A stretch of DNA of 64,000 nt, taken from contig NZ_PGES01000001.1 of assembly GCF_002797895.1 (NCBI RefSeq), positions 5,456,001 through 5,520,000 on the forward strand, given 5' to 3'. This stretch comes from Janthinobacterium sp. 67. GTDB lineage: Bacteria > Pseudomonadota > Gammaproteobacteria > Burkholderiales > Burkholderiaceae_D. This document shows, piece by piece, positions 1 through 64,000 of this stretch (its first letter is position 1; the number at the start of each line of letters is the position of its first letter). A program made the position numbers and the translations under genes. The notes under the pieces are model-generated. The model saw only the letters and a program-made list of their open reading frames with translations. It was not told the DNA's origin and ran no database searches.

Positions 1-52
1 CCAGCATGATGGCCAGCGCGAGGGGAGTGGGTTGCTGTGGACGTACGGACAT
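1..52 (-). CDS. N-terminal fragment of an unidentified minus-strand gene
   Basis: Reading leftwards from an ATG at 52-50 gives an open frame of 17 codons running off the window edge, beginning MSVRPQQPTPLALAIML. The hydrophobic run after a Pro/Gln-rich start could be the first membrane segment or signal of an envelope protein, but too little is present to name it. An AAGGA sequence lies about 12 bases upstream of the ATG. It diverges from the Fur-family gene and shares the region holding a Fur/Zur-like palindrome, so metal control is possible. That is inference from position only. Confidence 0.35.
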   Translation of the reverse strand, partial: MSVRPQQPTPLALAIML

Positions 53-132
53 GGGCAGGAATTCCTTATTCGCTATCGGTGTTGGCAGGGTTGGGGCAGT
101 GCGTTGACGTGAAATGGCCTGCCCTAAGTTGA

Positions 133-154
133 TAATGATAACCCATTATCATTA
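133..154. promoter_or_regulatory. Fur/Zur-like operator palindrome
   Basis: TAATGATAA-CCCA-TTATCATTA is a perfect inverted repeat with 9-base arms and a 4-base spacer, about 57 bases before the Fur-family start codon. GATAAT/ATTATC half-sites resemble the classical Fur consensus. The site fits autoregulation of the adjacent gene and possibly control of the divergent gene at the left edge. Which metal it answers to cannot be read from the sequence. Confidence 0.65.
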
Positions 155-210
155 CTGTGTGACAGTTTTTCCGGCAGGGAGATACAGGCGGATGGTGTAT
201 TCTGTTGGCT

Positions 211-651
211 ATGGAACGCACAACACGTCAAAAAACCGCCATTCAAGCCGCCATCGAGTCGGCCCAGCGCCCCTTGTCGGCGCAGGAAATCCTCGAACAG
301 GCCAGCTTGCAAGTGACGCAGCTGGGCATCGCCACCGTTTACCGCAACTTGAAGTCGCTGGTGCTGGAAGAAAAGGTGCACGTGGTGACCTTGCCGGGCG
401 AAAACCCGCGCTACGAGTCGAACACGGTTGCCAATCACCACCACCACCACTTCCAGTGCACCACGTGCCAGCGCGTGTTCGACGTGCATGATTGCCCGGG
501 CGACTTGAAGCGCATGGCGCCGCAAGGCTTTGTTGTCGAGCGCCACGAACTGACCCTGTACGGCCGCTGCGCCGACTGCAATGCGGCCGCCGGCGCCAGT
601 GTGGCTGGCACAGCCCCGCACGCCTGCGCCAGTCACCACGACCCGGCGTGA
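211..651 (+). CDS. Fur-family metal-responsive transcriptional repressor
   Basis: A 146-residue Fur/Zur/PerR-type regulator: a winged helix (about 1-75, with the recognition stretch GIATVYRNLKSL), then a metal-binding dimerisation domain. Visible ligand candidates are a five-histidine run at 76-80, CxxC at Cys83/Cys86 (the structural zinc pair after the hinge) and a second CxxC at Cys120/Cys123. The tail adds His137, Cys139 and His142-His143. The His run before CTTC occurs in several Fur subfamilies, so Zur, PerR and Fur cannot be separated with certainty. The ATG at 211 was chosen; a TTG at 205 is in frame and neither has an ideal Shine-Dalgarno. A 22-base palindrome upstream suggests autoregulation. 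Confidence 0.88.
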   Translation: MERTTRQKTAIQAAIESAQRPLSAQEILEQASLQVTQLGIATVYRNLKSLVLEEKVHVVTLPGENPRYESNTVANHHHHHFQCTTCQRVFDVHDCPGDLKRMAPQGFVVERHELTLYGRCADCNAAAGASVAGTAPHACASHHDPA

Positions 652-727
652 ACGGACAGGGGGGCATTGCCGGGCAGGCTTGCAACAATGCTGCCCGCCC
701 GGCGCCAATTCCCGTACCTAGATCACG

Positions 728-733
728 TATAAT
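728..733 (+). promoter_or_regulatory. Probable -10 box of the alaS promoter
   Basis: A perfect TATAAT lies 39 bases before the alaS start codon in the gap after the Fur-family gene. No convincing -35 hexamer is visible at the expected distance, so only the -10 element is claimed. Confidence 0.4.
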
Positions 734-772
734 CTTCCCTTTAAAGCTGCCGCCACTCTTTGCCAAAAAAAC

Positions 773-3382
<2,610 letters not shown>

Positions 3383-3431
3383 TAAGGCGTAAGCTAGAGG
3401 GCATGCGGGGTTTTCGCCCCACAGCCCCTTG

Positions 3432-3470
3432 AAAACGGCCCGCAGACGGTGTTTGCGGGCCGTTTTGCCG
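3432..3470 (+). terminator. Rho-independent terminator after alaS
   Basis: AAAACGGCCCGCA (3432-3444) pairs with TGCGGGCCGTTTT (3454-3466) around a 9-base loop. The A/T ends make it potentially bidirectional. It sits about 50 bases after the alaS stop. Confidence 0.8.
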
Positions 3471-3587
3471 TGTGGAATCTCGTTGTGACACCACAACAGC
3501 CGATGAACTATTTTGGTGCAGCGCGTCAATGCCCCCGATTTAGAGTAGTATGTCGAAAATCAGTACAACAAATATGGTGGGATATTG

Positions 3588-3848
3588 ATGATGAGCGACA
3601 CACTACTTGATACCGAGATTATGGAATTTCACAAAGAACTCGACGCGCGGGGCTTGAATTGCCCCTTGCCGATTCTGAAGGCGAAAAAGGCTTTGTCAGA
3701 GCTGCAAAGCGGCGAAGTGCTGCGCATCATGGCAACCGATCCCGGTTCCGTGCGCGACTTCCAGGCTTTCGCCAAGCAAACGGGCAATGCCCTGCTGTCG
3801 CATGTGCAGACGGGTACCGAATTCGTCTTCCTGATGCAACGCAAATAA
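3588..3848 (+). CDS. TusA-family sulfurtransferase / sulfur carrier
   Basis: An 86-residue single-domain protein of the TusA/SirA family. The hallmark CPxP motif is present as DARGLNCPLPILKAKKAL with the acceptor Cys25, followed by the GEVLRIMATDPGS strand and a C-terminal amphipathic helix and strand. Family members pass persulfide sulfur for tRNA thiolation, cofactor synthesis or sulfur oxidation; which partner applies here is not visible. ATG at 3588 was chosen because GGTGGGA precedes it by about six bases; ATG at 3591 would work equally well. It stands alone between alaS and etfB, so I leave the symbol open. Confidence 0.88.
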   Translation: MMSDTLLDTEIMEFHKELDARGLNCPLPILKAKKALSELQSGEVLRIMATDPGSVRDFQAFAKQTGNALLSHVQTGTEFVFLMQRK

Positions 3849-3987
3849 TTCTGCCAGCCGGGGCCGCCGTGGCGCGGCCTGGTTTTCCTTCCCGCGCCAG
3901 CCCTTTTGCTGCCTTGCAGCGTAGCGGCGCACTCCCCTGAAATCCCCGAAGCTGGACAGTTTAGATGGATTGCTCTAACAAAAAATC

Positions 3988-4035
3988 GCACGATCGTGCT
4001 TAAATTCGGTCCAGGATTCAAATTTCTCTTATAAT
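3988..4035 (+). promoter_or_regulatory. etfBA promoter with upstream 12-bp palindrome
   Basis: GCACGATCGTGC at 3988-3999 is a perfect 12-base palindrome. It is followed by a probable promoter: TTCGGT at 4006-4011, 18 bases, TATAAT at 4030-4035. The etfB start codon is 57 bases downstream. A dyad touching the -35 region is the expected place for a repressor site, for example a TetR-type fatty-acid or acyl-CoA regulator, but no such regulator gene lies in this window. Confidence 0.55.
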
Positions 4036-4091
4036 CGAACGCACAATCAGCACTTGATCCGTCATTTTTATAATTTCCCAAAGGCATAGCT

Positions 4092-4841
4092 ATGAAAGTC
4101 TTGGTACCCGTCAAACGCGTGGTCGACTATAACGTCAAAGTCCGCGTCAAGAGTGACGGCACTGGCGTCGATACCGCCAACGTCAAAATGTCGATGAACC
4201 CTTTCGATGAGATCGCGCTGGAAGAAGCGATGCGCCTGAAAGAAGCCGGCAAGGTCACTGAAGTGGTCGCCATCTCCTGTGGCGTGACGCAGTGCCAGGA
4301 AACCCTGCGCACGGCCATGGCCATCGGCGCCGACCGCGGCATCCTGGTGGAAACGACGACCGAACTGGAACCGCTGGCCGTGGCCAAGCTGGTGAAATCC
4401 CTGGCCGAGAAAGAACAGCCGCAACTGATCATCCTGGGCAAGCAAGCCATCGATGACGACAGCAACCAGACCGGCCAGATGCTGGCAGCCCTGCTGGGTT
4501 GGCCGCAAGCCACGTTCGCCTCGAAAGTCGTGCTGGAAGACGGCAAAGTCACCGTCACCCGCGAAGTCGACGGCGGCCTGGAAACCCTGGCATTGACCTT
4601 GCCAGCCATCGTCACCACCGACCTGCGCTTGAACGAGCCACGCTACGTGACCTTGCCGAACATCATGAAGGCAAAGAAAAAGCCGCTCGAGACCGTCAAG
4701 CCGGAAGACCTGGGCGTCGACGTTGCGCCACGCCTGAAGACCCTGAAAGTCGTCGAGCCAGCCAAGCGCTCGGCCGGCATCAAGGTCCCGGACGTCGCTA
4801 CCCTGGTCGCCAAGCTGCGTACCGAAGCCAAGGTTATCTGA
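4092..4841 (+). CDS. etfB: Electron transfer flavoprotein, beta subunit
   Basis: A 249-residue ETF beta subunit, opening with the family signature [20 protein letters not shown] and containing the AMP/adenine-binding segment. With EtfA it forms the soluble FAD-containing dimer that takes electrons from acyl-CoA dehydrogenases and passes them to ETF-ubiquinone oxidoreductase. It lies in the usual order before etfA, 121 bases apart. That gap holds a palindromic repeat element rather than an obvious new promoter. The start ATG follows a TATAAT-containing promoter. Confidence 0.97.
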
Positions 4842-4869
4842 GCGGTTTTGCCGCCAAAACATAAAATCT

Positions 4870-4935
4870 GGGGTCAGACCCGACGGGGGTATCAGTTCCA
4901 ATGGAACTGATACCGATCTCGAAGAGACTGACCCC
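4870..4935. repeat. Palindromic repeat element (copy 1, long form) inside etfB-etfA
   Basis: The outer ends GGGGTCAG (4870-4877) and CTGACCCC (4928-4935) are inverted copies. Inside is a second perfect hairpin, GGTATCAGTTCCA / TGGAACTGATACC with 13-base arms around one base (4888-4914). The outer arm is the same module as in the other GGGGTC-type elements of this window. It lies wholly in the gap between two co-oriented, functionally linked genes, so the transcript should fold into a stable stem here. Confidence 0.75.
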
Positions 4936-4962
4936 GGCACTTGCTAACTATTAGGAATAATC

Positions 4963-5895
4963 ATGGTCGCATTAGTTATTGCTGAACACGACAACGCTAC
5001 CTTAAAGGGCAGCACCCACCACACCGTGACCGCGGCTGCCCAGTGCGGCGGCGACGTGCACGTGCTGGTCGCAGGTTCGAACGCCTCGGCCGCTGCCGCT
5101 GCCGCCGCGCAAATCGCCGGCGTGACGAAAGTCATCGTCGCCGACGCGCCATACTTTGCCGACGGCCTGGCCGAAAACGTGGCCGAGCAAGTGCTGGCCA
5201 TCGCCGGCAACTACAGCCACATCCTGGCGCCAGCCACCGCCTACGGCAAGAACATCCTGCCGCGCGTGGCCGCCAAGCTGGACGTGGCGCAAATCTCGGA
5301 AATCACCAAGGTCGATTCCCCTGACACCTTCGAGCGCCCGATCTACGCCGGTAACGCGATTGCCACCGTGCAATCTAGCGACAAGGTCAAGGTCATCACC
5401 GTGCGCACCACCGGTTTCGACGCCGCTGCCGCCACCGGCGGTTCGGCTGCCACGGAAACCGTTGCCGCCGTTGCCGACGCGGGCAAATCGGCCTTCGTGG
5501 GCCGCGAACTGGCCAAGTCCGACCGTCCTGAACTGACCGCCGCGAAAATCATCGTGTCGGGCGGCCGTGGCATGGGTTCGGCCGAGAACTTCCACATCCT
5601 GGAGCCGCTGGCCGACAAGCTGGGCGCCGCCATGGGTGCCTCGCGCGCCGCCGTCGACGCCGGCTTCGTGCCGAACGACTGGCAAGTGGGCCAGACGGGC
5701 AAGATCGTCGCGCCATCGCTGTACATCGCCGTCGGTATCTCGGGCGCGATCCAGCATCTGGCCGGCATGAAAGACTCGAAAACCATCGTCGCCATCAACA
5801 AGGATCCGGAAGCGCCGATCTTTGCCGTGGCCGACTACGGCATCGTGGGCGATCTGTTCGAGATCGTGCCGCAACTGGTCAAAGAACTGGGTTAA
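4963..5895 (+). CDS. etfA: Electron transfer flavoprotein, alpha subunit
   Basis: A 310-residue ETF alpha subunit. The N-terminal alpha/beta domain (about 1-180) is followed by the FAD-binding C-terminal domain, with [12 protein letters not shown] near 198-208, the [24 protein letters not shown] region and the closing [19 protein letters not shown]. It completes the ETF dimer with EtfB. The next gene on the strand is an acyl-CoA dehydrogenase, a natural electron donor. An intrinsic terminator lies between the two, so the dehydrogenase is probably only partly co-transcribed. Confidence 0.97.
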
Positions 5896-5924
5896 GTCAC
5901 ACCCCTTCCGGTTTTGTTACTGAC

Positions 5925-5973
5925 AAAGCCACGCCGGCCCGCCCCACACGGCGAGCCGCGCGTGGCTTTTTTC
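5925..5973 (+). terminator. Rho-independent terminator after etfA
   Basis: AAAGCCACGC (5925-5934) pairs with GCGTGGCTTT (5960-5969), with a T run continuing to about 5973. The 25-base loop is long and G/C rich. Confidence 0.7.
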
Positions 5974-5987
5974 TTGGAGAAAAGAAG

Positions 5988-7778
5988 ATGAGCTATCAAG
6001 CCCCGCTGAAAGACATGTTGTTCGTGATGAACGAACTGGCCGGCCTGGCCGAAATCCACACTTTGCCCGGCTGCGAAGACGCCACGCCCGACACGGCCGA
6101 AGCCGTGCTGGAAGAGAACGCCAAGTTCTGCGGCGGCGTGGTGGCCCCCTTGAACGGCCCCAGCGACAAGGAACCGAGCTTCTGGCACGACGGGCAAGTG
6201 ACGACCTCGAAAGGCTTCAAGGAAGCGTTCAAGGCGTATGGCGAAGCGGGCTGGCAAGGCGTGCAGCATCCGACTGAATTTGGCGGCCAGGGCTTGCCCA
6301 AGCTCCTGGCCACGCCCTGCATTGAAATGCTCAACTCGGCCAGCATCTCGTTCGCCCTCGTGGCCCTGCTGTCGGACGGCGCCATCGAAGCGCTGTTGAC
6401 GGCCGGCAGTGACGAACAGAAAGCCGTCTACCTGGAAAACCTGGTGTCGGGCAAATGGACGGGCACCATGAACTTGACGGAGCCGCAGGCCGGCTCCGAC
6501 CTGGCCGCCGTGCGCACGCGCGCCGTGCCGCAGGAAGACGGCACCTATAAAGTGTTCGGCACGAAGATTTTCATCACCTACGGCGAGCACGACATGGCGG
6601 AAAACATCGTCCACCTGGTGCTGGCCCGCACGCCGGACGCGCCCGCCGGCGTGAAAGGCATTTCGCTGTTCATCGTGCCGAAATTCCTCGTCAATGCGGA
6701 CGGCAGCCTGGGCGCGCGCAACGATGCCCATTGCGTGTCCATCGAGCACAAGCTGGGCATCAAGGCCAGCCCGACGGCGGTATTGCAGTTTGGCGATCAC
6801 GGCGGCGCCATCGGCACCCTCGTGGGCGAGGAAAACCGCGGCCTCGAATACATGTTCATCATGATGAACGCGGCCCGCTTCGGCGTGGGCCTGCAAGGCA
6901 TTGGCCTGGCCGAGCGCGCCTACCAGCAGGCCGTGGCGTTCGCGAAAGACCGCGTGCAGTCGCGCGACCTGGCCGGTTCGCCCGGCCCCGTGTCCATCAT
7001 CCACCACCCGGACGTGCGCCGCATGCTCATGTCCATGCGTTCGCAAACGGAGGCGGCGCGCGCGCTGGCCTACGTGGGCGCGGCCATCAGCGACGTGGCG
7101 CACCACCATCCGGACGCGGACGTGCGCGCGGAAAGCCTGGCGACGTATGAATATCTGGTGCCCGTCATCAAGGGCTGGTCCACGGAAATGTCGCAGGACG
7201 TCACGCGCGACGGCGTGCAAGTGCATGGCGGCATGGGTTTCATTGAGGAAACGGGCGCCGCCCAGCATTACCGCGACGCCAAGATTCTGACCATCTACGA
7301 AGGCACGACAGCCATCCAGGCGAACGACCTCGTGGGTCGCAAGACGGTGCGCGACGGAGGCGCCGTGGCGAAAGCCATCATTGCCCAGGTGCGCGCCACG
7401 GAAGCCCAGCTGGGCGAGCTGACCGGCGCCGACTTCCAGGCCATGCAGCGCCACCTGGCCGAAGGCAGCGCCGCGCTGGAAGCCGTGGTGGAATACGTGG
7501 TGGCGAACATGAAGTCGGACATCAAGGCCGTGTTTGCGGGCAGCGTGCCGTATCTGAAACTGGCCGGCATCGTGCTGGGCGGCTGGCAAATGGCCCGCGC
7601 GGCCGTGGCTGCGCAGCAAAAGCTGGGCGAGGGCAGCGGCGACGCGGCGTTCTATAATGCAAAAATCGCCACGGCCCGCTTCTTTGCCGACCACATCCTG
7701 TCGCAAGCGCCGGGCTTGCGCGCCACCATCATCGACGGCAGCGCCGGCGTGATGGCGCTGTCGGAAGAGCAGTTTTAA
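5988..7778 (+). CDS. Acyl-CoA dehydrogenase (DmdC-like, long form)
   Basis: A 596-residue flavoenzyme of the long acyl-CoA dehydrogenase subgroup that includes 3-methylmercaptopropionyl-CoA dehydrogenase. N-terminal helical domain, beta-domain motif TGTMNLTEPQAGSDL, the FAD-binding C-terminal helices, and the catalytic base segment TIYEGTTAIQANDLVGRK with Glu438. The extra C-terminal domain of about 120 residues is typical of this subgroup. It oxidises an acyl-CoA to the 2-enoyl-CoA and hands electrons to ETF, whose genes lie directly upstream. Substrate chain length cannot be told from sequence. A strong Shine-Dalgarno (TTGGAGAAAAGAAG) precedes the ATG. Confidence 0.93.
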   Translation: MSYQAPLKDMLFVMNELAGLAEIHTLPGCEDATPDTAEAVLEENAKFCGGVVAPLNGPSDKEPSFWHDGQVTTSKGFKEAFKAYGEAGWQGVQHPTEFGGQGLPKLLATPCIEMLNSASISFALVALLSDGAIEALLTAGSDEQKAVYLENLVSGKWTGTMNLTEPQAGSDLAAVRTRAVPQEDGTYKVFGTKIFITYGEHDMAENIVHLVLARTPDAPAGVKGISLFIVPKFLVNADGSLGARNDAHCVSIEHKLGIKASPTAVLQFGDHGGAIGTLVGEENRGLEYMFIMMNAARFGVGLQGIGLAERAYQQAVAFAKDRVQSRDLAGSPGPVSIIHHPDVRRMLMSMRSQTEAARALAYVGAAISDVAHHHPDADVRAESLATYEYLVPVIKGWSTEMSQDVTRDGVQVHGGMGFIEETGAAQHYRDAKILTIYEGTTAIQANDLVGRKTVRDGGAVAKAIIAQVRATEAQLGELTGADFQAMQRHLAEGSAALEAVVEYVVANMKSDIKAVFAGSVPYLKLAGIVLGGWQMARAAVAAQQKLGEGSGDAAFYNAKIATARFFADHILSQAPGLRATIIDGSAGVMALSEEQF

Positions 7779-7780
7779 CC

Positions 7781-7844
7781 GGGGTTAGACCCCTCGTCCG
7801 CTAACGCCGAGCTTCGATGTTAGCGTTGGCGAGGGTCTGACCCC
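7781..7844. repeat. Palindromic repeat element (copy 2, long form)
   Basis: GGGGTTAGACCC (7781-7792) and GGGTCTGACCCC (7833-7844) are inverted copies with one mismatch that would form a G-U pair in RNA. An inner hairpin CGCTAAC / GTTAGCG (7799-7805, 7819-7825) is present. It begins two bases after the acyl-CoA dehydrogenase stop codon. The outer arm matches copy 1 and is close to copies 3 and 4. Confidence 0.72.
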
Positions 7845-7872
7845 AGCAGTTTGCTGAAGGCAGTCTGAATGC

Positions 7873-7909
7873 AAAAAAGCGCTGGAGATCACTCTCCAGC
7901 GCTTTTTTT
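7873..7909. terminator. Bidirectional rho-independent terminator
   Basis: GCGCTGGAGA (7879-7888) and TCTCCAGCGC (7893-7902) form a 10-base stem with a TCAC loop, flanked by six A on the left and seven T on the right. It separates the plus-strand dehydrogenase from the convergent minus-strand glycine-zipper gene and can serve both. Confidence 0.88.
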
Positions 7910-7928
7910 AACCCCAAACGTAAGTGCC

Positions 7929-7955
7929 GGGGTCGGACCCTGAGGGTCCGACCCC
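7929..7955. repeat. Palindromic repeat element (copy 3, short form)
   Basis: GGGGTCGGACCC-TGA-GGGTCCGACCCC is a perfect inverted repeat with 12-base arms and a 3-base centre. Copy 4 near 62.7 kb is the same 27 bases with the complementary centre, that is, its reverse complement. The two also share GCC before and AGT after the palindrome. Confidence 0.82.
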
Positions 7956-7977
7956 AGTCCTTGCTCTTGGGTTCAGC

Positions 7978-8604
7978 TTACCTTCTGGCAATACCATTAC
8001 CCGAATTGCGCACCAAGTCGCCAGCAGCCAGCCCTGGATCCTGGTCAAACGCGAAGTCGGCCTTGGCGCCCGTTTCGTATTGCACGGTCACGGTCCACGT
8101 CTTGGCGTTCTTCATGTGGCCTTCAACTTGCTTGCCGGCATATGCGCCGCCAGCGGCGCCGGCCAGGGTGGCCAGATCCTTGCCGCGTCCGCCGCCGACC
8201 TGGCGGCCCAGCAGGGCGCCGGCCACGCCGCCGCCGATCATGCCCAGCGCGCCGCCTTCACCGGCTTTTTCGGTGACGTTCACTGCCAGCACCTTGCCGC
8301 ATTCGGCGCAGATCTGGTGTTGCGGCTGTTTGTTTTGCTGGGCAACACCGGAGTTGCCGGCCTTTTGCGCGGCCTTGGCGTTGATGATGGCCTGGTCGTA
8401 TTCGCCCTTGGCGTCGCGCAGGCATTGCATGCGGGCTTTCGAGCTGCTTTCTTCGGCGCACAGTTTCTTGTCGTCCGCATAGCGCGTGTTGGCTTGTTTC
8501 GTGTCGTACGCGTATTGCGCCTTCGGCGACAGGTTCTGTGCAAAGGCGGAGGTGCTGAACAGGGCCGTGATGGCGACTGCGAGGATGAGTGGGCGACGAA
8601 TCAT
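7978..8604 (-). CDS. Secreted glycine-zipper 2TM-domain protein
   Basis: A 208-residue envelope protein. The signal peptide MIRRPLILAVAITALFSTSAFAQ ends in an AFA cleavage site. A charged helical part with two Cys (KLCAEESSSKARMQCLRD) follows, then a Cys pair (ICAECGK). The glycine-zipper segment (GGALGMIGGGVAGALLG, then GAAGGAYAGKQVEGHMK) is typical of the 17-kDa-antigen/SlyB-like 2TM family. The C-terminus is a short beta-rich domain. No lipobox Cys is seen at the cleavage site. Function is unknown; family members are linked to outer-membrane integrity. The start at 8604 is set by AGGAGAAG just upstream. The longer frame to 8691 has no signal-like start. Confidence 0.82.
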   Translation of the reverse strand: MIRRPLILAVAITALFSTSAFAQNLSPKAQYAYDTKQANTRYADDKKLCAEESSSKARMQCLRDAKGEYDQAIINAKAAQKAGNSGVAQQNKQPQHQICAECGKVLAVNVTEKAGEGGALGMIGGGVAGALLGRQVGGGRGKDLATLAGAAGGAYAGKQVEGHMKNAKTWTVTVQYETGAKADFAFDQDPGLAAGDLVRNSGNGIARR

Positions 8605-8729
8605 GATCTTCTCCTGTGGGGTGTTAAATGTGCCAGTAATGTCGACATTGTGAATGCAGTATAGAGGAAAATCATGATTGCTTACCAACACTTACATGTG
8701 CGCGCGTTGCGTTGATTCCCGCGCGGGAG

Positions 8730-9164
8730 TTAACCGTAGGCGCCGCCCGTGTACAGCAAGTCGAACAGGCGCGCCATGGTGGCGATCAGCACGCCCGCGC
8801 CTAGCATCAAGGTAGCGACCAGCACGACGGCCAGAGGCCAGCCCGTGTCCGACTGGCGGCTTGATGCGGCGTTGTAGCGCGCGTCCCATTTGTCGTCCGG
8901 CATCAGTCCCAGTACCAGCGCTTCCAGGAAACCGCCCAGGGCGGACAGGGTCAGCGGCAATATTTGATAAAACCAGTCGGCGTCTGGAAACAGCTGGCGC
9001 AGCAGCAGGCTGGCGGGCAGGGCGGCCAGATGTAGCCAGCCCCAGCGGTCCTTGGCGCCGTGCAGGTAGAAGCGGTGCGCGCCCAGCATGCCCAGCAAAA
9101 AGGCCAGCAGGCTGGTGAATGCCTTGTTCTTGTGCGACTGTTGCAAAATGGTAGCGGTGGTCAT
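8730..9164 (-). CDS. TM2-domain inner-membrane protein
   Basis: A 144-residue membrane protein. Residues about 12-100 match the TM2 domain (KNKAFTSLLAFLLGMLGAHRFYLHGAKDRWGW, with the GxxGxHRFYLG-type loop between two hydrophobic segments). A second pair of hydrophobic helices follows near 60-90 and 108-130. TM2 proteins are small bacterial membrane proteins without a settled biochemical role. It is co-oriented with the glycine-zipper gene, 125 bases upstream of it. Confidence 0.8.
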   Translation of the reverse strand: MTTATILQQSHKNKAFTSLLAFLLGMLGAHRFYLHGAKDRWGWLHLAALPASLLLRQLFPDADWFYQILPLTLSALGGFLEALVLGLMPDDKWDARYNAASSRQSDTGWPLAVVLVATLMLGAGVLIATMARLFDLLYTGGAYG

Positions 9165-9393
9165 GGGACTCCAGAGTTGCTCATCGGTAAAGATTGCCAG
9201 TATCGGTCATTGCCTGCCGCAACGATAGCACTTTCGTGCCGTGTTCAGGCGATGCTGTCGCGCAATATCATGGCCTGGTCGCCGCCTGGGCGTGGCATCG
9301 GCGGCACGATAGACGCACGCGCCTATTGCGTCTTCGGCCATGACTGGTCATAATGTTTGATTAGCCCAAATTACACGCCCGTCATCATAACGC
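9165..9393. other. Intergenic region before the rpsP operon, no gene seen
   Basis: About 230 bases between the divergent TM2-domain gene and the rpsP promoter. Short frames here lack Shine-Dalgarno signals and resemble nothing known. No hairpin with a T run was found. Confidence 0.5.
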
Positions 9394-9423
9394 TTGCTGC
9401 ATGGCGGTAAAGCGCGCTATAAT
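9394..9423 (+). promoter_or_regulatory. rpsP operon promoter
   Basis: TTGCTG (9394-9399) and a perfect TATAAT (9418-9423) are separated by 18 bases, 41 bases before the rpsP start codon. This is the best sigma-70-type promoter visible in the window, as expected for a ribosomal operon. Confidence 0.7.
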
Positions 9424-9463
9424 TTGCGGCTTTTTCCGCCTCAGCACACTTTTTGGAAATATT

Positions 9464-9715
9464 ATGGTCGTTATTCGTTTAGCTCGTGGAGGCGCCAAGA
9501 AGCGCCCGTTCTTCAACATCGTCGCTACTGATTCGCGCAATCGCCGCGATGGTCGCTTCATTGAGCGTATCGGTTTTTACAACCCGATGGCGCAAGGTGG
9601 CGAAGTCCCACTGCGTATCACCGCAGACCGTCTGGCCTACTGGCAAGGCGTTGGCGCACAATTGTCGCCAACCGTTGCTCGTCTGGTTGCCAGCAACGGC
9701 AAAGCAGCAGCTTAA
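9464..9715 (+). CDS. rpsP: 30S ribosomal protein S16
   Basis: An 83-residue S16 protein opening [17 protein letters not shown], the conserved family start, with the [20 protein letters not shown] block that contacts 16S rRNA. The ATG at 9464 gives the standard length; the upstream in-frame extension is leader. It is the first gene of the conserved operon rpsP-rimM-trmD-rplS and is preceded by a strong promoter. Confidence 0.98.
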
Positions 9716-9728
9716 TTAGATCACTGGT

Positions 9729-10286
9729 TTGACGGTCAAGACTGCATCCGGGGTGAAAGTCCCCGATGACCTGGTACAGGTAGGCTATGTCTCCGGTGCC
9801 TATGGCATTGCTGGCGGAGTCAGGATCACTCCTTTCTCCGACGACGCGGATGCATTATTAAGCGTCAAAACCTGGTGGTTTGATAAACCGACCTTGCATG
9901 ATGTTCAAGTCAGGCAAGCGAAGTTACACGGCGGCGACGTCGTGGCCCAGCTGGTGGGTGTGGTCGGGCGGGATGCCGCAGAAGCGCTGAAAGGCGTCTC
10001 TGTGCAAATTCCGCGTAGCCATTTCCCGACGCTGACGGCCGATGAATTTTATTGGTCCGATCTGATCGGACTGACAGTCGAGAATTTGCAAGGCGAGTGC
10101 CTCGGCACAGTGCACGACATGATGAGCAACGGTCCGCAGTCGATCTTGCGCGTTACGCCCGTCGCCACTGCCGATGAGACCGTTGAAAAGGCGCCTGAGC
10201 GCCTGATCCCGTTTGTCGGCCAGTTTGTCATTAACGTTGACAAGGCTGCCAGCAAGATCACGGTCGACTGGGGCCTCGATTATTAA
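9729..10286 (+). CDS. rimM: 16S rRNA processing protein RimM
   Basis: A 185-residue ribosome maturation factor that binds S19 and helps assemble the 30S head. The N-terminal RimM domain begins VQVGYVSGAYGIAGGVRITPF, and the C-terminal PRC-barrel-like domain contains EFYWSDLIGLTVENLQGECLGTV. Initiation is probably at TTG 9729, 13 bases after the rpsP stop; an in-frame GTG at 9753 would remove eight residues. Neither has a strong Shine-Dalgarno, so low initiation or coupling to rpsP is likely. Confidence 0.95.
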   Translation: MTVKTASGVKVPDDLVQVGYVSGAYGIAGGVRITPFSDDADALLSVKTWWFDKPTLHDVQVRQAKLHGGDVVAQLVGVVGRDAAEALKGVSVQIPRSHFPTLTADEFYWSDLIGLTVENLQGECLGTVHDMMSNGPQSILRVTPVATADETVEKAPERLIPFVGQFVINVDKAASKITVDWGLDY

Positions 10287-10336
10287 ACCGCCTGCGCTTA
10301 ATTTTGCGCCGGGCAATGTTTTCAGGATGGTGAGCG

Positions 10337-11083
10337 ATGCAATTTGATGTCGTGACCCTGTTCCCGGAAATGTTTGCCGCGCTGACGCAGTCGGGTGTGA
10401 CCCGGCGCGCCTTCGAGCAGGGGAAATGTGGCTTGTCGCTGTGGAATCCCCGTGATTTCACGACCGACAATCACCGTACCGTGGATGACCGCCCCTATGG
10501 CGGCGGCCCTGGCATGGTGATGATGGCCCGTCCCCTCGAAGCGACAATTAATGCCGCGAAGCAACGCCAGACCGATCTCGGCCTGGTGGCGCCCCGCGTG
10601 GTGTTCATGTCGCCGCAAGGCCGTCCGTTGACGCACGAGCGCGTCACGCAGCTGAAAGCCGAACCTGGTCTGGTGATCCTGTGCGGCCGCTATGAAGCCG
10701 TGGACCAGCGTTTGCTGGACCGTTGCGTCGACGAGGAAATCAGCGTCGGCGACTTCGTCCTGTCGGGCGGTGAATTGCCTGCCATGGCGCTGATGGATGC
10801 GGTGATCCGCCTGTTGCCGGGTGTCTTGAACACCGAGGCATCGGCCATCGAGGACAGCTTCGTCAATGGCTTGCTCGATTCGCCGCACTACACGCGGCCG
10901 GAAACATATGAAGGCATGGCCGTGCCGCCCGTCTTGATGGGCGGCAATCATGCCGAGATCGTCAAGTGGCGCCGCCAGCGCATGCTGGAAGCGACCGCGA
11001 CAAAGCGGCCTGACCTCTTGCTCAGTGCGCGCGCCGCCGGCTTGCTTAGCAAGGCCGACGAACAATTCTTGGCCAGCCTGTAG
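10337..11083 (+). CDS. trmD: tRNA (guanine-N1)-methyltransferase
   Basis: A 248-residue SPOUT-class methyltransferase that makes m1G37 in tRNA using S-adenosylmethionine. Signatures include [13 protein letters not shown], the [10 protein letters not shown] loop, [10 protein letters not shown] and the trefoil-knot segment [17 protein letters not shown]. Length is standard. A GGATGGTGAGCG leader precedes the ATG. It is the third gene of the rpsP operon; the 132-base gap before rplS is the longest in the operon. Confidence 0.98.
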
Positions 11084-11215
11084 GCCGTCTTCGGACGGCC
11101 GGCAGGGTGGCCAGTAGTGCCGGGCATGTTGCCCAAATTGGTAATACCCATCCTCTACCGGGCGGATACTTGCTATCCACAGTGCGCCGGCATGATGGTT
11201 TTCGGAGTGTTAAAA

Positions 11216-11599
11216 ATGGACTTGATTCAACAATTAGAGCAAGAAGAGATCGCCCGTCTGGGTAAATCGATTCCTGACTTCGCACCAGGCGATACCGTTA
11301 TCGTCAGCGTCAACGTAGTCGAAGGTACGCGCAAGCGCGCCCAGGCTTACGAAGGCGTCGTTATCTCCCGTCGTAACCGTGGCCTGAACTCGAACTTCAT
11401 CGTTCGCAAGATCTCGTCCGGCGAAGGCGTTGAGCGTACGTTCCAACTGTACTCGCCGCTGATCGCTTCGATCGAAGTGAAACGCCGTGGTGACGTTCGC
11501 CGCGCCAAGCTGTACTATCTGCGTGAGCGTTCGGGTAAATCGGCGCGTATCAAAGAAAAATTGCCAAATCGCCGCGTTGTGGCGAAAGCAAGCGCGTAA
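11216..11599 (+). CDS. rplS: 50S ribosomal protein L19
   Basis: A 127-residue L19 at the 30S-50S interface, starting [20 protein letters not shown] and containing [26 protein letters not shown] and the basic C-terminal [22 protein letters not shown]. The ATG at 11216 gives the standard length; the longer in-frame extension upstream is not coding-like. It closes the rpsP operon, and a terminator follows directly. Confidence 0.98.
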
Positions 11600-11617
11600 T
11601 ATCAGCGTCTGCGTTGG

Positions 11618-11650
11618 AAAAAGGGGTGCCTCTGATGGTGCCCCTTTTTT
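11618..11650 (+). terminator. Rho-independent terminator after rplS
   Basis: AAAAAGGGGTGCC (11618-11630) pairs with GGTGCCCCTTTTTT (11637-11650), including two G-U pairs, around a TCTGAT loop. A T run follows directly. It ends the ribosomal operon before the Nudix gene. Confidence 0.85.
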
Positions 11651-11680
11651 TATTCTGAATTGCTATTGAGGCAAGCTGCC

Positions 11681-12340
11681 ATGGCCACCATTGCATTTGA
11701 TCCAAAACAATTAGCCATCGATTCGATCGCCGGCGAAGCGGCGCTGGACGCCGCGCGCCTGACGCCCGAGTGGCTGCGCCAGCGCCTGGCCGAACAGCCC
11801 GACTGGCAGCCCGAGATTACCCAGGATTTTCTTTCCGCCCGCGCCGTGCCCGTGCGCGCCGCCGTGCTCATTCCGCTCGTGCAGCGCCCGGACGGCCTGA
11901 CCATCTTGCTGACCCTGCGCACCGACCACCTGAGCAGCCATGCGGGCCAGGTCAGCTTTCCCGGCGGGCGCAGCGAAGCTTTCGATGCGTCGCCCGTCGC
12001 CACGGCCCTGCGCGAAACGGAAGAAGAGGTGGGCCTGGCGCGCGAGCACATCGAGGTGCTCGGTTGCCTGCCCGATTACCTGACGGGCACCGGCTACCAG
12101 GTCACGCCCGTGGTGGGCCTGGTGACGCCGCCGTTCGAGCTGCGCGCCGACCCGTCCGAAGTGGCGGAAATCTTCGAAGTGCCGCTGGCCTTCCTCATGG
12201 ATGGTCTCAACCATCAGCGCCTGTCGGTGGAATTGCCCGGCGGGCGGCGCTCGTTCTACGCCATGCCCTACGAACGCTTCTATATCTGGGGCGCCACCGC
12301 CGGCATGCTGCGCAATCTGTTTCACCTCTTGCGCGCGTAA
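11681..12340 (+). CDS. CoA pyrophosphatase (Nudix hydrolase, NudL-type)
   Basis: A 219-residue Nudix hydrolase. The CoA-specific upstream signature is present (LLTLRTDHLSSHAGQVSFPGG). It runs into the Nudix box, beginning GGRSEAFDASPVATALRE and ending TEEEVGL with the metal-binding REtEEE core. Family members cleave CoA or acyl-CoA to phosphopantetheine and 3',5'-ADP. ATG 11681 was chosen; the upstream TTG extension has no support. In many Burkholderiales a NudL-type gene lies beside the rplS operon, as here. Confidence 0.9.
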   Translation: MATIAFDPKQLAIDSIAGEAALDAARLTPEWLRQRLAEQPDWQPEITQDFLSARAVPVRAAVLIPLVQRPDGLTILLTLRTDHLSSHAGQVSFPGGRSEAFDASPVATALRETEEEVGLAREHIEVLGCLPDYLTGTGYQVTPVVGLVTPPFELRADPSEVAEIFEVPLAFLMDGLNHQRLSVELPGGRRSFYAMPYERFYIWGATAGMLRNLFHLLRA

Positions 12341-12437
12341 AATGGCGCCCCGCACGTAATAAGTTTGATTCCAGCACTGCACTGCGCTATCGTAGCGGGC
12401 ATTGCGGTATTGCTGAAAAAGACAAAAAGGACGTTTG

Positions 12438-13397
12438 ATGACATTTCTCTCCATACTTTGCGCATTGCTGATCGAGCAGCTCAAACCTTTGCGCGCGGAC
12501 AATCCGATCTACGCCGAAATCAAGAGCCTGGCAATGCGCATGGAGACCTGGTTCAATGCCGGCCACGCCAACCACGGCCGCATGGGCTGGTTCCTCATGA
12601 TCGGCGTGCTGATGGTGCCGACGGCAGGCATCTACTGGCTCTTGCTGCATTATCAGCTGACCCTGCTGGCCTTTGCCTGGAACGTCCTCATCGTCTACCT
12701 GACCCTGGGCTTCCGTCACTACAGCCATTACTTTACCTCCATCCAGCTGGCCCTGAGCGCCGGCGACGAAGCGACCGCGCGCACCTTGCTGGCCGACTGG
12801 ACCAAGCTCGACACGGTGGGCATGGAAGCGAGCGAAATCGCCCGCATCGCCGTGGAAAAAGCCCTGGTCACCACGCACCGCAATGTCTTTGGCGTGTTTT
12901 TCTGGTTCCTCATGCCGCTGGGCCCTGCCTGCGCCGTGATGTACCGCGTGGCCGAATACCTGGCGCGCGCCTGGAACGAACCCGAGCACATGCGCAATGA
13001 AGCGTTCGGCCAGTTCGCCGCGCGCGCCTTTTACTGGATCGACTGGATTCCCGTGCGCCTGACGGCCGTGGCATTTGCCGTGGTCGGCAATTTCGAGGAC
13101 GCCATCTATGCCTGGCGCAATTTCGCCCAGCGCTGGCAGGACGAGGCCATCGGCATCATCCTGACGGCCGGCGGCGGCGCCATGGGCGTACGCCTGGGCA
13201 CGCCAGCGGAAACGGCGGCCCGCGTGCTCGTCACGCCGGACATGGCCGTCGATGACAGCGACAGCGAAAGCGATATCCTGCCCGGCGAAGAGCCGGGCGC
13301 GCGCGCCTTGCAGAGCACGGTCGGCCTTGTGTGGCGCGCCTTGCTGCTGTGGATGCTGCTGCTGTTGCTGATGTCGGGCGCCGTTTTCCTCGGCTGA
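12438..13397 (+). CDS. CobD/CbiB-family integral membrane protein
   Basis: A 319-residue polytopic protein related to CobD/CbiB (cobinamide synthase family) and AmpE. It starts MTFLSILCALLIEQLKPL and contains hydrophobic segments near 50-95, 150-170 and 195-215, plus a C-terminal membrane helix (WRALLLWMLLLLLMSG). Conserved features are the RHYSHYFTSIQLALSAGD segment and the late RWQDEAIGIILTAGGGAMGV segment. No other cobalamin genes lie nearby, so a B12 role should not be assumed; AmpE-like regulatory proteins share the fold. ATG 12438 was preferred over TTG 12435. Confidence 0.75.
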   Translation: MTFLSILCALLIEQLKPLRADNPIYAEIKSLAMRMETWFNAGHANHGRMGWFLMIGVLMVPTAGIYWLLLHYQLTLLAFAWNVLIVYLTLGFRHYSHYFTSIQLALSAGDEATARTLLADWTKLDTVGMEASEIARIAVEKALVTTHRNVFGVFFWFLMPLGPACAVMYRVAEYLARAWNEPEHMRNEAFGQFAARAFYWIDWIPVRLTAVAFAVVGNFEDAIYAWRNFAQRWQDEAIGIILTAGGGAMGVRLGTPAETAARVLVTPDMAVDDSDSESDILPGEEPGARALQSTVGLVWRALLLWMLLLLLMSGAVFLG

Positions 13398-13509
13398 CGC
13401 GGGGCCTGGCGCGTGGAACAGGGTTAAAATAGGGGCTGGCGCGCAAGCGTGCCGGCCCCTGTTTGCATCGTCAGGGCAGATCGAGGTAGAACCCAAGTCT
13501 TCTATAAGA

Positions 13510-13515
13510 TATAAT
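13510..13515 (+). promoter_or_regulatory. Probable -10 box before the DUF3579 gene
   Basis: A perfect TATAAT within TATAAGATATAATAC lies about 87 bases before the DUF3579 start codon in the 204-base intergenic gap. The -35 region is not clear. Confidence 0.4.
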
Positions 13516-13601
13516 ACTGGCTTACCGCAGCAAACGTAGTTGAATTACCAGCCCGGCCTACCCGCCGGGGCCATTCACGCAATCCAGTCCCGACAAGCCA
13601 C

Positions 13602-13937
13602 ATGGCCGAGTTATCTCAAAAAACAGGGGAACTCTCAGACGAGTTCTTCATCCTTGGTCTCACCAGCAATGGCAAGCAATTCCGACCCAGCGATTGGGCC
13701 GAGCGCCTTTGTGGAGTGATGTCCTGTTTCAATCCCGAAGGCGGCGGGCGCAATGCGCACCTCCAGTATTCGCCCTACGTGCGCCCGACCGTCGTCAATG
13801 GCGTCAAGTCGGTGGTGGTCAACACCAAGCTGCGCGAGATCGAGCCGATGGCGTTTCACTTCGTGCGCGAATTTGCCAAGGATAACGACCTGCAGATCGT
13901 CGAAGCCTGCTTCCTGCCGCCCCCCGAAGATAAGTAA
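13602..13937 (+). CDS. DUF3579 domain-containing protein
   Basis: A 111-residue protein spanning the whole DUF3579 family length, which is common in betaproteobacteria. Recognisable blocks are FILGLTSNGKQFRPSDWAER, GVMSCFNPEGGGRNAHLQYS and IEPMAFHFVREFAKDNDLQI. No catalytic motif or membrane segment is visible, and the biochemical role is unknown. It stands alone, 204 bases after the CobD/CbiB-like gene with its own likely -10 box. Confidence 0.82.
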   Translation: MAELSQKTGELSDEFFILGLTSNGKQFRPSDWAERLCGVMSCFNPEGGGRNAHLQYSPYVRPTVVNGVKSVVVNTKLREIEPMAFHFVREFAKDNDLQIVEACFLPPPEDK

Positions 13938-14018
13938 GATCGTTTCAATTGATTTGCCTCAAACCCGCCACGGCGGACTGGCGTAGCGTGGACACTCTGC
14001 CTCTAACGGAGTGGCGAC

Positions 14019-14468
14019 ATGCGCATCGGCGACATCTGTACCCTGCATACCATCCATTGCCAGCGTGACACCAGCGTGCAAGACGCGGCGCTGCTGATGC
14101 GCCAGCACCACGTGGGCGACCTGATCGTGGCCGAACAGCCGAACGGCGAGCGCGTCCCCATCGGCATCCTCACCGACCGCGACATCGTCATTTCCGTCAT
14201 CGCCCTGGGCCTCGACCCCGCCAGCCTGCTGGTGGGCGACATCATGAGCGAGCAGCTGCTCACGGCCAGCGAAGACGAAGACGTCTACGACATCATCGAA
14301 CGCATGCGCGTTAACGGCATCCGCCGCCTGCCCGTCGTCAATAGCCTGGGCGCGCTTTCCGGCGTCGTCAGCATCGACGACCTGCTTGCCTTCCTGGCCC
14401 AGGAAATGGCCGAACTGGCACGCATCAGCAGCGGCCAGCTCGTACATGAAAAGCGCACCAGAAAGTAG
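14019..14468 (+). CDS. CBS-domain pair protein
   Basis: A 149-residue protein made almost entirely of two CBS motifs forming one Bateman module. CBS1 is about residues 7-65 (HHVGDLIVAEQPNGERVPIG, then TDRDIVISVI) and CBS2 about 75-135 (TASEDEDVYDIIERMRVNGI, RRLPVVN, LGALSGVVSIDDLLAFLA). Such modules bind adenine nucleotides and usually regulate a partner protein; none is evident here. The start is supported by GGAGTGGCGAC just before the ATG. Confidence 0.86.
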   Translation: MRIGDICTLHTIHCQRDTSVQDAALLMRQHHVGDLIVAEQPNGERVPIGILTDRDIVISVIALGLDPASLLVGDIMSEQLLTASEDEDVYDIIERMRVNGIRRLPVVNSLGALSGVVSIDDLLAFLAQEMAELARISSGQLVHEKRTRK

Positions 14469-14546
14469 GCCTGCATTGCGCAATTCCGGTCAAGTCACGC
14501 CTGCCTGAAAATGCTACAGTCGCTGCTCGTTCAACGGGAAGCGTTC

Positions 14547-15365
14547 ATGCACACTCTGGCCAAGGCACTCTGGTATATCGAATCGCATTATGCGGAGAAT
14601 ATCTCGCTCGGCGATATCGCCCGCGTGGGCGGCGCTTCACCGTGTCACCTGACGCGCGCGTTCGGCCTGGCCACGGGCCACTCCGTGATGCGCTATGTGC
14701 GGGCGCGCCGGCTCAGCGAGGCGGCCCGCGCGCTGGCCCAGGGCGCGCAAGACATCCTCGCCGTCGCGCTGCAGGCCGGCTACAGTTCCCATGAAGCATT
14801 TACGCGGGCCTTTCGCGACCAGTTCCAGGTCACGCCGGAAAAGGTGCGGGCCCGGCGCCACGTCGCCAACCTCGCGCTGGTCGACGCCATCAAGATGGAT
14901 GTGGCGCGGGGTATGCCTTTGGAAGCGCCCCGTTTCGAACAGGGACCCGCCTTGCTCGTGGCGGGCCTCGTCGAACGGTATCGCGCAGAAACGGCCGCCG
15001 GCATTCCCGCCCTGTGGCAACGCTTCCTGCCCCATGTGGCGCCCGGCCAGCTGGTGTATGGCGTGTGCTGCAACAATGACGACGCAGGCAATTTCGATTA
15101 CCTTTGCGCCATGCCGGTGAGCGACTTCTCCCAGGCGCCCGACGACTGGATGCGGCTGCGCATCGTCCCGCAGCGCTATGCCGTGTTCCAGCACCGCGGG
15201 CATATTTCCACCATCCGCACCACCTGGCATGCGGTGTGGAACGAGTGGCTGCCCCAGTCGGGCCTGGAAGTGGCCGACGCGCCCGACTTCGAACGCTACG
15301 ACCGGCATTTCGATCCCACCAGCGGCAACGGCGGCGTGGAAATCTGGCTCCCCTTGAAAGCATGA
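14547..15365 (+). CDS. AraC-family regulator with GyrI-like effector domain
   Basis: A 272-residue regulator. Its N-terminal AraC/XylS DNA-binding domain carries two helix-turn-helices (ISLGDIARVGGASPCHLTRAF and ILAVALQAGYSSHEAFTRAF). The C-terminal GyrI-like/Rob-type ligand-binding domain covers about 125-272 (VYGVCCNNDDAGNFDYLCAM, later VEIWLPLK). This architecture matches Rob- and SoxS-like regulators responding to small hydrophobic molecules or drugs. ATG 14547 was chosen for the GGGAAG five bases upstream; ATG 14511 adds 12 residues without a ribosome site. Its stop overlaps the next gene's start (ATGA), so the two are translationally coupled. Confidence 0.9.
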   Translation: MHTLAKALWYIESHYAENISLGDIARVGGASPCHLTRAFGLATGHSVMRYVRARRLSEAARALAQGAQDILAVALQAGYSSHEAFTRAFRDQFQVTPEKVRARRHVANLALVDAIKMDVARGMPLEAPRFEQGPALLVAGLVERYRAETAAGIPALWQRFLPHVAPGQLVYGVCCNNDDAGNFDYLCAMPVSDFSQAPDDWMRLRIVPQRYAVFQHRGHISTIRTTWHAVWNEWLPQSGLEVADAPDFERYDRHFDPTSGNGGVEIWLPLKA

Positions 15366-16825
15366 GCATGCTCAATACCTTGTCTGCACCAGCCCTGTTC
15401 GCCGGTGGCGCCGCGCTGCGCCAGCGTCTGTTGCAAATTGCCGCCGCGCTGGCGGCGGGCTTGCCCCTGTACTGGGTGCTGGGGCCGCAGCCGCTGGGCC
15501 CGCTGGCCTGGTGCGCGCCGCTGCCCGTGCTGTGGCTGGCCCTGCGTTCGTCGCGCCGCGATGCGGCCTGGATGACGTTGCTGGCCGCCATGCTGGGCTT
15601 GTCATCGAACTTTACTTATTTCCGCCTGCTCATGCCCTTGCCGGCCGTGCTGGTCGTGATGCTCGTCAAGGCACTGTTGTGGATGCTGGTGGTGCTGGCC
15701 ACGCGGCGCCTCGTGCTGCGCTACCGGGCACCCTGGACGGTGCTGGCCTATCCCGTGCTGTGGGTGGCCATCGATACCCTGATGGCGACCCTGCTGCCGG
15801 ACGGTAACTGGGGCAGTCTTGCGTATTCGCAAGCCGATAACGTTGCCGTGCTGCAGGTGACGGCCCTGGCGGGCGTGCCTGGCCTGCTGTTTTTGCTGTG
15901 CCTGGCGCCCTCCGCGCTGGCCTTGCTGCTGGCGGGAGGCCGCGCGTATGCGCCAGCGGCGGGCATGACCGTGTTGCTGCTGGCGGCCGCGTTCGCCGGC
16001 GGCGCCTGGCGCGTGCACGGTGCGCCGGCGCCAACCGGCCCGCTGGCAGGGCTCGTGGCCATCGATGACTTTATCGGTCCGGCCACGCCGCCGGCGCGCG
16101 CGCAAGCCATCTGGGACCAGTACGCGCGCCATGTCGAACGATTGGCGGGGCAGGGCGCCAGGCTGGTGCTGCTGCCGGAAAAGATCGCCGTGCTGGCGCC
16201 CGCGCAGGCGGACGCCGTGCGGCGGCGTTTCCAGGCGCTGGCACGCGACACGGGCGCGTGGATCACCGTGGGTATCGGCGTGCAGGACGCTGCCGGCCGG
16301 CGCAATCTGGCCTGGCTGTTCGCGCCCGATGGGAGCGCGCCCGTCAGCTACCAAAAACACCATCTGGCGCCGCCCGAGCGCGAGTTTCTTGCCGGCAGCA
16401 CGTATGCCGTGCAGCCGGTGGAGGGGCTGGCCATGGGCCTGGCCATCTGCAAGGACATGCATTTCGCTGCCCTGGGGCAGGCGTATGGCGCGGCCGGCGC
16501 GCAAACGATGCTGGTACCGGCTTGGGATTTCCAGCTCGACGCCTGGATGGGGGCGCGCATGACGGTGGTGCGTGGCGTGGAAAACGGTTATGCCGTGCTG
16601 CGCGCGGCGCGCGAGGGCGTGCTGACGGTCAGCGATGCGTATGGACGGGTGCTGGCGGAGCGGGCCAGCAGCGCCATGCCGGGCGGCACCTTGCTGGCGC
16701 CGCTGCCGGCACACCCGTCCGTCGCCACCCGGGCAGGATGGCTGGGGCCGCTGTTCGGCTGGTCGTGCGTGGCGCTGGGCGTGCTTTTGCTGTGCGTCGG
16801 CCGCCGCGCCGCGCCCGCCACCTGA
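15362..16825 (+). CDS. Apolipoprotein N-acyltransferase-like membrane amidase
   Basis: A 487-residue protein with Lnt architecture: an N-terminal membrane part of six or so helices (to about 220), then a periplasmic carbon-nitrogen hydrolase domain. The nitrilase triad is visible as Glu273 (LLPEKIAVL), Lys332 (SYQKHHLAPPE) and Cys363 (LAICKDMHF), close to the spacing in E. coli Lnt (267/335/387). A final hydrophobic helix ends the protein. It is probably a diverged second copy, because its neighbour is a regulator rather than the usual corC/ybeY cluster. The start overlaps the AraC stop by four bases; ATG 15368 is an alternative. Confidence 0.82.
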   Translation: MSMLNTLSAPALFAGGAALRQRLLQIAAALAAGLPLYWVLGPQPLGPLAWCAPLPVLWLALRSSRRDAAWMTLLAAMLGLSSNFTYFRLLMPLPAVLVVMLVKALLWMLVVLATRRLVLRYRAPWTVLAYPVLWVAIDTLMATLLPDGNWGSLAYSQADNVAVLQVTALAGVPGLLFLLCLAPSALALLLAGGRAYAPAAGMTVLLLAAAFAGGAWRVHGAPAPTGPLAGLVAIDDFIGPATPPARAQAIWDQYARHVERLAGQGARLVLLPEKIAVLAPAQADAVRRRFQALARDTGAWITVGIGVQDAAGRRNLAWLFAPDGSAPVSYQKHHLAPPEREFLAGSTYAVQPVEGLAMGLAICKDMHFAALGQAYGAAGAQTMLVPAWDFQLDAWMGARMTVVRGVENGYAVLRAAREGVLTVSDAYGRVLAERASSAMPGGTLLAPLPAHPSVATRAGWLGPLFGWSCVALGVLLLCVGRRAAPAT

Positions 16826-16925
16826 CGAGATTATCTATTTTGCTGCGGAGCACAAAAAACAGCTGGCGCGTGCATTTTCATATTATTCGCGGCGCAGCCA
16901 TATAATGGCCGATCACCATTTCACC

Positions 16926-16974
16926 ATTGCAGTGCATATACAGGCGCGATGCCCGTTATATATTGCACTGCAAT
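16926..16974. promoter_or_regulatory. Long-spaced inverted repeat in the lnt-like/gntR gap
   Basis: ATTGCAGTGCA (16926-16936) and TGCACTGCAAT (16964-16974) are perfect 11-base inverted copies 27 bases apart, with AT-rich TATA stretches inside each arm. The element lies in the 190-base gap between the convergent lnt-like and gntR genes. There is no T run, so it is not a standard intrinsic terminator. It may be an RNA stem or a protein-binding dyad. A TGGTATT box (16988-16994) and TGGTATTAATTGGTAC (17011-17026) follow. Confidence 0.5.
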
Positions 16975-17015
16975 AAGTGGTTTTCTCTGGTATTGAGAAA
17001 TGCGTGAAACTGGTA

Positions 17016-17756
17016 TTAATTGGTACTTAATTCCGCCACGAAGTCATACATATCGCCGCGGAAGTAGGAGCGGCAAAATTCCACGGCGCGTCCATCGCGC
17101 AAAAAGCCCAGCCTTTCCACCGACAAGCCCGCGTCGCCTTCCTCCGCCTGCAGCAGGCTGGCCTGCTCCCCCGTCAATAAAAGCGCGCTGAGCCGCTGCA
17201 AGGCGCGCACGGGCCGGTTGCCCGCCTGTTCCAGCGCGTCATACATCGATACGTCGACGGCGTCGAGTGCCGGCAGGCAGCTGGCGACGATGGTCGCGTA
17301 CTCGAGGCACATCGGCACCTCGTCCGCATAGCGGATACGGTGGAAGCGGTACACGGGCGCGCCCGGCGACAGCCGCAGGCGCAGGGCCTCTTCCGGCGTC
17401 ACGGTGCCCTCCGCGCGCTTGAGCCACACGCTGCGCGGCGTGCGTCCGCGCGCCCGCATGTCCTCGGAAAACGACGTCAGTTTGGCGAAGTTTTTCTCGA
17501 TGCGCGTATTGATGAAATTGCCCGAGCCGGGACGGCGCACCAGCAAACCCTCGTTGACGAGGCCATCGATGGCCTTGCGCACGGTGATGCGCGAGACGGC
17601 CAGGTCGCTGGCCAGCTGGCGTTCGGCCGGCAGGGCTTCGTCGGGGCCGAGGATGCGCTTGTCGATCGCTTCGCGCAGCGCGCGCTGCAGTTGCTGGTAC
17701 AGGGGCAGACTGCTCGTCTGCCCCAGGCCTTGCATGATGTGAGCCAGGGTTGTCAT
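17016..17756 (-). CDS. GntR/HutC-family regulator with UTRA domain (amino-sugar type)
   Basis: A 246-residue regulator: a winged helix at about 12-80 (LPLYQQLQRALREAIDKRIL, RITVRKAIDGLVNEGLL) and a UTRA effector domain at 95-240. It is paralogous to the GntR protein at 36 kb, which has the same length and architecture and shares LTSFSE and the following region. NagR/DasR-type members bind amino-sugar phosphates and TGGT-containing operators. Its position beside two TonB receptors and a nag operon supports a GlcNAc role. The Met at 17756 was chosen; the longer frame to 17849 is leader. Candidate TGGTATT operators lie both after its stop and in the divergent promoter region. Confidence 0.88.
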   Translation of the reverse strand: MTTLAHIMQGLGQTSSLPLYQQLQRALREAIDKRILGPDEALPAERQLASDLAVSRITVRKAIDGLVNEGLLVRRPGSGNFINTRIEKNFAKLTSFSEDMRARGRTPRSVWLKRAEGTVTPEEALRLRLSPGAPVYRFHRIRYADEVPMCLEYATIVASCLPALDAVDVSMYDALEQAGNRPVRALQRLSALLLTGEQASLLQAEEGDAGLSVERLGFLRDGRAVEFCRSYFRGDMYDFVAELSTN

Positions 17757-18144
17757 ACGCTGAGGGTCTCCGTTACGGCGCGTTGCAGACGCGCTCTGTA
17801 TCTGTTTTGTGTCGCTGGATAATACCAAAAAAGACCGTTGTAAAACCAATTTGAATTATCAGGCCGGCAATTTATACCTGCCCTCGCTGGTATTTACCCC
17901 GGCCATACGGGCTATAGATTGATTCAGCTGAAGTGGTCTGTGTGATTCAAACAACGTTATAAAAAAAAAGTTGCAACTGGTAGTATTCTGGTATTGGATA
18001 GTAGTATATTGGCGTTGAATTGGTTTTGTAAGTGGTTGTGCCGAAGGGTCTGCAGCGTGCTGGCAAGAATGGGCGGGCTGGAAAGAAGACCTACGTTAAA
18101 AATGAAAAGGTTCCAATCCTGGAGCCTAAATCAAGGGGGAGTAC
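17757..18144. promoter_or_regulatory. Divergent gntR / TonB-receptor control region with TGGTATT boxes
   Basis: This 388-base gap is much more A/T rich than its surroundings and holds no gene. It contains AATACCA (17821-17827), TGGTATT (17888-17894) and a tandem TGGTAGTATTCTGGTATT (17978-17995), all copies of one half-site or its complement. The tandem pair lies 150 bases before the receptor start. I infer operators for the adjacent GntR regulator, because amino-sugar GntR proteins recognise TGGT-type half-sites. The receptor itself has a strong GGGGGAG Shine-Dalgarno. Confidence 0.6.
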
Positions 18145-20829
18145 ATGAAACGCAATTTGACACCTGCAGCTGCCGTCGTGAAATCGGGCTCGCGTAGCCG
18201 TACGCCGATCGCTGCGGCCGTTGCCGTGATGGTCGCCGGTCTGTCCTTTTCGGCACAGGCGCAGCAAGCAGCCGCCGAAGACGTGGCCACCGTGGTGACG
18301 GTGACCGGCGTGCGTGCCTCGCTGGAAAAATCGCTGAAGCAAAAACGTAATGCGGATTCCGTGGTGGAAGTGGTCACCGCCGAAGATATCGGCAAGATGC
18401 CAGACCGTAACGTGGCTGACGCGATCCAGCGCCTGCCAGGTGTGAATACCCAATCGTCCGCCGGTGGCGAAGGCGGCTTCGGCGAAAACGACCGCGTCAG
18501 CCTGCGCGGCACCAGCCCCAGCTTCCAGCAAACCTTGTTCAACGGCCACGCCATCAGCACGGGCGACTGGTTCGTGCTGAACCAGTTCGGCGGCAACGTC
18601 GGCCGCAGCAGCAGCTTTTCCCTGCTGCCATCGGAACTGGTGAGTTCCGTTGTCGTGCACAAGAGCGCCACGGCGGACCTGCCTGAAGGCGGTGTCTCGG
18701 GCGTGATCGACGTGATCACCCGCCGTCCGCTGGAATTCAAGAACCAGATCACGGCGGAAGGTTCGATCCAGGCTTTCCACAACGACCTGGCCGGCAAGAC
18801 CGATCCGCAGTTCTCCGGCCTGGTGAACTGGAAGAATGACACGAATACCCTGGGCATCATGGTGCAGGGTTTCTCGCAAAAATCGACCGTGCGCCGCGAT
18901 GGCCAGGAAATCCTCGGCTACACGCCGATCGCCGCAGGCAGCAACGCGGCCAAGGCCCATCCTGAACTGGCCGGCGTGAAAGTGCCGACCTTTATCGGCG
19001 CCAGCCTGTTCGAGCAAAAGAAAACCCGCGAAGGCGGCGCGTTCGACGTCGAATTCAAGCCCAGCAAGGACTTGACCCTGGACGTGAACGGCTTCTACTC
19101 GCAACTGAAGGCGCCGCATCAAAATACCAACTGGCTGGCCGCGCCTGCCAACTCGATCAACAGCACGGACGACAAAGGCGTGTCGACGGGCCAGGTGCCG
19201 ACCAACTACACGGTCAAGAATGGCACGCTGACCGGCGCCACCTTCGCCAAGAACGCAGGCGAGGTCGATAATATCTACCGTCCTGATGCTGGCGGCGAAT
19301 CCTACTATCTCGATTTCAACTTCAAGTACCGTGCCACCAAGGACCTGACACTGACGGGTAAACTGGGCAAGACCCACGGCGTCGGCTATGACCGCGACGA
19401 TGTGTACTACCAGAACAACGTCGATGGCGGCATGGTGTATCAACTGAATGGCTTGAGCCCTGCCAGCGTTTCCTATCCGGGCGGCACCACCACCAAGCCA
19501 GGTTCGACGGCATGGGCCGGCGGCGGCGAATCGCGTTCCGTCGATCAGGAAAAATATGCGCAGATCGATGCCGAGCTGCGCCTGTCTTCCGGTATCTGGG
19601 ATTCGGTCAAGTTCGGTGGCCGTCTGACCGATCACAAGCGCGATGCCGAGCATCCGTTTGAAACCCGTCCGGGCGCCCTGGGCTTCTCCAATCCTGGCCC
19701 TGCCTGGAATGGCACGATGTACCCGAGCGACTTCGCCAAGGACCTGGGCGGCAACCTGTCGAGCAACTACTTCAAGTACGACGGTTCAGCACTGGGTGCC
19801 TGGGGCGCCGCACCGGGCAACCGCCTGTTCGACTACGTGCGCCGCCATAACTGGACCGACGAGTTCAAGTTGAAGGAAAAAACTTCGGCCATCTATGCCA
19901 TGGCCAACCTGACGGGCGACAACTGGAGCGGTAACTTCGGCCTGCGCGCCGTCCACACCAAGCAGTCGACCCTGGTGAACCAGGCCGGCGGTCCGATCAC
20001 CGGTTCCGACTGGGGTGCGTACTCGCAGCATCTGTACGAGCGCAGCTACAACGACTACCTGCCGAGCGCCAACATCAAGTTCGACGTGCGCAACGACCTG
20101 GTCGTGCGCGCCGCCGTGGCCCGCACCATCGCCCGTCCCGACTACAGCGCGCTGGGCGGTTCGGTATCGCTGAACGACGACGCCTTGAGCGGCAGCGGCG
20201 GCAACGTCAACTTGAACCCGGTCAAGTCGGACAACGCCGAAGTCAGCGCCGAATGGTATTTCGCACCGAAGTCGGCTTTCTCGGTGGGCCTGTTCTACAT
20301 GGACCTGAAATCGGTCGTGTCGAACGGTACCGTCAACGCCACGTACTTCAACAGCAAGCGTAATGCCAATGCCGTGTACCAGATCACGTCGCCATTCAAT
20401 ACCAGCGGCAAGAACAAGGGCGCGGAATTCAGCTACCAGCAACCGCTGTTCGGCGACTTCGGCATCCTGGCCAACTACACCTATGCCGACGGCAAGCTGG
20501 ACAATGGTGATGAACTGGTCAATGCATCGCGCAGCACGTACAACCTGACGGCCTTCTACGAAGCCAACGCCCTCAGCGCACGCCTGGCCTACAACTACCG
20601 TTCCGCTTACAAGGCGGGCGTGGACCGTGGCGCCAGCCAGCACGTTGCCGGCGCGGGCGGCCTGGCCGGTTCGCTCAACTACAAGATCAACGAACACTTC
20701 ACGATCACGTTCGATGCGCTTAACTTGACGAACACGACCATCAAGATGTACGCGGAAAACAAGGATCAGCCACGCGCTTTCTATAGCAACGGCCGTACCT
20801 TCTACCTGGGCCTGCGCGCCAAACTGTAA
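18145..20829 (+). CDS. TonB-dependent receptor, probable chitooligosaccharide/GlcNAc transporter (1)
   Basis: An 894-residue outer-membrane receptor. The long signal sequence ends near AQAQQ (about residue 40). A TonB-box-like stretch VVTVTGVRASLEKSLKQKRN follows, then the plug domain (EDIGKMPDRNVADAIQRLPG, RVSLRGTSPSFQQTLFNGH) and a beta-barrel ending in the aromatic-rich FYLGLRAKL. The SLxxSLxxKRNxDSVV plug start marks the Xanthomonas/Caulobacter-type family often used for complex sugars. Substrate is inferred from the neighbouring GntR, NagX and nag genes. It is about half identical by eye to the next receptor, so they are tandem paralogues, each with its own terminator. Confidence 0.92.
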   Translation: MKRNLTPAAAVVKSGSRSRTPIAAAVAVMVAGLSFSAQAQQAAAEDVATVVTVTGVRASLEKSLKQKRNADSVVEVVTAEDIGKMPDRNVADAIQRLPGVNTQSSAGGEGGFGENDRVSLRGTSPSFQQTLFNGHAISTGDWFVLNQFGGNVGRSSSFSLLPSELVSSVVVHKSATADLPEGGVSGVIDVITRRPLEFKNQITAEGSIQAFHNDLAGKTDPQFSGLVNWKNDTNTLGIMVQGFSQKSTVRRDGQEILGYTPIAAGSNAAKAHPELAGVKVPTFIGASLFEQKKTREGGAFDVEFKPSKDLTLDVNGFYSQLKAPHQNTNWLAAPANSINSTDDKGVSTGQVPTNYTVKNGTLTGATFAKNAGEVDNIYRPDAGGESYYLDFNFKYRATKDLTLTGKLGKTHGVGYDRDDVYYQNNVDGGMVYQLNGLSPASVSYPGGTTTKPGSTAWAGGGESRSVDQEKYAQIDAELRLSSGIWDSVKFGGRLTDHKRDAEHPFETRPGALGFSNPGPAWNGTMYPSDFAKDLGGNLSSNYFKYDGSALGAWGAAPGNRLFDYVRRHNWTDEFKLKEKTSAIYAMANLTGDNWSGNFGLRAVHTKQSTLVNQAGGPITGSDWGAYSQHLYERSYNDYLPSANIKFDVRNDLVVRAAVARTIARPDYSALGGSVSLNDDALSGSGGNVNLNPVKSDNAEVSAEWYFAPKSAFSVGLFYMDLKSVVSNGTVNATYFNSKRNANAVYQITSPFNTSGKNKGAEFSYQQPLFGDFGILANYTYADGKLDNGDELVNASRSTYNLTAFYEANALSARLAYNYRSAYKAGVDRGASQHVAGAGGLAGSLNYKINEHFTITFDALNLTNTTIKMYAENKDQPRAFYSNGRTFYLGLRAKL

Positions 20830-20885
20830 GCACGACGATCAGGCCTGATGCGCCCGCGTCAGGCCCGGTCTTCCTCGGTCTTTTC

Positions 20886-20922
20886 AAGGCAAGTTCCTGT
20901 TACGGGAGCTTGCCTTTTTTTT
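20886..20922 (+). terminator. Rho-independent terminator after the first receptor
   Basis: GGCAAGTTCC pairs with GGAGCTTGCC (one G-U pair) around TGTTACG, followed by eight T. The two receptor genes therefore form separate main transcripts. Confidence 0.82.
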
Positions 20923-21006
20923 CGACGCCCGCTGACTGGGCGCCTGCCGTCTGTACTCATATAAAACCGTCCCGCCACGATGGCGGACATCTATAACGAG
21001 GAGTCT

Positions 21007-23706
21007 ATGAACAGTCGTTTGCACCCCGTACTACACCCCATCGCCGCCGCTGCGGCCTTGCTGTCCATGAGCATGGCGGCCCAGGCGCAGCAATCCCCCA
21101 TGCAGGAAGTGGTCGTCACCGGCATCCGCGCCTCGCTGGAACAGTCGCTGAGCCAGAAGCGCAACAGCGATTCCGTGATCGACGTCGTCAGCGCGGAAGA
21201 CATCGGCAAGCTGCCCGACAAGAACGTGGCCGACGCCGTGCAGCGCGTGCCGGGCGTGAACATTTCCTCGTCGGCCGGCGGCGAGGGCGGCTTCTCGGAA
21301 AATGACCGGGTCAGCATCCGCGGCACCAGCCCCAGCCTGACGCAAACCCTGATCAATGGCCACGCCGTGGGCACGGGCGACTGGTTCGTCACGGACCAGG
21401 TGGGCACCGTGGGGCGCAGCGTCAGCTTTGCCTTGCTGCCGTCGGAAATCGTCAGCCGGGTCACCGTGCAAAAGAGCGCCCAGGCGGACCTGGTGGAAGG
21501 GGGCGTGGCCGGCTCCATCAATATCGAGACGCGCAAGCCGCTCAGTTTCAAGCAGCCGTTTACGGCCGAGCTGGCCGTGCAGGCCATCTATGCGGACTTG
21601 CCGGGCAAGACCGATCCGCAAATGAATGCCTTGTTCAACTGGAAGAACGAAGCGAAGACCATGGGCGTGCTGTTCCAGGTGTTTTCCGAAAAACGCCACG
21701 AGCGCCGCGATGGCCAGGAATTCTTCGGCTATGGCGCCATCGACGCCAACAGCCCGGCCGCGCAGAAATATCCGGAACTGGCCGGCGTGCTGGCGCCGCT
21801 GGGCATCAACTCGGCCCTGTTCGAGCAAGTGCGCAAGCGCCAGGGCGGCAGCGTCGACCTGCAATTCAAGCCGACTTCCGACCTGATGCTCGACGTCAAC
21901 GGCTTCTATTCCAAGCTGGACGCGGCCAATTACAACCGCAGCTTTTATAATCAGCCGGGCGCCAACCTGAATGCCGTCGACAATGACGGCAAGCACGTGG
22001 GCGTGATTCCCAGTATGTTTACGGTCAAGAACAATACCCTGGTGGCGGCCGATTTTCCCGCGTCGCAATTTCCTGCGGCCAACGCCACCACGCCGTATAA
22101 CGGTCAGCTGTATCCGGCCCTGGTCGACCAGATCTACCGTCCCGGCTCGAACTCGTCGACCGCCTACATCGATGTCAATGGCAGCTACCGCGCCAGCGAG
22201 CGCCTGCGCATCACGGGCAGCCTCGGCTACACGCGGGGCATCGGCGAGACGCCCGTCGACCTCGGCTATGAGGCGGGCTTGACGGGCGTCGGCGTGTCCT
22301 ACCAGCTGAACGGCCTGTCGCCGGCCAGGCTGAATTTCCCGGGTCTCGACATTTCCAAATTCTCCAACGCGGTCACGGCATCGGCCTGGGGTTCGCATGT
22401 GGAAACCCTGGATACGGAAAAATATGGCCAGGCCGATGGCGAGCTGAGCATGGACTATGGCGTGCTGGAGTCGTTGAAGTTCGGCGCGCGCTACGCGGAA
22501 CACCACCGCAATGTGTCCTGGCCGGAAAACCGCAGCTGCGCCGTGTGCGACGGCACGACGAACGCGCCCTTGCCGAAGTGGAATGGCGGCACCTATCCCG
22601 GTGATTACGGCAAGGGCCTGGGCGGCAGCGCACAGGGCCGCTACTGGCAGCTCGATCCGGCCGACCTGGTGGCGTGGGCCAACAAGTACGACAATTCGGG
22701 CGGGCCGAATTCGCGCAACTGGCCGGCCGAGCTGGACGTGAAGGAAAAGGATAGCGCGGCCTACCTCATGGCCAACCTGGCGGGCAACAAGTGGCGCGGC
22801 AACGTGGGTGTGCGCGTCGTACGCACGCAGCAGACGACGGTGACGAACGTGCCGGGCGGCGAAAATCCGATCGGCCAGGAGAATATTTTCGGCACCTACA
22901 CGCCCACCGTCGTCAAGCACAGTTACACGGATGTGCTGCCCAGCGCGAACATCAAATTCGACTTGAGCAAGGACTTGGTGGCCCGCGCGGCTGTGGCGAA
23001 AACCATGGCGCGCGCCGACTACAGCGCACTGGTGGGCGCCGTCAACCTGAATGACCAGTTGCTGACGGGCACGGGCGGTAATCCGGATTTGAAACCGATA
23101 CGCTCGACCAACTACGACGCCACCCTGGAATGGTATTTCGCGCCGAAGGCCATGCTGTCGGTGGGCGCCTTCTATATGGACATGAAATCGTACGTGACGT
23201 TTGGTACGGCGCCCGTGAGCTACTACAATAATACCTTCAAGAAATTCAACACCTACGTGATCCAGTCGCCGACGAATATCGGCGCCAAGAACAAGGGTGT
23301 GGAACTCAGTTACCAGCAGGGCTTGTGGGGCGGTTTCGGCGTGGTGGGCAATTACACCTATACGAATGGCAAGGCCGACGATGGCGCCGCAGTCGTGGGC
23401 AGCTCGCGCGGCACCTACAACCTGGAAGGCTATTACGAGGACGCGCGCCTGAGTGCGCGCCTGGCCTATACCTACCGCTCCAGCTTCCTGGCCGGCCTGT
23501 TCAGCAGCTCGCCCCAGTACGTGCACGGCGTGGGCAACCTGGCCGCGTCGATCAACTACAAGATCGACGAGCGCTATTCGCTGACCTTCGATGTGCTGAA
23601 CCTGAATAACCCGGTGCTCAAGTATTACGGCGCCAACCAGGACCAGCCGACGGCCCTGTATTCGAACGGCCGTCAGTTCTACTTTGGCCTGCGCGCCAAG
23701 TTATAG
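21007..23706 (+). CDS. TonB-dependent receptor, probable chitooligosaccharide/GlcNAc transporter (2)
   Basis: An 899-residue paralogue of the upstream receptor. It has a 28-residue signal peptide ending MAAQAQQ, a TonB-box region EVVVTGIRASLEQSLSQKRN, a plug with EDIGKLPDKNVADAVQRVPG and RVSIRGTSPSLTQTLINGH, and a barrel ending FYFGLRAKL. ATG 21007 was chosen for the GAGGAG four bases before it; an in-frame ATG at 20980 lacks a ribosome site and would mask the signal peptide. Barrel loops differ clearly from the first copy (for example a CAVC pair near 515-518), which suggests different ligands or loop-level selection. Confidence 0.92.
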   Translation: MNSRLHPVLHPIAAAAALLSMSMAAQAQQSPMQEVVVTGIRASLEQSLSQKRNSDSVIDVVSAEDIGKLPDKNVADAVQRVPGVNISSSAGGEGGFSENDRVSIRGTSPSLTQTLINGHAVGTGDWFVTDQVGTVGRSVSFALLPSEIVSRVTVQKSAQADLVEGGVAGSINIETRKPLSFKQPFTAELAVQAIYADLPGKTDPQMNALFNWKNEAKTMGVLFQVFSEKRHERRDGQEFFGYGAIDANSPAAQKYPELAGVLAPLGINSALFEQVRKRQGGSVDLQFKPTSDLMLDVNGFYSKLDAANYNRSFYNQPGANLNAVDNDGKHVGVIPSMFTVKNNTLVAADFPASQFPAANATTPYNGQLYPALVDQIYRPGSNSSTAYIDVNGSYRASERLRITGSLGYTRGIGETPVDLGYEAGLTGVGVSYQLNGLSPARLNFPGLDISKFSNAVTASAWGSHVETLDTEKYGQADGELSMDYGVLESLKFGARYAEHHRNVSWPENRSCAVCDGTTNAPLPKWNGGTYPGDYGKGLGGSAQGRYWQLDPADLVAWANKYDNSGGPNSRNWPAELDVKEKDSAAYLMANLAGNKWRGNVGVRVVRTQQTTVTNVPGGENPIGQENIFGTYTPTVVKHSYTDVLPSANIKFDLSKDLVARAAVAKTMARADYSALVGAVNLNDQLLTGTGGNPDLKPIRSTNYDATLEWYFAPKAMLSVGAFYMDMKSYVTFGTAPVSYYNNTFKKFNTYVIQSPTNIGAKNKGVELSYQQGLWGGFGVVGNYTYTNGKADDGAAVVGSSRGTYNLEGYYEDARLSARLAYTYRSSFLAGLFSSSPQYVHGVGNLAASINYKIDERYSLTFDVLNLNNPVLKYYGANQDQPTALYSNGRQFYFGLRAKL

Positions 23707-23716
23707 GTTTTTTTTA

Positions 23717-23750
23717 CCGGCTTTCCGCCACAAGCGGGGAGCCGGCTTTT
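23717..23750 (+). terminator. Rho-independent terminator after the second receptor
   Basis: CCGGCTTTCCGC (23717-23728) pairs with GCGGGGAGCCGG (23734-23745), two G-U pairs, loop CACAA, then CTTTT. It lies 22 bases before the nagX-like start codon, so that gene depends on read-through or an overlapping promoter. Confidence 0.8.
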
Positions 23751-23771
23751 ATCTTTTGGAATTGCTTGACC

Positions 23772-24893
23772 ATGACTATTGCTTCCCAACGCTACCTCGC
23801 CCTCGACGTCCTGCGCGGCCTGACCGTCGCCCTGATGATCGTTGTCAATACCCCTGGCGACTGGGGCAGCGTGTATGCGCCGTTTTTACATGCCGAATGG
23901 CATGGCTTTACCCTCACGGACCTCGTGTTTCCCAGTTTTCTGTTTGTCGTCGGCAATGCGCTGGCCTTTGCGCTGGGCAAGTATGAAAATCTGGGCCATG
24001 GCGCCGTGCTGGCCAAGCTGTGCAAGCGCAGCGCGCTGATCTTTTTGCTGGGCTTCCTGCTGTACTGGTTTCCCTTCTTCAAGATCGACGACGCGGGCCA
24101 GTTCGCCTGGTCGCCGCTGTCGCACACGCGCATTCCCGGCGTGCTGCAGCGCATCGCCGTGTGCTACCTGGCCGCCGCCCTGATCCTCCACTACTGGAAG
24201 ACGCGCGGCGCGCTCGTCTTCAGCGCCTGCGCCTTGCTCGGTTACTGGGCCATCCTCGCGACCTGGGGCGACTACAGCTTGCACGGCAACGCGCCGGCCA
24301 AACTCGATTTGATCTTGCTGGGCGACAGCCATCTGTACCACGGCGAAGGCATCGCCTTCGATCCGGAAGGCATCCTCGGCACCTTGCCAGCGATCGTCAA
24401 TGTGATTGCCGGCTACCTGGCGGGCAGTTTCGTGCGCCGCACGGCACCGGCGCAGCTGCGTGCCGCGCTGTATCGGCTGGTGGCGGCCGGCATCATCTGC
24501 GTGGCCGTGGCCCTGTGCTGGAACGAGGTATTCCCGATCAACAAGAAGCTGTGGACCAGCTCGTACGTAATGCTCGGCATCGGCCTGGACTTGCTGCTGC
24601 TGGCGCTGCTGATGTTCGTCATCGACGTGCGCAAGATCACGGGCTGGACCTACTTTTTTGAAGTCTTCGGCAAGAACACGCTCTTCATTTACCTGGTGTC
24701 GGAAGTACTGGTGATCATCGCGTTTACCGTGCGCATCGGAGGCGGCAATCTGTACCAGTGGCTGTACCAGCACTGGTTTACGGGCTGGGTGCCGGCGCGC
24801 GTGGCTTCCTTGCTGTTTGCCGTCAGCTTCATGCTGCTGTGCTGGCTGATCGCCTACGTCATGGACAAGCGCAAGATCTACATCAAGGTCTAG
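23772..24893 (+). CDS. NagX-like membrane acyltransferase-family protein (1)
   Basis: A 373-residue integral membrane protein with about ten hydrophobic segments, opening RYLALDVLRGLTVALMIVVN. This is the start typical of the DUF5009 / heparan-alpha-glucosaminide N-acetyltransferase-like family called NagX in bacterial GlcNAc loci. Further family features are DLVFPSFLFVVGNALAFALGK and RIPGVLQRIAVCYLAAALIL. The human homologue acetylates terminal glucosamine across a membrane; the bacterial reaction is unproven. Its start lies close behind a terminator. Its stop codon overlaps that of the convergent second NagX-like gene. Confidence 0.86.
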   Translation: MTIASQRYLALDVLRGLTVALMIVVNTPGDWGSVYAPFLHAEWHGFTLTDLVFPSFLFVVGNALAFALGKYENLGHGAVLAKLCKRSALIFLLGFLLYWFPFFKIDDAGQFAWSPLSHTRIPGVLQRIAVCYLAAALILHYWKTRGALVFSACALLGYWAILATWGDYSLHGNAPAKLDLILLGDSHLYHGEGIAFDPEGILGTLPAIVNVIAGYLAGSFVRRTAPAQLRAALYRLVAAGIICVAVALCWNEVFPINKKLWTSSYVMLGIGLDLLLLALLMFVIDVRKITGWTYFFEVFGKNTLFIYLVSEVLVIIAFTVRIGGGNLYQWLYQHWFTGWVPARVASLLFAVSFMLLCWLIAYVMDKRKIYIKV

Positions 24894-26083
24894 AATTTCA
24901 ATTTCAGGCCGTAGCGCGTGGCCAGTGCGGTGAAGAGCAGCATCAGGGCGGTGACGGCCGCCGCATTCCACAGGCCGGCCGCGCCGCCCGTTTCCCAGTA
25001 CGGCCACCAGAAGCGCGGCAAGTGCAGCACGGCCGCCAGTTGCTGCCACAGGTCGGGCACGATGTAGGCGAACAGGGCATTGGTGCCAGCGGGCAAGAGC
25101 ACGACGGCCCAGGCGCGCCAACGCCACACGTCGATGACGACGTAAAACACGAGGAAGAGGGCCAGGATGAGGGCGCCGCACACGAGCGTGTAGGATTCCG
25201 TCGCCGCGATCTTGTTGATGTGGTGATACGGCCGCAACAGCATGCCGGCCGCGAACATGCCCAGCGCAAACCACGCCATGAAGCGGATGCGCTGCCCATG
25301 GTCCAGGGCGGCGCCGCGCAGGAAGAGCTGGCCCACCAGCGTGCCGGCCAGCACATTGGCCGTCGTCGAACCGAGCACTTGCGGCACGTTGACGATGGCG
25401 TTGATGCCTGCAGGCAGGAAATCGAGGCTGCCCGCCGTGCCGCCCATGTACAGCACGAGCAGCAGGGCAAACATACCCATCAGCGCCGTGCCGCTGCCCC
25501 GGCACGCCAGGTACAGCAGGCTGCACAGCAAATAGGACCAGCCTATCATGCCGAGGATGCCCCACCACGACGGTTGCAGCCAGGTACTGGAAAATTCCGC
25601 ATTCAATTCGCCACGGAACGTCGCCAGCAGGAACAGCATCAGCGCGCCGCCGGCGGCCAGTTCCAGCTTGCCCGCGCCCTGGCGCCACAGCAGTATCATG
25701 GCCACATAAAACAGCAGGAAGTACACAGCCTGCGGCAGCGGCGCCGCCTGCGCATCGTAGCGGTAGGCATTGGCCATTACCACGCCGGCCAGCATCAGGC
25801 TCGCGGAGCGCCACAGCAGGCGCCCCAGCAAGGCTGGCGTGACGTGGCCGCAATGGCGTTGCAAGGCCAGCGGTATGGCCATGCCGACCATGAACAGGAA
25901 GCCGGGAAAGACCAGGTCGGGCAAGGTGATGCCGTCGGCGCGAGGCCCCGCATGCTCGAGCCACCAGGCGATGCGGGGCATGCCGGCCAGGTAGTTGACC
26001 CAGATCATGATGACGATCACGCAGCCGCGGAAGGCGTCCAGGCTGGTCAATCGTTCGGCGGTGGCGGTGGTGGCTGGCGGCAT
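24890..26083 (-). CDS. NagX-like membrane acyltransferase-family protein (2)
   Basis: A 397-residue second member of the same family, opening RLTSLDAFRGCVIVIMIWVNYLAGMP, with DLVFPGFLFMVGMAIPLALQRH and about ten hydrophobic segments. It is clearly diverged from the first copy, with little identity beyond the N-terminal signature, so it is not a recent duplicate. The Met at 26083 gives a proper N-terminus; the longer frame to 26218 reads through an upstream terminator. The gene converges with nagX-like 1 and the two stop codons share bases at CTAG (24890-24893). The TPR gene upstream on the same strand is separated by a terminator. Confidence 0.82.
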   Translation of the reverse strand: MPPATTATAERLTSLDAFRGCVIVIMIWVNYLAGMPRIAWWLEHAGPRADGITLPDLVFPGFLFMVGMAIPLALQRHCGHVTPALLGRLLWRSASLMLAGVVMANAYRYDAQAAPLPQAVYFLLFYVAMILLWRQGAGKLELAAGGALMLFLLATFRGELNAEFSSTWLQPSWWGILGMIGWSYLLCSLLYLACRGSGTALMGMFALLLVLYMGGTAGSLDFLPAGINAIVNVPQVLGSTTANVLAGTLVGQLFLRGAALDHGQRIRFMAWFALGMFAAGMLLRPYHHINKIAATESYTLVCGALILALFLVFYVVIDVWRWRAWAVVLLPAGTNALFAYIVPDLWQQLAAVLHLPRFWWPYWETGGAAGLWNAAAVTALMLLFTALATRYGLKLKF

Positions 26084-26102
26084 GGGACAATGGCAAAGGT
26101 CG

Positions 26103-26137
26103 AAAAAAAAGCAGCCCCGGCGTGAGCCGGGAACTGC
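26103..26137 (-). terminator. Rho-independent terminator after the TPR-protein gene
   Basis: Read on the minus strand, GCAGTTCCCGGC and GCCGGGGCTGC form an imperfect stem with a short loop, followed by eight T. It lies between the TPR gene and the second NagX-like gene. Confidence 0.78.
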
Positions 26138-26163
26138 CTTGCGCATGCTGGCGGGAGCGGGAA

Positions 26164-27480
26164 TTACTGTGCCGCTGCTGCCGGTGCCGCCGCTGGGGTG
26201 GCAGGACGGTTCAGCCACAGGATCCAGTAGCGGGCCAGGTCGCCCACGCCGTCGCCGCCCTTGACCGTTTCCAGGACCTTGATGGCTTCATCTTTCTTGC
26301 CGGCCATGGCGTAGGAATAACCGAGGCGCAGCTTGGCGTCTTCTGGACGCTTCAGGCCGCCCTTGGCGATGCCTTTCTGGATCAGGTCGATACCTTTGTC
26401 GAACTGGTCCATCGTGACGAAAGCGTAGCCGAGGTTGATCAAGCCCGTGCCATCCTTGCTCTTCATGGCCGATGCTTCGCCGCTGGCAATGTTTTTCGCA
26501 TCGTCGGCGGCACCCTTGTTGGCCTGGTCGCGCAGTTTCTTGTGCTTGGCGGCATTCGCGCCCGTGCCCAGCACGCCTTTGGCAAAGCCCGCGTCGAGGA
26601 CTTTTTTCGCTTCCGTCGGGAAGGCGTTCTGCAGGGCGATTTCAGCCATGTCGCTGTAATCTTGCGGCGGCATCGTGCCCACGGCCTTGAATTGCAGGCG
26701 CAGCACGTCCAGGGCGAAACGGTCGGAATAGCCGGCCTTGCCTTGCGTGCGGCTCAGCAGATCGCTCCAGTAGTCATCGGATGGGTAGTAGCGCACCAGG
26801 TTTTCCATGGCGACCAGGTAGGTGGCCGGATCCTTGCTTTTCGAACCCGTGTTGGCCAGCAATTGCAGTTCTTCGATCGTCGGCGTCTTGCCGGCCGCTT
26901 GCTTGGCCGTCAGGTCGGCCATCAGTTCCTGTTTCGCGCGCGCGAAATCATTGCTGAAGTAGTAGGCGCGGATGATGTACTGGCGCACGCCAGCGACGTC
27001 ACCGGTTTCCGTCTGGTAACGGGTGAACCATTTGATGGCGTTCGGATAATCCTTGGCGTTGTAGTGGTAGTTGGCCAGCGCCTGGATGAAATCGCCTTGT
27101 ACCTTTTTTTCCAGCTTGCCCGATTCGATGACCGCTTCCAGCGCCGTCATGGCCATCGGCGCATTGTTGGTGGTCGACGCCAGCGCCACGCGCAGGCGGT
27201 TCAGCACGAACAGTTCGTACGGTGTCAGGGCGGGAATGGCGGCAGCCTGGTCGATGCGGCTTTGCACGTCGGCGTAGTTTTTCGCATCCATCGACGCTTT
27301 CACGGCGTCCGGATCGAGCAGTTTGAACACTTCAGGACGCACCGTGTCGGCAGGTACGGCGGCGGGCGCACCGGCGGCAGCGGCCGGCTTGGCATCCTGC
27401 GCGTGCGACACGGCTGGCAGGACATTGAGGCCGATGGCGGCCAGGAGCAGGCTAAGGCGTGCAAGACGGAATTGGGACAT
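26164..27480 (-). CDS. Periplasmic TPR-like repeat protein, function unknown
   Basis: A 438-residue secreted helical protein. A signal peptide MSQFRLARLSLLLAAIGLNV ends at about residue 27 (VSHAQD). An Ala/Pro-rich linker follows, then repeated helical hairpins with tetratricopeptide character (for example DFIQALANYHYNAKDYPNAI, GLINLGYAFVTMDQFDKGID, AKLRLGYSYAMAGKKDEAIK). The C-terminus is Ala/Pro rich. No enzymatic motif is present. It is the last gene on this strand after the ABC ATPase, 161 bases apart, and could be a scaffold or sugar-uptake accessory, but its role is not established. Confidence 0.75.
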   Translation of the reverse strand: MSQFRLARLSLLLAAIGLNVLPAVSHAQDAKPAAAAGAPAAVPADTVRPEVFKLLDPDAVKASMDAKNYADVQSRIDQAAAIPALTPYELFVLNRLRVALASTTNNAPMAMTALEAVIESGKLEKKVQGDFIQALANYHYNAKDYPNAIKWFTRYQTETGDVAGVRQYIIRAYYFSNDFARAKQELMADLTAKQAAGKTPTIEELQLLANTGSKSKDPATYLVAMENLVRYYPSDDYWSDLLSRTQGKAGYSDRFALDVLRLQFKAVGTMPPQDYSDMAEIALQNAFPTEAKKVLDAGFAKGVLGTGANAAKHKKLRDQANKGAADDAKNIASGEASAMKSKDGTGLINLGYAFVTMDQFDKGIDLIQKGIAKGGLKRPEDAKLRLGYSYAMAGKKDEAIKVLETVKGGDGVGDLARYWILWLNRPATPAAAPAAAAQ

Positions 27481-27641
27481 GGGTTACCCTTCAATCAATA
27501 ACAAAAATACGCACCGGCACTGGCAGCCGCAACAATCGTGCAGTGGCATTGCCAGAGGGGCAAGGAAGCTCGAAAAAACATCATTCTGCCAGTCTGCCTG
27601 CACAAGTCAAACAGAAGCGGCATGATACAAAACGGCTATTG

Positions 27642-28775
<1,134 letters not shown>

Positions 28776-28789
28776 GGCTTGTGCGATTC

Positions 28790-30118
28790 CTAGCTGGCGC
28801 TGGCCGGCGCGGATGTGGCGCCGGCGTCAGATGGGTCGGAGGTATCCTTCGGGCCGATGCGCATGAAGCGCGACAGGATCAATACGGGCACGGCCGACAC
28901 CAGCACCCACAGGAAGAAGGTCTTGTAGCCGAGCGCCGTCTGGATGTCGCCGCTGATCATCTTGAACAGCACGAAGCCCAGCTGCATCACGCCGGTGGCG
29001 AACGCATAGTGGGCCGTCTGGTATTTGCCGACGGAGACCACCTGCATCATGAACAGGATCAGGCCGACGAAGCCGAAGCCATAGCCGAACATCTCCACGC
29101 TGAGCGCGGCCGTGATCAGGGTCAGGTCGGTGGGCATGCTGTGGCTCAGGTAGTAGAACACCAGGTTCGGCAAGTTCATGGCCAGGATCAGGAAGAACAT
29201 GGCGCGCTTGAGGCCCAGCCACGACGTGAAGTAGCCGCCGCCGATGCTGCCCAGCAGGAAGGCGACGGTGCCGGCCGTGCCGTACACGGCGCCCACTTCC
29301 GTCGTCGACAGGCCCAGGCCGCCCAGTTCGCGCGCTTCGCGCAGGAACAGCGGGCCGATGGTCTGCACTTGCGCCTCGCCCGCGCGGAACAGGATGATGA
29401 AGGCGATCATGCCCCAGATGCCGGGCTTTTTCAGGAAGTCGACCAGCACGTCCCACAGGGTGCGGCTGATGCCCGCGACACTCTTGTCGGCCACGGCCGC
29501 ATTGCGCACCTGCGGCAGCGCCCACAGGTGGTAGGCGGCCAGCGACAGCATCATGGCGCCGATGATCAGGAAGATGACCGACCATGCCGGCTTGATGCCG
29601 ATTTTTTTCTCCAGGTAGCCGGCCAGGATCACCAGGCCGCCCAGCGAGATGAATTTTCCGGCATTGAAAAAGGCGCCTTGCCAGCCCGCGTAGGCCGCCT
29701 GCTGCTTGTCCGACAGGCTGGCGATATACAGGCCGTCGCAGACGATGTCGTGCGTGGACGAGGCCAGCGCGGCGACGAACAGCACGGCGATGCAGGCGGC
29801 GAACCACAGCGGCGTTTGCAGGGCCAGCGCGATCAGGCCCAGGCTCAGGCCGCCAAGGAACTGGAACAGCACCACCATGGTCTTCTTGCTCGACGCCAGT
29901 TCCAGGAAGGGGCTCCACAGCGACTTGAAGACCCAGGCAAAGCCGATCAGGCCCGTCCAGCGGGCGATCAGGTCGTTCGGCACGCCCATGCTCTTGAACA
30001 TCAGGCCGGCCACCAGGGCCACGGCGTAGAACGGCAAGCCCTGGGCGAAGTACAAGGTGGGCACCCAGGTGATCGGGCTGCGGACTTTCTTGCTGATGCT
30101 GATGCGCTGGTCGTGCAT
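28790..30118 (-). CDS. AmpG-like MFS transporter
   Basis: A 442-residue major-facilitator protein with about 12 membrane segments, resembling the AmpG/PAT family (starts with SPITWVPTLYFAQGLPFYAV and has DIVCDGLYIASLSDKQQAAY after segment 4). AmpG imports GlcNAc-anhydromuropeptides, and related carriers in chitin loci are predicted to carry GlcNAc or chitobiose. That is the likely role within a nag operon that also has an ABC importer. Start at 30118 was chosen for AAGGAAG five bases before the ATG; ATG 30148 overlaps the permease stop (ATGA) and would add ten residues. Confidence 0.85.
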   Translation of the reverse strand: MHDQRISISKKVRSPITWVPTLYFAQGLPFYAVALVAGLMFKSMGVPNDLIARWTGLIGFAWVFKSLWSPFLELASSKKTMVVLFQFLGGLSLGLIALALQTPLWFAACIAVLFVAALASSTHDIVCDGLYIASLSDKQQAAYAGWQGAFFNAGKFISLGGLVILAGYLEKKIGIKPAWSVIFLIIGAMMLSLAAYHLWALPQVRNAAVADKSVAGISRTLWDVLVDFLKKPGIWGMIAFIILFRAGEAQVQTIGPLFLREARELGGLGLSTTEVGAVYGTAGTVAFLLGSIGGGYFTSWLGLKRAMFFLILAMNLPNLVFYYLSHSMPTDLTLITAALSVEMFGYGFGFVGLILFMMQVVSVGKYQTAHYAFATGVMQLGFVLFKMISGDIQTALGYKTFFLWVLVSAVPVLILSRFMRIGPKDTSDPSDAGATSAPASAS

Positions 30119-30144
30119 GGGGGCTTCCTTATCGAGAGACGTTT

Positions 30145-30981
30145 TCATTTGACTGCGCCGTCCATGCCGCGCATGAAGAAGCGTTGGGTAAACAGGAAGG
30201 CGAGCAGGGTCGGCACGATGGTGATCAGGGTGCCGGCCGCGATCACGCGCGTGCTGCTGCCGAAGGTGCCGCGCAAGTACAGCACGCCCACCGACAGGGG
30301 AAATTCATCGGGCTTGCTCATGACGATGGAGGGCCAGATGTATTCGTTCCACGACTCGACGGCCGTGAGGATGCCGACGGTGGCCAGCCATGGCGTAATC
30401 AGCGGCAGCATGATGCGGCTGAAGATCACCCACTCGGACGCGCCATCGACACGCGCCGCGTCGATCAGGTCTTGCGGCACTTCCTCGAACGCCTGCTTGA
30501 GCAGCAAGATGGCCACGGCCGTCACCACGTTGGGCAGGATCACGCCCGTGTAGGTGTCGACCAGGCTCATTTGCGTAATGGTGATGAAGTTGACGAGGAA
30601 GTTGACCTCGGACGGCAGCACCAGGGTGGCCAGGATCAGGCCGAACACGAGCTTGCGGCCGCGGAACTTCAGGCGCGCCAGCGGATACGCGGCCAGTGAA
30701 CACAGCAGCAGTTTCCAGAACACGGTGAACACGGCGATCAGCACGGAATTCTTGAAGAACGACCAGATCGGGATCGCCTTGAACACTTCGATGAAGTTGT
30801 CGAATGAGGGCGCCTTGGGCCAGAAGGTGGGCGGGAAGGCGAAGATATTGCCTTCCGTGGAAATGGCCGTCACCAGTGTCCACCAGAACGGGAAGACGCA
30901 GACGACGGCGATCGCGCACAGCACGGCGTAGTGGCCCAGGATGTGCAGGCGCGTTGTCAGGGGACGGGATCGTTTTTTCAT
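30145..30981 (-). CDS. Carbohydrate ABC transporter permease (MalG/UgpE type)
   Basis: A 278-residue inner-membrane permease with six hydrophobic segments and the EAA coupling loop (EEVPQDLIDAARVDGASEWVIF) that docks on the ATPase. Its N-terminus begins MKKRSRPLTTRLHILGHYA. It pairs with the MalF-type permease immediately upstream, its ATG beginning two bases after that gene's stop. Together with the binding protein and the UgpC-type ATPase it forms a CUT1 sugar importer, most likely for GlcNAc or chitooligosaccharides given the operon. Confidence 0.93.
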   Translation of the reverse strand: MKKRSRPLTTRLHILGHYAVLCAIAVVCVFPFWWTLVTAISTEGNIFAFPPTFWPKAPSFDNFIEVFKAIPIWSFFKNSVLIAVFTVFWKLLLCSLAAYPLARLKFRGRKLVFGLILATLVLPSEVNFLVNFITITQMSLVDTYTGVILPNVVTAVAILLLKQAFEEVPQDLIDAARVDGASEWVIFSRIMLPLITPWLATVGILTAVESWNEYIWPSIVMSKPDEFPLSVGVLYLRGTFGSSTRVIAAGTLITIVPTLLAFLFTQRFFMRGMDGAVK

Positions 30982-30983
30982 GG

Positions 30984-31853
30984 TCAGCGGTGCTTCGGTT
31001 TCAGATAGCGCAGGCACAGCAGGGCGATGGCTATGCAGAACAGCGAGACGACGAAGCTGGCCGCCAGCGCGCGCGGCAGTTTCAAGTGTTTCAGGCCCTG
31101 GTCATACGCGTAGTACAGCGCCGTGAAGGTGGAATTCATCGGCCCGCCCTGGGTCAGCACGTCGACTTCCTGGTACGCCTTCAAAGCCGCCAGCACGGAC
31201 AGGATGGAGCACAGCATGATGGTGGGGCGCAGCATCGGCACGGTGATCTTCCAGAAGCGCTGCCAGCGGTTGGCGCCATCGAGCATGGCCGCTTCCTGCA
31301 TGTCCGAGGGGATAGCCTGCAGGGCCGCCAGATACATCACCATGTACCAGCCCAGGCCGCGCCACAGGGTGACGAACATCACGGCAAACAGGGCCAGGCT
31401 GTCGTTCGACAGCCAGCCCACGGGCGCGTTCACGAGTTTCAGGGTCATCATCACGTAGTTGAGCGCGCCCTGTTCGTGGAACATGAAGCCCCACATGATG
31501 CCGACCACGGACACGGTGGTGACCACGGGCACGTAGAAGGCGGCGCGGAACAGGCGGATGCCGGGCAGGCGGTTGTTCACCAGCACGGCCAGCACGATGG
31601 CGCCCACCTGCACGAAGGGCACCATCAGCAAAAACATCAGCGAGTTTTTCAGGCCCGAGACGAACATCTCGTTGTTGAAGATGTAGCGGAAGTTGTCGAG
31701 GCCGACGAAGCGCGTCTCGCGTATCAGGCTGTAGTCGGTGAAGGCCAGCACGGAGCCGTAGCCGACGGGCCAGAAGGAAAAGGCGGCCAGCAGCAGCAGG
31801 GCGGGAGTCAGGAACAGCCAGGCTTGCACGGTATGGCGGTGGGCGAGTTTCAT
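30984..31853 (-). CDS. Carbohydrate ABC transporter permease (MalF/UgpA type)
   Basis: A 289-residue permease starting MKLAHRHTVQAWLFLTPALL, with six hydrophobic segments and the EAA loop AIPSDMQEAAMLDGANRWQRFW. The family hallmark GGPMNSTFTALYYAYDQG is near the C-terminus. It begins seven bases after the binding-protein stop and is followed directly by the second permease, in the order expected of CUT1 operons. Confidence 0.93.
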   Translation of the reverse strand: MKLAHRHTVQAWLFLTPALLLLAAFSFWPVGYGSVLAFTDYSLIRETRFVGLDNFRYIFNNEMFVSGLKNSLMFLLMVPFVQVGAIVLAVLVNNRLPGIRLFRAAFYVPVVTTVSVVGIMWGFMFHEQGALNYVMMTLKLVNAPVGWLSNDSLALFAVMFVTLWRGLGWYMVMYLAALQAIPSDMQEAAMLDGANRWQRFWKITVPMLRPTIMLCSILSVLAALKAYQEVDVLTQGGPMNSTFTALYYAYDQGLKHLKLPRALAASFVVSLFCIAIALLCLRYLKPKHR

Positions 31854-31860
31854 GGTGTCC

Positions 31861-33120
31861 TCAGTGACGCGGCAGGGTGGCCAGCTTGCGGTTCCAGATG
31901 GCGACGGCCTGGTCCAGCGCCTGCTTGACGTCCTGCTTGCCCGTGACCCCGGCCTCGACGGCCTTCACGAGCGAGCGGCGCAGCTCGTCGTAGTCGTCGA
32001 TGCCGGCCACGTACAGGGTGCGCGCGTGGCCCATCGACAGGGCGCCGGCGGCCACCGCCTTTTCGGCCGCGCCCGCGTTTGCTGGCGTGGCGAGAAAGAA
32101 CGGGTCGGCCGCCGCCTTCACGGTGGTGGGAAAGACGCTGGCCTGTTTGGCGAAGGCCAGCTGGTTCTCGTCGTTCGTCAGGAAGCGCGCGAACTTGCCG
32201 ACCGCCGGCAGCTGGCGCGCCGGCACGCCTTTCGGAATGGCGAAGTGCACGAGCCAGCCGCCATCGGCGATGCCGGTCGGGCCCAGCGGCGCGGGCGCCA
32301 CGTCGGTGATGGCGTAGATGTCTTTCGCATCGCCGCGGATGCGCTGCATGGCCGTCGGCGGCGCCAGCAGCATGCCCAGGCGACCGCCCTTGTAGGCGTC
32401 GATCACGGCCGGGAAATTGTCTTCGGCGAACAGGCTTTCTTTCAACAGGCCTCCCACCTTGTAGGTGTCGGCCAGTTTCTGCACCAGCGCCACGTGCTGC
32501 GGCGAATTGAAGACGGCGCGGTTGTCGGTGATGACGGCCAGGCCCTGTTGCATGAACAGGCCGTCGATCTTGGACAAGGCGGGGGCGATGCCGGCCTTGC
32601 CCGTGCGTTGCGCGATCTGGCGCGCGTACGCCAGCTGTTCATCGAGGCTGGCGGGGCCGCGCGTGAGGCCCGCCTGCTTGAAGATGGCGGTATTGAAGGC
32701 GATCACCGCGACATTGCTGTACATGGGAAAACCGTAGGTGCGGCCCTTGAAGCGCAAGTCGTCCAGGGCGCTGGGAATGTAGCTGGCGCGCGCTTCCCCG
32801 ATCAGGCCATCGACGGGGCTGAGCAGGCCGTCGCGCGCGAATTCGTCGGCCCAGGGCACGTTCAGGCTGACCAGCGCGGGCGGCGTGCCGGCCACGATGC
32901 GCGTGACCAGCTTGGTCTGGATGACGTCCCACGGGAAGTCGATCCATTCGATCTTGACGCCGGGATTCTGCGCCTCATAGCGCGCCACCACCGCATTGAA
33001 ATACGGCGTGAACTTGGGCTTCATGCTGAAGGTCCAGAATTCGATTTTCTCGGCAGCCCATGCCTGCGGCGCGAGCAGGCCCGCGCAGGCAACAACCGCC
33101 AACAGTCTCTTGATCGTCAT
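31861..33120 (-). CDS. Sugar ABC transporter substrate-binding protein
   Basis: A 419-residue periplasmic binding protein (family 1 extracellular solute-binding). The signal peptide MTIKRLLAVVACAGLLAPQAWA is followed directly by the mature start AEKIEFWTFSMKPKFTPYFN. The ligand-binding lobes include VKIEWIDFPWDVIQTKLVTR and the GRTYGFPMYSNVAVIAFN hinge block. Met at 33120 is supported by AGGA seven bases upstream; the longer frame to 33174 lacks a signal peptide at its start. It lies 131 bases after nagB-II, with a stable hairpin between, and begins the transport half of the operon. Confidence 0.92.
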   Translation of the reverse strand: MTIKRLLAVVACAGLLAPQAWAAEKIEFWTFSMKPKFTPYFNAVVARYEAQNPGVKIEWIDFPWDVIQTKLVTRIVAGTPPALVSLNVPWADEFARDGLLSPVDGLIGEARASYIPSALDDLRFKGRTYGFPMYSNVAVIAFNTAIFKQAGLTRGPASLDEQLAYARQIAQRTGKAGIAPALSKIDGLFMQQGLAVITDNRAVFNSPQHVALVQKLADTYKVGGLLKESLFAEDNFPAVIDAYKGGRLGMLLAPPTAMQRIRGDAKDIYAITDVAPAPLGPTGIADGGWLVHFAIPKGVPARQLPAVGKFARFLTNDENQLAFAKQASVFPTTVKAAADPFFLATPANAGAAEKAVAAGALSMGHARTLYVAGIDDYDELRRSLVKAVEAGVTGKQDVKQALDQAVAIWNRKLATLPRH

Positions 33121-33205
33121 TTTTATCCTGGAGCGCGAAGCTCCAATGTCCATGAGTCCGCGGCGCGGGTACATGCCCTTGCCGTCGCTTATATGCGTGC
33201 TGCTG

Positions 33206-33244
33206 CCGGCAGCCGCGCCCCATGTGGGGGGGCGCAGCTGCCGG
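33206..33244 (-). other. Stable intercistronic hairpin between nagB-II and the binding-protein gene
   Basis: CCGGCAGCCGCGCCCC (33206-33221) pairs with GGGGCGCAGCTGCCGG (33229-33244): 15 of 16 positions match around a 7-base loop. It begins eight bases after the nagB-II stop codon on the minus strand and has no T run after it. Such structures often protect the upstream mRNA or set unequal expression of catabolic and transport genes within one operon. Confidence 0.65.
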
Positions 33245-33251
33245 GTAGTGC

Positions 33252-34274
33252 TTAATTGGTCTTGGTGACCTTGCTCAAGTGACGCGGCGCATCCGGGTCC
33301 ATGCCGCGCGCGGCCGACAGTTTTGCCGCCATCACGTAGAAGGACTGGATGGCGACGATCGGATCGAGGTCCGGCGTGGCCGCCACGGGCAGGGTCAGGT
33401 CGCGCTCGGCCACGTCGGCGGGCGCCGCCAGCAAGACCTTGGCGCCGCGGCCGCGCATTTCGCTGGCCAGTTGCAGCAGGCCGGCCTGGGTCGGCCCGCG
33501 GGTGGCGAAAATCAGCAGCGGGTAGCCTTCTTCGATCAGGGCCATCGGGCCGTGCTTGATTTCGGCGCCGCTGAACGCCTCCGCCTGCAGGGCCGACGTT
33601 TCCTTGAATTTCAGGGCCGATTCCAGCGCCACGGGGAAGCTGATGCCGCGTCCGACGACCATGATGTTGCGGGCCGGGGCCAGCACGTCGATGGCCGGCG
33701 ACCAGTCGACGCGGGTCGCTTCAAGCAGCGCCTCCGGCAGCGCTTCCAGGCCGCCCAGCAGCTCGGGGTCGTTCTGCCACTGTGCCACCATGCGCGCACC
33801 GGCGACCAGGCTGGTAATAAAACTTTTGGTGGCGGCGACGCTTTGCTCCTTGCCGGCGCGCAGGGGCATGGCCCACTCGGCGGCGTGCGCCAGCGGCGAA
33901 TCGATGTCGTTGACGAGGGCCACGGTGGTGGCGCCGCCGTCGCGGAAATAGCGGATCGGCTCGACCACGTCCGGGCTCTGGCCCGATTGCGAGATCGAGA
34001 TGGCCAGGGTGTCGCGCGTCACCAGCGGCGATTTGTTCAGGGTCACCAGCGACATCGGCAGCGATGCCACGACACGGCCCAGGCGCGCCATGATCAGGTA
34101 GGCGACGTAGTTGCAGGCGTGGTCGGAGCTGCCGCGCGCGATGGTCAGCGCGGTCGAGAATGAGGTGCTCCTCAATTTGCGGCCCAGTTCCGCGTAGCGT
34201 TCCGTGTCGCTGGCCAGTTGCAGGGCGACGCATTCGGCGGCGGAAATGGCTTCTTTAAGCATCATTGAGGTCAC
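33252..34274 (-). CDS. SIS-domain glucosamine-6-phosphate deaminase (NagB-II type)
   Basis: A 340-residue protein with two SIS domains, like the isomerase half of GlmS but lacking the glutaminase domain. Key blocks are ARGSSDHACNYVAYLIMARL, SISQSGQSPDVVEPIRYFRD and, in the second domain, SALKFKETSALQAEAFSGAE followed by IKHGPMALIEEGYPLL. Without an ammonia-supplying domain and next to nagA it should convert glucosamine-6-P to fructose-6-P and ammonia. The frame opens with GTG at 34274, overlapping the nagA end by 20 bases, with GGAG six bases upstream; ATG 34265 is an alternative. Confidence 0.92.
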   Translation of the reverse strand: MTSMMLKEAISAAECVALQLASDTERYAELGRKLRSTSFSTALTIARGSSDHACNYVAYLIMARLGRVVASLPMSLVTLNKSPLVTRDTLAISISQSGQSPDVVEPIRYFRDGGATTVALVNDIDSPLAHAAEWAMPLRAGKEQSVAATKSFITSLVAGARMVAQWQNDPELLGGLEALPEALLEATRVDWSPAIDVLAPARNIMVVGRGISFPVALESALKFKETSALQAEAFSGAEIKHGPMALIEEGYPLLIFATRGPTQAGLLQLASEMRGRGAKVLLAAPADVAERDLTLPVAATPDLDPIVAIQSFYVMAAKLSAARGMDPDAPRHLSKVTKTN

Positions 34275-35367
34275 AGATTTCTCCTTCTATATACACAGCT
34301 TTGAGTTTGAGATCGCGATCGAGTACCACCAGATCGGCGTAAGTGCCGGGGGCCAGCCGGCCGCGTTCTTCCAGGCCCAGGTAATCGGCGGCGTTGGTTG
34401 ACACGCGCTTGGACGCGTCGGCCAGGTCCAGTCCCAGTCCCACCAGGTTGCGCAGCGCCTGGTCCAGGGTCAGGGTGCTGCCCGCCAGCGTGCCGTCGGG
34501 CAGGCGCACGCCGCCCATGCATTTCTGCACGGCGTGGCGGCCCAGCATGTATTCGCCGTCCGGCATGCCGGTGGCGGCCGTCGAATCGGTAACGCAGTAC
34601 AGGCGCGGGATGGCGCGCAGGGCCACCTTGATGGCGCCCGGGTGCACGTGCAGCAGGTCGGGAATCAGCTCCGCATATTCGGCGTGCGCCAGGGCGGCGC
34701 CGACCATGCCCGGCTCGCGGTGGTGCAGGCCGCTCATGGCGTTGAACAGATGCGTGAAACCCATGGCGCCGTGCTCCAGCGCGGCCACGCCGTCTTCGTA
34801 GGAGCCGAGCGTGTGGCCGATCTGCACGCGCACGCCGGCGTCGGCCAGCGCCCGCACCAGGTCCAGGTGGCCGGCGATTTCCGGCGCCACGGTGATGACG
34901 CGCAGCTTGGCCAGTGTTTGCAGGCGTTCGATTTCAGCCAGCGTGGCGGCGCGCGCGAAGTTCGGCTGCGCCCCGAGCTTGCCGGAATTGATGTACGGGC
35001 CTTCCAGGTGGGCGCCCAGCACGCGCGCCGTGTTCGGGCGGCGGTGGTTGGCGGCGATGCCGATGGCCGTCAAGGCCATGTCGATGTCTTCCGGCGGCGC
35101 CGTCATGGTGGTGGCCAGCAGGCTGGTCGTGCCGTGGCGCGCATGGATGGCCGCGATGGCATAGACGGCGTCGCCGCCTTCCATGATGTCCTTGCCGGCG
35201 CCGCCGTGCACGTGCAGGTCGATGAAGCCGGGCAGAATATAGTCGTCGCTGTTGTTCGACGGGTGAAGGGAATCGCCCGTGATGCTGTCGACGCGCTCGC
35301 CGAAGGCGATGGCGCCGTGGATCCAGCCGCCGGGGGTAAGGATATTGCCTTTGATAGTGCTGCTCAT
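34255..35367 (-). CDS. nagA: N-acetylglucosamine-6-phosphate deacetylase
   Basis: A 370-residue amidohydrolase-superfamily enzyme that removes acetate from GlcNAc-6-P. Metal- and substrate-binding landmarks are visible in order: GFIDLHVHGGAG, GAHLEGPYIN, VQIGHTLGS, FTHLFNAMSG and the catalytic Asp in YCVTDSTAATG. Length is standard. The start codon overlaps the GntR stop by four bases (ATGA), and its end overlaps nagB-II, indicating tight translational coupling through the catabolic half of the operon. Confidence 0.96.
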   Translation of the reverse strand: MSSTIKGNILTPGGWIHGAIAFGERVDSITGDSLHPSNNSDDYILPGFIDLHVHGGAGKDIMEGGDAVYAIAAIHARHGTTSLLATTMTAPPEDIDMALTAIGIAANHRRPNTARVLGAHLEGPYINSGKLGAQPNFARAATLAEIERLQTLAKLRVITVAPEIAGHLDLVRALADAGVRVQIGHTLGSYEDGVAALEHGAMGFTHLFNAMSGLHHREPGMVGAALAHAEYAELIPDLLHVHPGAIKVALRAIPRLYCVTDSTAATGMPDGEYMLGRHAVQKCMGGVRLPDGTLAGSTLTLDQALRNLVGLGLDLADASKRVSTNAADYLGLEERGRLAPGTYADLVVLDRDLKLKAVYIEGEICDLNDA

Positions 35368-36104
35368 CTGCGCGACTCCGCTACGAATTCATAATAATCA
35401 CTGCGGCAATACGAGTGGGTCAGTTCCACCGCTGCGCCGTTGTCGAGATAACTGACACGGGTGATGTGCAGCATGGCTTCACCCGTCTTGATGTTGGCCA
35501 GCTTGGCCTGTTCCGCCGTGGCGTTGACGGCGCGGATATGCTGCAGCGCGCGCATCGGGATGGTGCCGCGCGACTCCAGGTAGCCGTACAGCGAATCGGT
35601 CACCTGCTGCGGGTCCGGCATGTACAGCGCGGGGATGGTGGTCGTTTCGATCGCCATCACCACTTCATCGGCCGTGCGCAGGCGGCGCAGGCGCGCCACC
35701 GGCATGTGCGGCGACAGGCCCAGCGACAGCAGTTCCAGCGGCGCGGCCGAGCCGATGTCGCGCTGCAGCCAGCGCGAGCCGGCCGTGAAACCGCGCTGGC
35801 GCAATTCTTCCGAAAAGCTCGTCAGGCGCGACAGCGGCTGTTCCAGCTTGGGCGTGATGTAGGTGCCCGAGCCGCGCTTGCGCGTCAGCATGCCCCGGTC
35901 GCACAGCATGTCGATGGCCTTGCGCGCCGTGACGCGCGAAATTTCCAGGATGTCCGACAGTACGCGCTCGGAGGGCAAGGCCTGGTTGGCGCGCCAGTCG
36001 CCGCTGGCGATGCCGTCCGACAGCATGTTCGCCAACTGCATGTAGAGCGGCGTGTCGCTGGCCGGATTGGGTTTGAAGGCGGACAGTTTGGCCAGCATGG
36101 TCAT
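35364..36104 (-). CDS. GntR/HutC-family regulator with UTRA domain (NagR/NagQ-like)
   Basis: A 246-residue regulator with a winged helix at about 18-85 (TPLYMQLANMLSDGIASGDW, RVTARKAIDMLCDRGMLTRK) and a UTRA ligand domain to the end. It is paralogous to the regulator at 17 kb. Being inside the operon between nagK and nagA, it most likely represses the nag genes and is released by an amino-sugar phosphate. The start at 36104 overlaps the nagK stop (ATGA). ATG 36098 has the better-spaced GGAG and would remove two residues. Frames extending further upstream run antiparallel to no gene but through nagK and are not real. Confidence 0.9.
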   Translation of the reverse strand: MTMLAKLSAFKPNPASDTPLYMQLANMLSDGIASGDWRANQALPSERVLSDILEISRVTARKAIDMLCDRGMLTRKRGSGTYITPKLEQPLSRLTSFSEELRQRGFTAGSRWLQRDIGSAAPLELLSLGLSPHMPVARLRRLRTADEVVMAIETTTIPALYMPDPQQVTDSLYGYLESRGTIPMRALQHIRAVNATAEQAKLANIKTGEAMLHITRVSYLDNGAAVELTHSYCRSDYYEFVAESRR

Positions 36105-36973
36105 TGCTCCTGCAAGTGCTTGCGGATCAGGCGCAGACCGCCTGCGGCCGAGTCGCCCTGTGCCGGCACGACCAGTTGCAACAGTTCCGCCGGCAGGTAG
36201 CCCGACAAGGGCGCCGCCAGGCCGCCGCAGAGGGCCACGGGCAAGGCGCCGGCCGGGTCGAGCGCCCTGGCGATCAGCGCGATCTGCCGGCCCGCGTCGA
36301 CCAGGATGGTGTACGCCACGGCATTGCTGGCCGCGTGTTCGAGCACCAGGCGCGCCAGTTGCGCGAAATTGGTCTGGCTGGCCGCGGCCAGCCACACTTG
36401 CATGGCGTCGCGCTGGCCGCCGCAGGCATCGATGATGGCCGTGGCGAAGGCGCTGCCGGGCACGCGGCCGTCGACCACTTGCTGCGCGTGGTTGATGGCG
36501 CGCATGCCGATCCAGGCGCCGCCGGCCTCGTCGCCGGATGGGAAGCCCCAGCCGCCCACTTCGTGGCGGCTGCCGTCCGCGTGCAGCACTTCGCCCACGC
36601 TGCCCGTGCCGATGGCAACGATGGCGCCCGGCTGGCCCGCATGCGCGCCCAGCAGGGTGGTCAGGGCATCCGATTCCAGCGCCACATGGGCATAGCCGGG
36701 ATTGTGTTCGACGAAGCTGGCGGCCCACTGCTTGTTGTGCACGCCGGCCAGGCCCAGGCCGATGGCCATGCGCTGCAGCGACGGCTGTTCCAGGCCGGCC
36801 GCGCGGAAGGCCAGGGTGACGGCGTGCGCGACGGAGGTCCACGCCCGTTCGATGCCCAGTCCCAGGCCCGATGGGCCGCTTTGTCCCTGCGCCAGTTCCT
36901 GGCCGTCCAGGCGCGCCAGGCGTACGCGGGTACCGCTTCCCCCGCCGTCGACGCCGATTATGTATTCGATCAT
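36101..36973 (-). CDS. N-acetylglucosamine kinase, BadF/BadG family
   Basis: A 290-residue ASKHA-fold kinase. The phosphate-1 loop GVDGGGSGTRVRLA is at residues 7-20. Phosphate-2/adenosine features include AIVAIGTGSVGEVLHADGSR and WGFPSGDEAGGAWIGMRAIN, and PVALCGGLAAPLSGYLP is near the end. BadF-type members phosphorylate GlcNAc or glucosamine with ATP. As the first gene of a nag operon without a PTS, it should make GlcNAc-6-P from sugar imported by the ABC or MFS carrier. Promoter region with TGGTATT boxes lies upstream. Confidence 0.9.
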   Translation of the reverse strand: MIEYIIGVDGGGSGTRVRLARLDGQELAQGQSGPSGLGLGIERAWTSVAHAVTLAFRAAGLEQPSLQRMAIGLGLAGVHNKQWAASFVEHNPGYAHVALESDALTTLLGAHAGQPGAIVAIGTGSVGEVLHADGSRHEVGGWGFPSGDEAGGAWIGMRAINHAQQVVDGRVPGSAFATAIIDACGGQRDAMQVWLAAASQTNFAQLARLVLEHAASNAVAYTILVDAGRQIALIARALDPAGALPVALCGGLAAPLSGYLPAELLQLVVPAQGDSAAGGLRLIRKHLQEQ

Positions 36974-37267
36974 GTTGTGCAGTCCCGCGTTTGGTTGAGT
37001 GCGCCTGTCTCGGTTCTTTTATTTGTCGGGCGGCGAAAAAGCTGAAGGCACTATATTGTCGCCCCGAGGGCTTGTCAACAGGTATTTAAGTGGTATTAAA
37101 AAATGCATGGCGCGGTGTTGCGCCGAGCCCGAGAGGCATATTGCAAGTGTTTGTTAATAAAGGAGTTTTTGCGGATGGTGAATGGTATTGAAATTGGCCT
37201 TGTTTAATGCCAATTTTTCGCCACTGGTCTGCGCCGCGCGCCATAGTATTGCTTGGCAAGGGACGCC
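36974..37267. promoter_or_regulatory. nag operon promoter region with TGGTATT boxes
   Basis: This A/T-rich gap of about 290 bases before the nag operon contains AGGTATTTAAGTGGTATT (37080-37097), a direct repeat of the box, and a further TGGTATT (37183-37189). The same heptamer is clustered around the distant paralogous gntR gene. I infer shared GntR-type operators for a regulon covering both places. No gene is seen inside the gap. Confidence 0.6.
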
Positions 37268-37597
37268 ATGAAGAGTAAAGTCCGCCTTTTACACCTGAGT
37301 TGGAAGAGCATGATGAACGACAAGGCAGCAAAGAGCGAGTACTGGGACGACTGGCAGCAGGAGGCGCTGGCCGCCGGTGTGTCGGCGCCGCTGGCCGCGC
37401 TGGGCATGGAAATGATGCGCACGCACCGCAAGAACCGCTGGCCGAAGGATTTCCTGGGCCGCGAAAGCGATGGCCCCGTCATGATCGAGATGTGCCTGGA
37501 AGACGAGGCGGAAACGGAACTGTTCTTTATAGAGAACCTGTATCCCTACGATACGGCGCTGATCGAAAAGACGCGCCGCCGTCTGTGCCTGCACTGA
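37268..37597 (+). CDS. Conserved-looking small protein of unknown function
   Basis: A 109-residue soluble protein, mostly alpha helical by composition, rich in Glu, Met and Trp (EYWDDWQQEALAAGVSAPL, GPVMIEMCLEDEAETELFFI). It has no signal peptide, membrane segment or motif that I recognise. ATG 37268 follows AAGGGA; ATG 37313 follows GGAAGAG and would give 94 residues starting MNDKAAKSEYWDDW. Codon use matches the surrounding genes, so it is probably real. A terminator follows 24 bases after the stop. Confidence 0.68.
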   Translation: MKSKVRLLHLSWKSMMNDKAAKSEYWDDWQQEALAAGVSAPLAALGMEMMRTHRKNRWPKDFLGRESDGPVMIEMCLEDEAETELFFIENLYPYDTALIEKTRRRLCLH

Positions 37598-37621
37598 ATG
37601 TGCGCTGACGCGTGACTGGAG

Positions 37622-37644
37622 CGGCCGCCTTGCGCGGCCGTTTT
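37622..37644 (+). terminator. Rho-independent terminator
   Basis: CGGCCGC (37622-37628) and GCGGCCG (37634-37640) form a 7-base GC stem with a CTTGC loop followed by TTTT. It ends the small plus-strand gene before the convergent minus-strand one. Confidence 0.72.
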
Positions 37645-37648
37645 CACG

Positions 37649-37927
37649 TCAGGTGCTGAATTTTTCGCTGTTGGTGGTGGCGCTGGCGCGCATGCGCAGG
37701 CTCAGCAGCACGATGGTGACCAGCAGCAGTGAATGCGCGCCCGGTTCATGCTGGGCCGGGGCGCGCAGGCTGGCGTCCTGCGACTGGAGGCTGGCCAGCT
37801 GCATGGCCAGGGTGACGGGCGCCGCCCGGTAGGTGGCCGCCTGCATCGGCTGTGTATCCGCCGCATAGGTGTTGCCAGCGGCCCAGAGCGACAGGGCCGC
37901 GCCCAGCAAGATCATTGTTCTCATCAT
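37649..37927 (-). CDS. Small secreted protein with C-terminal membrane helix
   Basis: A 92-residue protein. The N-terminal signal MRTMILLGAALSLWAAGNTYA is followed by AADTQ at the likely cleavage site. After a short polar part comes HEPGAHSLLLVTIVLLSLRMRAS, that is, Glu-Pro, a hydrophobic helix and a basic cluster. This arrangement recalls PEP-CTERM sorting tails. The motif is not canonical and 13 extra residues follow the Arg cluster, so sorting is only a possibility. The gene stands alone. Confidence 0.55.
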   Translation of the reverse strand: MMRTMILLGAALSLWAAGNTYAADTQPMQAATYRAAPVTLAMQLASLQSQDASLRAPAQHEPGAHSLLLVTIVLLSLRMRASATTNSEKFST

Positions 37928-38240
37928 ATTGTCTGTTTCCGTCTATTTCCGCCGAGGGCTGCAAGTCGATTTGCCATGGTCCGCCGCATGCCGGCCATGT
38001 CCTGTCCCCAGTTTGTATGCTTGTTTCCGTGCTGGTCACGCCGCACCAAAATGATATCTATTTATAAAGTCCGTGTATTAAAACACAATAGAATAAAAAT
38101 GCAAACGTCTTTTTTCAAATAAACGCATGCGCTGCCTGTGCTTGCCGGGCGGGATCAATTGCATAGGGGAAATGATGTGGCATTTTCATGGGGGAGTGTC
38201 ATAATGGCTCAGGCATTTCCGCCCAGGCATGGAGTAGATG
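37928..38240. other. Intergenic region with an A/T-rich patch, no gene recognised
   Basis: About 310 bases between a minus-strand and a plus-strand gene. Positions roughly 38040-38125 are strikingly A/T rich for this genome (TTATAAAGTCCGTGTATTAA, AATAGAATAAAAATGC) and probably include a promoter. Frames here are short and lack ribosome sites. Confidence 0.45.
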
Positions 38241-38348
38241 ATGAGCAAGGCACAGGACAGCAAGAAGGAAGCCAAGAAGGAACCGGCCAAGACCATGAAG
38301 GAAAAGAAGGAAGCCAAGAAGGTCAAGAAAGAAGAGCGCAAGCGCTGA
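38241..38348 (+). CDS. 35-residue Lys/Glu-rich micro-protein (candidate)
   Basis: ATG at 38241 preceded by GGAG six bases upstream opens a 35-codon frame made almost only of Lys, Glu, Ala and Arg (MSKAQDSKKEAKKEPAKT, then MKEKKEAKKVKKEERKR). It stops at a TGA two bases before the ATG of the next secreted-protein gene. The composition suggests an extended, highly charged helix such as a nucleic-acid-binding or charge-buffering peptide. A good ribosome site and the tight spacing to a downstream gene favour translation. No family is recognised, and it may serve as a coupling leader. Confidence 0.55.
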   Translation: MSKAQDSKKEAKKEPAKTMKEKKEAKKVKKEERKR

Positions 38349-38350
38349 TC

Positions 38351-38875
38351 ATGCGCGTGCGCCGTTCATTGATGCGCCCGTGGCGTGCGCCGGCCCGGCT
38401 GGCGGTGTTCGCCCTGCTGGCCTGCGGCGTGCCCGTGTCCGGCGTGCTGGCGCAGCAGAAGCCGCCGCCATCCACGTTCGGGCAAGTGGTGGGCAATGCC
38501 GTGCTGTGCATCGACCAGATCGACAACAAGGCTTTTTATGCCTATCTGCTGACGGCCTTCGGCCCCGCCTACAAGCATGAAGGGGGCGCCTACTGGTTCC
38601 GCACGGACGCGACCTTGTGGGGCGCGCCGATTACCGACGTGATCGTCAGCGACGACACCAGCCCCCTCGTGTTCATGGGCGTGGTGGCGGACTCGACGCC
38701 GGAAAAACTGGAGCCGGCCATCCGCGGCGCCTCGGGTCTGCGTTTCAATAAACTCGACAATTCCGCCTTTCCCGTCCGTGGTTCCGTGCCTGGCAGTAAA
38801 ATCGTCTACTTCCGCAGCAAGGCAAAAGTCTATTGCGCCAAATACAAGCCGTTGCCGCCCGCCCGCACCCGATGA
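38351..38875 (+). CDS. Secreted protein of unknown function
   Basis: A 174-residue protein with a basic N-terminus (MRVRRSLMRPWRAPARL), a hydrophobic signal core and a likely cleavage at VLAQQ near residue 36. The mature part has two Cys (AVLCIDQID and KVYCAKYK) that could form a disulfide, and no recognised domain. It begins two bases after the Lys-rich micro-ORF, suggesting coupled translation. The longer in-frame extension upstream overlaps that ORF in another frame and has no signal. Confidence 0.72.
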   Translation: MRVRRSLMRPWRAPARLAVFALLACGVPVSGVLAQQKPPPSTFGQVVGNAVLCIDQIDNKAFYAYLLTAFGPAYKHEGGAYWFRTDATLWGAPITDVIVSDDTSPLVFMGVVADSTPEKLEPAIRGASGLRFNKLDNSAFPVRGSVPGSKIVYFRSKAKVYCAKYKPLPPARTR

Positions 38876-38926
38876 GGGTATCGGCTTGCCGCCGCGCATT
38901 TTGATCGTTTCATCCGCAGGGTCTCC

Positions 38927-40570
38927 ATGTACACGCATTATTTCCAGCTCAAGCAATCGCCGTTTTCGATCGCCCCCGATCCGCGCTACCTGTTCATGAG
39001 CGAACGCCACCGCGAAGCGCTGGCGCACCTGCTGTATGGCGTGGGCAGCGGCGGCGGCTTCGTGCTGCTGACGGGCGAAATCGGCGCCGGCAAGACCACC
39101 GTGTGCCGCTGCTTCATGGAGCAGATTCCGGAAAACTGCCAGCTCGCGTATATCTTCAATCCGAAATTGTCCGTCGAGGAACTGCTGCTGTCGATCTGCG
39201 AGGAATTCCGCATCGCCCCGGCGCCTGGCGTGGCCAGCGTGAAAGGCTATGTCGACGCCATCAATACGCACTTGCTGGCCAGCCATGCGCAGGGCAAGAA
39301 CAATGTGCTGATCATCGACGAAGCGCAAAACCTGTCTGCCGCCGTGCTGGAACAGTTGCGCTTGCTGACGAACCTGGAGACGAGCGAGCGCAAGCTGCTG
39401 CAGATCATCCTCATCGGCCAGCCGGAATTGCGCGCCATGCTGGCCCGGCCGGAACTGGAGCAGCTGGCGCAGCGCGTGATCGCCCGCTATCACCTGGGGT
39501 CGCTGACGGCGGACGAAACGGCCAGCTATGTCCGCCACCGCCTGGCTGTGGCGGGCAGTACGGCGCAGACGCCGTTTGCCCCCCGTTTGATGGCGCAAAT
39601 CCACGCCTTGAGCAAGGGAGTGCCGCGCCGCATCAATCTGCTGTGCGACCGCGCGCTGCTGGGCGCCTACGTGGAAAACCAGCCGCAGGTGACGCGCCAG
39701 ATCTTGCGCCGCGCCGCCGAGGAAGTGTTTGCGGAAGAGGGCAAGCCGGCTACTGGACGGGGCTTGCGCTGGCCCCATGTGGCGGGCGGGGTCTTGGCCG
39801 GCGCCGTGGTCACGGCCGCGCTGGCCTGGCATTTCATGCCGCGCCCATCCGCTGTGCCTGCGGCTCCTGCCGTGGCCGCCTCTGTGCCTGCCGCGTCCGC
39901 CGTGGCGGCTGCCGCCGCATCGGCACCTGCACCCGCCAAGGTGCCGGACCGCAACGCCGTGCTGCGCCAGCTGGCCGCCCTGTGGGGCGAGCAGTTGCCG
40001 GCCGGCGATGCTTGCCAGGCGGGCGCCCGCGCCGGCCTGCGCTGCCTGCACAGCCGGGGCGGCATCGCCGAGCTGCGCGTGCTGGACCGTCCCGCCATGC
40101 TGGCCTTGCGCGATGCACAGGGGATGGAACAGCTGGCGCTGCTGACGCGCCTGCAGGACGAGAGCGCCACCTTGATGCTCGACGGCAAGCAGCAAAGCTT
40201 GCCGCTGGCCCAGCTGGCCCAGCTGGCGCAGCGCAGCGATGGCAGTTTCACGACCTTCTGGCGCGCTCCGCGCAGCTGGCGCGACGAAGTGCCGCTGGGC
40301 GCCCGCGGCGTCGACGTGGACTGGCTGGCGCAGCGCCTGGCGCAACAGCAGGGCTTGCCGGCACCGGCCGCCAATCTGCCGCTCGATGCCGAGATGCAAG
40401 GCCTGCTGCGTGCTTTCCAGCAGCGCCAGAACTTGCGGGCCGATGGCCTGGCCGGCCCGAAAACGTTCATACGCCTGATGCAGCTGGGTGACAATGCGGA
40501 GCCGCGCCTGAGCAGCGCAGCTCCTGCCGTGGCAGCGCCCGCTGCGACGGCGATGGTGGCGGGGAAATAA
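38927..40570 (+). CDS. gspA: GspA/ExeA-like AAA ATPase with peptidoglycan-binding domain
   Basis: A 547-residue inner-membrane ATPase. The cytoplasmic AAA domain (1-265) starts MYTHYFQLKQSPFSIAPDPRY, has Walker A GEIGAGKTT at 50-58 and Walker B NVLIIDEAQ at about 126-134. An Ala/Pro-rich stretch surrounds one membrane helix (about 278-296). The periplasmic part ends in a peptidoglycan-binding-like repeat (LDAEMQGLLRAFQQRQNLRA, DGLAGPKTFIRLMQL). ExeA with ExeB helps insert the type II secretion secretin through peptidoglycan. gspB follows one base after the stop. Confidence 0.9.
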   Translation: MYTHYFQLKQSPFSIAPDPRYLFMSERHREALAHLLYGVGSGGGFVLLTGEIGAGKTTVCRCFMEQIPENCQLAYIFNPKLSVEELLLSICEEFRIAPAPGVASVKGYVDAINTHLLASHAQGKNNVLIIDEAQNLSAAVLEQLRLLTNLETSERKLLQIILIGQPELRAMLARPELEQLAQRVIARYHLGSLTADETASYVRHRLAVAGSTAQTPFAPRLMAQIHALSKGVPRRINLLCDRALLGAYVENQPQVTRQILRRAAEEVFAEEGKPATGRGLRWPHVAGGVLAGAVVTAALAWHFMPRPSAVPAAPAVAASVPAASAVAAAAASAPAPAKVPDRNAVLRQLAALWGEQLPAGDACQAGARAGLRCLHSRGGIAELRVLDRPAMLALRDAQGMEQLALLTRLQDESATLMLDGKQQSLPLAQLAQLAQRSDGSFTTFWRAPRSWRDEVPLGARGVDVDWLAQRLAQQQGLPAPAANLPLDAEMQGLLRAFQQRQNLRADGLAGPKTFIRLMQLGDNAEPRLSSAAPAVAAPAATAMVAGK

Positions 40571-40571
40571 G

Positions 40572-41234
40572 ATGTCCTACATACTTGAAGCACTGAAAAA
40601 ATCGCAAGCCGAGCGCCAGCTGGGCGAGTTGCCGTCAATCCACGCACCGCAAGTGCAGCTGCACGATGGCGCCGCGTCCGGCGCGGCGCGGCGCGCGCCC
40701 GTCTGGCTGGCGTTGGGCGGCGTGACGGTGGCCGTGGCTGCCGCCCTGCTGTTCTGGCAGCCTTGGCAGGCGGGCACGGCTGCACCTGCGGCCGCTCCTG
40801 CCGTCTTGGCCCAGGCCGTGCCCGCGCCGGTGCCGGCAGTCGTCCCATCCGTCGTCCCGGCGCCTGTGCCGGTGGCTGTGACGGTGCCGCCAGCAGCCAC
40901 CGCCGCGCCCGTGCACCATGCCCGGCCCGTGGCGGAACCGAAGCAGGAGTCGCCATCCCCCGCTCCTACGCCGGCCGTGCCCGTACCTGCGCCTGCCGCC
41001 GAAGAGGCCGTGCCCGGCATGCGCGACCTGCCCGAGCCGATACAGCGGCAAATCCCTCCGGTCGCCATCGGCGGCTATATCTATTCGAAGAATCCGGCCG
41101 ACCGCCTGTTGCTGGTCGATAAGGTCCTGCGCCACGAAGGCGAGGAACTGGCGCCCGGTCTGGTGCTGGAAAAATTGCAGCCGAAGGCGGCCATCTTCAG
41201 TTTCAAGGGCTACCGCTACCGCGTGCCATACTGA
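40572..41234 (+). CDS. gspB: GspB/ExeB-like type II secretion assembly protein
   Basis: A 220-residue single-pass membrane protein. It opens with the family signature MSYILEALKKSQAERQLGELP, has one membrane helix at about 46-63, a long Ala/Pro-rich periplasmic linker and a C-terminal domain (QIPPVAIGGYIYSKNPADRL to GYRYRVPY) like that of GspB. It partners the adjacent GspA. No other type II secretion genes are in the window, so the pair is detached from the main gsp operon. Confidence 0.88.
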   Translation: MSYILEALKKSQAERQLGELPSIHAPQVQLHDGAASGAARRAPVWLALGGVTVAVAAALLFWQPWQAGTAAPAAAPAVLAQAVPAPVPAVVPSVVPAPVPVAVTVPPAATAAPVHHARPVAEPKQESPSPAPTPAVPVPAPAAEEAVPGMRDLPEPIQRQIPPVAIGGYIYSKNPADRLLLVDKVLRHEGEELAPGLVLEKLQPKAAIFSFKGYRYRVPY

Positions 41235-41334
41235 GTTGTTGTGCATCAAGGCCGGGCCGCCATAGCTGAACCATACTGGCCTGGCCTGGTCGAACCAGGG
41301 TCGCTGCGCCCGTGTGCGCGGCCGGGGAGGTCAG

Positions 41335-42795
41335 ATGATTGCTGCCGCAGCTGGTGAGGGTGTTCTTGACGCGCATGGCCTGGGTAATCTGGCGCGCATC
41401 GACCATATCGTCGTGCTGATGATGGAAAACCGATCGTTCGATCACATGCTCGGCTACCTGAGCCTGGAAGGCGGGCGCGCCGACATCGACGGCTTGCAGG
41501 CCGGCCATGCCAACGTGCATGCGGGGGTGTCCTACCCCGTGCACCATTTGCGGCGCACGGCCTTCGGCCCGCAGCAAGATCCGTCGCATACGGGCATGTC
41601 GGTGGCGCAGCAATTGCAGAATAATAATGGCGGCTTTGTCGACGACTATGCGCAAACGCATCCGGGCGACCCCGACATCGATCTGGTGATGGGTTATTAC
41701 AATGCAGCCGACTTGCCCATGTACGATTTCCTGGCGCAGCAATTTTGTGTCTGCGACCGCTGCTACAGTTCCGTGCCGGGCGCCACCTGGCCCAACCGCC
41801 TGTATGCGGTCAGCGGCAAGGCGGCCGGCAGCCACGACAGCAAGCGCGTGCCCCTGTACACGAACAAATCGTTCGTGCGCCACCTCGAGCGGGCCCAGGT
41901 CAGCTGGAAATTTTATTCCGCCTGGAAGCCCTGGAGCCTGGCCCTGACGGACGACCATTACCGCTCGTCCGAGTGGTACGAACCGTTCGGTTCCAGCGCG
42001 CGCCGCTATGGCTTCATCGGCGATGCGCTGGCGGGCACCTTGCCCTCGGTCAGCTGGATCGATCCGCATTTTTTTGACAATGACGACCACCCGCCGGCCG
42101 ATATCCGCGCCGGCCAGGCGCTGGTGGCGCAGGTCTACCAGGCTTTGTCGCGCGGCCCCGCCTGGGCGCGCACCTTGCTCATCCTCAGCTATGACGAGCA
42201 CGGCGGCTTTTTCGACCATGTGCCGCCTGGCCCTGCCATTGACGACGATCCCGCGTTTCGCCAGTACGGCGTGCGCGTGCCCATGCTGCTCGTGTCGCCG
42301 CTGATTGCGCCCGGCAGCGTCAGCCACGAGGTGGTCGACCACACGTCGATCATCAAAACCATCCTGCAGCGCTTTTGCCGCGCCGCCGATGGCGGCTTGC
42401 CCCAGATGGGCGCGCGCGTGGCGGCCGCCAGCGGCCTGGGCGCCGTGCTGACCCTGGCGCAACCGCGCGCGGCGCCCGCCGTGCCTGCCGCCGTGCTGGC
42501 GCAGCGCGCCGCATGGGACGCGGATGTGCGGGCGCGGGACTTCGCCACGCTGGCGCCGGCCAGCCTGCCTGATGGCGAACTGGGTACCGTTGCCGGCGTA
42601 CCGATCCAGTCCGATGCCGAGGCGGGCGCGATCGCTGCCCACCGGCAATTGGCGCGCAAGGCCAGGAATGCGCAGGCGATGAGTGGTAAAACAGCGAGTA
42701 AAACGGCGGGCGCGGCAGCGCCGAAGCCGGCGGGCAGGCGCCGGCGTCACGTGCCCGCCGGCGCGAAGAATGGCGGAAAACCGGGAGTTGCTTGA
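41335..42795 (+). CDS. Phosphoesterase / phospholipase C-type hydrolase
   Basis: A 486-residue alkaline-phosphatase-superfamily enzyme of the phosphoesterase (acid phosphatase AcpA / PLC) family. Landmarks are DHIVVLMMENRSFDHMLGYL with the metal and nucleophile region, PNRLYAVSGKAAGSHDSK, SWIDPHFF, LLILSYDEHGGFFDHVPPG with DEHGGFFDH metal ligands, and DHTSIIKTILQRF. No convincing signal peptide is seen. The C-terminal 60 residues are Ala/Lys/Arg rich and probably disordered. Substrate (phospholipid or phosphomonoester) cannot be assigned. ATG 41335 follows an excellent GGGGAGG; the GTG at 41314 is not needed. Confidence 0.88.
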   Translation: MIAAAAGEGVLDAHGLGNLARIDHIVVLMMENRSFDHMLGYLSLEGGRADIDGLQAGHANVHAGVSYPVHHLRRTAFGPQQDPSHTGMSVAQQLQNNNGGFVDDYAQTHPGDPDIDLVMGYYNAADLPMYDFLAQQFCVCDRCYSSVPGATWPNRLYAVSGKAAGSHDSKRVPLYTNKSFVRHLERAQVSWKFYSAWKPWSLALTDDHYRSSEWYEPFGSSARRYGFIGDALAGTLPSVSWIDPHFFDNDDHPPADIRAGQALVAQVYQALSRGPAWARTLLILSYDEHGGFFDHVPPGPAIDDDPAFRQYGVRVPMLLVSPLIAPGSVSHEVVDHTSIIKTILQRFCRAADGGLPQMGARVAAASGLGAVLTLAQPRAAPAVPAAVLAQRAAWDADVRARDFATLAPASLPDGELGTVAGVPIQSDAEAGAIAAHRQLARKARNAQAMSGKTASKTAGAAAPKPAGRRRRHVPAGAKNGGKPGVA

Positions 42796-42858
42796 CCTCG
42801 GTGTTAACTTGGGCAATGCGCGACGCCTGTGCCGGATGGCCGCGCCCGTGGCGCTGCG

Positions 42859-42864
42859 TATAAT
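42859..42864 (+). promoter_or_regulatory. Probable -10 box before mobB
   Basis: A perfect TATAAT lies 27 bases before the mobB ATG, between the phosphoesterase stop and the AGGAG ribosome site. The -35 element is not clear. Confidence 0.4.
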
Positions 42865-42890
42865 CATTCCTTCTCAATCAAGGAGTGACC

Positions 42891-43427
42891 ATGCACGATG
42901 CGATGCCCGCACACCCGGTACTCGGTGTGATCGGCCGTTCCGGTAGCGGCAAGACGACCCTGCTGGAATTTGTGGTGAAGGAAATGGCGGCGCGCGGCTT
43001 GCGCGTCAACCTGGTCAAGCACAGCCACCATGACCTGGCGCTGGAGCCGCCGCAAAAGGATAGCGCCCGCCTGCGCCTGGCCGGGGCGGCGGAAGTGCTG
43101 GTGGCGTCGCCGTACCGTTTTGCCATCGTGCATGAGCTGCGCGGCGCGCCCGAGCCCAGTCTTGCACAGCAATTGGCCCGCATGGGGCCGGCAGACCTGA
43201 CCCTGGTCGAGGGTTTCAAGACGGACCCCATCCCCAAGCTGGAAGTGTTCCGCCCGGAAGTGGGGCAATCGCCTTTGTATCCGCACGACCCGCACGTGAT
43301 CGCCGTGGCCTCCGACAGCCCGGCGCCGGCCGATTTGCGCGAGGGCGTGCAATGGCTGGACTTGAATGCGCGCGAGCACGTGCTGGCCTGGCTGCTGCTG
43401 CAGTTGGAAAATAAGCTGGAAAAATAA
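42891..43427 (+). CDS. mobB: Molybdopterin-guanine dinucleotide biosynthesis protein MobB
   Basis: A 178-residue P-loop GTPase-like protein. The P-loop is in [20 protein letters not shown] (Walker [10 protein letters not shown]), and [20 protein letters not shown] and [19 protein letters not shown] are typical of MobB. It assists MobA in attaching GMP to molybdopterin. mobA is not in the window. ATG 42891 follows AGGAG by five bases, and a TATAAT is at 42859-42864. Confidence 0.92.
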
Positions 43428-43484
43428 GCTAAAGGTTTGCCGGCGACATCCGTTAACAAGGGTAGAACCTCATTGGAGAAATGT

Positions 43485-43685
43485 ATGGACGTCGGAAGCA
43501 TTGCTCAACTGTCAACCACGATGGCGGAGACAGGCACGCGGCAAGCCGTCGGCTTGACTGTCCTGAAAAAAGCCCAGGATATCCAGAGCTCGACTGCCAC
43601 GGCCTTGCTGGCAGCATTGCCGCCGGTACAGTCGGCGCCTAGCCTGCCGGCTCACCTCGGTAACCGCATCAACACGACTGCCTGA
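43485..43685 (+). CDS. YjfB-family putative motility protein
   Basis: A 66-residue protein matching the small YjfB family (MDVGSIAQLSTTMAETGTRQ, VGLTVLKKAQDIQSSTATAL, LAALPP). Members are short helical proteins sometimes found with motility genes; their role is undefined. ATG 43485 was selected after GGAGAA; the in-frame longer reading has no ribosome site. A strong terminator follows. Confidence 0.8.
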   Translation: MDVGSIAQLSTTMAETGTRQAVGLTVLKKAQDIQSSTATALLAALPPVQSAPSLPAHLGNRINTTA

Positions 43686-43723
43686 GCGCGGTCCGCGGCG
43701 CCAGCCTGGCGCCCGCTATATTT

Positions 43724-43766
43724 ACGCCCACACTACCGTCATCGACGGTGGCGCGTGGGCGTTTTT
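43724..43766 (+). terminator. Rho-independent terminator after the YjfB gene
   Basis: ACGCCCAC (43724-43731) pairs with GTGGGCGT (43755-43762), with an inner ACCGTC/GACGGT stem, followed by TTTTT. Another self-complementary stretch, GGCGCCAG/CTGGCGCC, is at 43697-43713. The pair isolates the bufferin genes from upstream transcription. Confidence 0.82.
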
Positions 43767-43922
43767 GTCTGCCTTCCTGTCCCTGTGAAATGAAGTAATT
43801 GAGCCTGGTTCGCCATGGCACGGCCGATTCAGTAGAATGACGTCCATCGCCTCGTGTTGCTCATGGTGCAGCCCGGGGCGTGCCCACTTATCGATTACTT
43901 TGACCCATGCAAGAGGAATTCC

Positions 43923-44225
43923 ATGAATAAACGTCAAGCTCTCATCGCCGCCGCCCTCGCGGGTCTCTGCGCCGGCACTTCCGTCAACGCGGCCGCGCAC
44001 GATGGTCCCGCCCCTGGCGACAAGGAAAAATGCTATGGCGTGGCCAAGGCGGGGCAGAACGATTGCGCCTCGTCCGACGGCGCGCATTCCTGCGCGGGCC
44101 AGGCGGAGGCGGACAATCTGCCCACGGAATGGTCCTATGTTGCCAAGGGCACGTGCGAACAGGCGGGCGGCTCCGTCAAACCCATCAAGGCCGGCAAGGC
44201 TGCAAAACCGGCTACCCAGCCCTAA
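43923..44225 (+). CDS. Bufferin-type precursor peptide (DUF2282, BufA1-like)
   Basis: A 100-residue DUF2282 protein. A signal peptide [18 protein letters not shown] ends near AAAHD. The mature part has the conserved four-cysteine pattern [14 protein letters not shown] (Cys37, Cys48), AHSCAG (Cys57) and KGTCEQAGG (Cys78). Bufferins are ribosomally made copper-binding proteins exported to the periplasm, in which an MNIO enzyme converts core cysteines to thiooxazoles. The next gene encodes that enzyme type, 17 bases downstream. AGAGGAA precedes the ATG. The Lys/Ala-rich tail after Cys78 is longer than in typical members I know. Confidence 0.88.
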
Positions 44226-44242
44226 GCGTCCGCCGCCTGCCC

Positions 44243-45865
44243 ATGCCGCCGCCCATCCAGGCGCTTGCCGGCGTCGGCTTGCGCGCCGCGCATTACCGCG
44301 ACTTCCTGGCGCGCCGGCCCAGGGTGGGCTGGCTGGAAGTGCACACTGAAAATTATCTGCAGCCCTCGGGCTGGGATCATCACGTGCTGCAGACCCTGCG
44401 CGAGGAATACCCGATCAGTCTGCATGGCGTGGGCCTGGGCCTGGGTTCCGCGCGCGGTTTTTCCGAAGCGCACCTGCAGCGCGTGCGCGCCGTGGTCGAG
44501 CGCATCGAACCGGTCCTCGTGTCGGAACACTTGAGCTGGGGCGCCGTGGCGCAGCGGCAACTCAACGATCTGTTGCCGCTGGCCTTGAACGGCGCCGCCC
44601 TCGATTTGCTATGCGCCAGAGTGGGGCGGGTGCAGGATGTGCTGAAAAGACCGATCTTGCTGGAGAATGTTTCCACTTACCTGCGTTTTGCCGACGATGC
44701 CATGAGCGAAGCACAATTCCTGGCGGAGCTGGCGCGCCGCAGCGGCTGCGGCTTGCTGCTCGATATCAATAATCTGTACGTGAACCAGTGCAACCACGGC
44801 GAAGACGCCATGCTTGCCATGCAGTCCATCGCGCCGGGCAGCGTGGGCGAGCTGCATCTGGGCGGCCACTTGCTGACGCCGCACGCCGTGATCGACCACC
44901 ATGGCGCTACCGTTGTCGAGCCCGTCTGGGACTTGTATGCGGCCGCCTTGCGGCGTTTTGGCGCCGTGCCCACCCTCGTCGAATGGGATACGGATTTGCC
45001 GCCGCTCGATATCCTGCTGGGCGAGGCGCACAAGGCGCAGGCCATGCTGGCGCGCCTTGCGCCGCAAACGCCCTGGCAGGGAGAGGCGCTGCCATCGACG
45101 CCAACGCCCGCGCCGCTTGACGCGCTGGTAGCCGGCCAGCAAGCGTTTGCCACGGCCTTGCTCGATACCGCGGCTGCCCTGCCATCGTTCGCGGGAGCGG
45201 CGGTATTGGAGCGTTTTTCACTGTACCGCGGCAACTTGAGCGCCACGTGGCGCCGCACCCTGGGCCATGCCTACCCCGTCGTGCTGGCGCTGGTGGGCGA
45301 GGAATTCTTTGGCGGCCTGGCGCGCGCGTATGGTCGGCAGTATCCGTCAGATAACGCCGATTTGAACCAGTTTGGCGAGCGTTTCGCCGATTTTCTCGCT
45401 GTTTTTCCGCCTGTGGCTGACTTGCCCTATCTGCCCGACATGGCGCGCCTGGAATGGGCCGTGCACCTGGCCCATTACGCGGCCGATGCGCAAGGCATGG
45501 CGCCCGAGTCGCTGGCCGCCATGCATCCCGACCAACTGGAAGCGCGGCGGTTTAGCTTGCATCCCGCTTGCGCCTTGCTGGCCTCCAACTGGCAAGTGGC
45601 GGTCCTGTGGCAGGCGCATCAGGATGGTGAAGGGCAGGGGATGTTTCCGCAGGATATGCAGGTGGCCAGTTGCGCGCTCGTATGCCGACCGCGCTGGAAG
45701 GCGCAGGTGCTGGTAGTGGATGCGGCTGCGCATGCAGCCTTGCTGGCCTTGCGGCAGGGGCAGACGTTTGGCGCCGCACTCGATGCGGCGTTCGAGCTGG
45801 ACCCGGCGTTCGATTTGGCCGCACACTTGCGCCAGTGGCTGGCGCACGCGGTGTTGACGGCGTAA
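44243..45865 (+). CDS. Fused MNIO (DUF692, BufB-like) and DUF2063 (BufC-like) protein
   Basis: A 540-residue two-domain protein. Residues about 5-272 are a DUF692 multinuclear non-heme iron oxidase with the expected ligand-bearing blocks: HTENY (Glu36), [10 protein letters not shown] (His61), SEHLSW (Glu95, His96), LENVSTY (Glu141), [10 protein letters not shown] (Asp174) and GGHLLTPH (His209), then EWDTD (Glu248). After an Ala/Pro linker, about 292-390 matches DUF2063 ([39 protein letters not shown]) with its C-terminal domain to the end. In most loci bufB and bufC are separate genes. No stop, frameshift or low-quality junction is visible. No DoxX gene follows. Confidence 0.88.
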
Positions 45866-45869
45866 CGGT

Positions 45870-46154
45870 TTATTCGAAGGCCCGCAGCAGGCGCGCTTCG
45901 CCCGTCTGATCGCGGTACAGGGCATTCGCCGCCAGGGTGGCGTCCATCATGCGCGTCACTTGCTCTTCTTCAAAGCGGGCCAGTTCGGCCGTGGCCGCGA
46001 CGAGGGCCAGTTCCAGCCGGGCGCGCGCGCTCTGGTACAGGCTGCTGGTATATTTGTCTGTGTTGCGCAGTAATTCTTCCGCGTTTTCTATGACCTGGCG
46101 CAAGTCGCCGATCAGGCGCTCCTGGCTGCGCGTACCTTGTGCGGGATGTTCCAT
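45870..46154 (-). CDS. Small helical protein, N-terminal part resembles ElaB/YqjD (DUF883)
   Basis: A 94-residue, highly charged helical protein (RSQERLIGDLRQVIENAEEL, LARFEEEQVTRMMDATLAAN). The first half recalls the coiled-coil part of ElaB/YqjD ribosome-associated proteins, but the usual C-terminal membrane helix is missing. It is therefore either a shortened relative or an unrelated coiled coil. Met at 46154 follows GGGAAG; the longer frame to 46220 has no ribosome site. Its stop lies four bases past that of the convergent bufBC gene. Confidence 0.62.
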   Translation of the reverse strand: MEHPAQGTRSQERLIGDLRQVIENAEELLRNTDKYTSSLYQSARARLELALVAATAELARFEEEQVTRMMDATLAANALYRDQTGEARLLRAFE

Positions 46155-46259
46155 GGTGCTTCCCTTCTGCAATCGATATTCATCTGGCAATAACGACGTG
46201 TTGCAGCTTGATCCAGGCACCCGGCTGGCATGGGGCTGCTTTAGCGCCCCATGCCGACA

Positions 46260-46481
46260 TCACACGGGAGCGACGACCGTGATACGGATATCGCCCACGC
46301 TGACGACCTGGCCTGCGCGGATCTTGGCGGTCTTGCGCAATTCCTTCTTGCCATCGACCTTCACCACGCCGCTATCGACCATGACCTTGCCTGCGCCACC
46401 GCTGTCGCACAGGCCGACCAGCTTCAACAGCTGGTTCAGCTCGACGAACTCGGATGTTAAATCAAAGCTTACTTTTTGCAT
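46260..46481 (-). CDS. S4-domain RNA-binding protein (YbcJ-like)
   Basis: A 73-residue single S4 domain (LNQLLKLVGLCDSGGAGKVM, VDSGVVKVDGKKELRKTAKI, RAGQVVSVGDI), the same size as YbcJ-type proteins. S4 domains bind structured RNA, commonly rRNA or tRNA. No catalytic domain is attached. It stands alone between the DUF883-like gene and fumC on the same strand. Confidence 0.88.
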   Translation of the reverse strand: MQKVSFDLTSEFVELNQLLKLVGLCDSGGAGKVMVDSGVVKVDGKKELRKTAKIRAGQVVSVGDIRITVVAPV

Positions 46482-46575
46482 TGTATCCCTTATTGCAATG
46501 ATGTGTTTTCAACACTTGATGACGACCTCAACTAACTCGTAGTTTACCTGAAGCCGCCAGCAATGCAGGGGGAAG

Positions 46576-47970
46576 TCAGCTTTTGTTGGGCCGCGTCATC
46601 TCCAGCGGCACGATCCACGCACTGAATTGCTCTTCCGTCACAAAGCCCAGGGTCAGCGCCGCTTCCTTCAGGGTTGTGCCTTCGTGCTGGGCCTGTTTGG
46701 CGATTTGTGCCGCCTTGTCATAGCCGATGTGCGGCGCCAGCGCCGTGACCAGCATCAGGGAACGCTCCATCAGTTCGGCGATGCGCGCGCGGTTCGGCGC
46801 GATGCCGTGCGCACAATGCTCGTCGAAGCTGCGCATGCCGTCGCCCAGCAGGCGCGCGCTTTGCAGGAAGTTGTGTGCAATCAGGGGCTTGAAGACGTTC
46901 AGCTCGAAATTGCCCGAGGCGCCGCCCACCGTGATGGCCACGTCGTTGCCGAACACCTGGCAGCACAGCATGGTCAGCGCTTCGCACTGGGTAGGATTGA
47001 CCTTGCCCGGCATGATGGAGCTGCCCGGCTCGTTTTCAGGGATTGTGATTTCGCCGAGGCCGGAGCGGGGGCCGGACGCCATCCAGCGCACGTCGTTGGC
47101 GATTTTCATCAGGGCCGTGGCCAGTGTTTTCAGCGCGCCATGGGCCGCGACGAGGGCGTCGTGGGCGGCCAGGGCGGCAAACTTGTTGCTGGCCGACTCA
47201 AACGGCTGGCCCGTCAGGCGCGCCAGTTCTGCCGCGATGCGGCCGGCAAATTTCACGTGGGCATTCAAGCCCGTGCCAACGGCCGTGCCGCCGGCGGCCA
47301 GCTGCAGCAGCGGCGGCAACGATGCCGTGATGATGTGCTCGGCAAAGTCCAGCTGCGCCACGTAGCCGGAAAATTCCTGGCCCAGGGTCAGCGGCGTCGC
47401 ATCCTGCAAATGGGTGCGGCCGATCTTGACGATGTCGGCAAATTCCGTGGCCTTGGCGTCCAGGGTGGCGCGCAGCTGGCGCAGCGGCGGCAAGACCGTG
47501 TTGGCGACGGCCAGGGCGGCCGCCACGTGGATTGCGGTGGGAAAGATGTCGTTCGAGGACTGGCCCAGGTTGACGTCGTCGTTCGGGTGCAGCAGGCGCT
47601 CGGCGCCCCGCAAGCCACCGATCAGCTCGGAGCCGCGGTTGGCCAGCACTTCGTTCATGTTCATATTGCTTTGAGTACCCGAGCCCGTCTGCCAGACGGC
47701 CAGCGGGAATTCCGCGTCGTGCTTGCCTGCCAGCACTTCGTCGGCAGCCTGCGTGATGGCAACGGCTTTCTTGCCATCCAATAAGCCCAAGTCCAGGTTG
47801 ACGTGGGCGGCCGCGCGCTTGACGGTGGCCAGGGCGGCGATCAGTTCGGGCGGCATCTTTTCCGTGGAGATATGGAAGTGCTCGAGCGAGCGCTGCGTTT
47901 GCGCTCCCCACAGCCGGTCGGCGGGCACGTCGATCGGGCCGAAACTGTCGCGTTCGATTCTGCTACTCAT
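46576..47970 (-). CDS. fumC: Class II fumarate hydratase
   Basis: A 464-residue tetrameric, iron-independent fumarase that interconverts fumarate and malate in the citric acid cycle. Signatures include [58 protein letters not shown] and the fumarase/aspartase signature [13 protein letters not shown]. Length is standard. Start Met at 47970 has AAGGGA upstream and gives the family N-terminus [21 protein letters not shown]; the longer frame to 48066 is leader. Confidence 0.98.
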
Positions 47971-48142
47971 GGCATCCCTTTCATCGATAGAGGTGGATCG
48001 AGTGTACTCCAGGCGCCAAAAAGGCACAGGACGATGCTGTATTGCATCATTTTTGCCATGACCCATCTATATTTTTGCGATTTCCTGCCGTTAAAGACAG
48101 GCGAGTTCCCCTTATTTATCTTGTTATCAAAGCGATCAGTCC

Positions 48143-49276
48143 ATGCAGAGCAGCATCTTTTCCCGTTGGTCCCTGATCGCGTGCGCCGCCGCCAGCCTGG
48201 CTTTGCCGTCTGTGGCGGGCGCGGCCGAACTGGGCGAGATGGCGGTGCTGTCGCACGTGGGCCAGCCCCTGCTGGCCGAAATCGAATTGACGGCCCTGGC
48301 GCCCGACGAAGCCAGCGGGGTGGCCGTGCGCCTGGCCTCGTCCGATGTGTACCGGGGCGGCGGCATCGGCATGGACCCGGCCCTGCAAACCTTGACGATC
48401 AGCCCGCTGGAGCGTGGGGGACGCCACTATGTGCGCGTGAGCACCCGGCAGGCCATCCAGGCGGGGCATGTGCATTTGTATTTATTGCTGGGCAATGGCA
48501 ATGGCGCCGTCGTGCGCCTGGCTACCTTGTGGCTGACACCGGCGCCGCCCGCTGCCGTCAGTGCGCCACTCCGGCCCGCCGTTCCCGCGCCCGCGCCTGT
48601 CTCCACGCCTGTGCCGTTGCCACGCGCCGTACCCGTCGCGCCATCGCCCGACGCCGCCGCGCTGGCGGCCCGCGCCCGTGCCGAGGGCCTGGTGCGTCCG
48701 CCGCGCGTGTTCGTGCCGCCGCCCGCCATGCCCATGCAGATGGCTCCCGCGCCGCGTCCGCCGCGCCGCGCCACGGCGCCCGTGGCCGCTTGCGCGCCGC
48801 AAGCCGATATGGAGCAGGCGCAAGCATGTGTGGCGCTCGATGAGAAAAACACGGCCCTCAATGCCAGGCTTGGCGAACTGGAAGGCAAGCTCGGCGCTTT
48901 GCAAAAGGCGCTGGCGCTGCCTGCCGCCGCCGTCGCTGTAGCGCCAGTCGCCGCGCCCGCCGAGGCGCAGGCGCGGGCGCCCCATGCCAAGCCCAAGCCG
49001 CTGCACGCGGCGCCCGCCGCCGACAAGGAAAAGAAGGGGGGCGGCAACGGCATGCTGTGGCTCGGTCTCGGCACCCTGGTCTTCCTGCTGCTGACTGCCC
49101 TCATCGTGTATGTGGTGCGCAAGCGCAGGCAGGCGACGGGGCCGCGCGCACCGTCGAAATACTGGGTTCTGCTGCGCAAGCCGTTTGGCCGCAAGAAAAA
49201 AGATGTGCCCGTGCTGACGGAAGCCGTGGAAGAGGGCGCGGTGGCCGAAGCGGAGCCTGAGCCGTTCTCGCGTTGA
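48143..49276 (+). CDS. FimV-like envelope protein (short form)
   Basis: A 377-residue protein. A signal peptide (to about residue 27, AGAAE) precedes the FimV N-terminal domain (ELGEMAVLSHVGQPLLAEIE, LTALAPDE, RVSTRQAIQAGHVHLYLLLG). A long Ala/Pro-rich linker follows, then a short coiled coil (DEKNTALNARLGELEGKLGA) and one membrane helix (about 308-330, LWLGLGTLVFLLLTALIVYVV). A short basic and acidic cytoplasmic tail ends the protein. Full FimV/HubP proteins carry TPR repeats and are two to three times longer; here those repeats are missing. A polar-landmark or pilus-related role is plausible. Confidence 0.78.
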   Translation: MQSSIFSRWSLIACAAASLALPSVAGAAELGEMAVLSHVGQPLLAEIELTALAPDEASGVAVRLASSDVYRGGGIGMDPALQTLTISPLERGGRHYVRVSTRQAIQAGHVHLYLLLGNGNGAVVRLATLWLTPAPPAAVSAPLRPAVPAPAPVSTPVPLPRAVPVAPSPDAAALAARARAEGLVRPPRVFVPPPAMPMQMAPAPRPPRRATAPVAACAPQADMEQAQACVALDEKNTALNARLGELEGKLGALQKALALPAAAVAVAPVAAPAEAQARAPHAKPKPLHAAPAADKEKKGGGNGMLWLGLGTLVFLLLTALIVYVVRKRRQATGPRAPSKYWVLLRKPFGRKKKDVPVLTEAVEEGAVAEAEPEPFSR

Positions 49277-49342
49277 CGAGGTGGCAAATCCAGGCCGAAA
49301 TTTGATGTAAAAAAAGATATTGAAAAAATACAGGAAAACGCC

Positions 49343-49366
49343 GGCCAATCGCGTTGCCTTTTTTTT
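49343..49366 (+). terminator. Probable terminator after the fimV-like gene
   Basis: GGCCAATCGCGTTGCC forms a short stem with one bulged C and a TCGCG loop, followed by eight T. It is imperfect, but the T run is long. Confidence 0.5.
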
Positions 49367-49377
49367 AAAGATGGTGA

Positions 49378-49675
49378 TATGATGAATTCAGTGGACTTGC
49401 TCTACGACAAAACAGCCCCAGCCTGGCGCAGCCACCAACGATAGTGTGGCGCGGCAAACAGGTGTAGCGTTGCATAAACGCCTGGGTCTGGAAGCGGTTC
49501 GCGATGCCAACGATGTGCTCGCGAACGCCGGATGCAACCGGCAGCGAGGCGACGCCAGGAGATACCTGGGGCTCGCCTTCCACATTCCCCTCCTTGCTTC
49601 CCGGGCGCCGCAGATGGCGCGCTCGCTGCGAAGGCGGCAGATGTAAAAAAAGCACCCTCGGGTGCTTTTGTGTTT
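49378..49675 (+). ncRNA. Candidate structured small RNA in a 415-base intergenic gap
   Basis: No convincing gene lies between the fimV-like and fliT-like genes, yet the sequence is rich in local stems. GTTCGCGA/TCGCGAAC is at 49497-49504 and 49519-49526. A nested GGCGA..CCAGG/CCTGG..TCGCC hairpin is at 49548-49577. An intrinsic terminator is at 49645-49669. A possible promoter is TTGCCT (49354) with TATGAT (49378) at 18 bases. This would give a transcript of roughly 285 bases on the plus strand. A 21-codon frame (MMNSVDLLYDKTAPAWRSHQ, starting 49380) is also inside. The strand and the existence of the RNA are inference. Confidence 0.35.
49645..49669. terminator. Rho-independent terminator, mainly for the fliT-like gene
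   Basis: AGCACC and GGTGCT with a CTCG loop are flanked by seven A on the left and TTTT on the right. Read on the minus strand it has a seven-T tail 23 bases beyond the fliT-like stop. On the plus strand it could end the candidate RNA. Confidence 0.8.
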
Positions 49676-49691
49676 TCTGGCGCGGCAAGTT

Positions 49692-49988
49692 TCACATGCG
49701 TGCGCGCGCACCTTGCATGGCGTTCGGCAGCTGCGTCATCCACGGTTCCGTGATGGCGCGGATTTCGCGGTCATTGGCCAGGATTTGCTTGAGCAAGTCA
49801 ATCTTGCGCAGGCGCGAGGCGCCGGCCAGGGCAGGGGCCTTGCCCGTCATGGTCGCGCTGGCGGCGCTGGCGCACTGGTTTTCCAGGGTATCCAGGCCAT
49901 CCCAGTCGCTCGAACGTGCGGCCACGACCATTTTATTGGTCATTCCTGCAATATTTTCGTACATCGAAAGAACGTCGTTGGAGGTCAT
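49692..49988 (-). CDS. FliT-like flagellar export chaperone
   Basis: A 98-residue all-helical protein resembling betaproteobacterial FliT: VLSMYENIAGMTNKMVVAAR, SSDWDGLDTLENQCASAASA and the C-terminal RKIDLLKQILANDREIRAIT, EPWMTQL. FliT binds the filament cap protein FliD and the FlhDC regulator in enterobacteria. No other flagellar gene is in this window, so assignment rests on the sequence pattern alone. ATG 49988 was preferred to GTG 49994. A terminator follows on the minus strand. Confidence 0.75.
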   Translation of the reverse strand: MTSNDVLSMYENIAGMTNKMVVAARSSDWDGLDTLENQCASAASATMTGKAPALAGASRLRKIDLLKQILANDREIRAITEPWMTQLPNAMQGARARM

Positions 49989-50165
49989 GAGCACACCCGT
50001 AACTAGTGAATGGATTACCGCTTGTCAAGATTAACGGCAGGTCCAGCAGGAACTTGAGGGTGTTTTTGAAAAAAAATGAAAATAATTTAGATGATTGCCT
50101 GCCTGCTGCCGGAATCGCCCGCCAAGCCGCATGGATGCAGGGGGAGAATTCCGGCAGCGGCGGAC

Positions 50166-50993
50166 TTATTTGACGAGTTCTTCCAGTCCCGCGCTCAGTT
50201 CGGCCGGCGGCGGCATCTTGTCGATCAGTACCGAGGGCGGCAAACCGAGCGCTTCGGCCACGTCGCCGGGGTAGCAGGCGATGATTTCTTCATTGCTCAG
50301 TGCGTTCTCCTCGATGCGGGCGCGCCAGGCGGCCAGGTGGATGATGGCGGCCAGGCGATTCAACGGTGTCTTGGCCAGCGGATCGGGAAAGGCGGCGATG
50401 GCGTCGGCAAAGGCGGCGGGGAACTTCCAGCGGCGCGCCAGTTCGGCGCCCACCTGCGCATAGTCATAGCCCAGCGACACCCGCTCGGCGTCGAGCCGGC
50501 GCGCGTCGAGCGGCGGGGCGATCTTGTCGAGCTGCATGGCTTGCTCGGGCATGGCGGCATGGATCACCAGTTGACCGATCGCATGCATCATGCCGACCGT
50601 GAACGCCAGGTCCTGGTTGTCGCCCGTCTGTCTGGCGATCCAGCGGGCCGACACGGCGCTGTGCAGGCTGTAGCGCCAGAACTGGGGCAGGTTCAGCCCG
50701 GGCACGGTCTTGTAGCCGCTGACCAGGCCCGAACTGATGACGAGCGTGCGCACGGTTACAAAGCCGAGCATCAGCACGGCGTCTTCCACCGTGCCGATGC
50801 TGCGCGAGACGTGGTAATACGCCGAGTTTGCCAAGCGCAGCAGCTTGGCGCTCAAGGCCGGGTCCGCTCCCAGCTGGCGCGCGATGTCTTCGGTGGAGCT
50901 GGCGGGGTTGTCGAAACTGCGCACCAGTTCATCGACGATCTTCGGGGCGGCAGGCAGGGCGTGGGGTTGCTGGAACAGCGCTTCCAGTTGCAT
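50166..50993 (-). CDS. HDOD-domain signalling protein
   Basis: A 275-residue protein built around an HDOD domain (about 10-210: LPAAPKIVDELVRSFDNPAS, LSAKLLRLANSAYYHVSRSI, AVLMLGFVTVRTLVISSGL, FTVGMMHAIGQLVIHAAMPE). HDOD proteins resemble HD-GYP phosphodiesterases but usually lack the catalytic residues and act as scaffolds in motility, stress or cyclic-di-GMP networks. No other domain is attached. Met at 50993 follows AAGGAGA; the longer frame to 51062 has no ribosome site. Confidence 0.88.
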   Translation of the reverse strand: MQLEALFQQPHALPAAPKIVDELVRSFDNPASSTEDIARQLGADPALSAKLLRLANSAYYHVSRSIGTVEDAVLMLGFVTVRTLVISSGLVSGYKTVPGLNLPQFWRYSLHSAVSARWIARQTGDNQDLAFTVGMMHAIGQLVIHAAMPEQAMQLDKIAPPLDARRLDAERVSLGYDYAQVGAELARRWKFPAAFADAIAAFPDPLAKTPLNRLAAIIHLAAWRARIEENALSNEEIIACYPGDVAEALGLPPSVLIDKMPPPAELSAGLEELVK

Positions 50994-51131
50994 GGCAATC
51001 TCCTTGGCGTTCGCGCGGCATGGGGTCGTGAAACTATATGCCGATTTTTTATGCGCATGCAAAAAAATTGCGGGATGCTCTTTTCATGGGAAACAGGCTA
51101 TGATTTTGACTATTCCATCGAAAGGATCGCC

Positions 51132-53207
51132 ATGCACGGTTTGTGTTTTTCCTGGGCCCGGACGCCAGTCCAGGCTGCCATCGTCCTCGCCCTGGCCGGC
51201 GTCTCGCTGATCGGTTTGCCGGTCCAGGCGCATGGCCAGCAAGCGGCGGCCGCCGCGGTGCCTGCTGTCCCCGCTGCCGCCACGGTCTTGCCCGGCGACG
51301 ATTTCTACGATTATGTGAATGGCGACTGGCTGCGCAATACGGAGATTCCCGCCGACCGCAGCAGTTGGGGCTCGTTTGCCATCCTCGCCAACGCCACCAA
51401 CGAGCGCATCATTGCCCTCGTCGAAGGCCTGGCGGCGGCGCCGCAGGCCGATGCCTCCGCGCGCCAGGTCAGCGATTTTTACCGTTCCTGGATGGATGAA
51501 TCGGCTATCGAAGCGAAAGGCTGGGCGCCGATCAAGCCGCTGCTGAAGAAGATCGATGGCATACGCGACCAGGCGGGACTGGCCCGCGCGCTGGGCGAAA
51601 GTCTGCGCGCCGATGTCGATCCGCTCAATGCCACCAATTTTTATACGGAAAATCTGTTCGGCCTGTGGGTGGCGCAAGACTTGAACGACACCACGCGCAA
51701 TGTGGCTTATCTGCTGCAGGGCGGACTGGGCTTGCCCGACCGCGCCTTTTACCAGAGCGACAGCGCCCGCATGCAGAGCTTGCGCGCGGGCTACCAGGCG
51801 CATATCGCCGCCATGCTCAAGCAGGCAGGCTACAGCGATGCGCCGGCCCGCGCCGCGCGCGTGTTTGCGCTCGAGCAGCAAATTGCCGCCAGCCACGCCA
51901 GCCGCGAGGATTCGGCCGATGTCGCCAAGGGCAATAATGCGTGGCGCGCCGCCGACTTCGCCAGCAAGGCGCCCGGCCTGGACTGGAAAACCTTCTTCCA
52001 GTCGGCCGGCCTCGGCAAGCAGGCGGATTTCATCGTCTGGCATCCGACGGCCATGACGGGCAGCGCGGCCCTGGTAGGTAGCGTGCCGCTGGCCACGTGG
52101 AAGGATTTCCTGGCCTTCCACGCGATCAACCATTTCAGCACGACCTTGCCGAAGGCGGCCGCCGACCAGCGCTTTGCCTTCTATGGCAGCGCCCTGAGCG
52201 GCACGCCGCAGCAGTCGCTGCGCAGCAAGCGCGCGCTGGCCGCGACGAATGCGGCCTTGAGCGACGCCGTCGGCAAGCTGTATGTGGAGCGCTATTTCCC
52301 GCCTGAATCGAAAGCGCGCGTGCAAGACATGGTGACGAATATCGTCGCCGCCTTCTCGCGCCGCATCGACAAGCTGGACTGGATGGCGCCGGCTACCAAG
52401 GCGCAGGCGCAGGAAAAACTCAAGACCCTGTACGTGGGCGTCGGCTATCCGGAGCGCTGGGAAAATTATGCGGGCTTGCGCGTCGTGCGCGGCGATGCGC
52501 TGGGCAATGTGCAGCGGGCGGAACAGTTCCATTACCGGCAGGAACTGGCCAAGCTGGGCCAGTCTCCCGACCGCAAGGCCTGGGCCATGCCGGCGCAGCT
52601 GGTCAATGCCGTCAACCTGCCGCTGCAAAATGCGCTGAATTTCCCGGCCGCCATCCTGCAGCCGCCGTTCTTCGATCCGACAGCGTCCGACGCGGCCAAC
52701 TATGGCGGCATCGGCGCCACCATCGGCCACGAGATCAGCCACAGTTTTGACGACCAGGGCGCCCAGTTCGACGCCCAGGGCAAGCTGCGCGACTGGTGGA
52801 CGCCGGCCGACCTGGCGCATTTCCAGGCAGCCTCGAAGCAATTGGTGGCGCAGTTCGCGGCCTACAAGCCGTTCCCCGACCTGGCCGTGAATGGCCAGCT
52901 GACCCTGAGCGAAAACCTGGCCGACCTGGCCGGCGTGGCGGCCGCGCATGACGCGTTCACCCTGTCGCAGCAGGGCAAGCCGGCGCAGCCGGGCGCGGAC
53001 CGTGATTTCTTCATCGGCTACGGCGTCAGCTGGCGCAGCAAGGCGCGCGAAGCGGCGGCGCGCCAGCAAATCCTCACGGATGGCCACGCGCCGGCGCAAT
53101 ACCGCGCCGCCACCGTGCGCAACCTCGACGCCTGGTACCCGGCCTTCGACGTCAAGCCGGGGCAGCAGCTGTACCTGGCGCCGGAACAGCGCGTGCGCGT
53201 CTGGTAG
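51132..53207 (+). CDS. M13-family zinc metallopeptidase (neprilysin/PepO type)
   Basis: A 691-residue secreted peptidase. The signal peptide reaches about residue 38 (LPVQAHGQQ). The N-terminal M13 domain starts GDDFYDYVNGDWLRNTEIPA. The catalytic domain carries zinc motif HEISH (His533, Glu534, His537) in GHEISHSFDDQGAQFDAQGK, the third ligand region ENLADLAG (Glu594), and the C-terminal motif PAFDVKPGQQLYLAPEQRV ending in RVW. Length matches the family. It would cleave peptides in the periplasm or outside the cell. AAAGGA precedes the ATG. The longer in-frame extension is antisense to the HDOD gene and not real. Confidence 0.94.
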   Translation: MHGLCFSWARTPVQAAIVLALAGVSLIGLPVQAHGQQAAAAAVPAVPAAATVLPGDDFYDYVNGDWLRNTEIPADRSSWGSFAILANATNERIIALVEGLAAAPQADASARQVSDFYRSWMDESAIEAKGWAPIKPLLKKIDGIRDQAGLARALGESLRADVDPLNATNFYTENLFGLWVAQDLNDTTRNVAYLLQGGLGLPDRAFYQSDSARMQSLRAGYQAHIAAMLKQAGYSDAPARAARVFALEQQIAASHASREDSADVAKGNNAWRAADFASKAPGLDWKTFFQSAGLGKQADFIVWHPTAMTGSAALVGSVPLATWKDFLAFHAINHFSTTLPKAAADQRFAFYGSALSGTPQQSLRSKRALAATNAALSDAVGKLYVERYFPPESKARVQDMVTNIVAAFSRRIDKLDWMAPATKAQAQEKLKTLYVGVGYPERWENYAGLRVVRGDALGNVQRAEQFHYRQELAKLGQSPDRKAWAMPAQLVNAVNLPLQNALNFPAAILQPPFFDPTASDAANYGGIGATIGHEISHSFDDQGAQFDAQGKLRDWWTPADLAHFQAASKQLVAQFAAYKPFPDLAVNGQLTLSENLADLAGVAAAHDAFTLSQQGKPAQPGADRDFFIGYGVSWRSKAREAAARQQILTDGHAPAQYRAATVRNLDAWYPAFDVKPGQQLYLAPEQRVRVW

Positions 53208-53277
53208 CAGATGTGGACGGTGCCGGCACGCAGCGCGCCGGCACCGTAAAATGGCGGAACATATCGACAGGACCGCC

Positions 53278-53922
53278 ATGAAGCCGACCCCACCGCAAGA
53301 CCCGCAAGACCCCATCCACGCCATCACCGGGCGCACCCTGGCCCATTACGACGCCAGCGCCGAGCAGTTTTTCGAAGGCACGCGCGACCACGACGTCAGC
53401 CAGAACATCAGCGCGCTGCTGAATGCCATCGGCAAGCCGGCGCCTTTGGCGATCCTCGACCTCGGTTGCGGCCCCGGCCGCGACCTGAAAGCGTTCACGG
53501 CCATGGGTCACCACGCCACCGGCGTCGATGGCAGCGCCCGCTTCGTCGAGATGGCGCGCGCCTACAGCGGCTGCACCGTGTGGCAGCAGGATTTCGTCGA
53601 CCTCGACTTGCCAGCCGCGCACTTCGACGGCGTGTTCGCCAATGCCGTGCTGTTCCACGTGCCCAGCGCCGTCCTGCCCGGCGTGCTGCGCGCCTTGTAC
53701 GCGTGCCTGAAGGAGGGCGGCGTGCTGTTCAGCTCGAACCCGCGCGGACACAACCAGGAAGGCTGGAACGGCGCGCGCTACGGCAGCTACCACGACGAAG
53801 CGACATGGGCCGCGTACGTGCAGGCGGCCGGTTTCAGCCTGGTCGAGCAGTATTACCGTCCGTCCGGCCTGCCGCGCGAGCAGCAGCCGTGGCTGGCGAC
53901 GGTATGGCGCAAAGCGGGCTGA
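53278..53922 (+). CDS. SAM-dependent class I methyltransferase
   Basis: A 214-residue Rossmann-fold methyltransferase. Motif I is ILDLGCGPGRDLKAF at about 61-75; GVDGSARFVEMARAY is motif II; DGVFANAVLFHVPSAVLPGV and LKEGGVLFSSNPRG complete the core. N-terminal HYDASAEQFFEGTRDHDVSQ is common in small-molecule methyltransferases of this group. Substrate unknown. ATG 53278 is supported by AGGA at six bases; an in-frame ATG at 53251 has no ribosome site. Confidence 0.88.
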   Translation: MKPTPPQDPQDPIHAITGRTLAHYDASAEQFFEGTRDHDVSQNISALLNAIGKPAPLAILDLGCGPGRDLKAFTAMGHHATGVDGSARFVEMARAYSGCTVWQQDFVDLDLPAAHFDGVFANAVLFHVPSAVLPGVLRALYACLKEGGVLFSSNPRGHNQEGWNGARYGSYHDEATWAAYVQAAGFSLVEQYYRPSGLPREQQPWLATVWRKAG

Positions 53923-54097
53923 TTTCGCGTAATTAGCTGATTTTTGGCATGTGTTAGGGACCGTACATAGTTTTTGCAACCTCAAGCGTAGTATGGACAC
54001 ATCGACACGCAGCAAGCAGTTTGCAACGGCGTGTGAGCCGCAGTACCGGCCCTTCGGGGCAGGACAACAGATGTACCAACTACAGTGAGGATTTATC

Positions 54098-54283
54098 ATG
54101 AACAAAGATCAAGTCGAAGGTAAACTGAAGGAAGTCGGCGGTAAAATCCAGGAAGCCGCTGGCAAAGTCGTCGGCAGCGAAGAACAGCAAGCCAAGGGCC
54201 TGGCAAACCAGGTCGAAGGCAAAGTGCAAAAGAAAGTGGGCGATGTGAAAGACGCGGTGGAAACCGTCACGCGCAAGCCGTAA
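54098..54283 (+). CDS. CsbD-family stress protein
   Basis: A 61-residue hydrophilic protein consisting of a CsbD domain (MNKDQVEGKLKEVGGKIQEA, GKVVGSEEQQAKGLANQVEG), rich in Lys, Glu, Gly and Val. CsbD proteins are abundant general-stress proteins of unknown mechanism. It is monocistronic with a GTGAGGA leader and a strong terminator. The 175-base upstream gap probably holds a stress promoter that I cannot identify. Confidence 0.92.
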   Translation: MNKDQVEGKLKEVGGKIQEAAGKVVGSEEQQAKGLANQVEGKVQKKVGDVKDAVETVTRKP

Positions 54284-54301
54284 TCTGACGCACGCATAAA
54301 A

Positions 54302-54337
54302 AAAACCGCCGCCTGTCGCAAGACAGGCGGCGGTTTT
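54302..54337. terminator. Bidirectional rho-independent terminator (csbD / DPP-IV)
   Basis: AAAACCGCCGCCTGTC (54302-54317) and GACAGGCGGCGGTTTT (54322-54337) form a perfect 16-base stem closed by a GCAA (GNRA-type) tetraloop. It lies between two convergent genes and can end both. Confidence 0.92.
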
Positions 54338-54353
54338 CATTTGCGGGCGCGCT

Positions 54354-56561
54354 TTACTTCGCGACGCCCAGGTTCTGCTTGAAGAACATTTCGATTTTCC
54401 TGTACACGTGGCGCTGGCCTGCGCGCGACGAGATGCCGTGCTTGGCGCCCGGGTACGTCATCAGGTCGAATTGCACGCCGCGGTTCACCAGCGCGTCGAT
54501 CAAGCGCGTGCTGTTGCTGAACAAGACGTTATCGTCTGCCATGCCGTGCACCAGCAGCAGCGGCGACTTCAAGCCGTCCAGGTGGGCGAACACGGTGCTG
54601 GCCTTGTAGCCGTCCACGTTTTCCTTCGGCATGCCGAGGAATTGTTCCGTGTAGTGGGTGTCGTACAGCGACCAGTCGGTGACGGGTGCGACCGAGACGC
54701 CCATGGCGATCTTGTCGGAGGCTGCCGACAGCAAGCGCAGGGTCATGAAGCCGCCGTAGCTCCAGCCGAACACGCCGATGCGCTTGGCATCGACGAAGCT
54801 TTGCTGGCCCAGCCAGGCTATGCCGACCAGCTGGTCGGCCACTTCGGCCGCGCCCAGGTTGTGGTAGATGGCGTCCGTGAACGCGCGCTCGCGGCGCGAC
54901 GAACCGCGGTTATCGAGGCGGAAGACGACGAAGCCCTGCTGCGCCATGTACTGGTCGAAATTGTTGCCCCAGCGGCGCGCCACGTGCTGCGAGTGCGGGC
55001 CGCCATACGTCGACAGGTAGACGGGGTAGCGTTTGCCCGCGTCGAAGTTCGACGGTTTCACCAGCGAGTAGTGCAAGGTCTGGCCATCGTTGGCCTTCAG
55101 GGTGCCGTACTCGGTCGGCAGGTGGTCCGCCTTGTACTTGAAATACGGGTGGCTCGCGTTCAGCGCGTTTTCTTCCAGCCAGCCCACCATGGCGCCGTCC
55201 GGGCGGCGGATGCTCACTTGCGGCGGCGTGGCCGGGTCGGAATAGGTGTCGACGAAGACTTCGCCATTGCGCGAGAACGTCGTGTCGTGCCAGCCATCGG
55301 CTTTCGTCACGCGCTGCGGCTTGTCGGCCGTGCTGCCATCGAGCGCCAGTGCGTAGGTCTGCTTGTCGATGACGGCGTCGCGGTTCGACGCGACGAACAC
55401 TTTGCCGGTTTTCTGGTTCACGGCCAGCACGCCGTCGATGCCCCACTCGCCGGAAGTGACCGGGTGCAGCAGCTTGCCGCCCATGTCGTACAAATACAGG
55501 TGATTGCGGCCCGTGCGCTCGGACGACCACAGGAAGGTGCCGTTGGACAGGAAGCGCAGGTCGTCATGGATGCTGACCCAGGTCTTTGACGTTTCCGTCA
55601 GCAAGGTGCGTTGCGCCAGCGTGCTTGCGTCGACGGCGACCAGGTCGAGGGTCTTCTGGTCGCGCGACTGGCGCTGGTACACGAGCGACTTGCTGTCCGC
55701 GCTCCAGTCGGCGCGCACCAGGTAGATGTCCGGGTTCGTGCCCAGGTCCACCTGGCGCTGCGCGCCCGTTTCCGGCGAGACGATCAGCAGCTGCACCAGC
55801 ACGTTCGGGTCGCCGGCGGCAGGGTAGCGCTGCTCGACGACGTCCGTGCGGTCGGCAAAGATTTCGAAGCGGCGCACGACGGGCACGGGCGCTTCGTCAT
55901 AGCGCTTGTAGGCGATGGCGGAATCGTCCGGGGCCCAGTAGTAGCCGGTGCGCTGGCCCATTTCTTCCTGCGCCACGAATTCGGCTTCGCCATTGTGGAT
56001 GGCACCTTTGCCATCGGTCGTCAGCTGGCGTTCCTGGCCCGACTTCAAGTCGATCACATAGATGTTCTGATCGCGCACGAAGGACATGTAGCGGCCTTTC
56101 GGCGAGATTTTCGGGTCGAGCACATTGCCCTTGGCGACCAGGCGCGCCTTGTCCGGACGGGCCGCGTCGACCAGGTACAGATTGCCGGCCAGCGGTACCA
56201 GCAGCTGCTTGCCATCGGGCGACCAGCTGTAGCTGAGAATGCCGTTCAGGCTGGCCGTGCGCTCGCGTTCGCGGCGCGCCTGCTCTTCGGGCGAAATCGT
56301 TTCATTCGGCACCAGCGCCTTCGAGTCGACCAGGCGGTGCGTGCTCTTGTCCTTCAGCTTGAATTCCCACAGGTCGAGCTGGAACTGGTTGTCGGCGCGG
56401 CCGCGCAGGAACGTGACTCTCTCGCCATCGGGCGAGACCTTCAGGTTGCGCACGCCGGGGCCGGCCAGCGCCGGATCGGCGTGGATGCGTTCCAGGGTCA
56501 GCTTTTCAGCCGATGCGGGAACGCTGGCCATCGCGGCCAGAAAACAAAGAATAAAACGCAT
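54354..56561 (-). CDS. Dipeptidyl-peptidase IV-type prolyl oligopeptidase (S9B)
   Basis: A 735-residue secreted serine peptidase. A signal peptide MRFILCFLAAMASVPASA is followed by the DPP-IV N-terminal beta-propeller (about 30-520, SPDGERVTFLRGRADNQFQL, YYWAPDDSAIAYKRYDEAPV) and a C-terminal alpha/beta-hydrolase. The nucleophile is Ser601 in GVFGWSYGGFMTLRLL; HGMADDNVLFSNS carries the Asp and YPGAKHGISSRAGQRH the His. It removes dipeptides with Pro or Ala at position two. Start at 56561 gives the signal peptide; the longer frame to 56741 is untranslated leader. Confidence 0.94.
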   Translation of the reverse strand: MRFILCFLAAMASVPASAEKLTLERIHADPALAGPGVRNLKVSPDGERVTFLRGRADNQFQLDLWEFKLKDKSTHRLVDSKALVPNETISPEEQARRERERTASLNGILSYSWSPDGKQLLVPLAGNLYLVDAARPDKARLVAKGNVLDPKISPKGRYMSFVRDQNIYVIDLKSGQERQLTTDGKGAIHNGEAEFVAQEEMGQRTGYYWAPDDSAIAYKRYDEAPVPVVRRFEIFADRTDVVEQRYPAAGDPNVLVQLLIVSPETGAQRQVDLGTNPDIYLVRADWSADSKSLVYQRQSRDQKTLDLVAVDASTLAQRTLLTETSKTWVSIHDDLRFLSNGTFLWSSERTGRNHLYLYDMGGKLLHPVTSGEWGIDGVLAVNQKTGKVFVASNRDAVIDKQTYALALDGSTADKPQRVTKADGWHDTTFSRNGEVFVDTYSDPATPPQVSIRRPDGAMVGWLEENALNASHPYFKYKADHLPTEYGTLKANDGQTLHYSLVKPSNFDAGKRYPVYLSTYGGPHSQHVARRWGNNFDQYMAQQGFVVFRLDNRGSSRRERAFTDAIYHNLGAAEVADQLVGIAWLGQQSFVDAKRIGVFGWSYGGFMTLRLLSAASDKIAMGVSVAPVTDWSLYDTHYTEQFLGMPKENVDGYKASTVFAHLDGLKSPLLLVHGMADDNVLFSNSTRLIDALVNRGVQFDLMTYPGAKHGISSRAGQRHVYRKIEMFFKQNLGVAK

Positions 56562-56726
56562 GGATGTCTCGGTGATTGTAAAAGAATGGCCAAGCTGATG
56601 CTTGACGGCAAACGATACCAGAGCACGGCGTTTAATGCGATAGGGCAGGCCACGGAATAAGCCGTCGATTACCTGCTTTACTTCGGCGTAATGGCGAAGA
56701 AAGCAATGTTTTATATGGTGATGTGG

Positions 56727-56759
56727 GCAGTCGGCGCGCATTCATTGCGCGCCGACTGC
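56727..56759 (-). terminator. Hairpin terminator-like structure after the MATE gene
   Basis: GCAGTCGGCGCGCA (56727-56740) and TGCGCGCCGACTGC (56746-56759) form a perfect 14-base stem with a 5-base loop, starting five bases past the MATE stop on the minus strand. No strong T run follows, so termination may be weak or the stem may mainly stabilise the mRNA. Confidence 0.62.
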
Positions 56760-56763
56760 TCCT

Positions 56764-58158
56764 TCAACGGGCCTCGCGCAGGCGCTGCAGCGACAGTCGG
56801 TTCAAATACCAGGTCAGCAGCACGGCGGCCACCGTCAAACCCGTCACCAGGCCGATCCAGAAACCGGCGGCGGCCATCGGCTCGGCCGGCGACCAGATGA
56901 AGCCTTGCGGCGCGAGGCCCAGCACATAGCCGATCGGCAGCGAGAAGCCCCAGAAGGCCAGCAGCTGGATCAGCATCGGCTGGCGCGTCACCTTGTAGCC
57001 GCGGATGGCGCAGGACGTCGCCACCTGCGTCGCGTCGGACAGCTGGAACAGGGCGGCGAACAGCAGCAGCTGCGCGCACAGCGCCTGCACCTGCGGGTCG
57101 GACGTGTAGGCTTGCGCGATCTGGTGGCGGAAGATGGTGATGACGGCGGCCGAGACGATGGCCGCCGTCAGCGACATGGCCACGCCCACCCACGAAATGA
57201 AGCGGGCGCGGCGCAAATTGGCTTCGCCCACGGCGTGGCCCACGCGCGTGACGAGCGCGATGCCGAACGTGAGCGGCACCATGAAGACGACGGACGAGAA
57301 ATTCAGCGCGATCTGGTGCGCCGATACCTGGATCACGCCGAAGCGGGCGACCAGCAGGCTGATGACGCCAAAGGCGCTCACTTCGGCAAAATAGGTGACG
57401 CCGATGGGCAGGCCCAGGCGCAGCATGGGGCCGATGGACGACAGCTGCGGCCATTCCCAGTGCGTGAACGGATACGTGGCGTGGTAGGCGGGCGCGATCC
57501 TGATCCAGGCCAGCATGGCCAGCAGCATCATCCACACGCAGCAGGTGGTGGCCACGGCGCAGCCCACGCCGCCCAGTTTCGGCATGCCCCAGTGGCCGTA
57601 GATCAGCAGGTAATTGACGAAAATGTTCAGCGCCAGCGCGGCCAGCGCGATCACCATCACGGGCTTGGTCTGGTTGATGCTGGTGCTGTAGCCGTACAGC
57701 GCGCGGTAGGCGGCGAACGGCGGCAGCGCGCAGCTGATGATGTGCACGAACAGCTTGGCCTTGGCGGCCACCGCCGGTTCCAGCATCAGGTGATCGAACA
57801 CGAGCGCCGCCATGTTCGTCAGCAGACAGGCCACGAGGCCCACGAGCAGCGCCTTCCACAGCGACTGGCGCACGATGTGCGGTACCTTGTCGTGGCGCGC
57901 GGCGCCGATTTCATGCGCCACCAGGGTATTGATCGCCATCATGATGCCGCTCACGGTGACGAGCACGATGGACCAGATGGCCGCGCCCAGCGACACGGCC
58001 GCCAGTTCCTCGGGGTTCGTATGGCCCGTCATGGCCACGTCGGCCGCGCCCATGCCGACGGTGGCCAGCTGGCCGATCAGGATGGGCCAGGCCAGCTTCC
58101 ACAGCGACGCGACTTCAGTGCGGATGGCGGGCAGGGTGAACGAGGTAGTGTGTGGCAT
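56764..58158 (-). CDS. MATE-family multidrug efflux protein (NorM-like)
   Basis: A 464-residue polytopic protein with about 12 hydrophobic segments in two repeats (WKLAWPILIGQLATVGMGAA, DVAMTGHTNPEELAAVSLGA, then MLRLGLPIGVTYFAEVSAFG in the second half). The TMGHxNPEEL-type loop and paired VSAHQIALNFSS segment are characteristic of NorM. It exports cationic drugs or dyes in exchange for Na+ or H+. ATG 58158 was chosen over an upstream TTG. It is transcribed alone, divergent from the crystallin-domain genes. Confidence 0.92.
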   Translation of the reverse strand: MPHTTSFTLPAIRTEVASLWKLAWPILIGQLATVGMGAADVAMTGHTNPEELAAVSLGAAIWSIVLVTVSGIMMAINTLVAHEIGAARHDKVPHIVRQSLWKALLVGLVACLLTNMAALVFDHLMLEPAVAAKAKLFVHIISCALPPFAAYRALYGYSTSINQTKPVMVIALAALALNIFVNYLLIYGHWGMPKLGGVGCAVATTCCVWMMLLAMLAWIRIAPAYHATYPFTHWEWPQLSSIGPMLRLGLPIGVTYFAEVSAFGVISLLVARFGVIQVSAHQIALNFSSVVFMVPLTFGIALVTRVGHAVGEANLRRARFISWVGVAMSLTAAIVSAAVITIFRHQIAQAYTSDPQVQALCAQLLLFAALFQLSDATQVATSCAIRGYKVTRQPMLIQLLAFWGFSLPIGYVLGLAPQGFIWSPAEPMAAAGFWIGLVTGLTVAAVLLTWYLNRLSLQRLREAR

Positions 58159-58347
58159 GGGCGGCAAGCTTGTCTAAACACAAGATTCTACCGGCATTCG
58201 CCGTGCTTGTCCGCCGTGGCGCCCAGGGCGTCCGGACACGGTAATCATTTGTTACAGCTAAGTGGGCCGGTCGCGGATAGACTGCGCGCTCTATTTGGCA
58301 AAATGACCAAATAGTCAACCGCAGTACCCTGACTATGGAGTAAGACC

Positions 58348-59010
58348 ATGTTGAAGAAAGCCTTGAACTGCGCCCTGTTGCTGGGCGCCGCCATGACGGC
58401 CGAACTGGCCGGCGCCGGCGAACTGACCCTGTATTCGCGCGACGATTATCACGGCCGCTCGCACACCGTGCGCGATACGGTCGCCGACCTCGAAGACGTC
58501 AATTTCAACGACACGACGCAAAGCATCCGCGTGCGCTCGGGTCGCTGGGAGGCGTGCGAGGAAGCGGAGTTCCGCGGCGCCTGCTTCCTGCTCTCTGCGG
58601 GAGAATATCCGTCGCTCGATGGCCGCGCCAACAAAATCAGCTCGCTGCGCGAAGTGCGCGGCGGCTGGGATGGCAGGCATCCGGGACGCGACCGCGACTG
58701 GGAGCGTGACCGCGAACATGAGCATGAGCATGAGCGCGGGCATCTGCCTGGCCGCGCCATGGGCGGCGAGCTGACCCTGTACACGCGCGACGACTTCGCC
58801 GGCCGCAGCCTGACCGTGCGCAATGGCGCGGCCGACTTGCGCGAGCGCGATTTCAACGACACGGCGCAAAGCGTGCGCGTGCGCACCGGCTACTGGGAAG
58901 TGTGCGAGGACGTGGGCTTTCGCGGTCGCTGCCGCACCCTGCAACCGGGCGAGTACGCAAGCCTCGAGCGCATGAGCAACCGCATCTCGTCGGTGCGCGA
59001 AGTGCGCTGA
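58348..59010 (+). CDS. Secreted beta/gamma-crystallin-domain protein (1)
   Basis: A 220-residue exported protein with a signal peptide (about 1-23, ELAGAG). Two beta/gamma-crystallin-like domains (about 25-103 and 139-220) each show GELTLYxRDDFxGRS, NFNDTxQSxRVRxGxWE, a Cys pair around an FRG loop (WEACEEAEFRGAC) and GEYxSLxxRxNxISSxREVR. The linker between them is very rich in His, Arg, Asp and Glu (RDREHEHEHERGHLPGR). Such domains often bind calcium, but the canonical (N/D)(N/D)xx(S/T)S signature is only partly present. GGAG precedes the ATG. It is the first of three tandem paralogues. Confidence 0.87.
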   Translation: MLKKALNCALLLGAAMTAELAGAGELTLYSRDDYHGRSHTVRDTVADLEDVNFNDTTQSIRVRSGRWEACEEAEFRGACFLLSAGEYPSLDGRANKISSLREVRGGWDGRHPGRDRDWERDREHEHEHERGHLPGRAMGGELTLYTRDDFAGRSLTVRNGAADLRERDFNDTAQSVRVRTGYWEVCEDVGFRGRCRTLQPGEYASLERMSNRISSVREVR

Positions 59011-59037
59011 TACGGGTCAGCGAGTACCTCAAATGCC

Positions 59038-59070
59038 AATAACCGGCTCCCGCAGGGCCGGTTATTGCTT
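59038..59070 (+). terminator. Rho-independent terminator after crystallin gene 1
   Basis: AATAACCGGC and GCCGGTTATT form a 10-base stem, followed by GCTTTT. It separates the first gene from the second. Confidence 0.72.
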
Positions 59071-59277
59071 TTGGTAACAATTTATTGTGCCTTTCCCATA
59101 CTTTGTTACACCGTTTTTTCTGTGGATGGCTACACTGACATCCGTTGTCATGTAGATCATGCATACGCTTTGACGAAAGAGTCGACGATCTTCCGCGCGG
59201 GCTGGCACTTGTTACAATGGCATCCTGGCGTTTTGGCCAGGCAAATCATCACCAAAGAATGAAGAATGGAGTTAATC

Positions 59278-60261
59278 ATGACGGGCCCTTTCAAACACAC
59301 GCTGGCATGCGCGGCCACCTTGCTGCTCTCGCTGGGGGCCCATGCGGGCGATATCACCTTGTTCGAAGACGTAGATCTGCGTGGCCGCGCGGTGAACCTG
59401 CGCGAGACGACGGATGACCTGTCGCGCTTTGGCTTCAACGACAAGGTGTCGAGCATCCTGGTGCGTTCGGGCACGTGGGACGTGTGTACCGATGCCGGTT
59501 TCCGCGGCAATTGCCGCACCCTGGGGCCGGGCGAATACCGCTCGATGCCGGGCATGAACGACGCCATCAGTTCGGTGCGCGAGTCGGGCCGCGGCGATGG
59601 CAACAATCCGGGACGTCCCGGACGCGATCCCGACCGGGGCCATGGCGGCGGCTATGGCCGTGGCGGCACCCTGGAAGTGTATTCGGGCGCGGGCCAGAAT
59701 GGCGGCTCGGCGCGCCTGAACCGCGACACGGACGATTTCGTCAATATCGGTTTCAACGACCGCACCACCAGCATCGTCGTCTATAACGGCTACTGGCAGC
59801 TGTGCAGCGATTCGAACTACAACGGCGTGTGCCGCATCTTCGGCCCTGGCCGCCACGACGACCTGGGACGCGGCCTCGATGGACGCGTCTCGTCGGCGCG
59901 CATGGTCGACGAGCGCGAAGCGCGCCGCCAGCAGCAGTACGATAACCAGTACCAGCGGCCGCAATACGACCAGCCGCAATATCCGCAATACCAGCAGCCG
60001 CAGTACCAGCAGCGCGGCGCCGTGCTGCTGTTCCCCGAGGCGGGCATGCGCGGCGAACCGCTGGCGCTGGACCACAATGCGGAAGACCTGGTGCGCTACA
60101 ACTTCAACGACCGCGCCTCGTCCATCGTCGTCAACGAGGGCCAGTGGGAAGTGTGCAGCGATTCGAACTTCCACGGCCGCTGCGAAGTGATCGGGCCGGG
60201 CGAGTACGGCCGCCTGAACGCGATGGAAAACCAGATTTCCTCGCTGCGCCGCGTGCGCTGA
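59278..60261 (+). CDS. Secreted beta/gamma-crystallin-domain protein (2)
   Basis: A 327-residue exported protein with signal peptide MTGPFKHTLACAATLLLSLG and cleavage near AHAG. Three crystallin-like domains are visible: about 24-105 (GDITLFEDVDLRGRAVNLRE), 126-210 (GTLEVYSGAGQNGGSARLNR) and 245-327 (GAVLLFPEAGMRGEPLALDH). Gly/Arg-rich and then Gln/Tyr/Pro-rich linkers (DQPQYPQYQQPQYQQ) separate them. Cys pairs recur in the first, second and third domain (CTDAGFRGNC, CSDSNYNGVC, CSDSNFHGRC). ATG 59278 was chosen because GGAG lies six bases before it, as in both paralogues; ATG 59266 is less likely. Confidence 0.86.
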   Translation: MTGPFKHTLACAATLLLSLGAHAGDITLFEDVDLRGRAVNLRETTDDLSRFGFNDKVSSILVRSGTWDVCTDAGFRGNCRTLGPGEYRSMPGMNDAISSVRESGRGDGNNPGRPGRDPDRGHGGGYGRGGTLEVYSGAGQNGGSARLNRDTDDFVNIGFNDRTTSIVVYNGYWQLCSDSNYNGVCRIFGPGRHDDLGRGLDGRVSSARMVDEREARRQQQYDNQYQRPQYDQPQYPQYQQPQYQQRGAVLLFPEAGMRGEPLALDHNAEDLVRYNFNDRASSIVVNEGQWEVCSDSNFHGRCEVIGPGEYGRLNAMENQISSLRRVR

Positions 60262-60287
60262 TTTTCTCCTGCCGCCATGCGGACAGG

Positions 60288-60320
60288 CCGCCTGCCGGGT
60301 TGATCCCGCCAGGCGGTTTT
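60288..60320 (+). terminator. Rho-independent terminator after crystallin gene 2
   Basis: CCGCCTG and CAGGCGG enclose an inner CCGGG/CCCG stem and are followed by five T. It separates the second and third paralogues. Confidence 0.72.
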
Positions 60321-60421
60321 TACATGCGCTGCCGTGCGCTGACATTTGCTTGCCCTTTGTTACACTCGCCGCCTGCCGCCTGGTCTACACTGGCGAAAAT
60401 GTCATCAGTATTGGAGTTGTC

Positions 60422-61111
60422 ATGGTTCGATCTTTCCGGCCCGCGCTGTTATGCGCCGCCACCTTCCTCGCCCCCCTTGCCGCATCCGCGGGCGAAATCA
60501 CCCTGTTCGAGGACGCCGGTTTCCGTGGCCGCCCTGTCACCCTGCGTTCCGACACGGGCGACCTGTCGCGCATGGGCTTTAACGACAAGACCTCGAGCAT
60601 CATCGTGCGCTCGGGTAGGTGGGAAGTGTGCAAGGACGCCAATTACCGTGGCAACTGCCGTACTTTCGGACCTGGCCGCTACGACAGCATGCCGGGCATG
60701 AACGACGCCGTGTCTTCCGTGCGCGAAGTGGGCCGCCCTGGCCATGGCGGCGGCGACCACCGTCCGTATCCGCCGCGCCCGCCGCGTCCGGAGCCGGACC
60801 GTCCTCATCCAGGCTATCCCGGTTATCCCGGCCACGGTGGCGGTCACCGTCCCGATGCGAATGGCGCCGTGCTGCTGTTCCCCGATGGCGGCATGCGCGG
60901 CCGCCCCGTGCGCCTGGACCGCGAAGTGCGCGACTTGAGCCGCTATGGCTTCAATGACCGCGCCGAATCGATCGTCGTCAATTACGGCCGCTGGGAATTC
61001 TGCGTCGACGCCAACTTCCGCGGCCGCTGCGTGGTGATGGGGCCAGGCAGCTACGGCCGCCTGCACGGTGGCCTCGACCGCCGTATTTCCTCGCTGCGCC
61101 GCGTGCGCTGA
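60422..61111 (+). CDS. Secreted beta/gamma-crystallin-domain protein (3)
   Basis: A 229-residue exported protein with signal peptide MVRSFRPALLCAATFLAPLA and cleavage near ASAG. Two crystallin-like domains (about 24-103, GEITLFEDAGFRGRPVTLRS; and 146-229, GAVLLFPDGGMRGRPVRLDR) each have the Cys pair (CKDANYRGNC, CVDANFRGRC). They are joined by a Pro/His/Gly-rich linker (PYPPRPPRPEPDRPHPGYPG). The final RISSLRRVR is nearly identical to that of paralogue 2. ATG 60422 follows GGAG; the in-frame upstream region is leader. Confidence 0.86.
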   Translation: MVRSFRPALLCAATFLAPLAASAGEITLFEDAGFRGRPVTLRSDTGDLSRMGFNDKTSSIIVRSGRWEVCKDANYRGNCRTFGPGRYDSMPGMNDAVSSVREVGRPGHGGGDHRPYPPRPPRPEPDRPHPGYPGYPGHGGGHRPDANGAVLLFPDGGMRGRPVRLDREVRDLSRYGFNDRAESIVVNYGRWEFCVDANFRGRCVVMGPGSYGRLHGGLDRRISSLRRVR

Positions 61112-61208
61112 TCGCGGCGCGGGGCGGGCGCCGTATTGTGCGCACGCTGTCCTTTGACCAATTCGTGTACTCTTCCCATAGGCACTTCAACCATGGGGAG
61201 CAGGTACG

Positions 61209-62129
61209 GTGGAATACAAGGACTACTACAAGGAACTCGGCGTCGAGAAGACGGCGTCCGAGGCCGATATCAAGAAGGCGTACCGCAAGCTGGTGCGCAA
61301 ATACCATCCCGACGTGAGCAAGGAGCCGGACGCCGACAAGCGCACCAAGGCCCTCAACGAGGCCTATGGCGTGCTGGGCGACGCGGAAAAGCGCGCGGCC
61401 TACGATGAACTGGGCCGCAACCAGGGCGCCCAGGGCCAGCCATTCCGTCCGCCGCCGGACTGGGGCTCGGGCTACGAATCGTCGGGCGTCGACGACAGCG
61501 ACTTCTTTGCCGACCTGTTCGCCCACGTGGGCGGGCGCCGCCGCGCCGGCGGCAGTTTCCAGATGCAGGGCGAGGACAGCCACGCCGCCATCACCATCGA
61601 TTTGCAGGACAGCTACCAGGGCGCCAGGCGCCACATCGTCATGCGCGTGCCCGAGGCGGATGCGCAAGGCCGTGTCGTCACGCGCGAGCGCACCCTGGAA
61701 GTGACGATCCCGAAAGGCGTCACGGAAGGGCAGCAGCTGCGCATGAAGGGGCAGGGCAATCCCGGCAGCGGCGGCGCGCCCGCCGGCGACCTGTACCTGG
61801 AAATCCGCTTCCGGCCCGATGCACGCTACAAGGTGGAAGGGCGCGACGTGTTCGAGACGGTGCCCGTCACGCCATGGGAGGCGGCACTGGGCGGCGACAT
61901 CGACGTGCCCACGCCATCGGGCACGGTCACCGTCACCGTGCCGCCCAATTCGCAGACGGGCCGCAAGCTGCGTCTGAAAGGACGCGGTATTCCCGCCGCC
62001 CAGCCGGGCGATCTGTATCTGCTGCTGGAAGTGGTGCTGCCGCCGGCGAACGACGACAAGGCGCGCGAACTGTATGCAACCATGGCGCGCGAGATGGCTT
62101 TCAATCCACGCCAGAAGCTGGGAGGCTAA
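61209..62129 (+). CDS. cbpA: Curved-DNA-binding DnaJ-like co-chaperone CbpA
   Basis: A 306-residue type II J-protein. The J domain (about 4-70) has HPD at 33-35 in KLVRKYHPDVSKEPDA. A short Gly/Phe-poor linker follows. Two C-terminal substrate-binding beta domains (about 115-300) include LEVTIPKGVTEGQQLRMKGQ and GRKLRLKGRGIPAAQPGDLY. There is no zinc-finger region, which separates it from DnaJ. It starts with GTG 61209 after GGGGAGCA. It is followed three bases later by its inhibitor gene cbpM, the usual pairing. Confidence 0.93.
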   Translation: MEYKDYYKELGVEKTASEADIKKAYRKLVRKYHPDVSKEPDADKRTKALNEAYGVLGDAEKRAAYDELGRNQGAQGQPFRPPPDWGSGYESSGVDDSDFFADLFAHVGGRRRAGGSFQMQGEDSHAAITIDLQDSYQGARRHIVMRVPEADAQGRVVTRERTLEVTIPKGVTEGQQLRMKGQGNPGSGGAPAGDLYLEIRFRPDARYKVEGRDVFETVPVTPWEAALGGDIDVPTPSGTVTVTVPPNSQTGRKLRLKGRGIPAAQPGDLYLLLEVVLPPANDDKARELYATMAREMAFNPRQKLGG

Positions 62130-62132
62130 ATC

Positions 62133-62444
62133 ATGACGAACAAGGTAATTGGCGAATTGCTGGAAGACCGTGCCCTGAGCCTGGAAGAGCTGGCGCGCGC
62201 CTGCGCCGTGGAACCGGACTGGGTGGTGCAGCACGTGCAGACGGGCGTGCTGCTGCAAAATGGCCCGCCGGCGGGCCAGCTGACGGCTTGGCGCTTCACC
62301 AGCCTGGACCTGGTGCGCGCGCGCCGCCTGCATGAAATCGAATCCGTGTTCGACGCGAACGCCGAACTGGCCGCGCTGGTGGTCGATTTGTCGGAAGAAG
62401 TGGCGCGCCTGCGCCGCCGCCTGCACGTGCTGGGCGTCGAGTAG
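62133..62444 (+). CDS. cbpM: Chaperone modulator CbpM
   Basis: A 103-residue protein with an N-terminal MerR-like helix-turn-helix fold (LSLEELARACAVEPDWVVQH) and a C-terminal helix ending VARLRRRLHVLGVE. CbpM binds the J domain of CbpA and blocks its activity. The gene begins three bases after the cbpA stop, so the two are co-translated. Confidence 0.9.
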   Translation: MTNKVIGELLEDRALSLEELARACAVEPDWVVQHVQTGVLLQNGPPAGQLTAWRFTSLDLVRARRLHEIESVFDANAELAALVVDLSEEVARLRRRLHVLGVE

Positions 62445-62447
62445 CGC

Positions 62448-62675
62448 TTACTCAGACTCGCCGTGGCGCGCCACGGTGAGCCTGGCAATGTAAAACTGCC
62501 CGTTGACGACGACCCGGTGCGGTATGCCGGCCACGTCGAAGCCGGGACCGCCGTCTTCCATCCACTCCTGCGCCAGCGAGTCGAATTGCTGCGGCGTCAT
62601 GCGCAGCATCTGCGCCGTGATGACGAAACGCGCGCCAGGTTTCTGTTTGTTGACGAAGTCGTCGATGCCGGCCAT
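62448..62675 (-). CDS. Small conserved-looking protein of unknown function
   Basis: A 75-residue protein starting MAGIDDFVNKQKPGARFVIT, with AQMLRMTPQQFDSLAQEWME and IPHRVVVNGQFYIARLTVAR. It has no signal peptide or known motif. AAGGA six bases before the Met at 62675 supports this start over the longer frame to 62705. It converges with cbpM, the stops being only four bases apart. A palindromic repeat element lies upstream of its start. Confidence 0.65.
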   Translation of the reverse strand: MAGIDDFVNKQKPGARFVITAQMLRMTPQQFDSLAQEWMEDGGPGFDVAGIPHRVVVNGQFYIARLTVARHGESE

Positions 62676-62713
62676 GTGAATCCTTGTAATTGAAAGTTGA
62701 CCCAAGTAAGGCC

Positions 62714-62740
62714 GGGGTCGGACCCTCAGGGTCCGACCCC
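62714..62740. repeat. Palindromic repeat element (copy 4, short form)
   Basis: GGGGTCGGACCC-TCA-GGGTCCGACCCC is a perfect inverted repeat with 12-base arms. It equals the reverse complement of copy 3 at 7.9 kb, and GCC before and AGT after are also shared. It lies between the small minus-strand gene and the end of the LysR gene. Confidence 0.82.
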
Positions 62741-62784
62741 AGTGTCTGCCGTTGGGGGCTAATCATACCTGTGGCCCACTTTTT

Positions 62785-63699
62785 CTAAAACCCCTGCACC
62801 AGCAACGGCAACTGCTCCGCAAAACGTTCAGTGAGCCATTTGCCCGCCTGGCCCGGCGGCGTGTCGGCGCGCTGGATCAAATAAATCGGGTAATTCTCGC
62901 CATTGTCGACGGCCAGCGGCAGGTGCACCAGACGGCCTGCCTCCAGGTCGTCGCGCACCATCGCTTCGGGCATGTTGCCCCAACCCAGGCCCGCGCGCAG
63001 CAGCGCGTGCTTGGAGCCGAGGTCGCCCAGGCGCCAGTTGCGCAATCCCAGCACGCCGAAATCCTGGCCCTGCGTCAGCACGCTGCGGTCGCTGAGCACC
63101 AGCTGCACGTGTTCGCGCGCCACGTTGGAGGCAATCGGCCCGGCCAGCTGCGCCAGCGCGTGGCTGGGGGCGGCCACGGGAATCAGGCGCACGTGGCCGA
63201 CGGCCAGGCGCTCGAAGACGCTGGCCGTGGCCGTCATCCAGCCACCGAGGCCGATGTGGCAGCTGCCATCCATCACCAGTTGCGCCACGGCGCCCATGGC
63301 TTCGATGCGCAGGCGCAGGGCGACGGTGGGGAACTGCGCCTGGAACGCTTCGAGCACGCGCACCAGCACGCAGGTGGGAAACATCACGTCGACCACCACC
63401 GATACTTCCGCTTCCAGCCCGCCGGCCAGCGCCTTGGCCCGCGCGCGCATGCCGTCGACCTTCAGGGCCACGGCGCGCGCGTCGGCCAGCAGGGCCTTGC
63501 CCGCGTCCGTCAGGGTGGGCTTGCGCTTGCCGCGGTCGAGCAGCACGACGTTCAGTTGTTCTTCCAGGTTGGCGATGGTGTAGCTGATCACCGATTGCGT
63601 GCGGTGCAGCTGGCGCGCCGCGTGGGCGAAGCCGCCCGCGTCGATGACGGCGACGAAGACGCGCAACTGGTCGAGCGAAGGCTGGCCCGGTTCTCTCAT
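62785..63699 (-). CDS. LysR-family transcriptional regulator
   Basis: A 304-residue LysR regulator: N-terminal winged helix (LDQLRVFVAVIDAGGFAHAA, RQLHRTQSVISYTIANLEEQ) and a C-terminal periplasmic-binding-like effector domain (about 90-300). It diverges from an azoreductase gene 133 bases away, the usual arrangement for a LysR protein controlling its neighbour, so quinone or electrophile response is likely. GGAG precedes the ATG. Confidence 0.93.
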   Translation of the reverse strand: MREPGQPSLDQLRVFVAVIDAGGFAHAARQLHRTQSVISYTIANLEEQLNVVLLDRGKRKPTLTDAGKALLADARAVALKVDGMRARAKALAGGLEAEVSVVVDVMFPTCVLVRVLEAFQAQFPTVALRLRIEAMGAVAQLVMDGSCHIGLGGWMTATASVFERLAVGHVRLIPVAAPSHALAQLAGPIASNVAREHVQLVLSDRSVLTQGQDFGVLGLRNWRLGDLGSKHALLRAGLGWGNMPEAMVRDDLEAGRLVHLPLAVDNGENYPIYLIQRADTPPGQAGKWLTERFAEQLPLLVQGF

Positions 63700-63752
63700 G
63701 CTGGCTCCATATCTAAAAATTCGATGCTAATCATTTATATTTAAACGGTTTC

Positions 63753-63816
63753 ATCGATAGTAGACCCGAACTATGATGTGTGCAAGTGCAGCAAACGCCG
63801 CACCCCATCTATCGAT
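63753..63816. promoter_or_regulatory. Paired ATCGATAG / CTATCGAT boxes in the lysR-azoR intergenic region
   Basis: ATCGATAG (63753-63760) and CTATCGAT (63809-63816) are perfect inverted copies 48 bases apart within the 133-base divergent gap. The second lies 17 bases before the azoreductase start codon. The first contains the T-N-A symmetry common in LysR sites. I infer that these are contact points for the adjacent regulator. Confidence 0.45.
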
Positions 63817-63832
63817 CTTGAAGGAGTGCATC

Positions 63833-64000
63833 ATGGCAAACGTACTACACATCAATAGCAGCGTGCGCAACAGCGGTTCCCTGTCGCGTCAACTGTCGGG
63901 CGAATTCGTCGCCAAGCTGGCCGCGCAAGGCGACACCATCGTCGTGCGCGACCTGGCCGCGCAACCGGTGCCGCATCTGACGGAAGAAGTCATGGGCGCG
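63833..64000 (+). CDS. FMN-dependent NADH-azoreductase, N-terminal fragment
   Basis: The window ends 56 codons into this gene. It starts MANVLHINSSVRNSGSLSRQ, with the flavodoxin-like phosphate-binding loop (INSSVRNSGSLSRQL) typical of AzoR, and continues VRDLAAQPVPHLTEEVMGA. AzoR enzymes reduce quinones and azo compounds with two electrons from NADH via FMN. AAGGAG precedes the ATG by seven bases. Regulation by the divergent LysR protein is likely. Confidence 0.85.
   Translation, partial: MANVLHINSSVRNSGSLSRQLSGEFVAKLAAQGDTIVVRDLAAQPVPHLTEEVMGA

Follow-up and report, generated by a model that had tools for sequence, protein, structure and literature searches.

The window analysed here, a stretch of 64,000 nucleotides from Janthinobacterium sp. 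67, contains two closely spaced genes on the forward strand. The first, bufA1 (43923..44225, +), encodes a DUF2282 bufferin precursor of 100 aa, with an ATG at 43923 and a stop codon ending at 44225. The second, bufBC (44243..45865, +), begins with an ATG at 44243 and encodes a 540 aa protein in which an MNIO maturase and a PME-type-1 partner are naturally fused. The two genes are separated by 17 bases on the same strand, and recomputation from the window returned the coordinates, gap and 540-residue length given in the preliminary description of this locus. Upstream lie a phosphoesterase gene, MobB and a YjfB-like gene; downstream, in convergent orientation, come a gene whose DUF883 match falls slightly short of the cut-off, one with an S4 domain, and fumarase C. 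A putative bufA-bufBC promoter region (43810..43840, +) combines a sigma-70-like match with a conserved block. The match, TCGCCA-17-TAGAAT (43810-43838, +), is a candidate promoter by consensus match alone, one promoter-like site being found upstream of bufA versus a mean of 0.4 (sd 0.8) in shuffles. The block, GGCCGATTCAGTARAATGA (43822-43840), recurs unchanged in 10 of 12 aligned Janthinobacterium upstream regions; L047 has part of it and L049 lacks it. At ≤3 mismatches it has one match in the genome, as does the reversed control pattern; since the block occurs once in this genome, no regulon was found.

The precursor matches Pfam PF10048 (DUF2282) with 82.3 bits (cut-off 22.4, E 2.3e-23) and is the only DUF2282 match in its genome at E 0.01. 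The sole NCBIfam model matching it, BufA2, scores below its cut-off (24.5 vs 60), and the assignment is therefore based on Pfam DUF2282 and the cysteine pattern. Four cysteines, C37, C48, C57 and C78, are present in the mature precursor, and together with the Pfam score these bear out the earlier description of a DUF2282 precursor with four conserved cysteines. Conservation was followed in the best 80 of 233 named relatives, which are hence the nearest ones and partly overlap the 40 Janthinobacterium genomes discussed below. All 80 of these fusion loci have a DUF2282-type precursor gene upstream in the same orientation, and the four-cysteine pattern is found in 80/80 precursors, 77 in the locus scan and three (L074, L091, L105) inspected separately. 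Three precursors that escaped a pattern search (L067, L079, L097) were seen in the locus scan. The Lys/Ala-rich tail of about 20 residues first reported is present, extending 22 residues past the last cysteine. The nearest Janthinobacterium loci share it, but in most other fusion loci about 10–12 residues follow that cysteine, indicating that the long tail is not needed for the system.

Judged by eye, residues ~1–24 of the precursor form a putative Sec signal peptide with an n-region, a hydrophobic stretch and an Ala-rich end. A fifth cysteine, C16 (codon at 43968-43970), lies inside it; neither this residue nor the RRE-like domain considered below figured in the preliminary description. Of 77 precursors from the named fusion loci, 74 have cysteine at position 16, as do those of the two nearest split loci; no cysteine precedes the core in 13 of the 16 split loci for which a precursor was found. 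The start is doubtful in the third split locus with a cysteine before the core, L139, and likewise in a distant fusion, L115, that also has one. No standard lipobox was recognised by eye around C16. Among the same 77 precursors, signal-peptide positions 1–13 are nearly fixed (entropy 0–1.03 bits) compared with the variable positions 18–30 (0.97–2.83 bits). The conservation of positions 1–13 fits what would be expected of a recognised leader, and a role of the signal peptide in recognition has been reported (PMC12452194, as preliminary results; PMC13419390).

In the fusion protein, the MNIO (BufB) domain occupies residues 9–269 (44267..45049, +) and matches PF05114 with 326.7 bits (cut-off 25, E 1.3e-97); this half also exceeds the cut-off of the NCBIfam BufB model NF050167 (349.2 vs 310). 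It is followed by a Pro/Ala-rich linker, residues 270–294 (45050..45124, +), and by a DUF2063 domain characteristic of the BufC partner, residues 299–385 (45137..45397, +; PF09836, 72.2 bits, cut-off 27.2, E 4.3e-20). Both Pfam matches exceed their curated cut-offs, in agreement with the initial report of one chain carrying complete DUF692 (MNIO) and DUF2063 domains. Nearer the C-terminus, an RRE-like winged helix is seen in the AlphaFold2 model at residues 444–534 (45572..45844, +), with predicted strands at 444–448, 476–481 and 488–492 and predicted helices at 494–504, 509–519 and 525–534; pLDDT blocks in this region are mostly ≥90, with one at 72. Three strands followed by three helices is the order reported for RRE domains (PMC12710340), and by this β3-α3 order alone residues 444–534 are predicted to adopt an RRE fold. 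The NCBIfam HvfC model matches residues 299–463 below its cut-off (35.6 vs 142), Pfam NGO1945_C gave below-cut-off matches in three distant fusions, and the C-terminal half, searched by itself against PDB sequences, gave nothing beyond one match at E 0.6.

The AlphaFold2 model of the whole fusion has a mean pLDDT of 90.5 and a pTM of 0.89, the lowest 10-residue pLDDT block (67) lying within the linker. Its best Foldseek matches are the TglHI chain 8hi7_B, 3BWW and MbnB chains. An alignment of 60 fusions shows no variation at nine putative iron ligands in the MNIO domain, H61, H96, E141, D174, N177, H205, D218, H220 and E247, and the same holds for every filled row of an alignment of 100 fused and 30 split MNIO domains. 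Six of these (H61, H96, E141, D174, H205 and E247) are assigned from the 3BWW alignment and from what we take to be the MbnB sites. The remaining three, N177, D218 and H220, align via 3BWW with, or within one residue of, N175, D242 and H244 of HvfB, site-3 residues whose replacement abolished activity (PMC13419390). PME-type 1 partners are described as separate proteins, mostly of 250–260 residues (PMC12452194), whereas the partner here comprises residues ~295–540 of the MNIO protein itself and thus corresponds to a PME1 portion of a larger chain, not to a PME1 protein in its own right.

The fusion is real and conserved in relatives. An uninterrupted full-length fusion is present in 37 of 40 Janthinobacterium genomes. 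Of the other three, in G014 the contig runs out before the match is complete, the frame being open up to that point, the C-terminal half is interrupted on a short contig in G028, a fragmentary draft, and no fusion match was obtained at E 1e-10 in G021. Among the best 80 of the 233 named relatives, all 80 have an uninterrupted frame across the entire match, which covers nearly the full query. These include Janthinobacterium, Duganella, Rugamonas, Massilia, Pseudoduganella and one Herminiimonas MAG, the remainder being less exactly named as Oxalobacteraceae, Burkholderiaceae, Burkholderiales or Betaproteobacteria. A record labelled as a Bifidobacterium breve MAG (L112) holds an Oxalobacteraceae-type fusion locus and is probably a mislabelled or contaminated bin. 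The preliminary description had pointed to a lost stop codon, or to close relatives having only split genes, as evidence that would speak against a fusion. Neither was found: no stop codon lies between residues 272 and 292 in the window sequence, and the named loci are all open. That two genes were joined artificially by an error of sequencing or assembly, through loss of a stop or a frameshift, is thus scarcely credible; nothing in the window suggests it, one genus draft (G028) with its interrupted half being all that could be cited in favour, against the same open frame throughout the two partly overlapping sets.

Selection acts on both parts of the protein. In a set consisting of the window and L034–L049 (17 Janthinobacterium sequences, 133–136 pairs per region), median dN/dS was 0.16 for the MNIO domain, 0.61 for the linker (270–294), 0.23 for residues 295–385 and 0.24 for the rest. 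Both halves are therefore constrained, the linker much less so.

The gene neighbourhood is also conserved. Based on BLAST clusters, MobB lies upstream in 72/80 named loci, and a DUF883-like gene, the S4 gene and fumarase lie downstream of the fusion in 73/80, 73/80 and 71/80, respectively, counts in which some loci end early. The locus has thus mostly stayed in place. In the window, no DoxX gene directly follows the fusion, the next gene being convergent, and none was found downstream in the 16 nearest Janthinobacterium loci (L034–L049). The earlier characterisation of the locus as minimal, with no DoxX, therefore holds for this DNA but not as a trait of the fusion, as 33 of the best 80 of 233 relatives do have a DoxX gene downstream of theirs (the L050 copy identified by Pfam with 57.9 bits). 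DoxX is frequent in the bufferin core, not obligatory, and its absence here is a property of the lineage.

Beyond the nearest relatives, the suggested check for DUF692-DUF2063 fusions across genomes revealed an architecture common in the family and rare further out. Three to five candidates were scored per genome and fusions were counted by hand; the samples overlap, the window's genome is counted in each, and the counts are lower bounds. In a 60-row profile search, uninterrupted full-length fusions occur in at least 80 of 245 family genomes, including two distant ones (G081 and G243); two further genomes, G143 and G154, have 411–416 of 532 positions covered. Fusions were found in at least 14 of 399 genomes at order level (12 full length, plus G595 and G321 with shorter matches shown to be single frames), at least 6 of 369 at class level (five checked as single frames) and at least 2 of 398 at phylum level, both of the window's family. 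A one-strain oddity is ruled out by the genus and family counts.

Fused and split forms are intermingled on the MNIO tree. A 59-row tree (34 fused, 25 split) requires at least eight fused/split changes, with 8–9 in bootstrap trees, and its well-supported branches alone force eight; a 120-row quick tree also gives eight changes, four of them forced by starred branches. These counts do not separate gain from loss. The 59-row tree omits L002, L003, L125, L126, L131, L132 and most named Oxalobacteraceae rows, the majority of these omitted rows appearing in the 120-row tree; neither tree includes L005–L033, from the same genus and many of them named-locus genomes, and the class-level fusions L154–L158 are in no tree. 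An arrangement of all fusions as one clade was rejected by the AU test (p 4.9e-37, 34 fused vs 25 split rows). The test did not reject a single clade comprising the 26 main Oxalobacteraceae fusions (AU p 0.15), although the free tree does not contain one. The groups for these tests were picked by trait after the first tree, and long branches are present. Some distant fusions (L118, L119, L120, L123, L156) stand beside six-cysteine precursors, that of L119 matching the BufA2 model with 99.6 bits (cut-off 60); fusions therefore occur beside both BufA1- and BufA2-type precursors.

The arrangement of split pairs bears on how such fusions arise. The partner frame starts in-frame right after the MNIO stop in split loci L116, L122, L159, L160 and L161, and the bufB and bufC frames overlap in L129 and L130, the split loci nearest the main clade. 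In-frame adjacency or overlap of this kind is a short step from fusion and, with the rarity of the fusion outside the family, lends appreciable minority weight to a neutral reading, in which a genuine fusion arose when adjacent or overlapping genes happened to be joined, the resulting chain working like the pair. Such neutrality accords poorly with the repeated change of the trait on the tree, its retention at a syntenic locus across nearly the whole genus and much of the family, the selection acting on both halves, and the greater activity of an engineered homologue (PMC13419390).

Other MNIO loci were observed in the same genus, in the window's own genome and on plasmids. Two Janthinobacterium genomes, G005 and G020, contain a second, split bufB-bufC pair (L146, L147) with an MNIO half 64–65% identical to that of the window; judged by eye, the end of the upstream frame resembles a formylglycine-generating-enzyme domain, and Buf1-cytochrome-FGE fusions have been reported (PMC12452194). 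The window's genome has a second MNIO (L002, G000:C1:1148498-1152364; 351 bits against the BufB model); its partner is encoded by a gene of its own, and a cysteine-containing frame of a different kind lies upstream. A third, divergent MNIO (L003, G000:C1:1605788-1609606) follows a frame with a Gly/Ser/Cys-rich tail that is reminiscent, by eye, of TIGR04222 proteins. In a plasmid collection 344 records match the fusion, all at <60% identity. MNIO relatives occur on enterobacterial plasmids (e.g. H37, H46–H54), Escherichia accounting for 73 of the 344 matching records, and many adjoin a DNA-binding-domain (partner-type) gene. Among the 25 best and 60 spread plasmid rows, every annotated match to both halves names two genes. 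Some rows matching little beyond the MNIO half also name two genes; others name an MNIO gene alone, in one case a different product, in one case a DNA-binding-domain gene alone, and some are unannotated there.

Combined, the gene order, fusion, domain content, ligand conservation, selection, synteny and repeated fused/split change, each observed directly, are what we very likely see of a Buf1 (DUF2282) bufferin locus with a one-chain maturase, BufB-linker-DUF2063-RRE, that modifies the cysteines of BufA for copper buffering. The bacterium thus probably makes a copper-binding peptide using a single chain that unites an iron enzyme with its helper. For the substrate chemistry, signal-peptide recognition, copper function and activation by the partner, we infer from the literature by analogy. 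In Buf1 the central cysteines are modified, the outer pair forms a disulphide and the peptide has a role in copper handling (PMC12452194). By this analogy, once BufA has been translated, its Sec signal peptide would serve as the leader bound by the partner half, and the tethered MNIO half, with its multinuclear iron centre, would oxidise the central C48 and C57 to thiooxazoles. Export of the peptide would come next, the outer C37 and C78 would form a disulphide, and the mature peptide would buffer periplasmic copper. The preliminary description took the fusion to indicate that the partner acts directly with the oxidase at 1:1 stoichiometry. Such action is plausible, and the engineered HvfB-HvfC fusion (PMC13419390) is in line with it, but the natural fusion is not itself the evidence for it; direct action of a partner on the enzyme had already been shown by work on MbnBC, TglHI and HvfBC (PMC13419390, PMC10880893).

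The product may instead serve another metal or stress than copper, a reading we consider unlikely. It would be compatible with the lack of a copper gene among the six flanking genes tested and of any regulon for the single GGCCGATTCAGTARAATGA block, and many MNIO-made peptides have been argued to act beyond copper (PMC12452194); in opposition, Caulobacter Buf1 chelates both Cu(I) and Cu(II) (PMC12452194) and the precursor here belongs to the same DUF2282 family, with four cysteines. A further proposal concerns the benefit of the tether, which might keep the iron centre in its active mixed-valent state and catch the nascent BufA by its signal peptide before Sec does, hence the repeated fusion; recognition in this clade might involve the unusual C16, which would either dock at the iron centre or itself be modified, blocking export until the core cysteines are done. 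We offer this proposal as speculation and rate it as rather improbable.

Two questions raised in papers of 2025–2026 are how the partner activates the MNIO iron centre and what keeps a RiPP precursor with a Sec signal cytosolic until it is modified (PMC12452194, PMC13419390). A natural, stoichiometric and conserved single-chain maturase is a tool for both, as there is no weak complex to reconstitute and split relatives are available for comparison. Fused and split forms have interchanged more than once, beside both precursor types, and engineers reached the fusion independently. Genome mining that looks for separate bufB and bufC, or for partners of ~250 residues, may miss the fusion.

MNIO enzymes, PME1 partners, bufferins and MNIO enzymes with an added C-terminal domain are already known. 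The portions of the PMC12452194 landscape considered here describe bufferin fusions to MerC, cytochrome c and others as well as MNIO-nitroreductase fusions, and no MNIO-DUF2063 fusion is described in them; nor was a report of a natural one found in the open-access literature searched, supplementary tables aside, and domain databases may list the architecture. The nearest described relatives are the Buf1 bufABC operons of Caulobacter vibrioides, which have the same order of a DUF2282 precursor with four cysteines and a signal peptide (putative in the window), an MNIO and a DUF2063-RRE protein (PMC12452194). As the preliminary description maintained, BufB and BufC are separate in described bufferin operons (PMC12452194) and fused here; compared with the Caulobacter operon, MNIO and partner are one protein and no DoxX follows. 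TglHI and MbnBC, the nearest solved folds, likewise pair an MNIO with an RRE-bearing partner, but as two chains that catalyse other reactions and differ from one another in their mode of assembly (PMC10880893). MovX and ChrH also carry an extra C-terminal domain on the MNIO, an RRE domain in MovX (PMC13419390), that of ChrH being encoded separately in Cyanobacteriota (PMC12636315). However, their substrates and chemistry are different, and DUF2063 is not among the domains described for them in the parts of these sources considered (PMC13419390, PMC12636315). The closest parallel in architecture is the engineered HvfBC fusion of the Haemophilus influenzae oxazolin maturase, which joins the MNIO C-terminus to the partner N-terminus in the same order (PMC13419390). 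In that 2026 preprint, the product made in cells by the engineered fusion was fully modified, its yield in vitro clearly surpassed that of the co-expressed pair, and a mixed-valent diiron state was seen only with the partner. HvfBC is laboratory-made, lacks a linker and acts on an EGKCG-repeat precursor (PMC13419390), whereas the fusion described here is natural, has a linker and stands beside a DUF2282 precursor.
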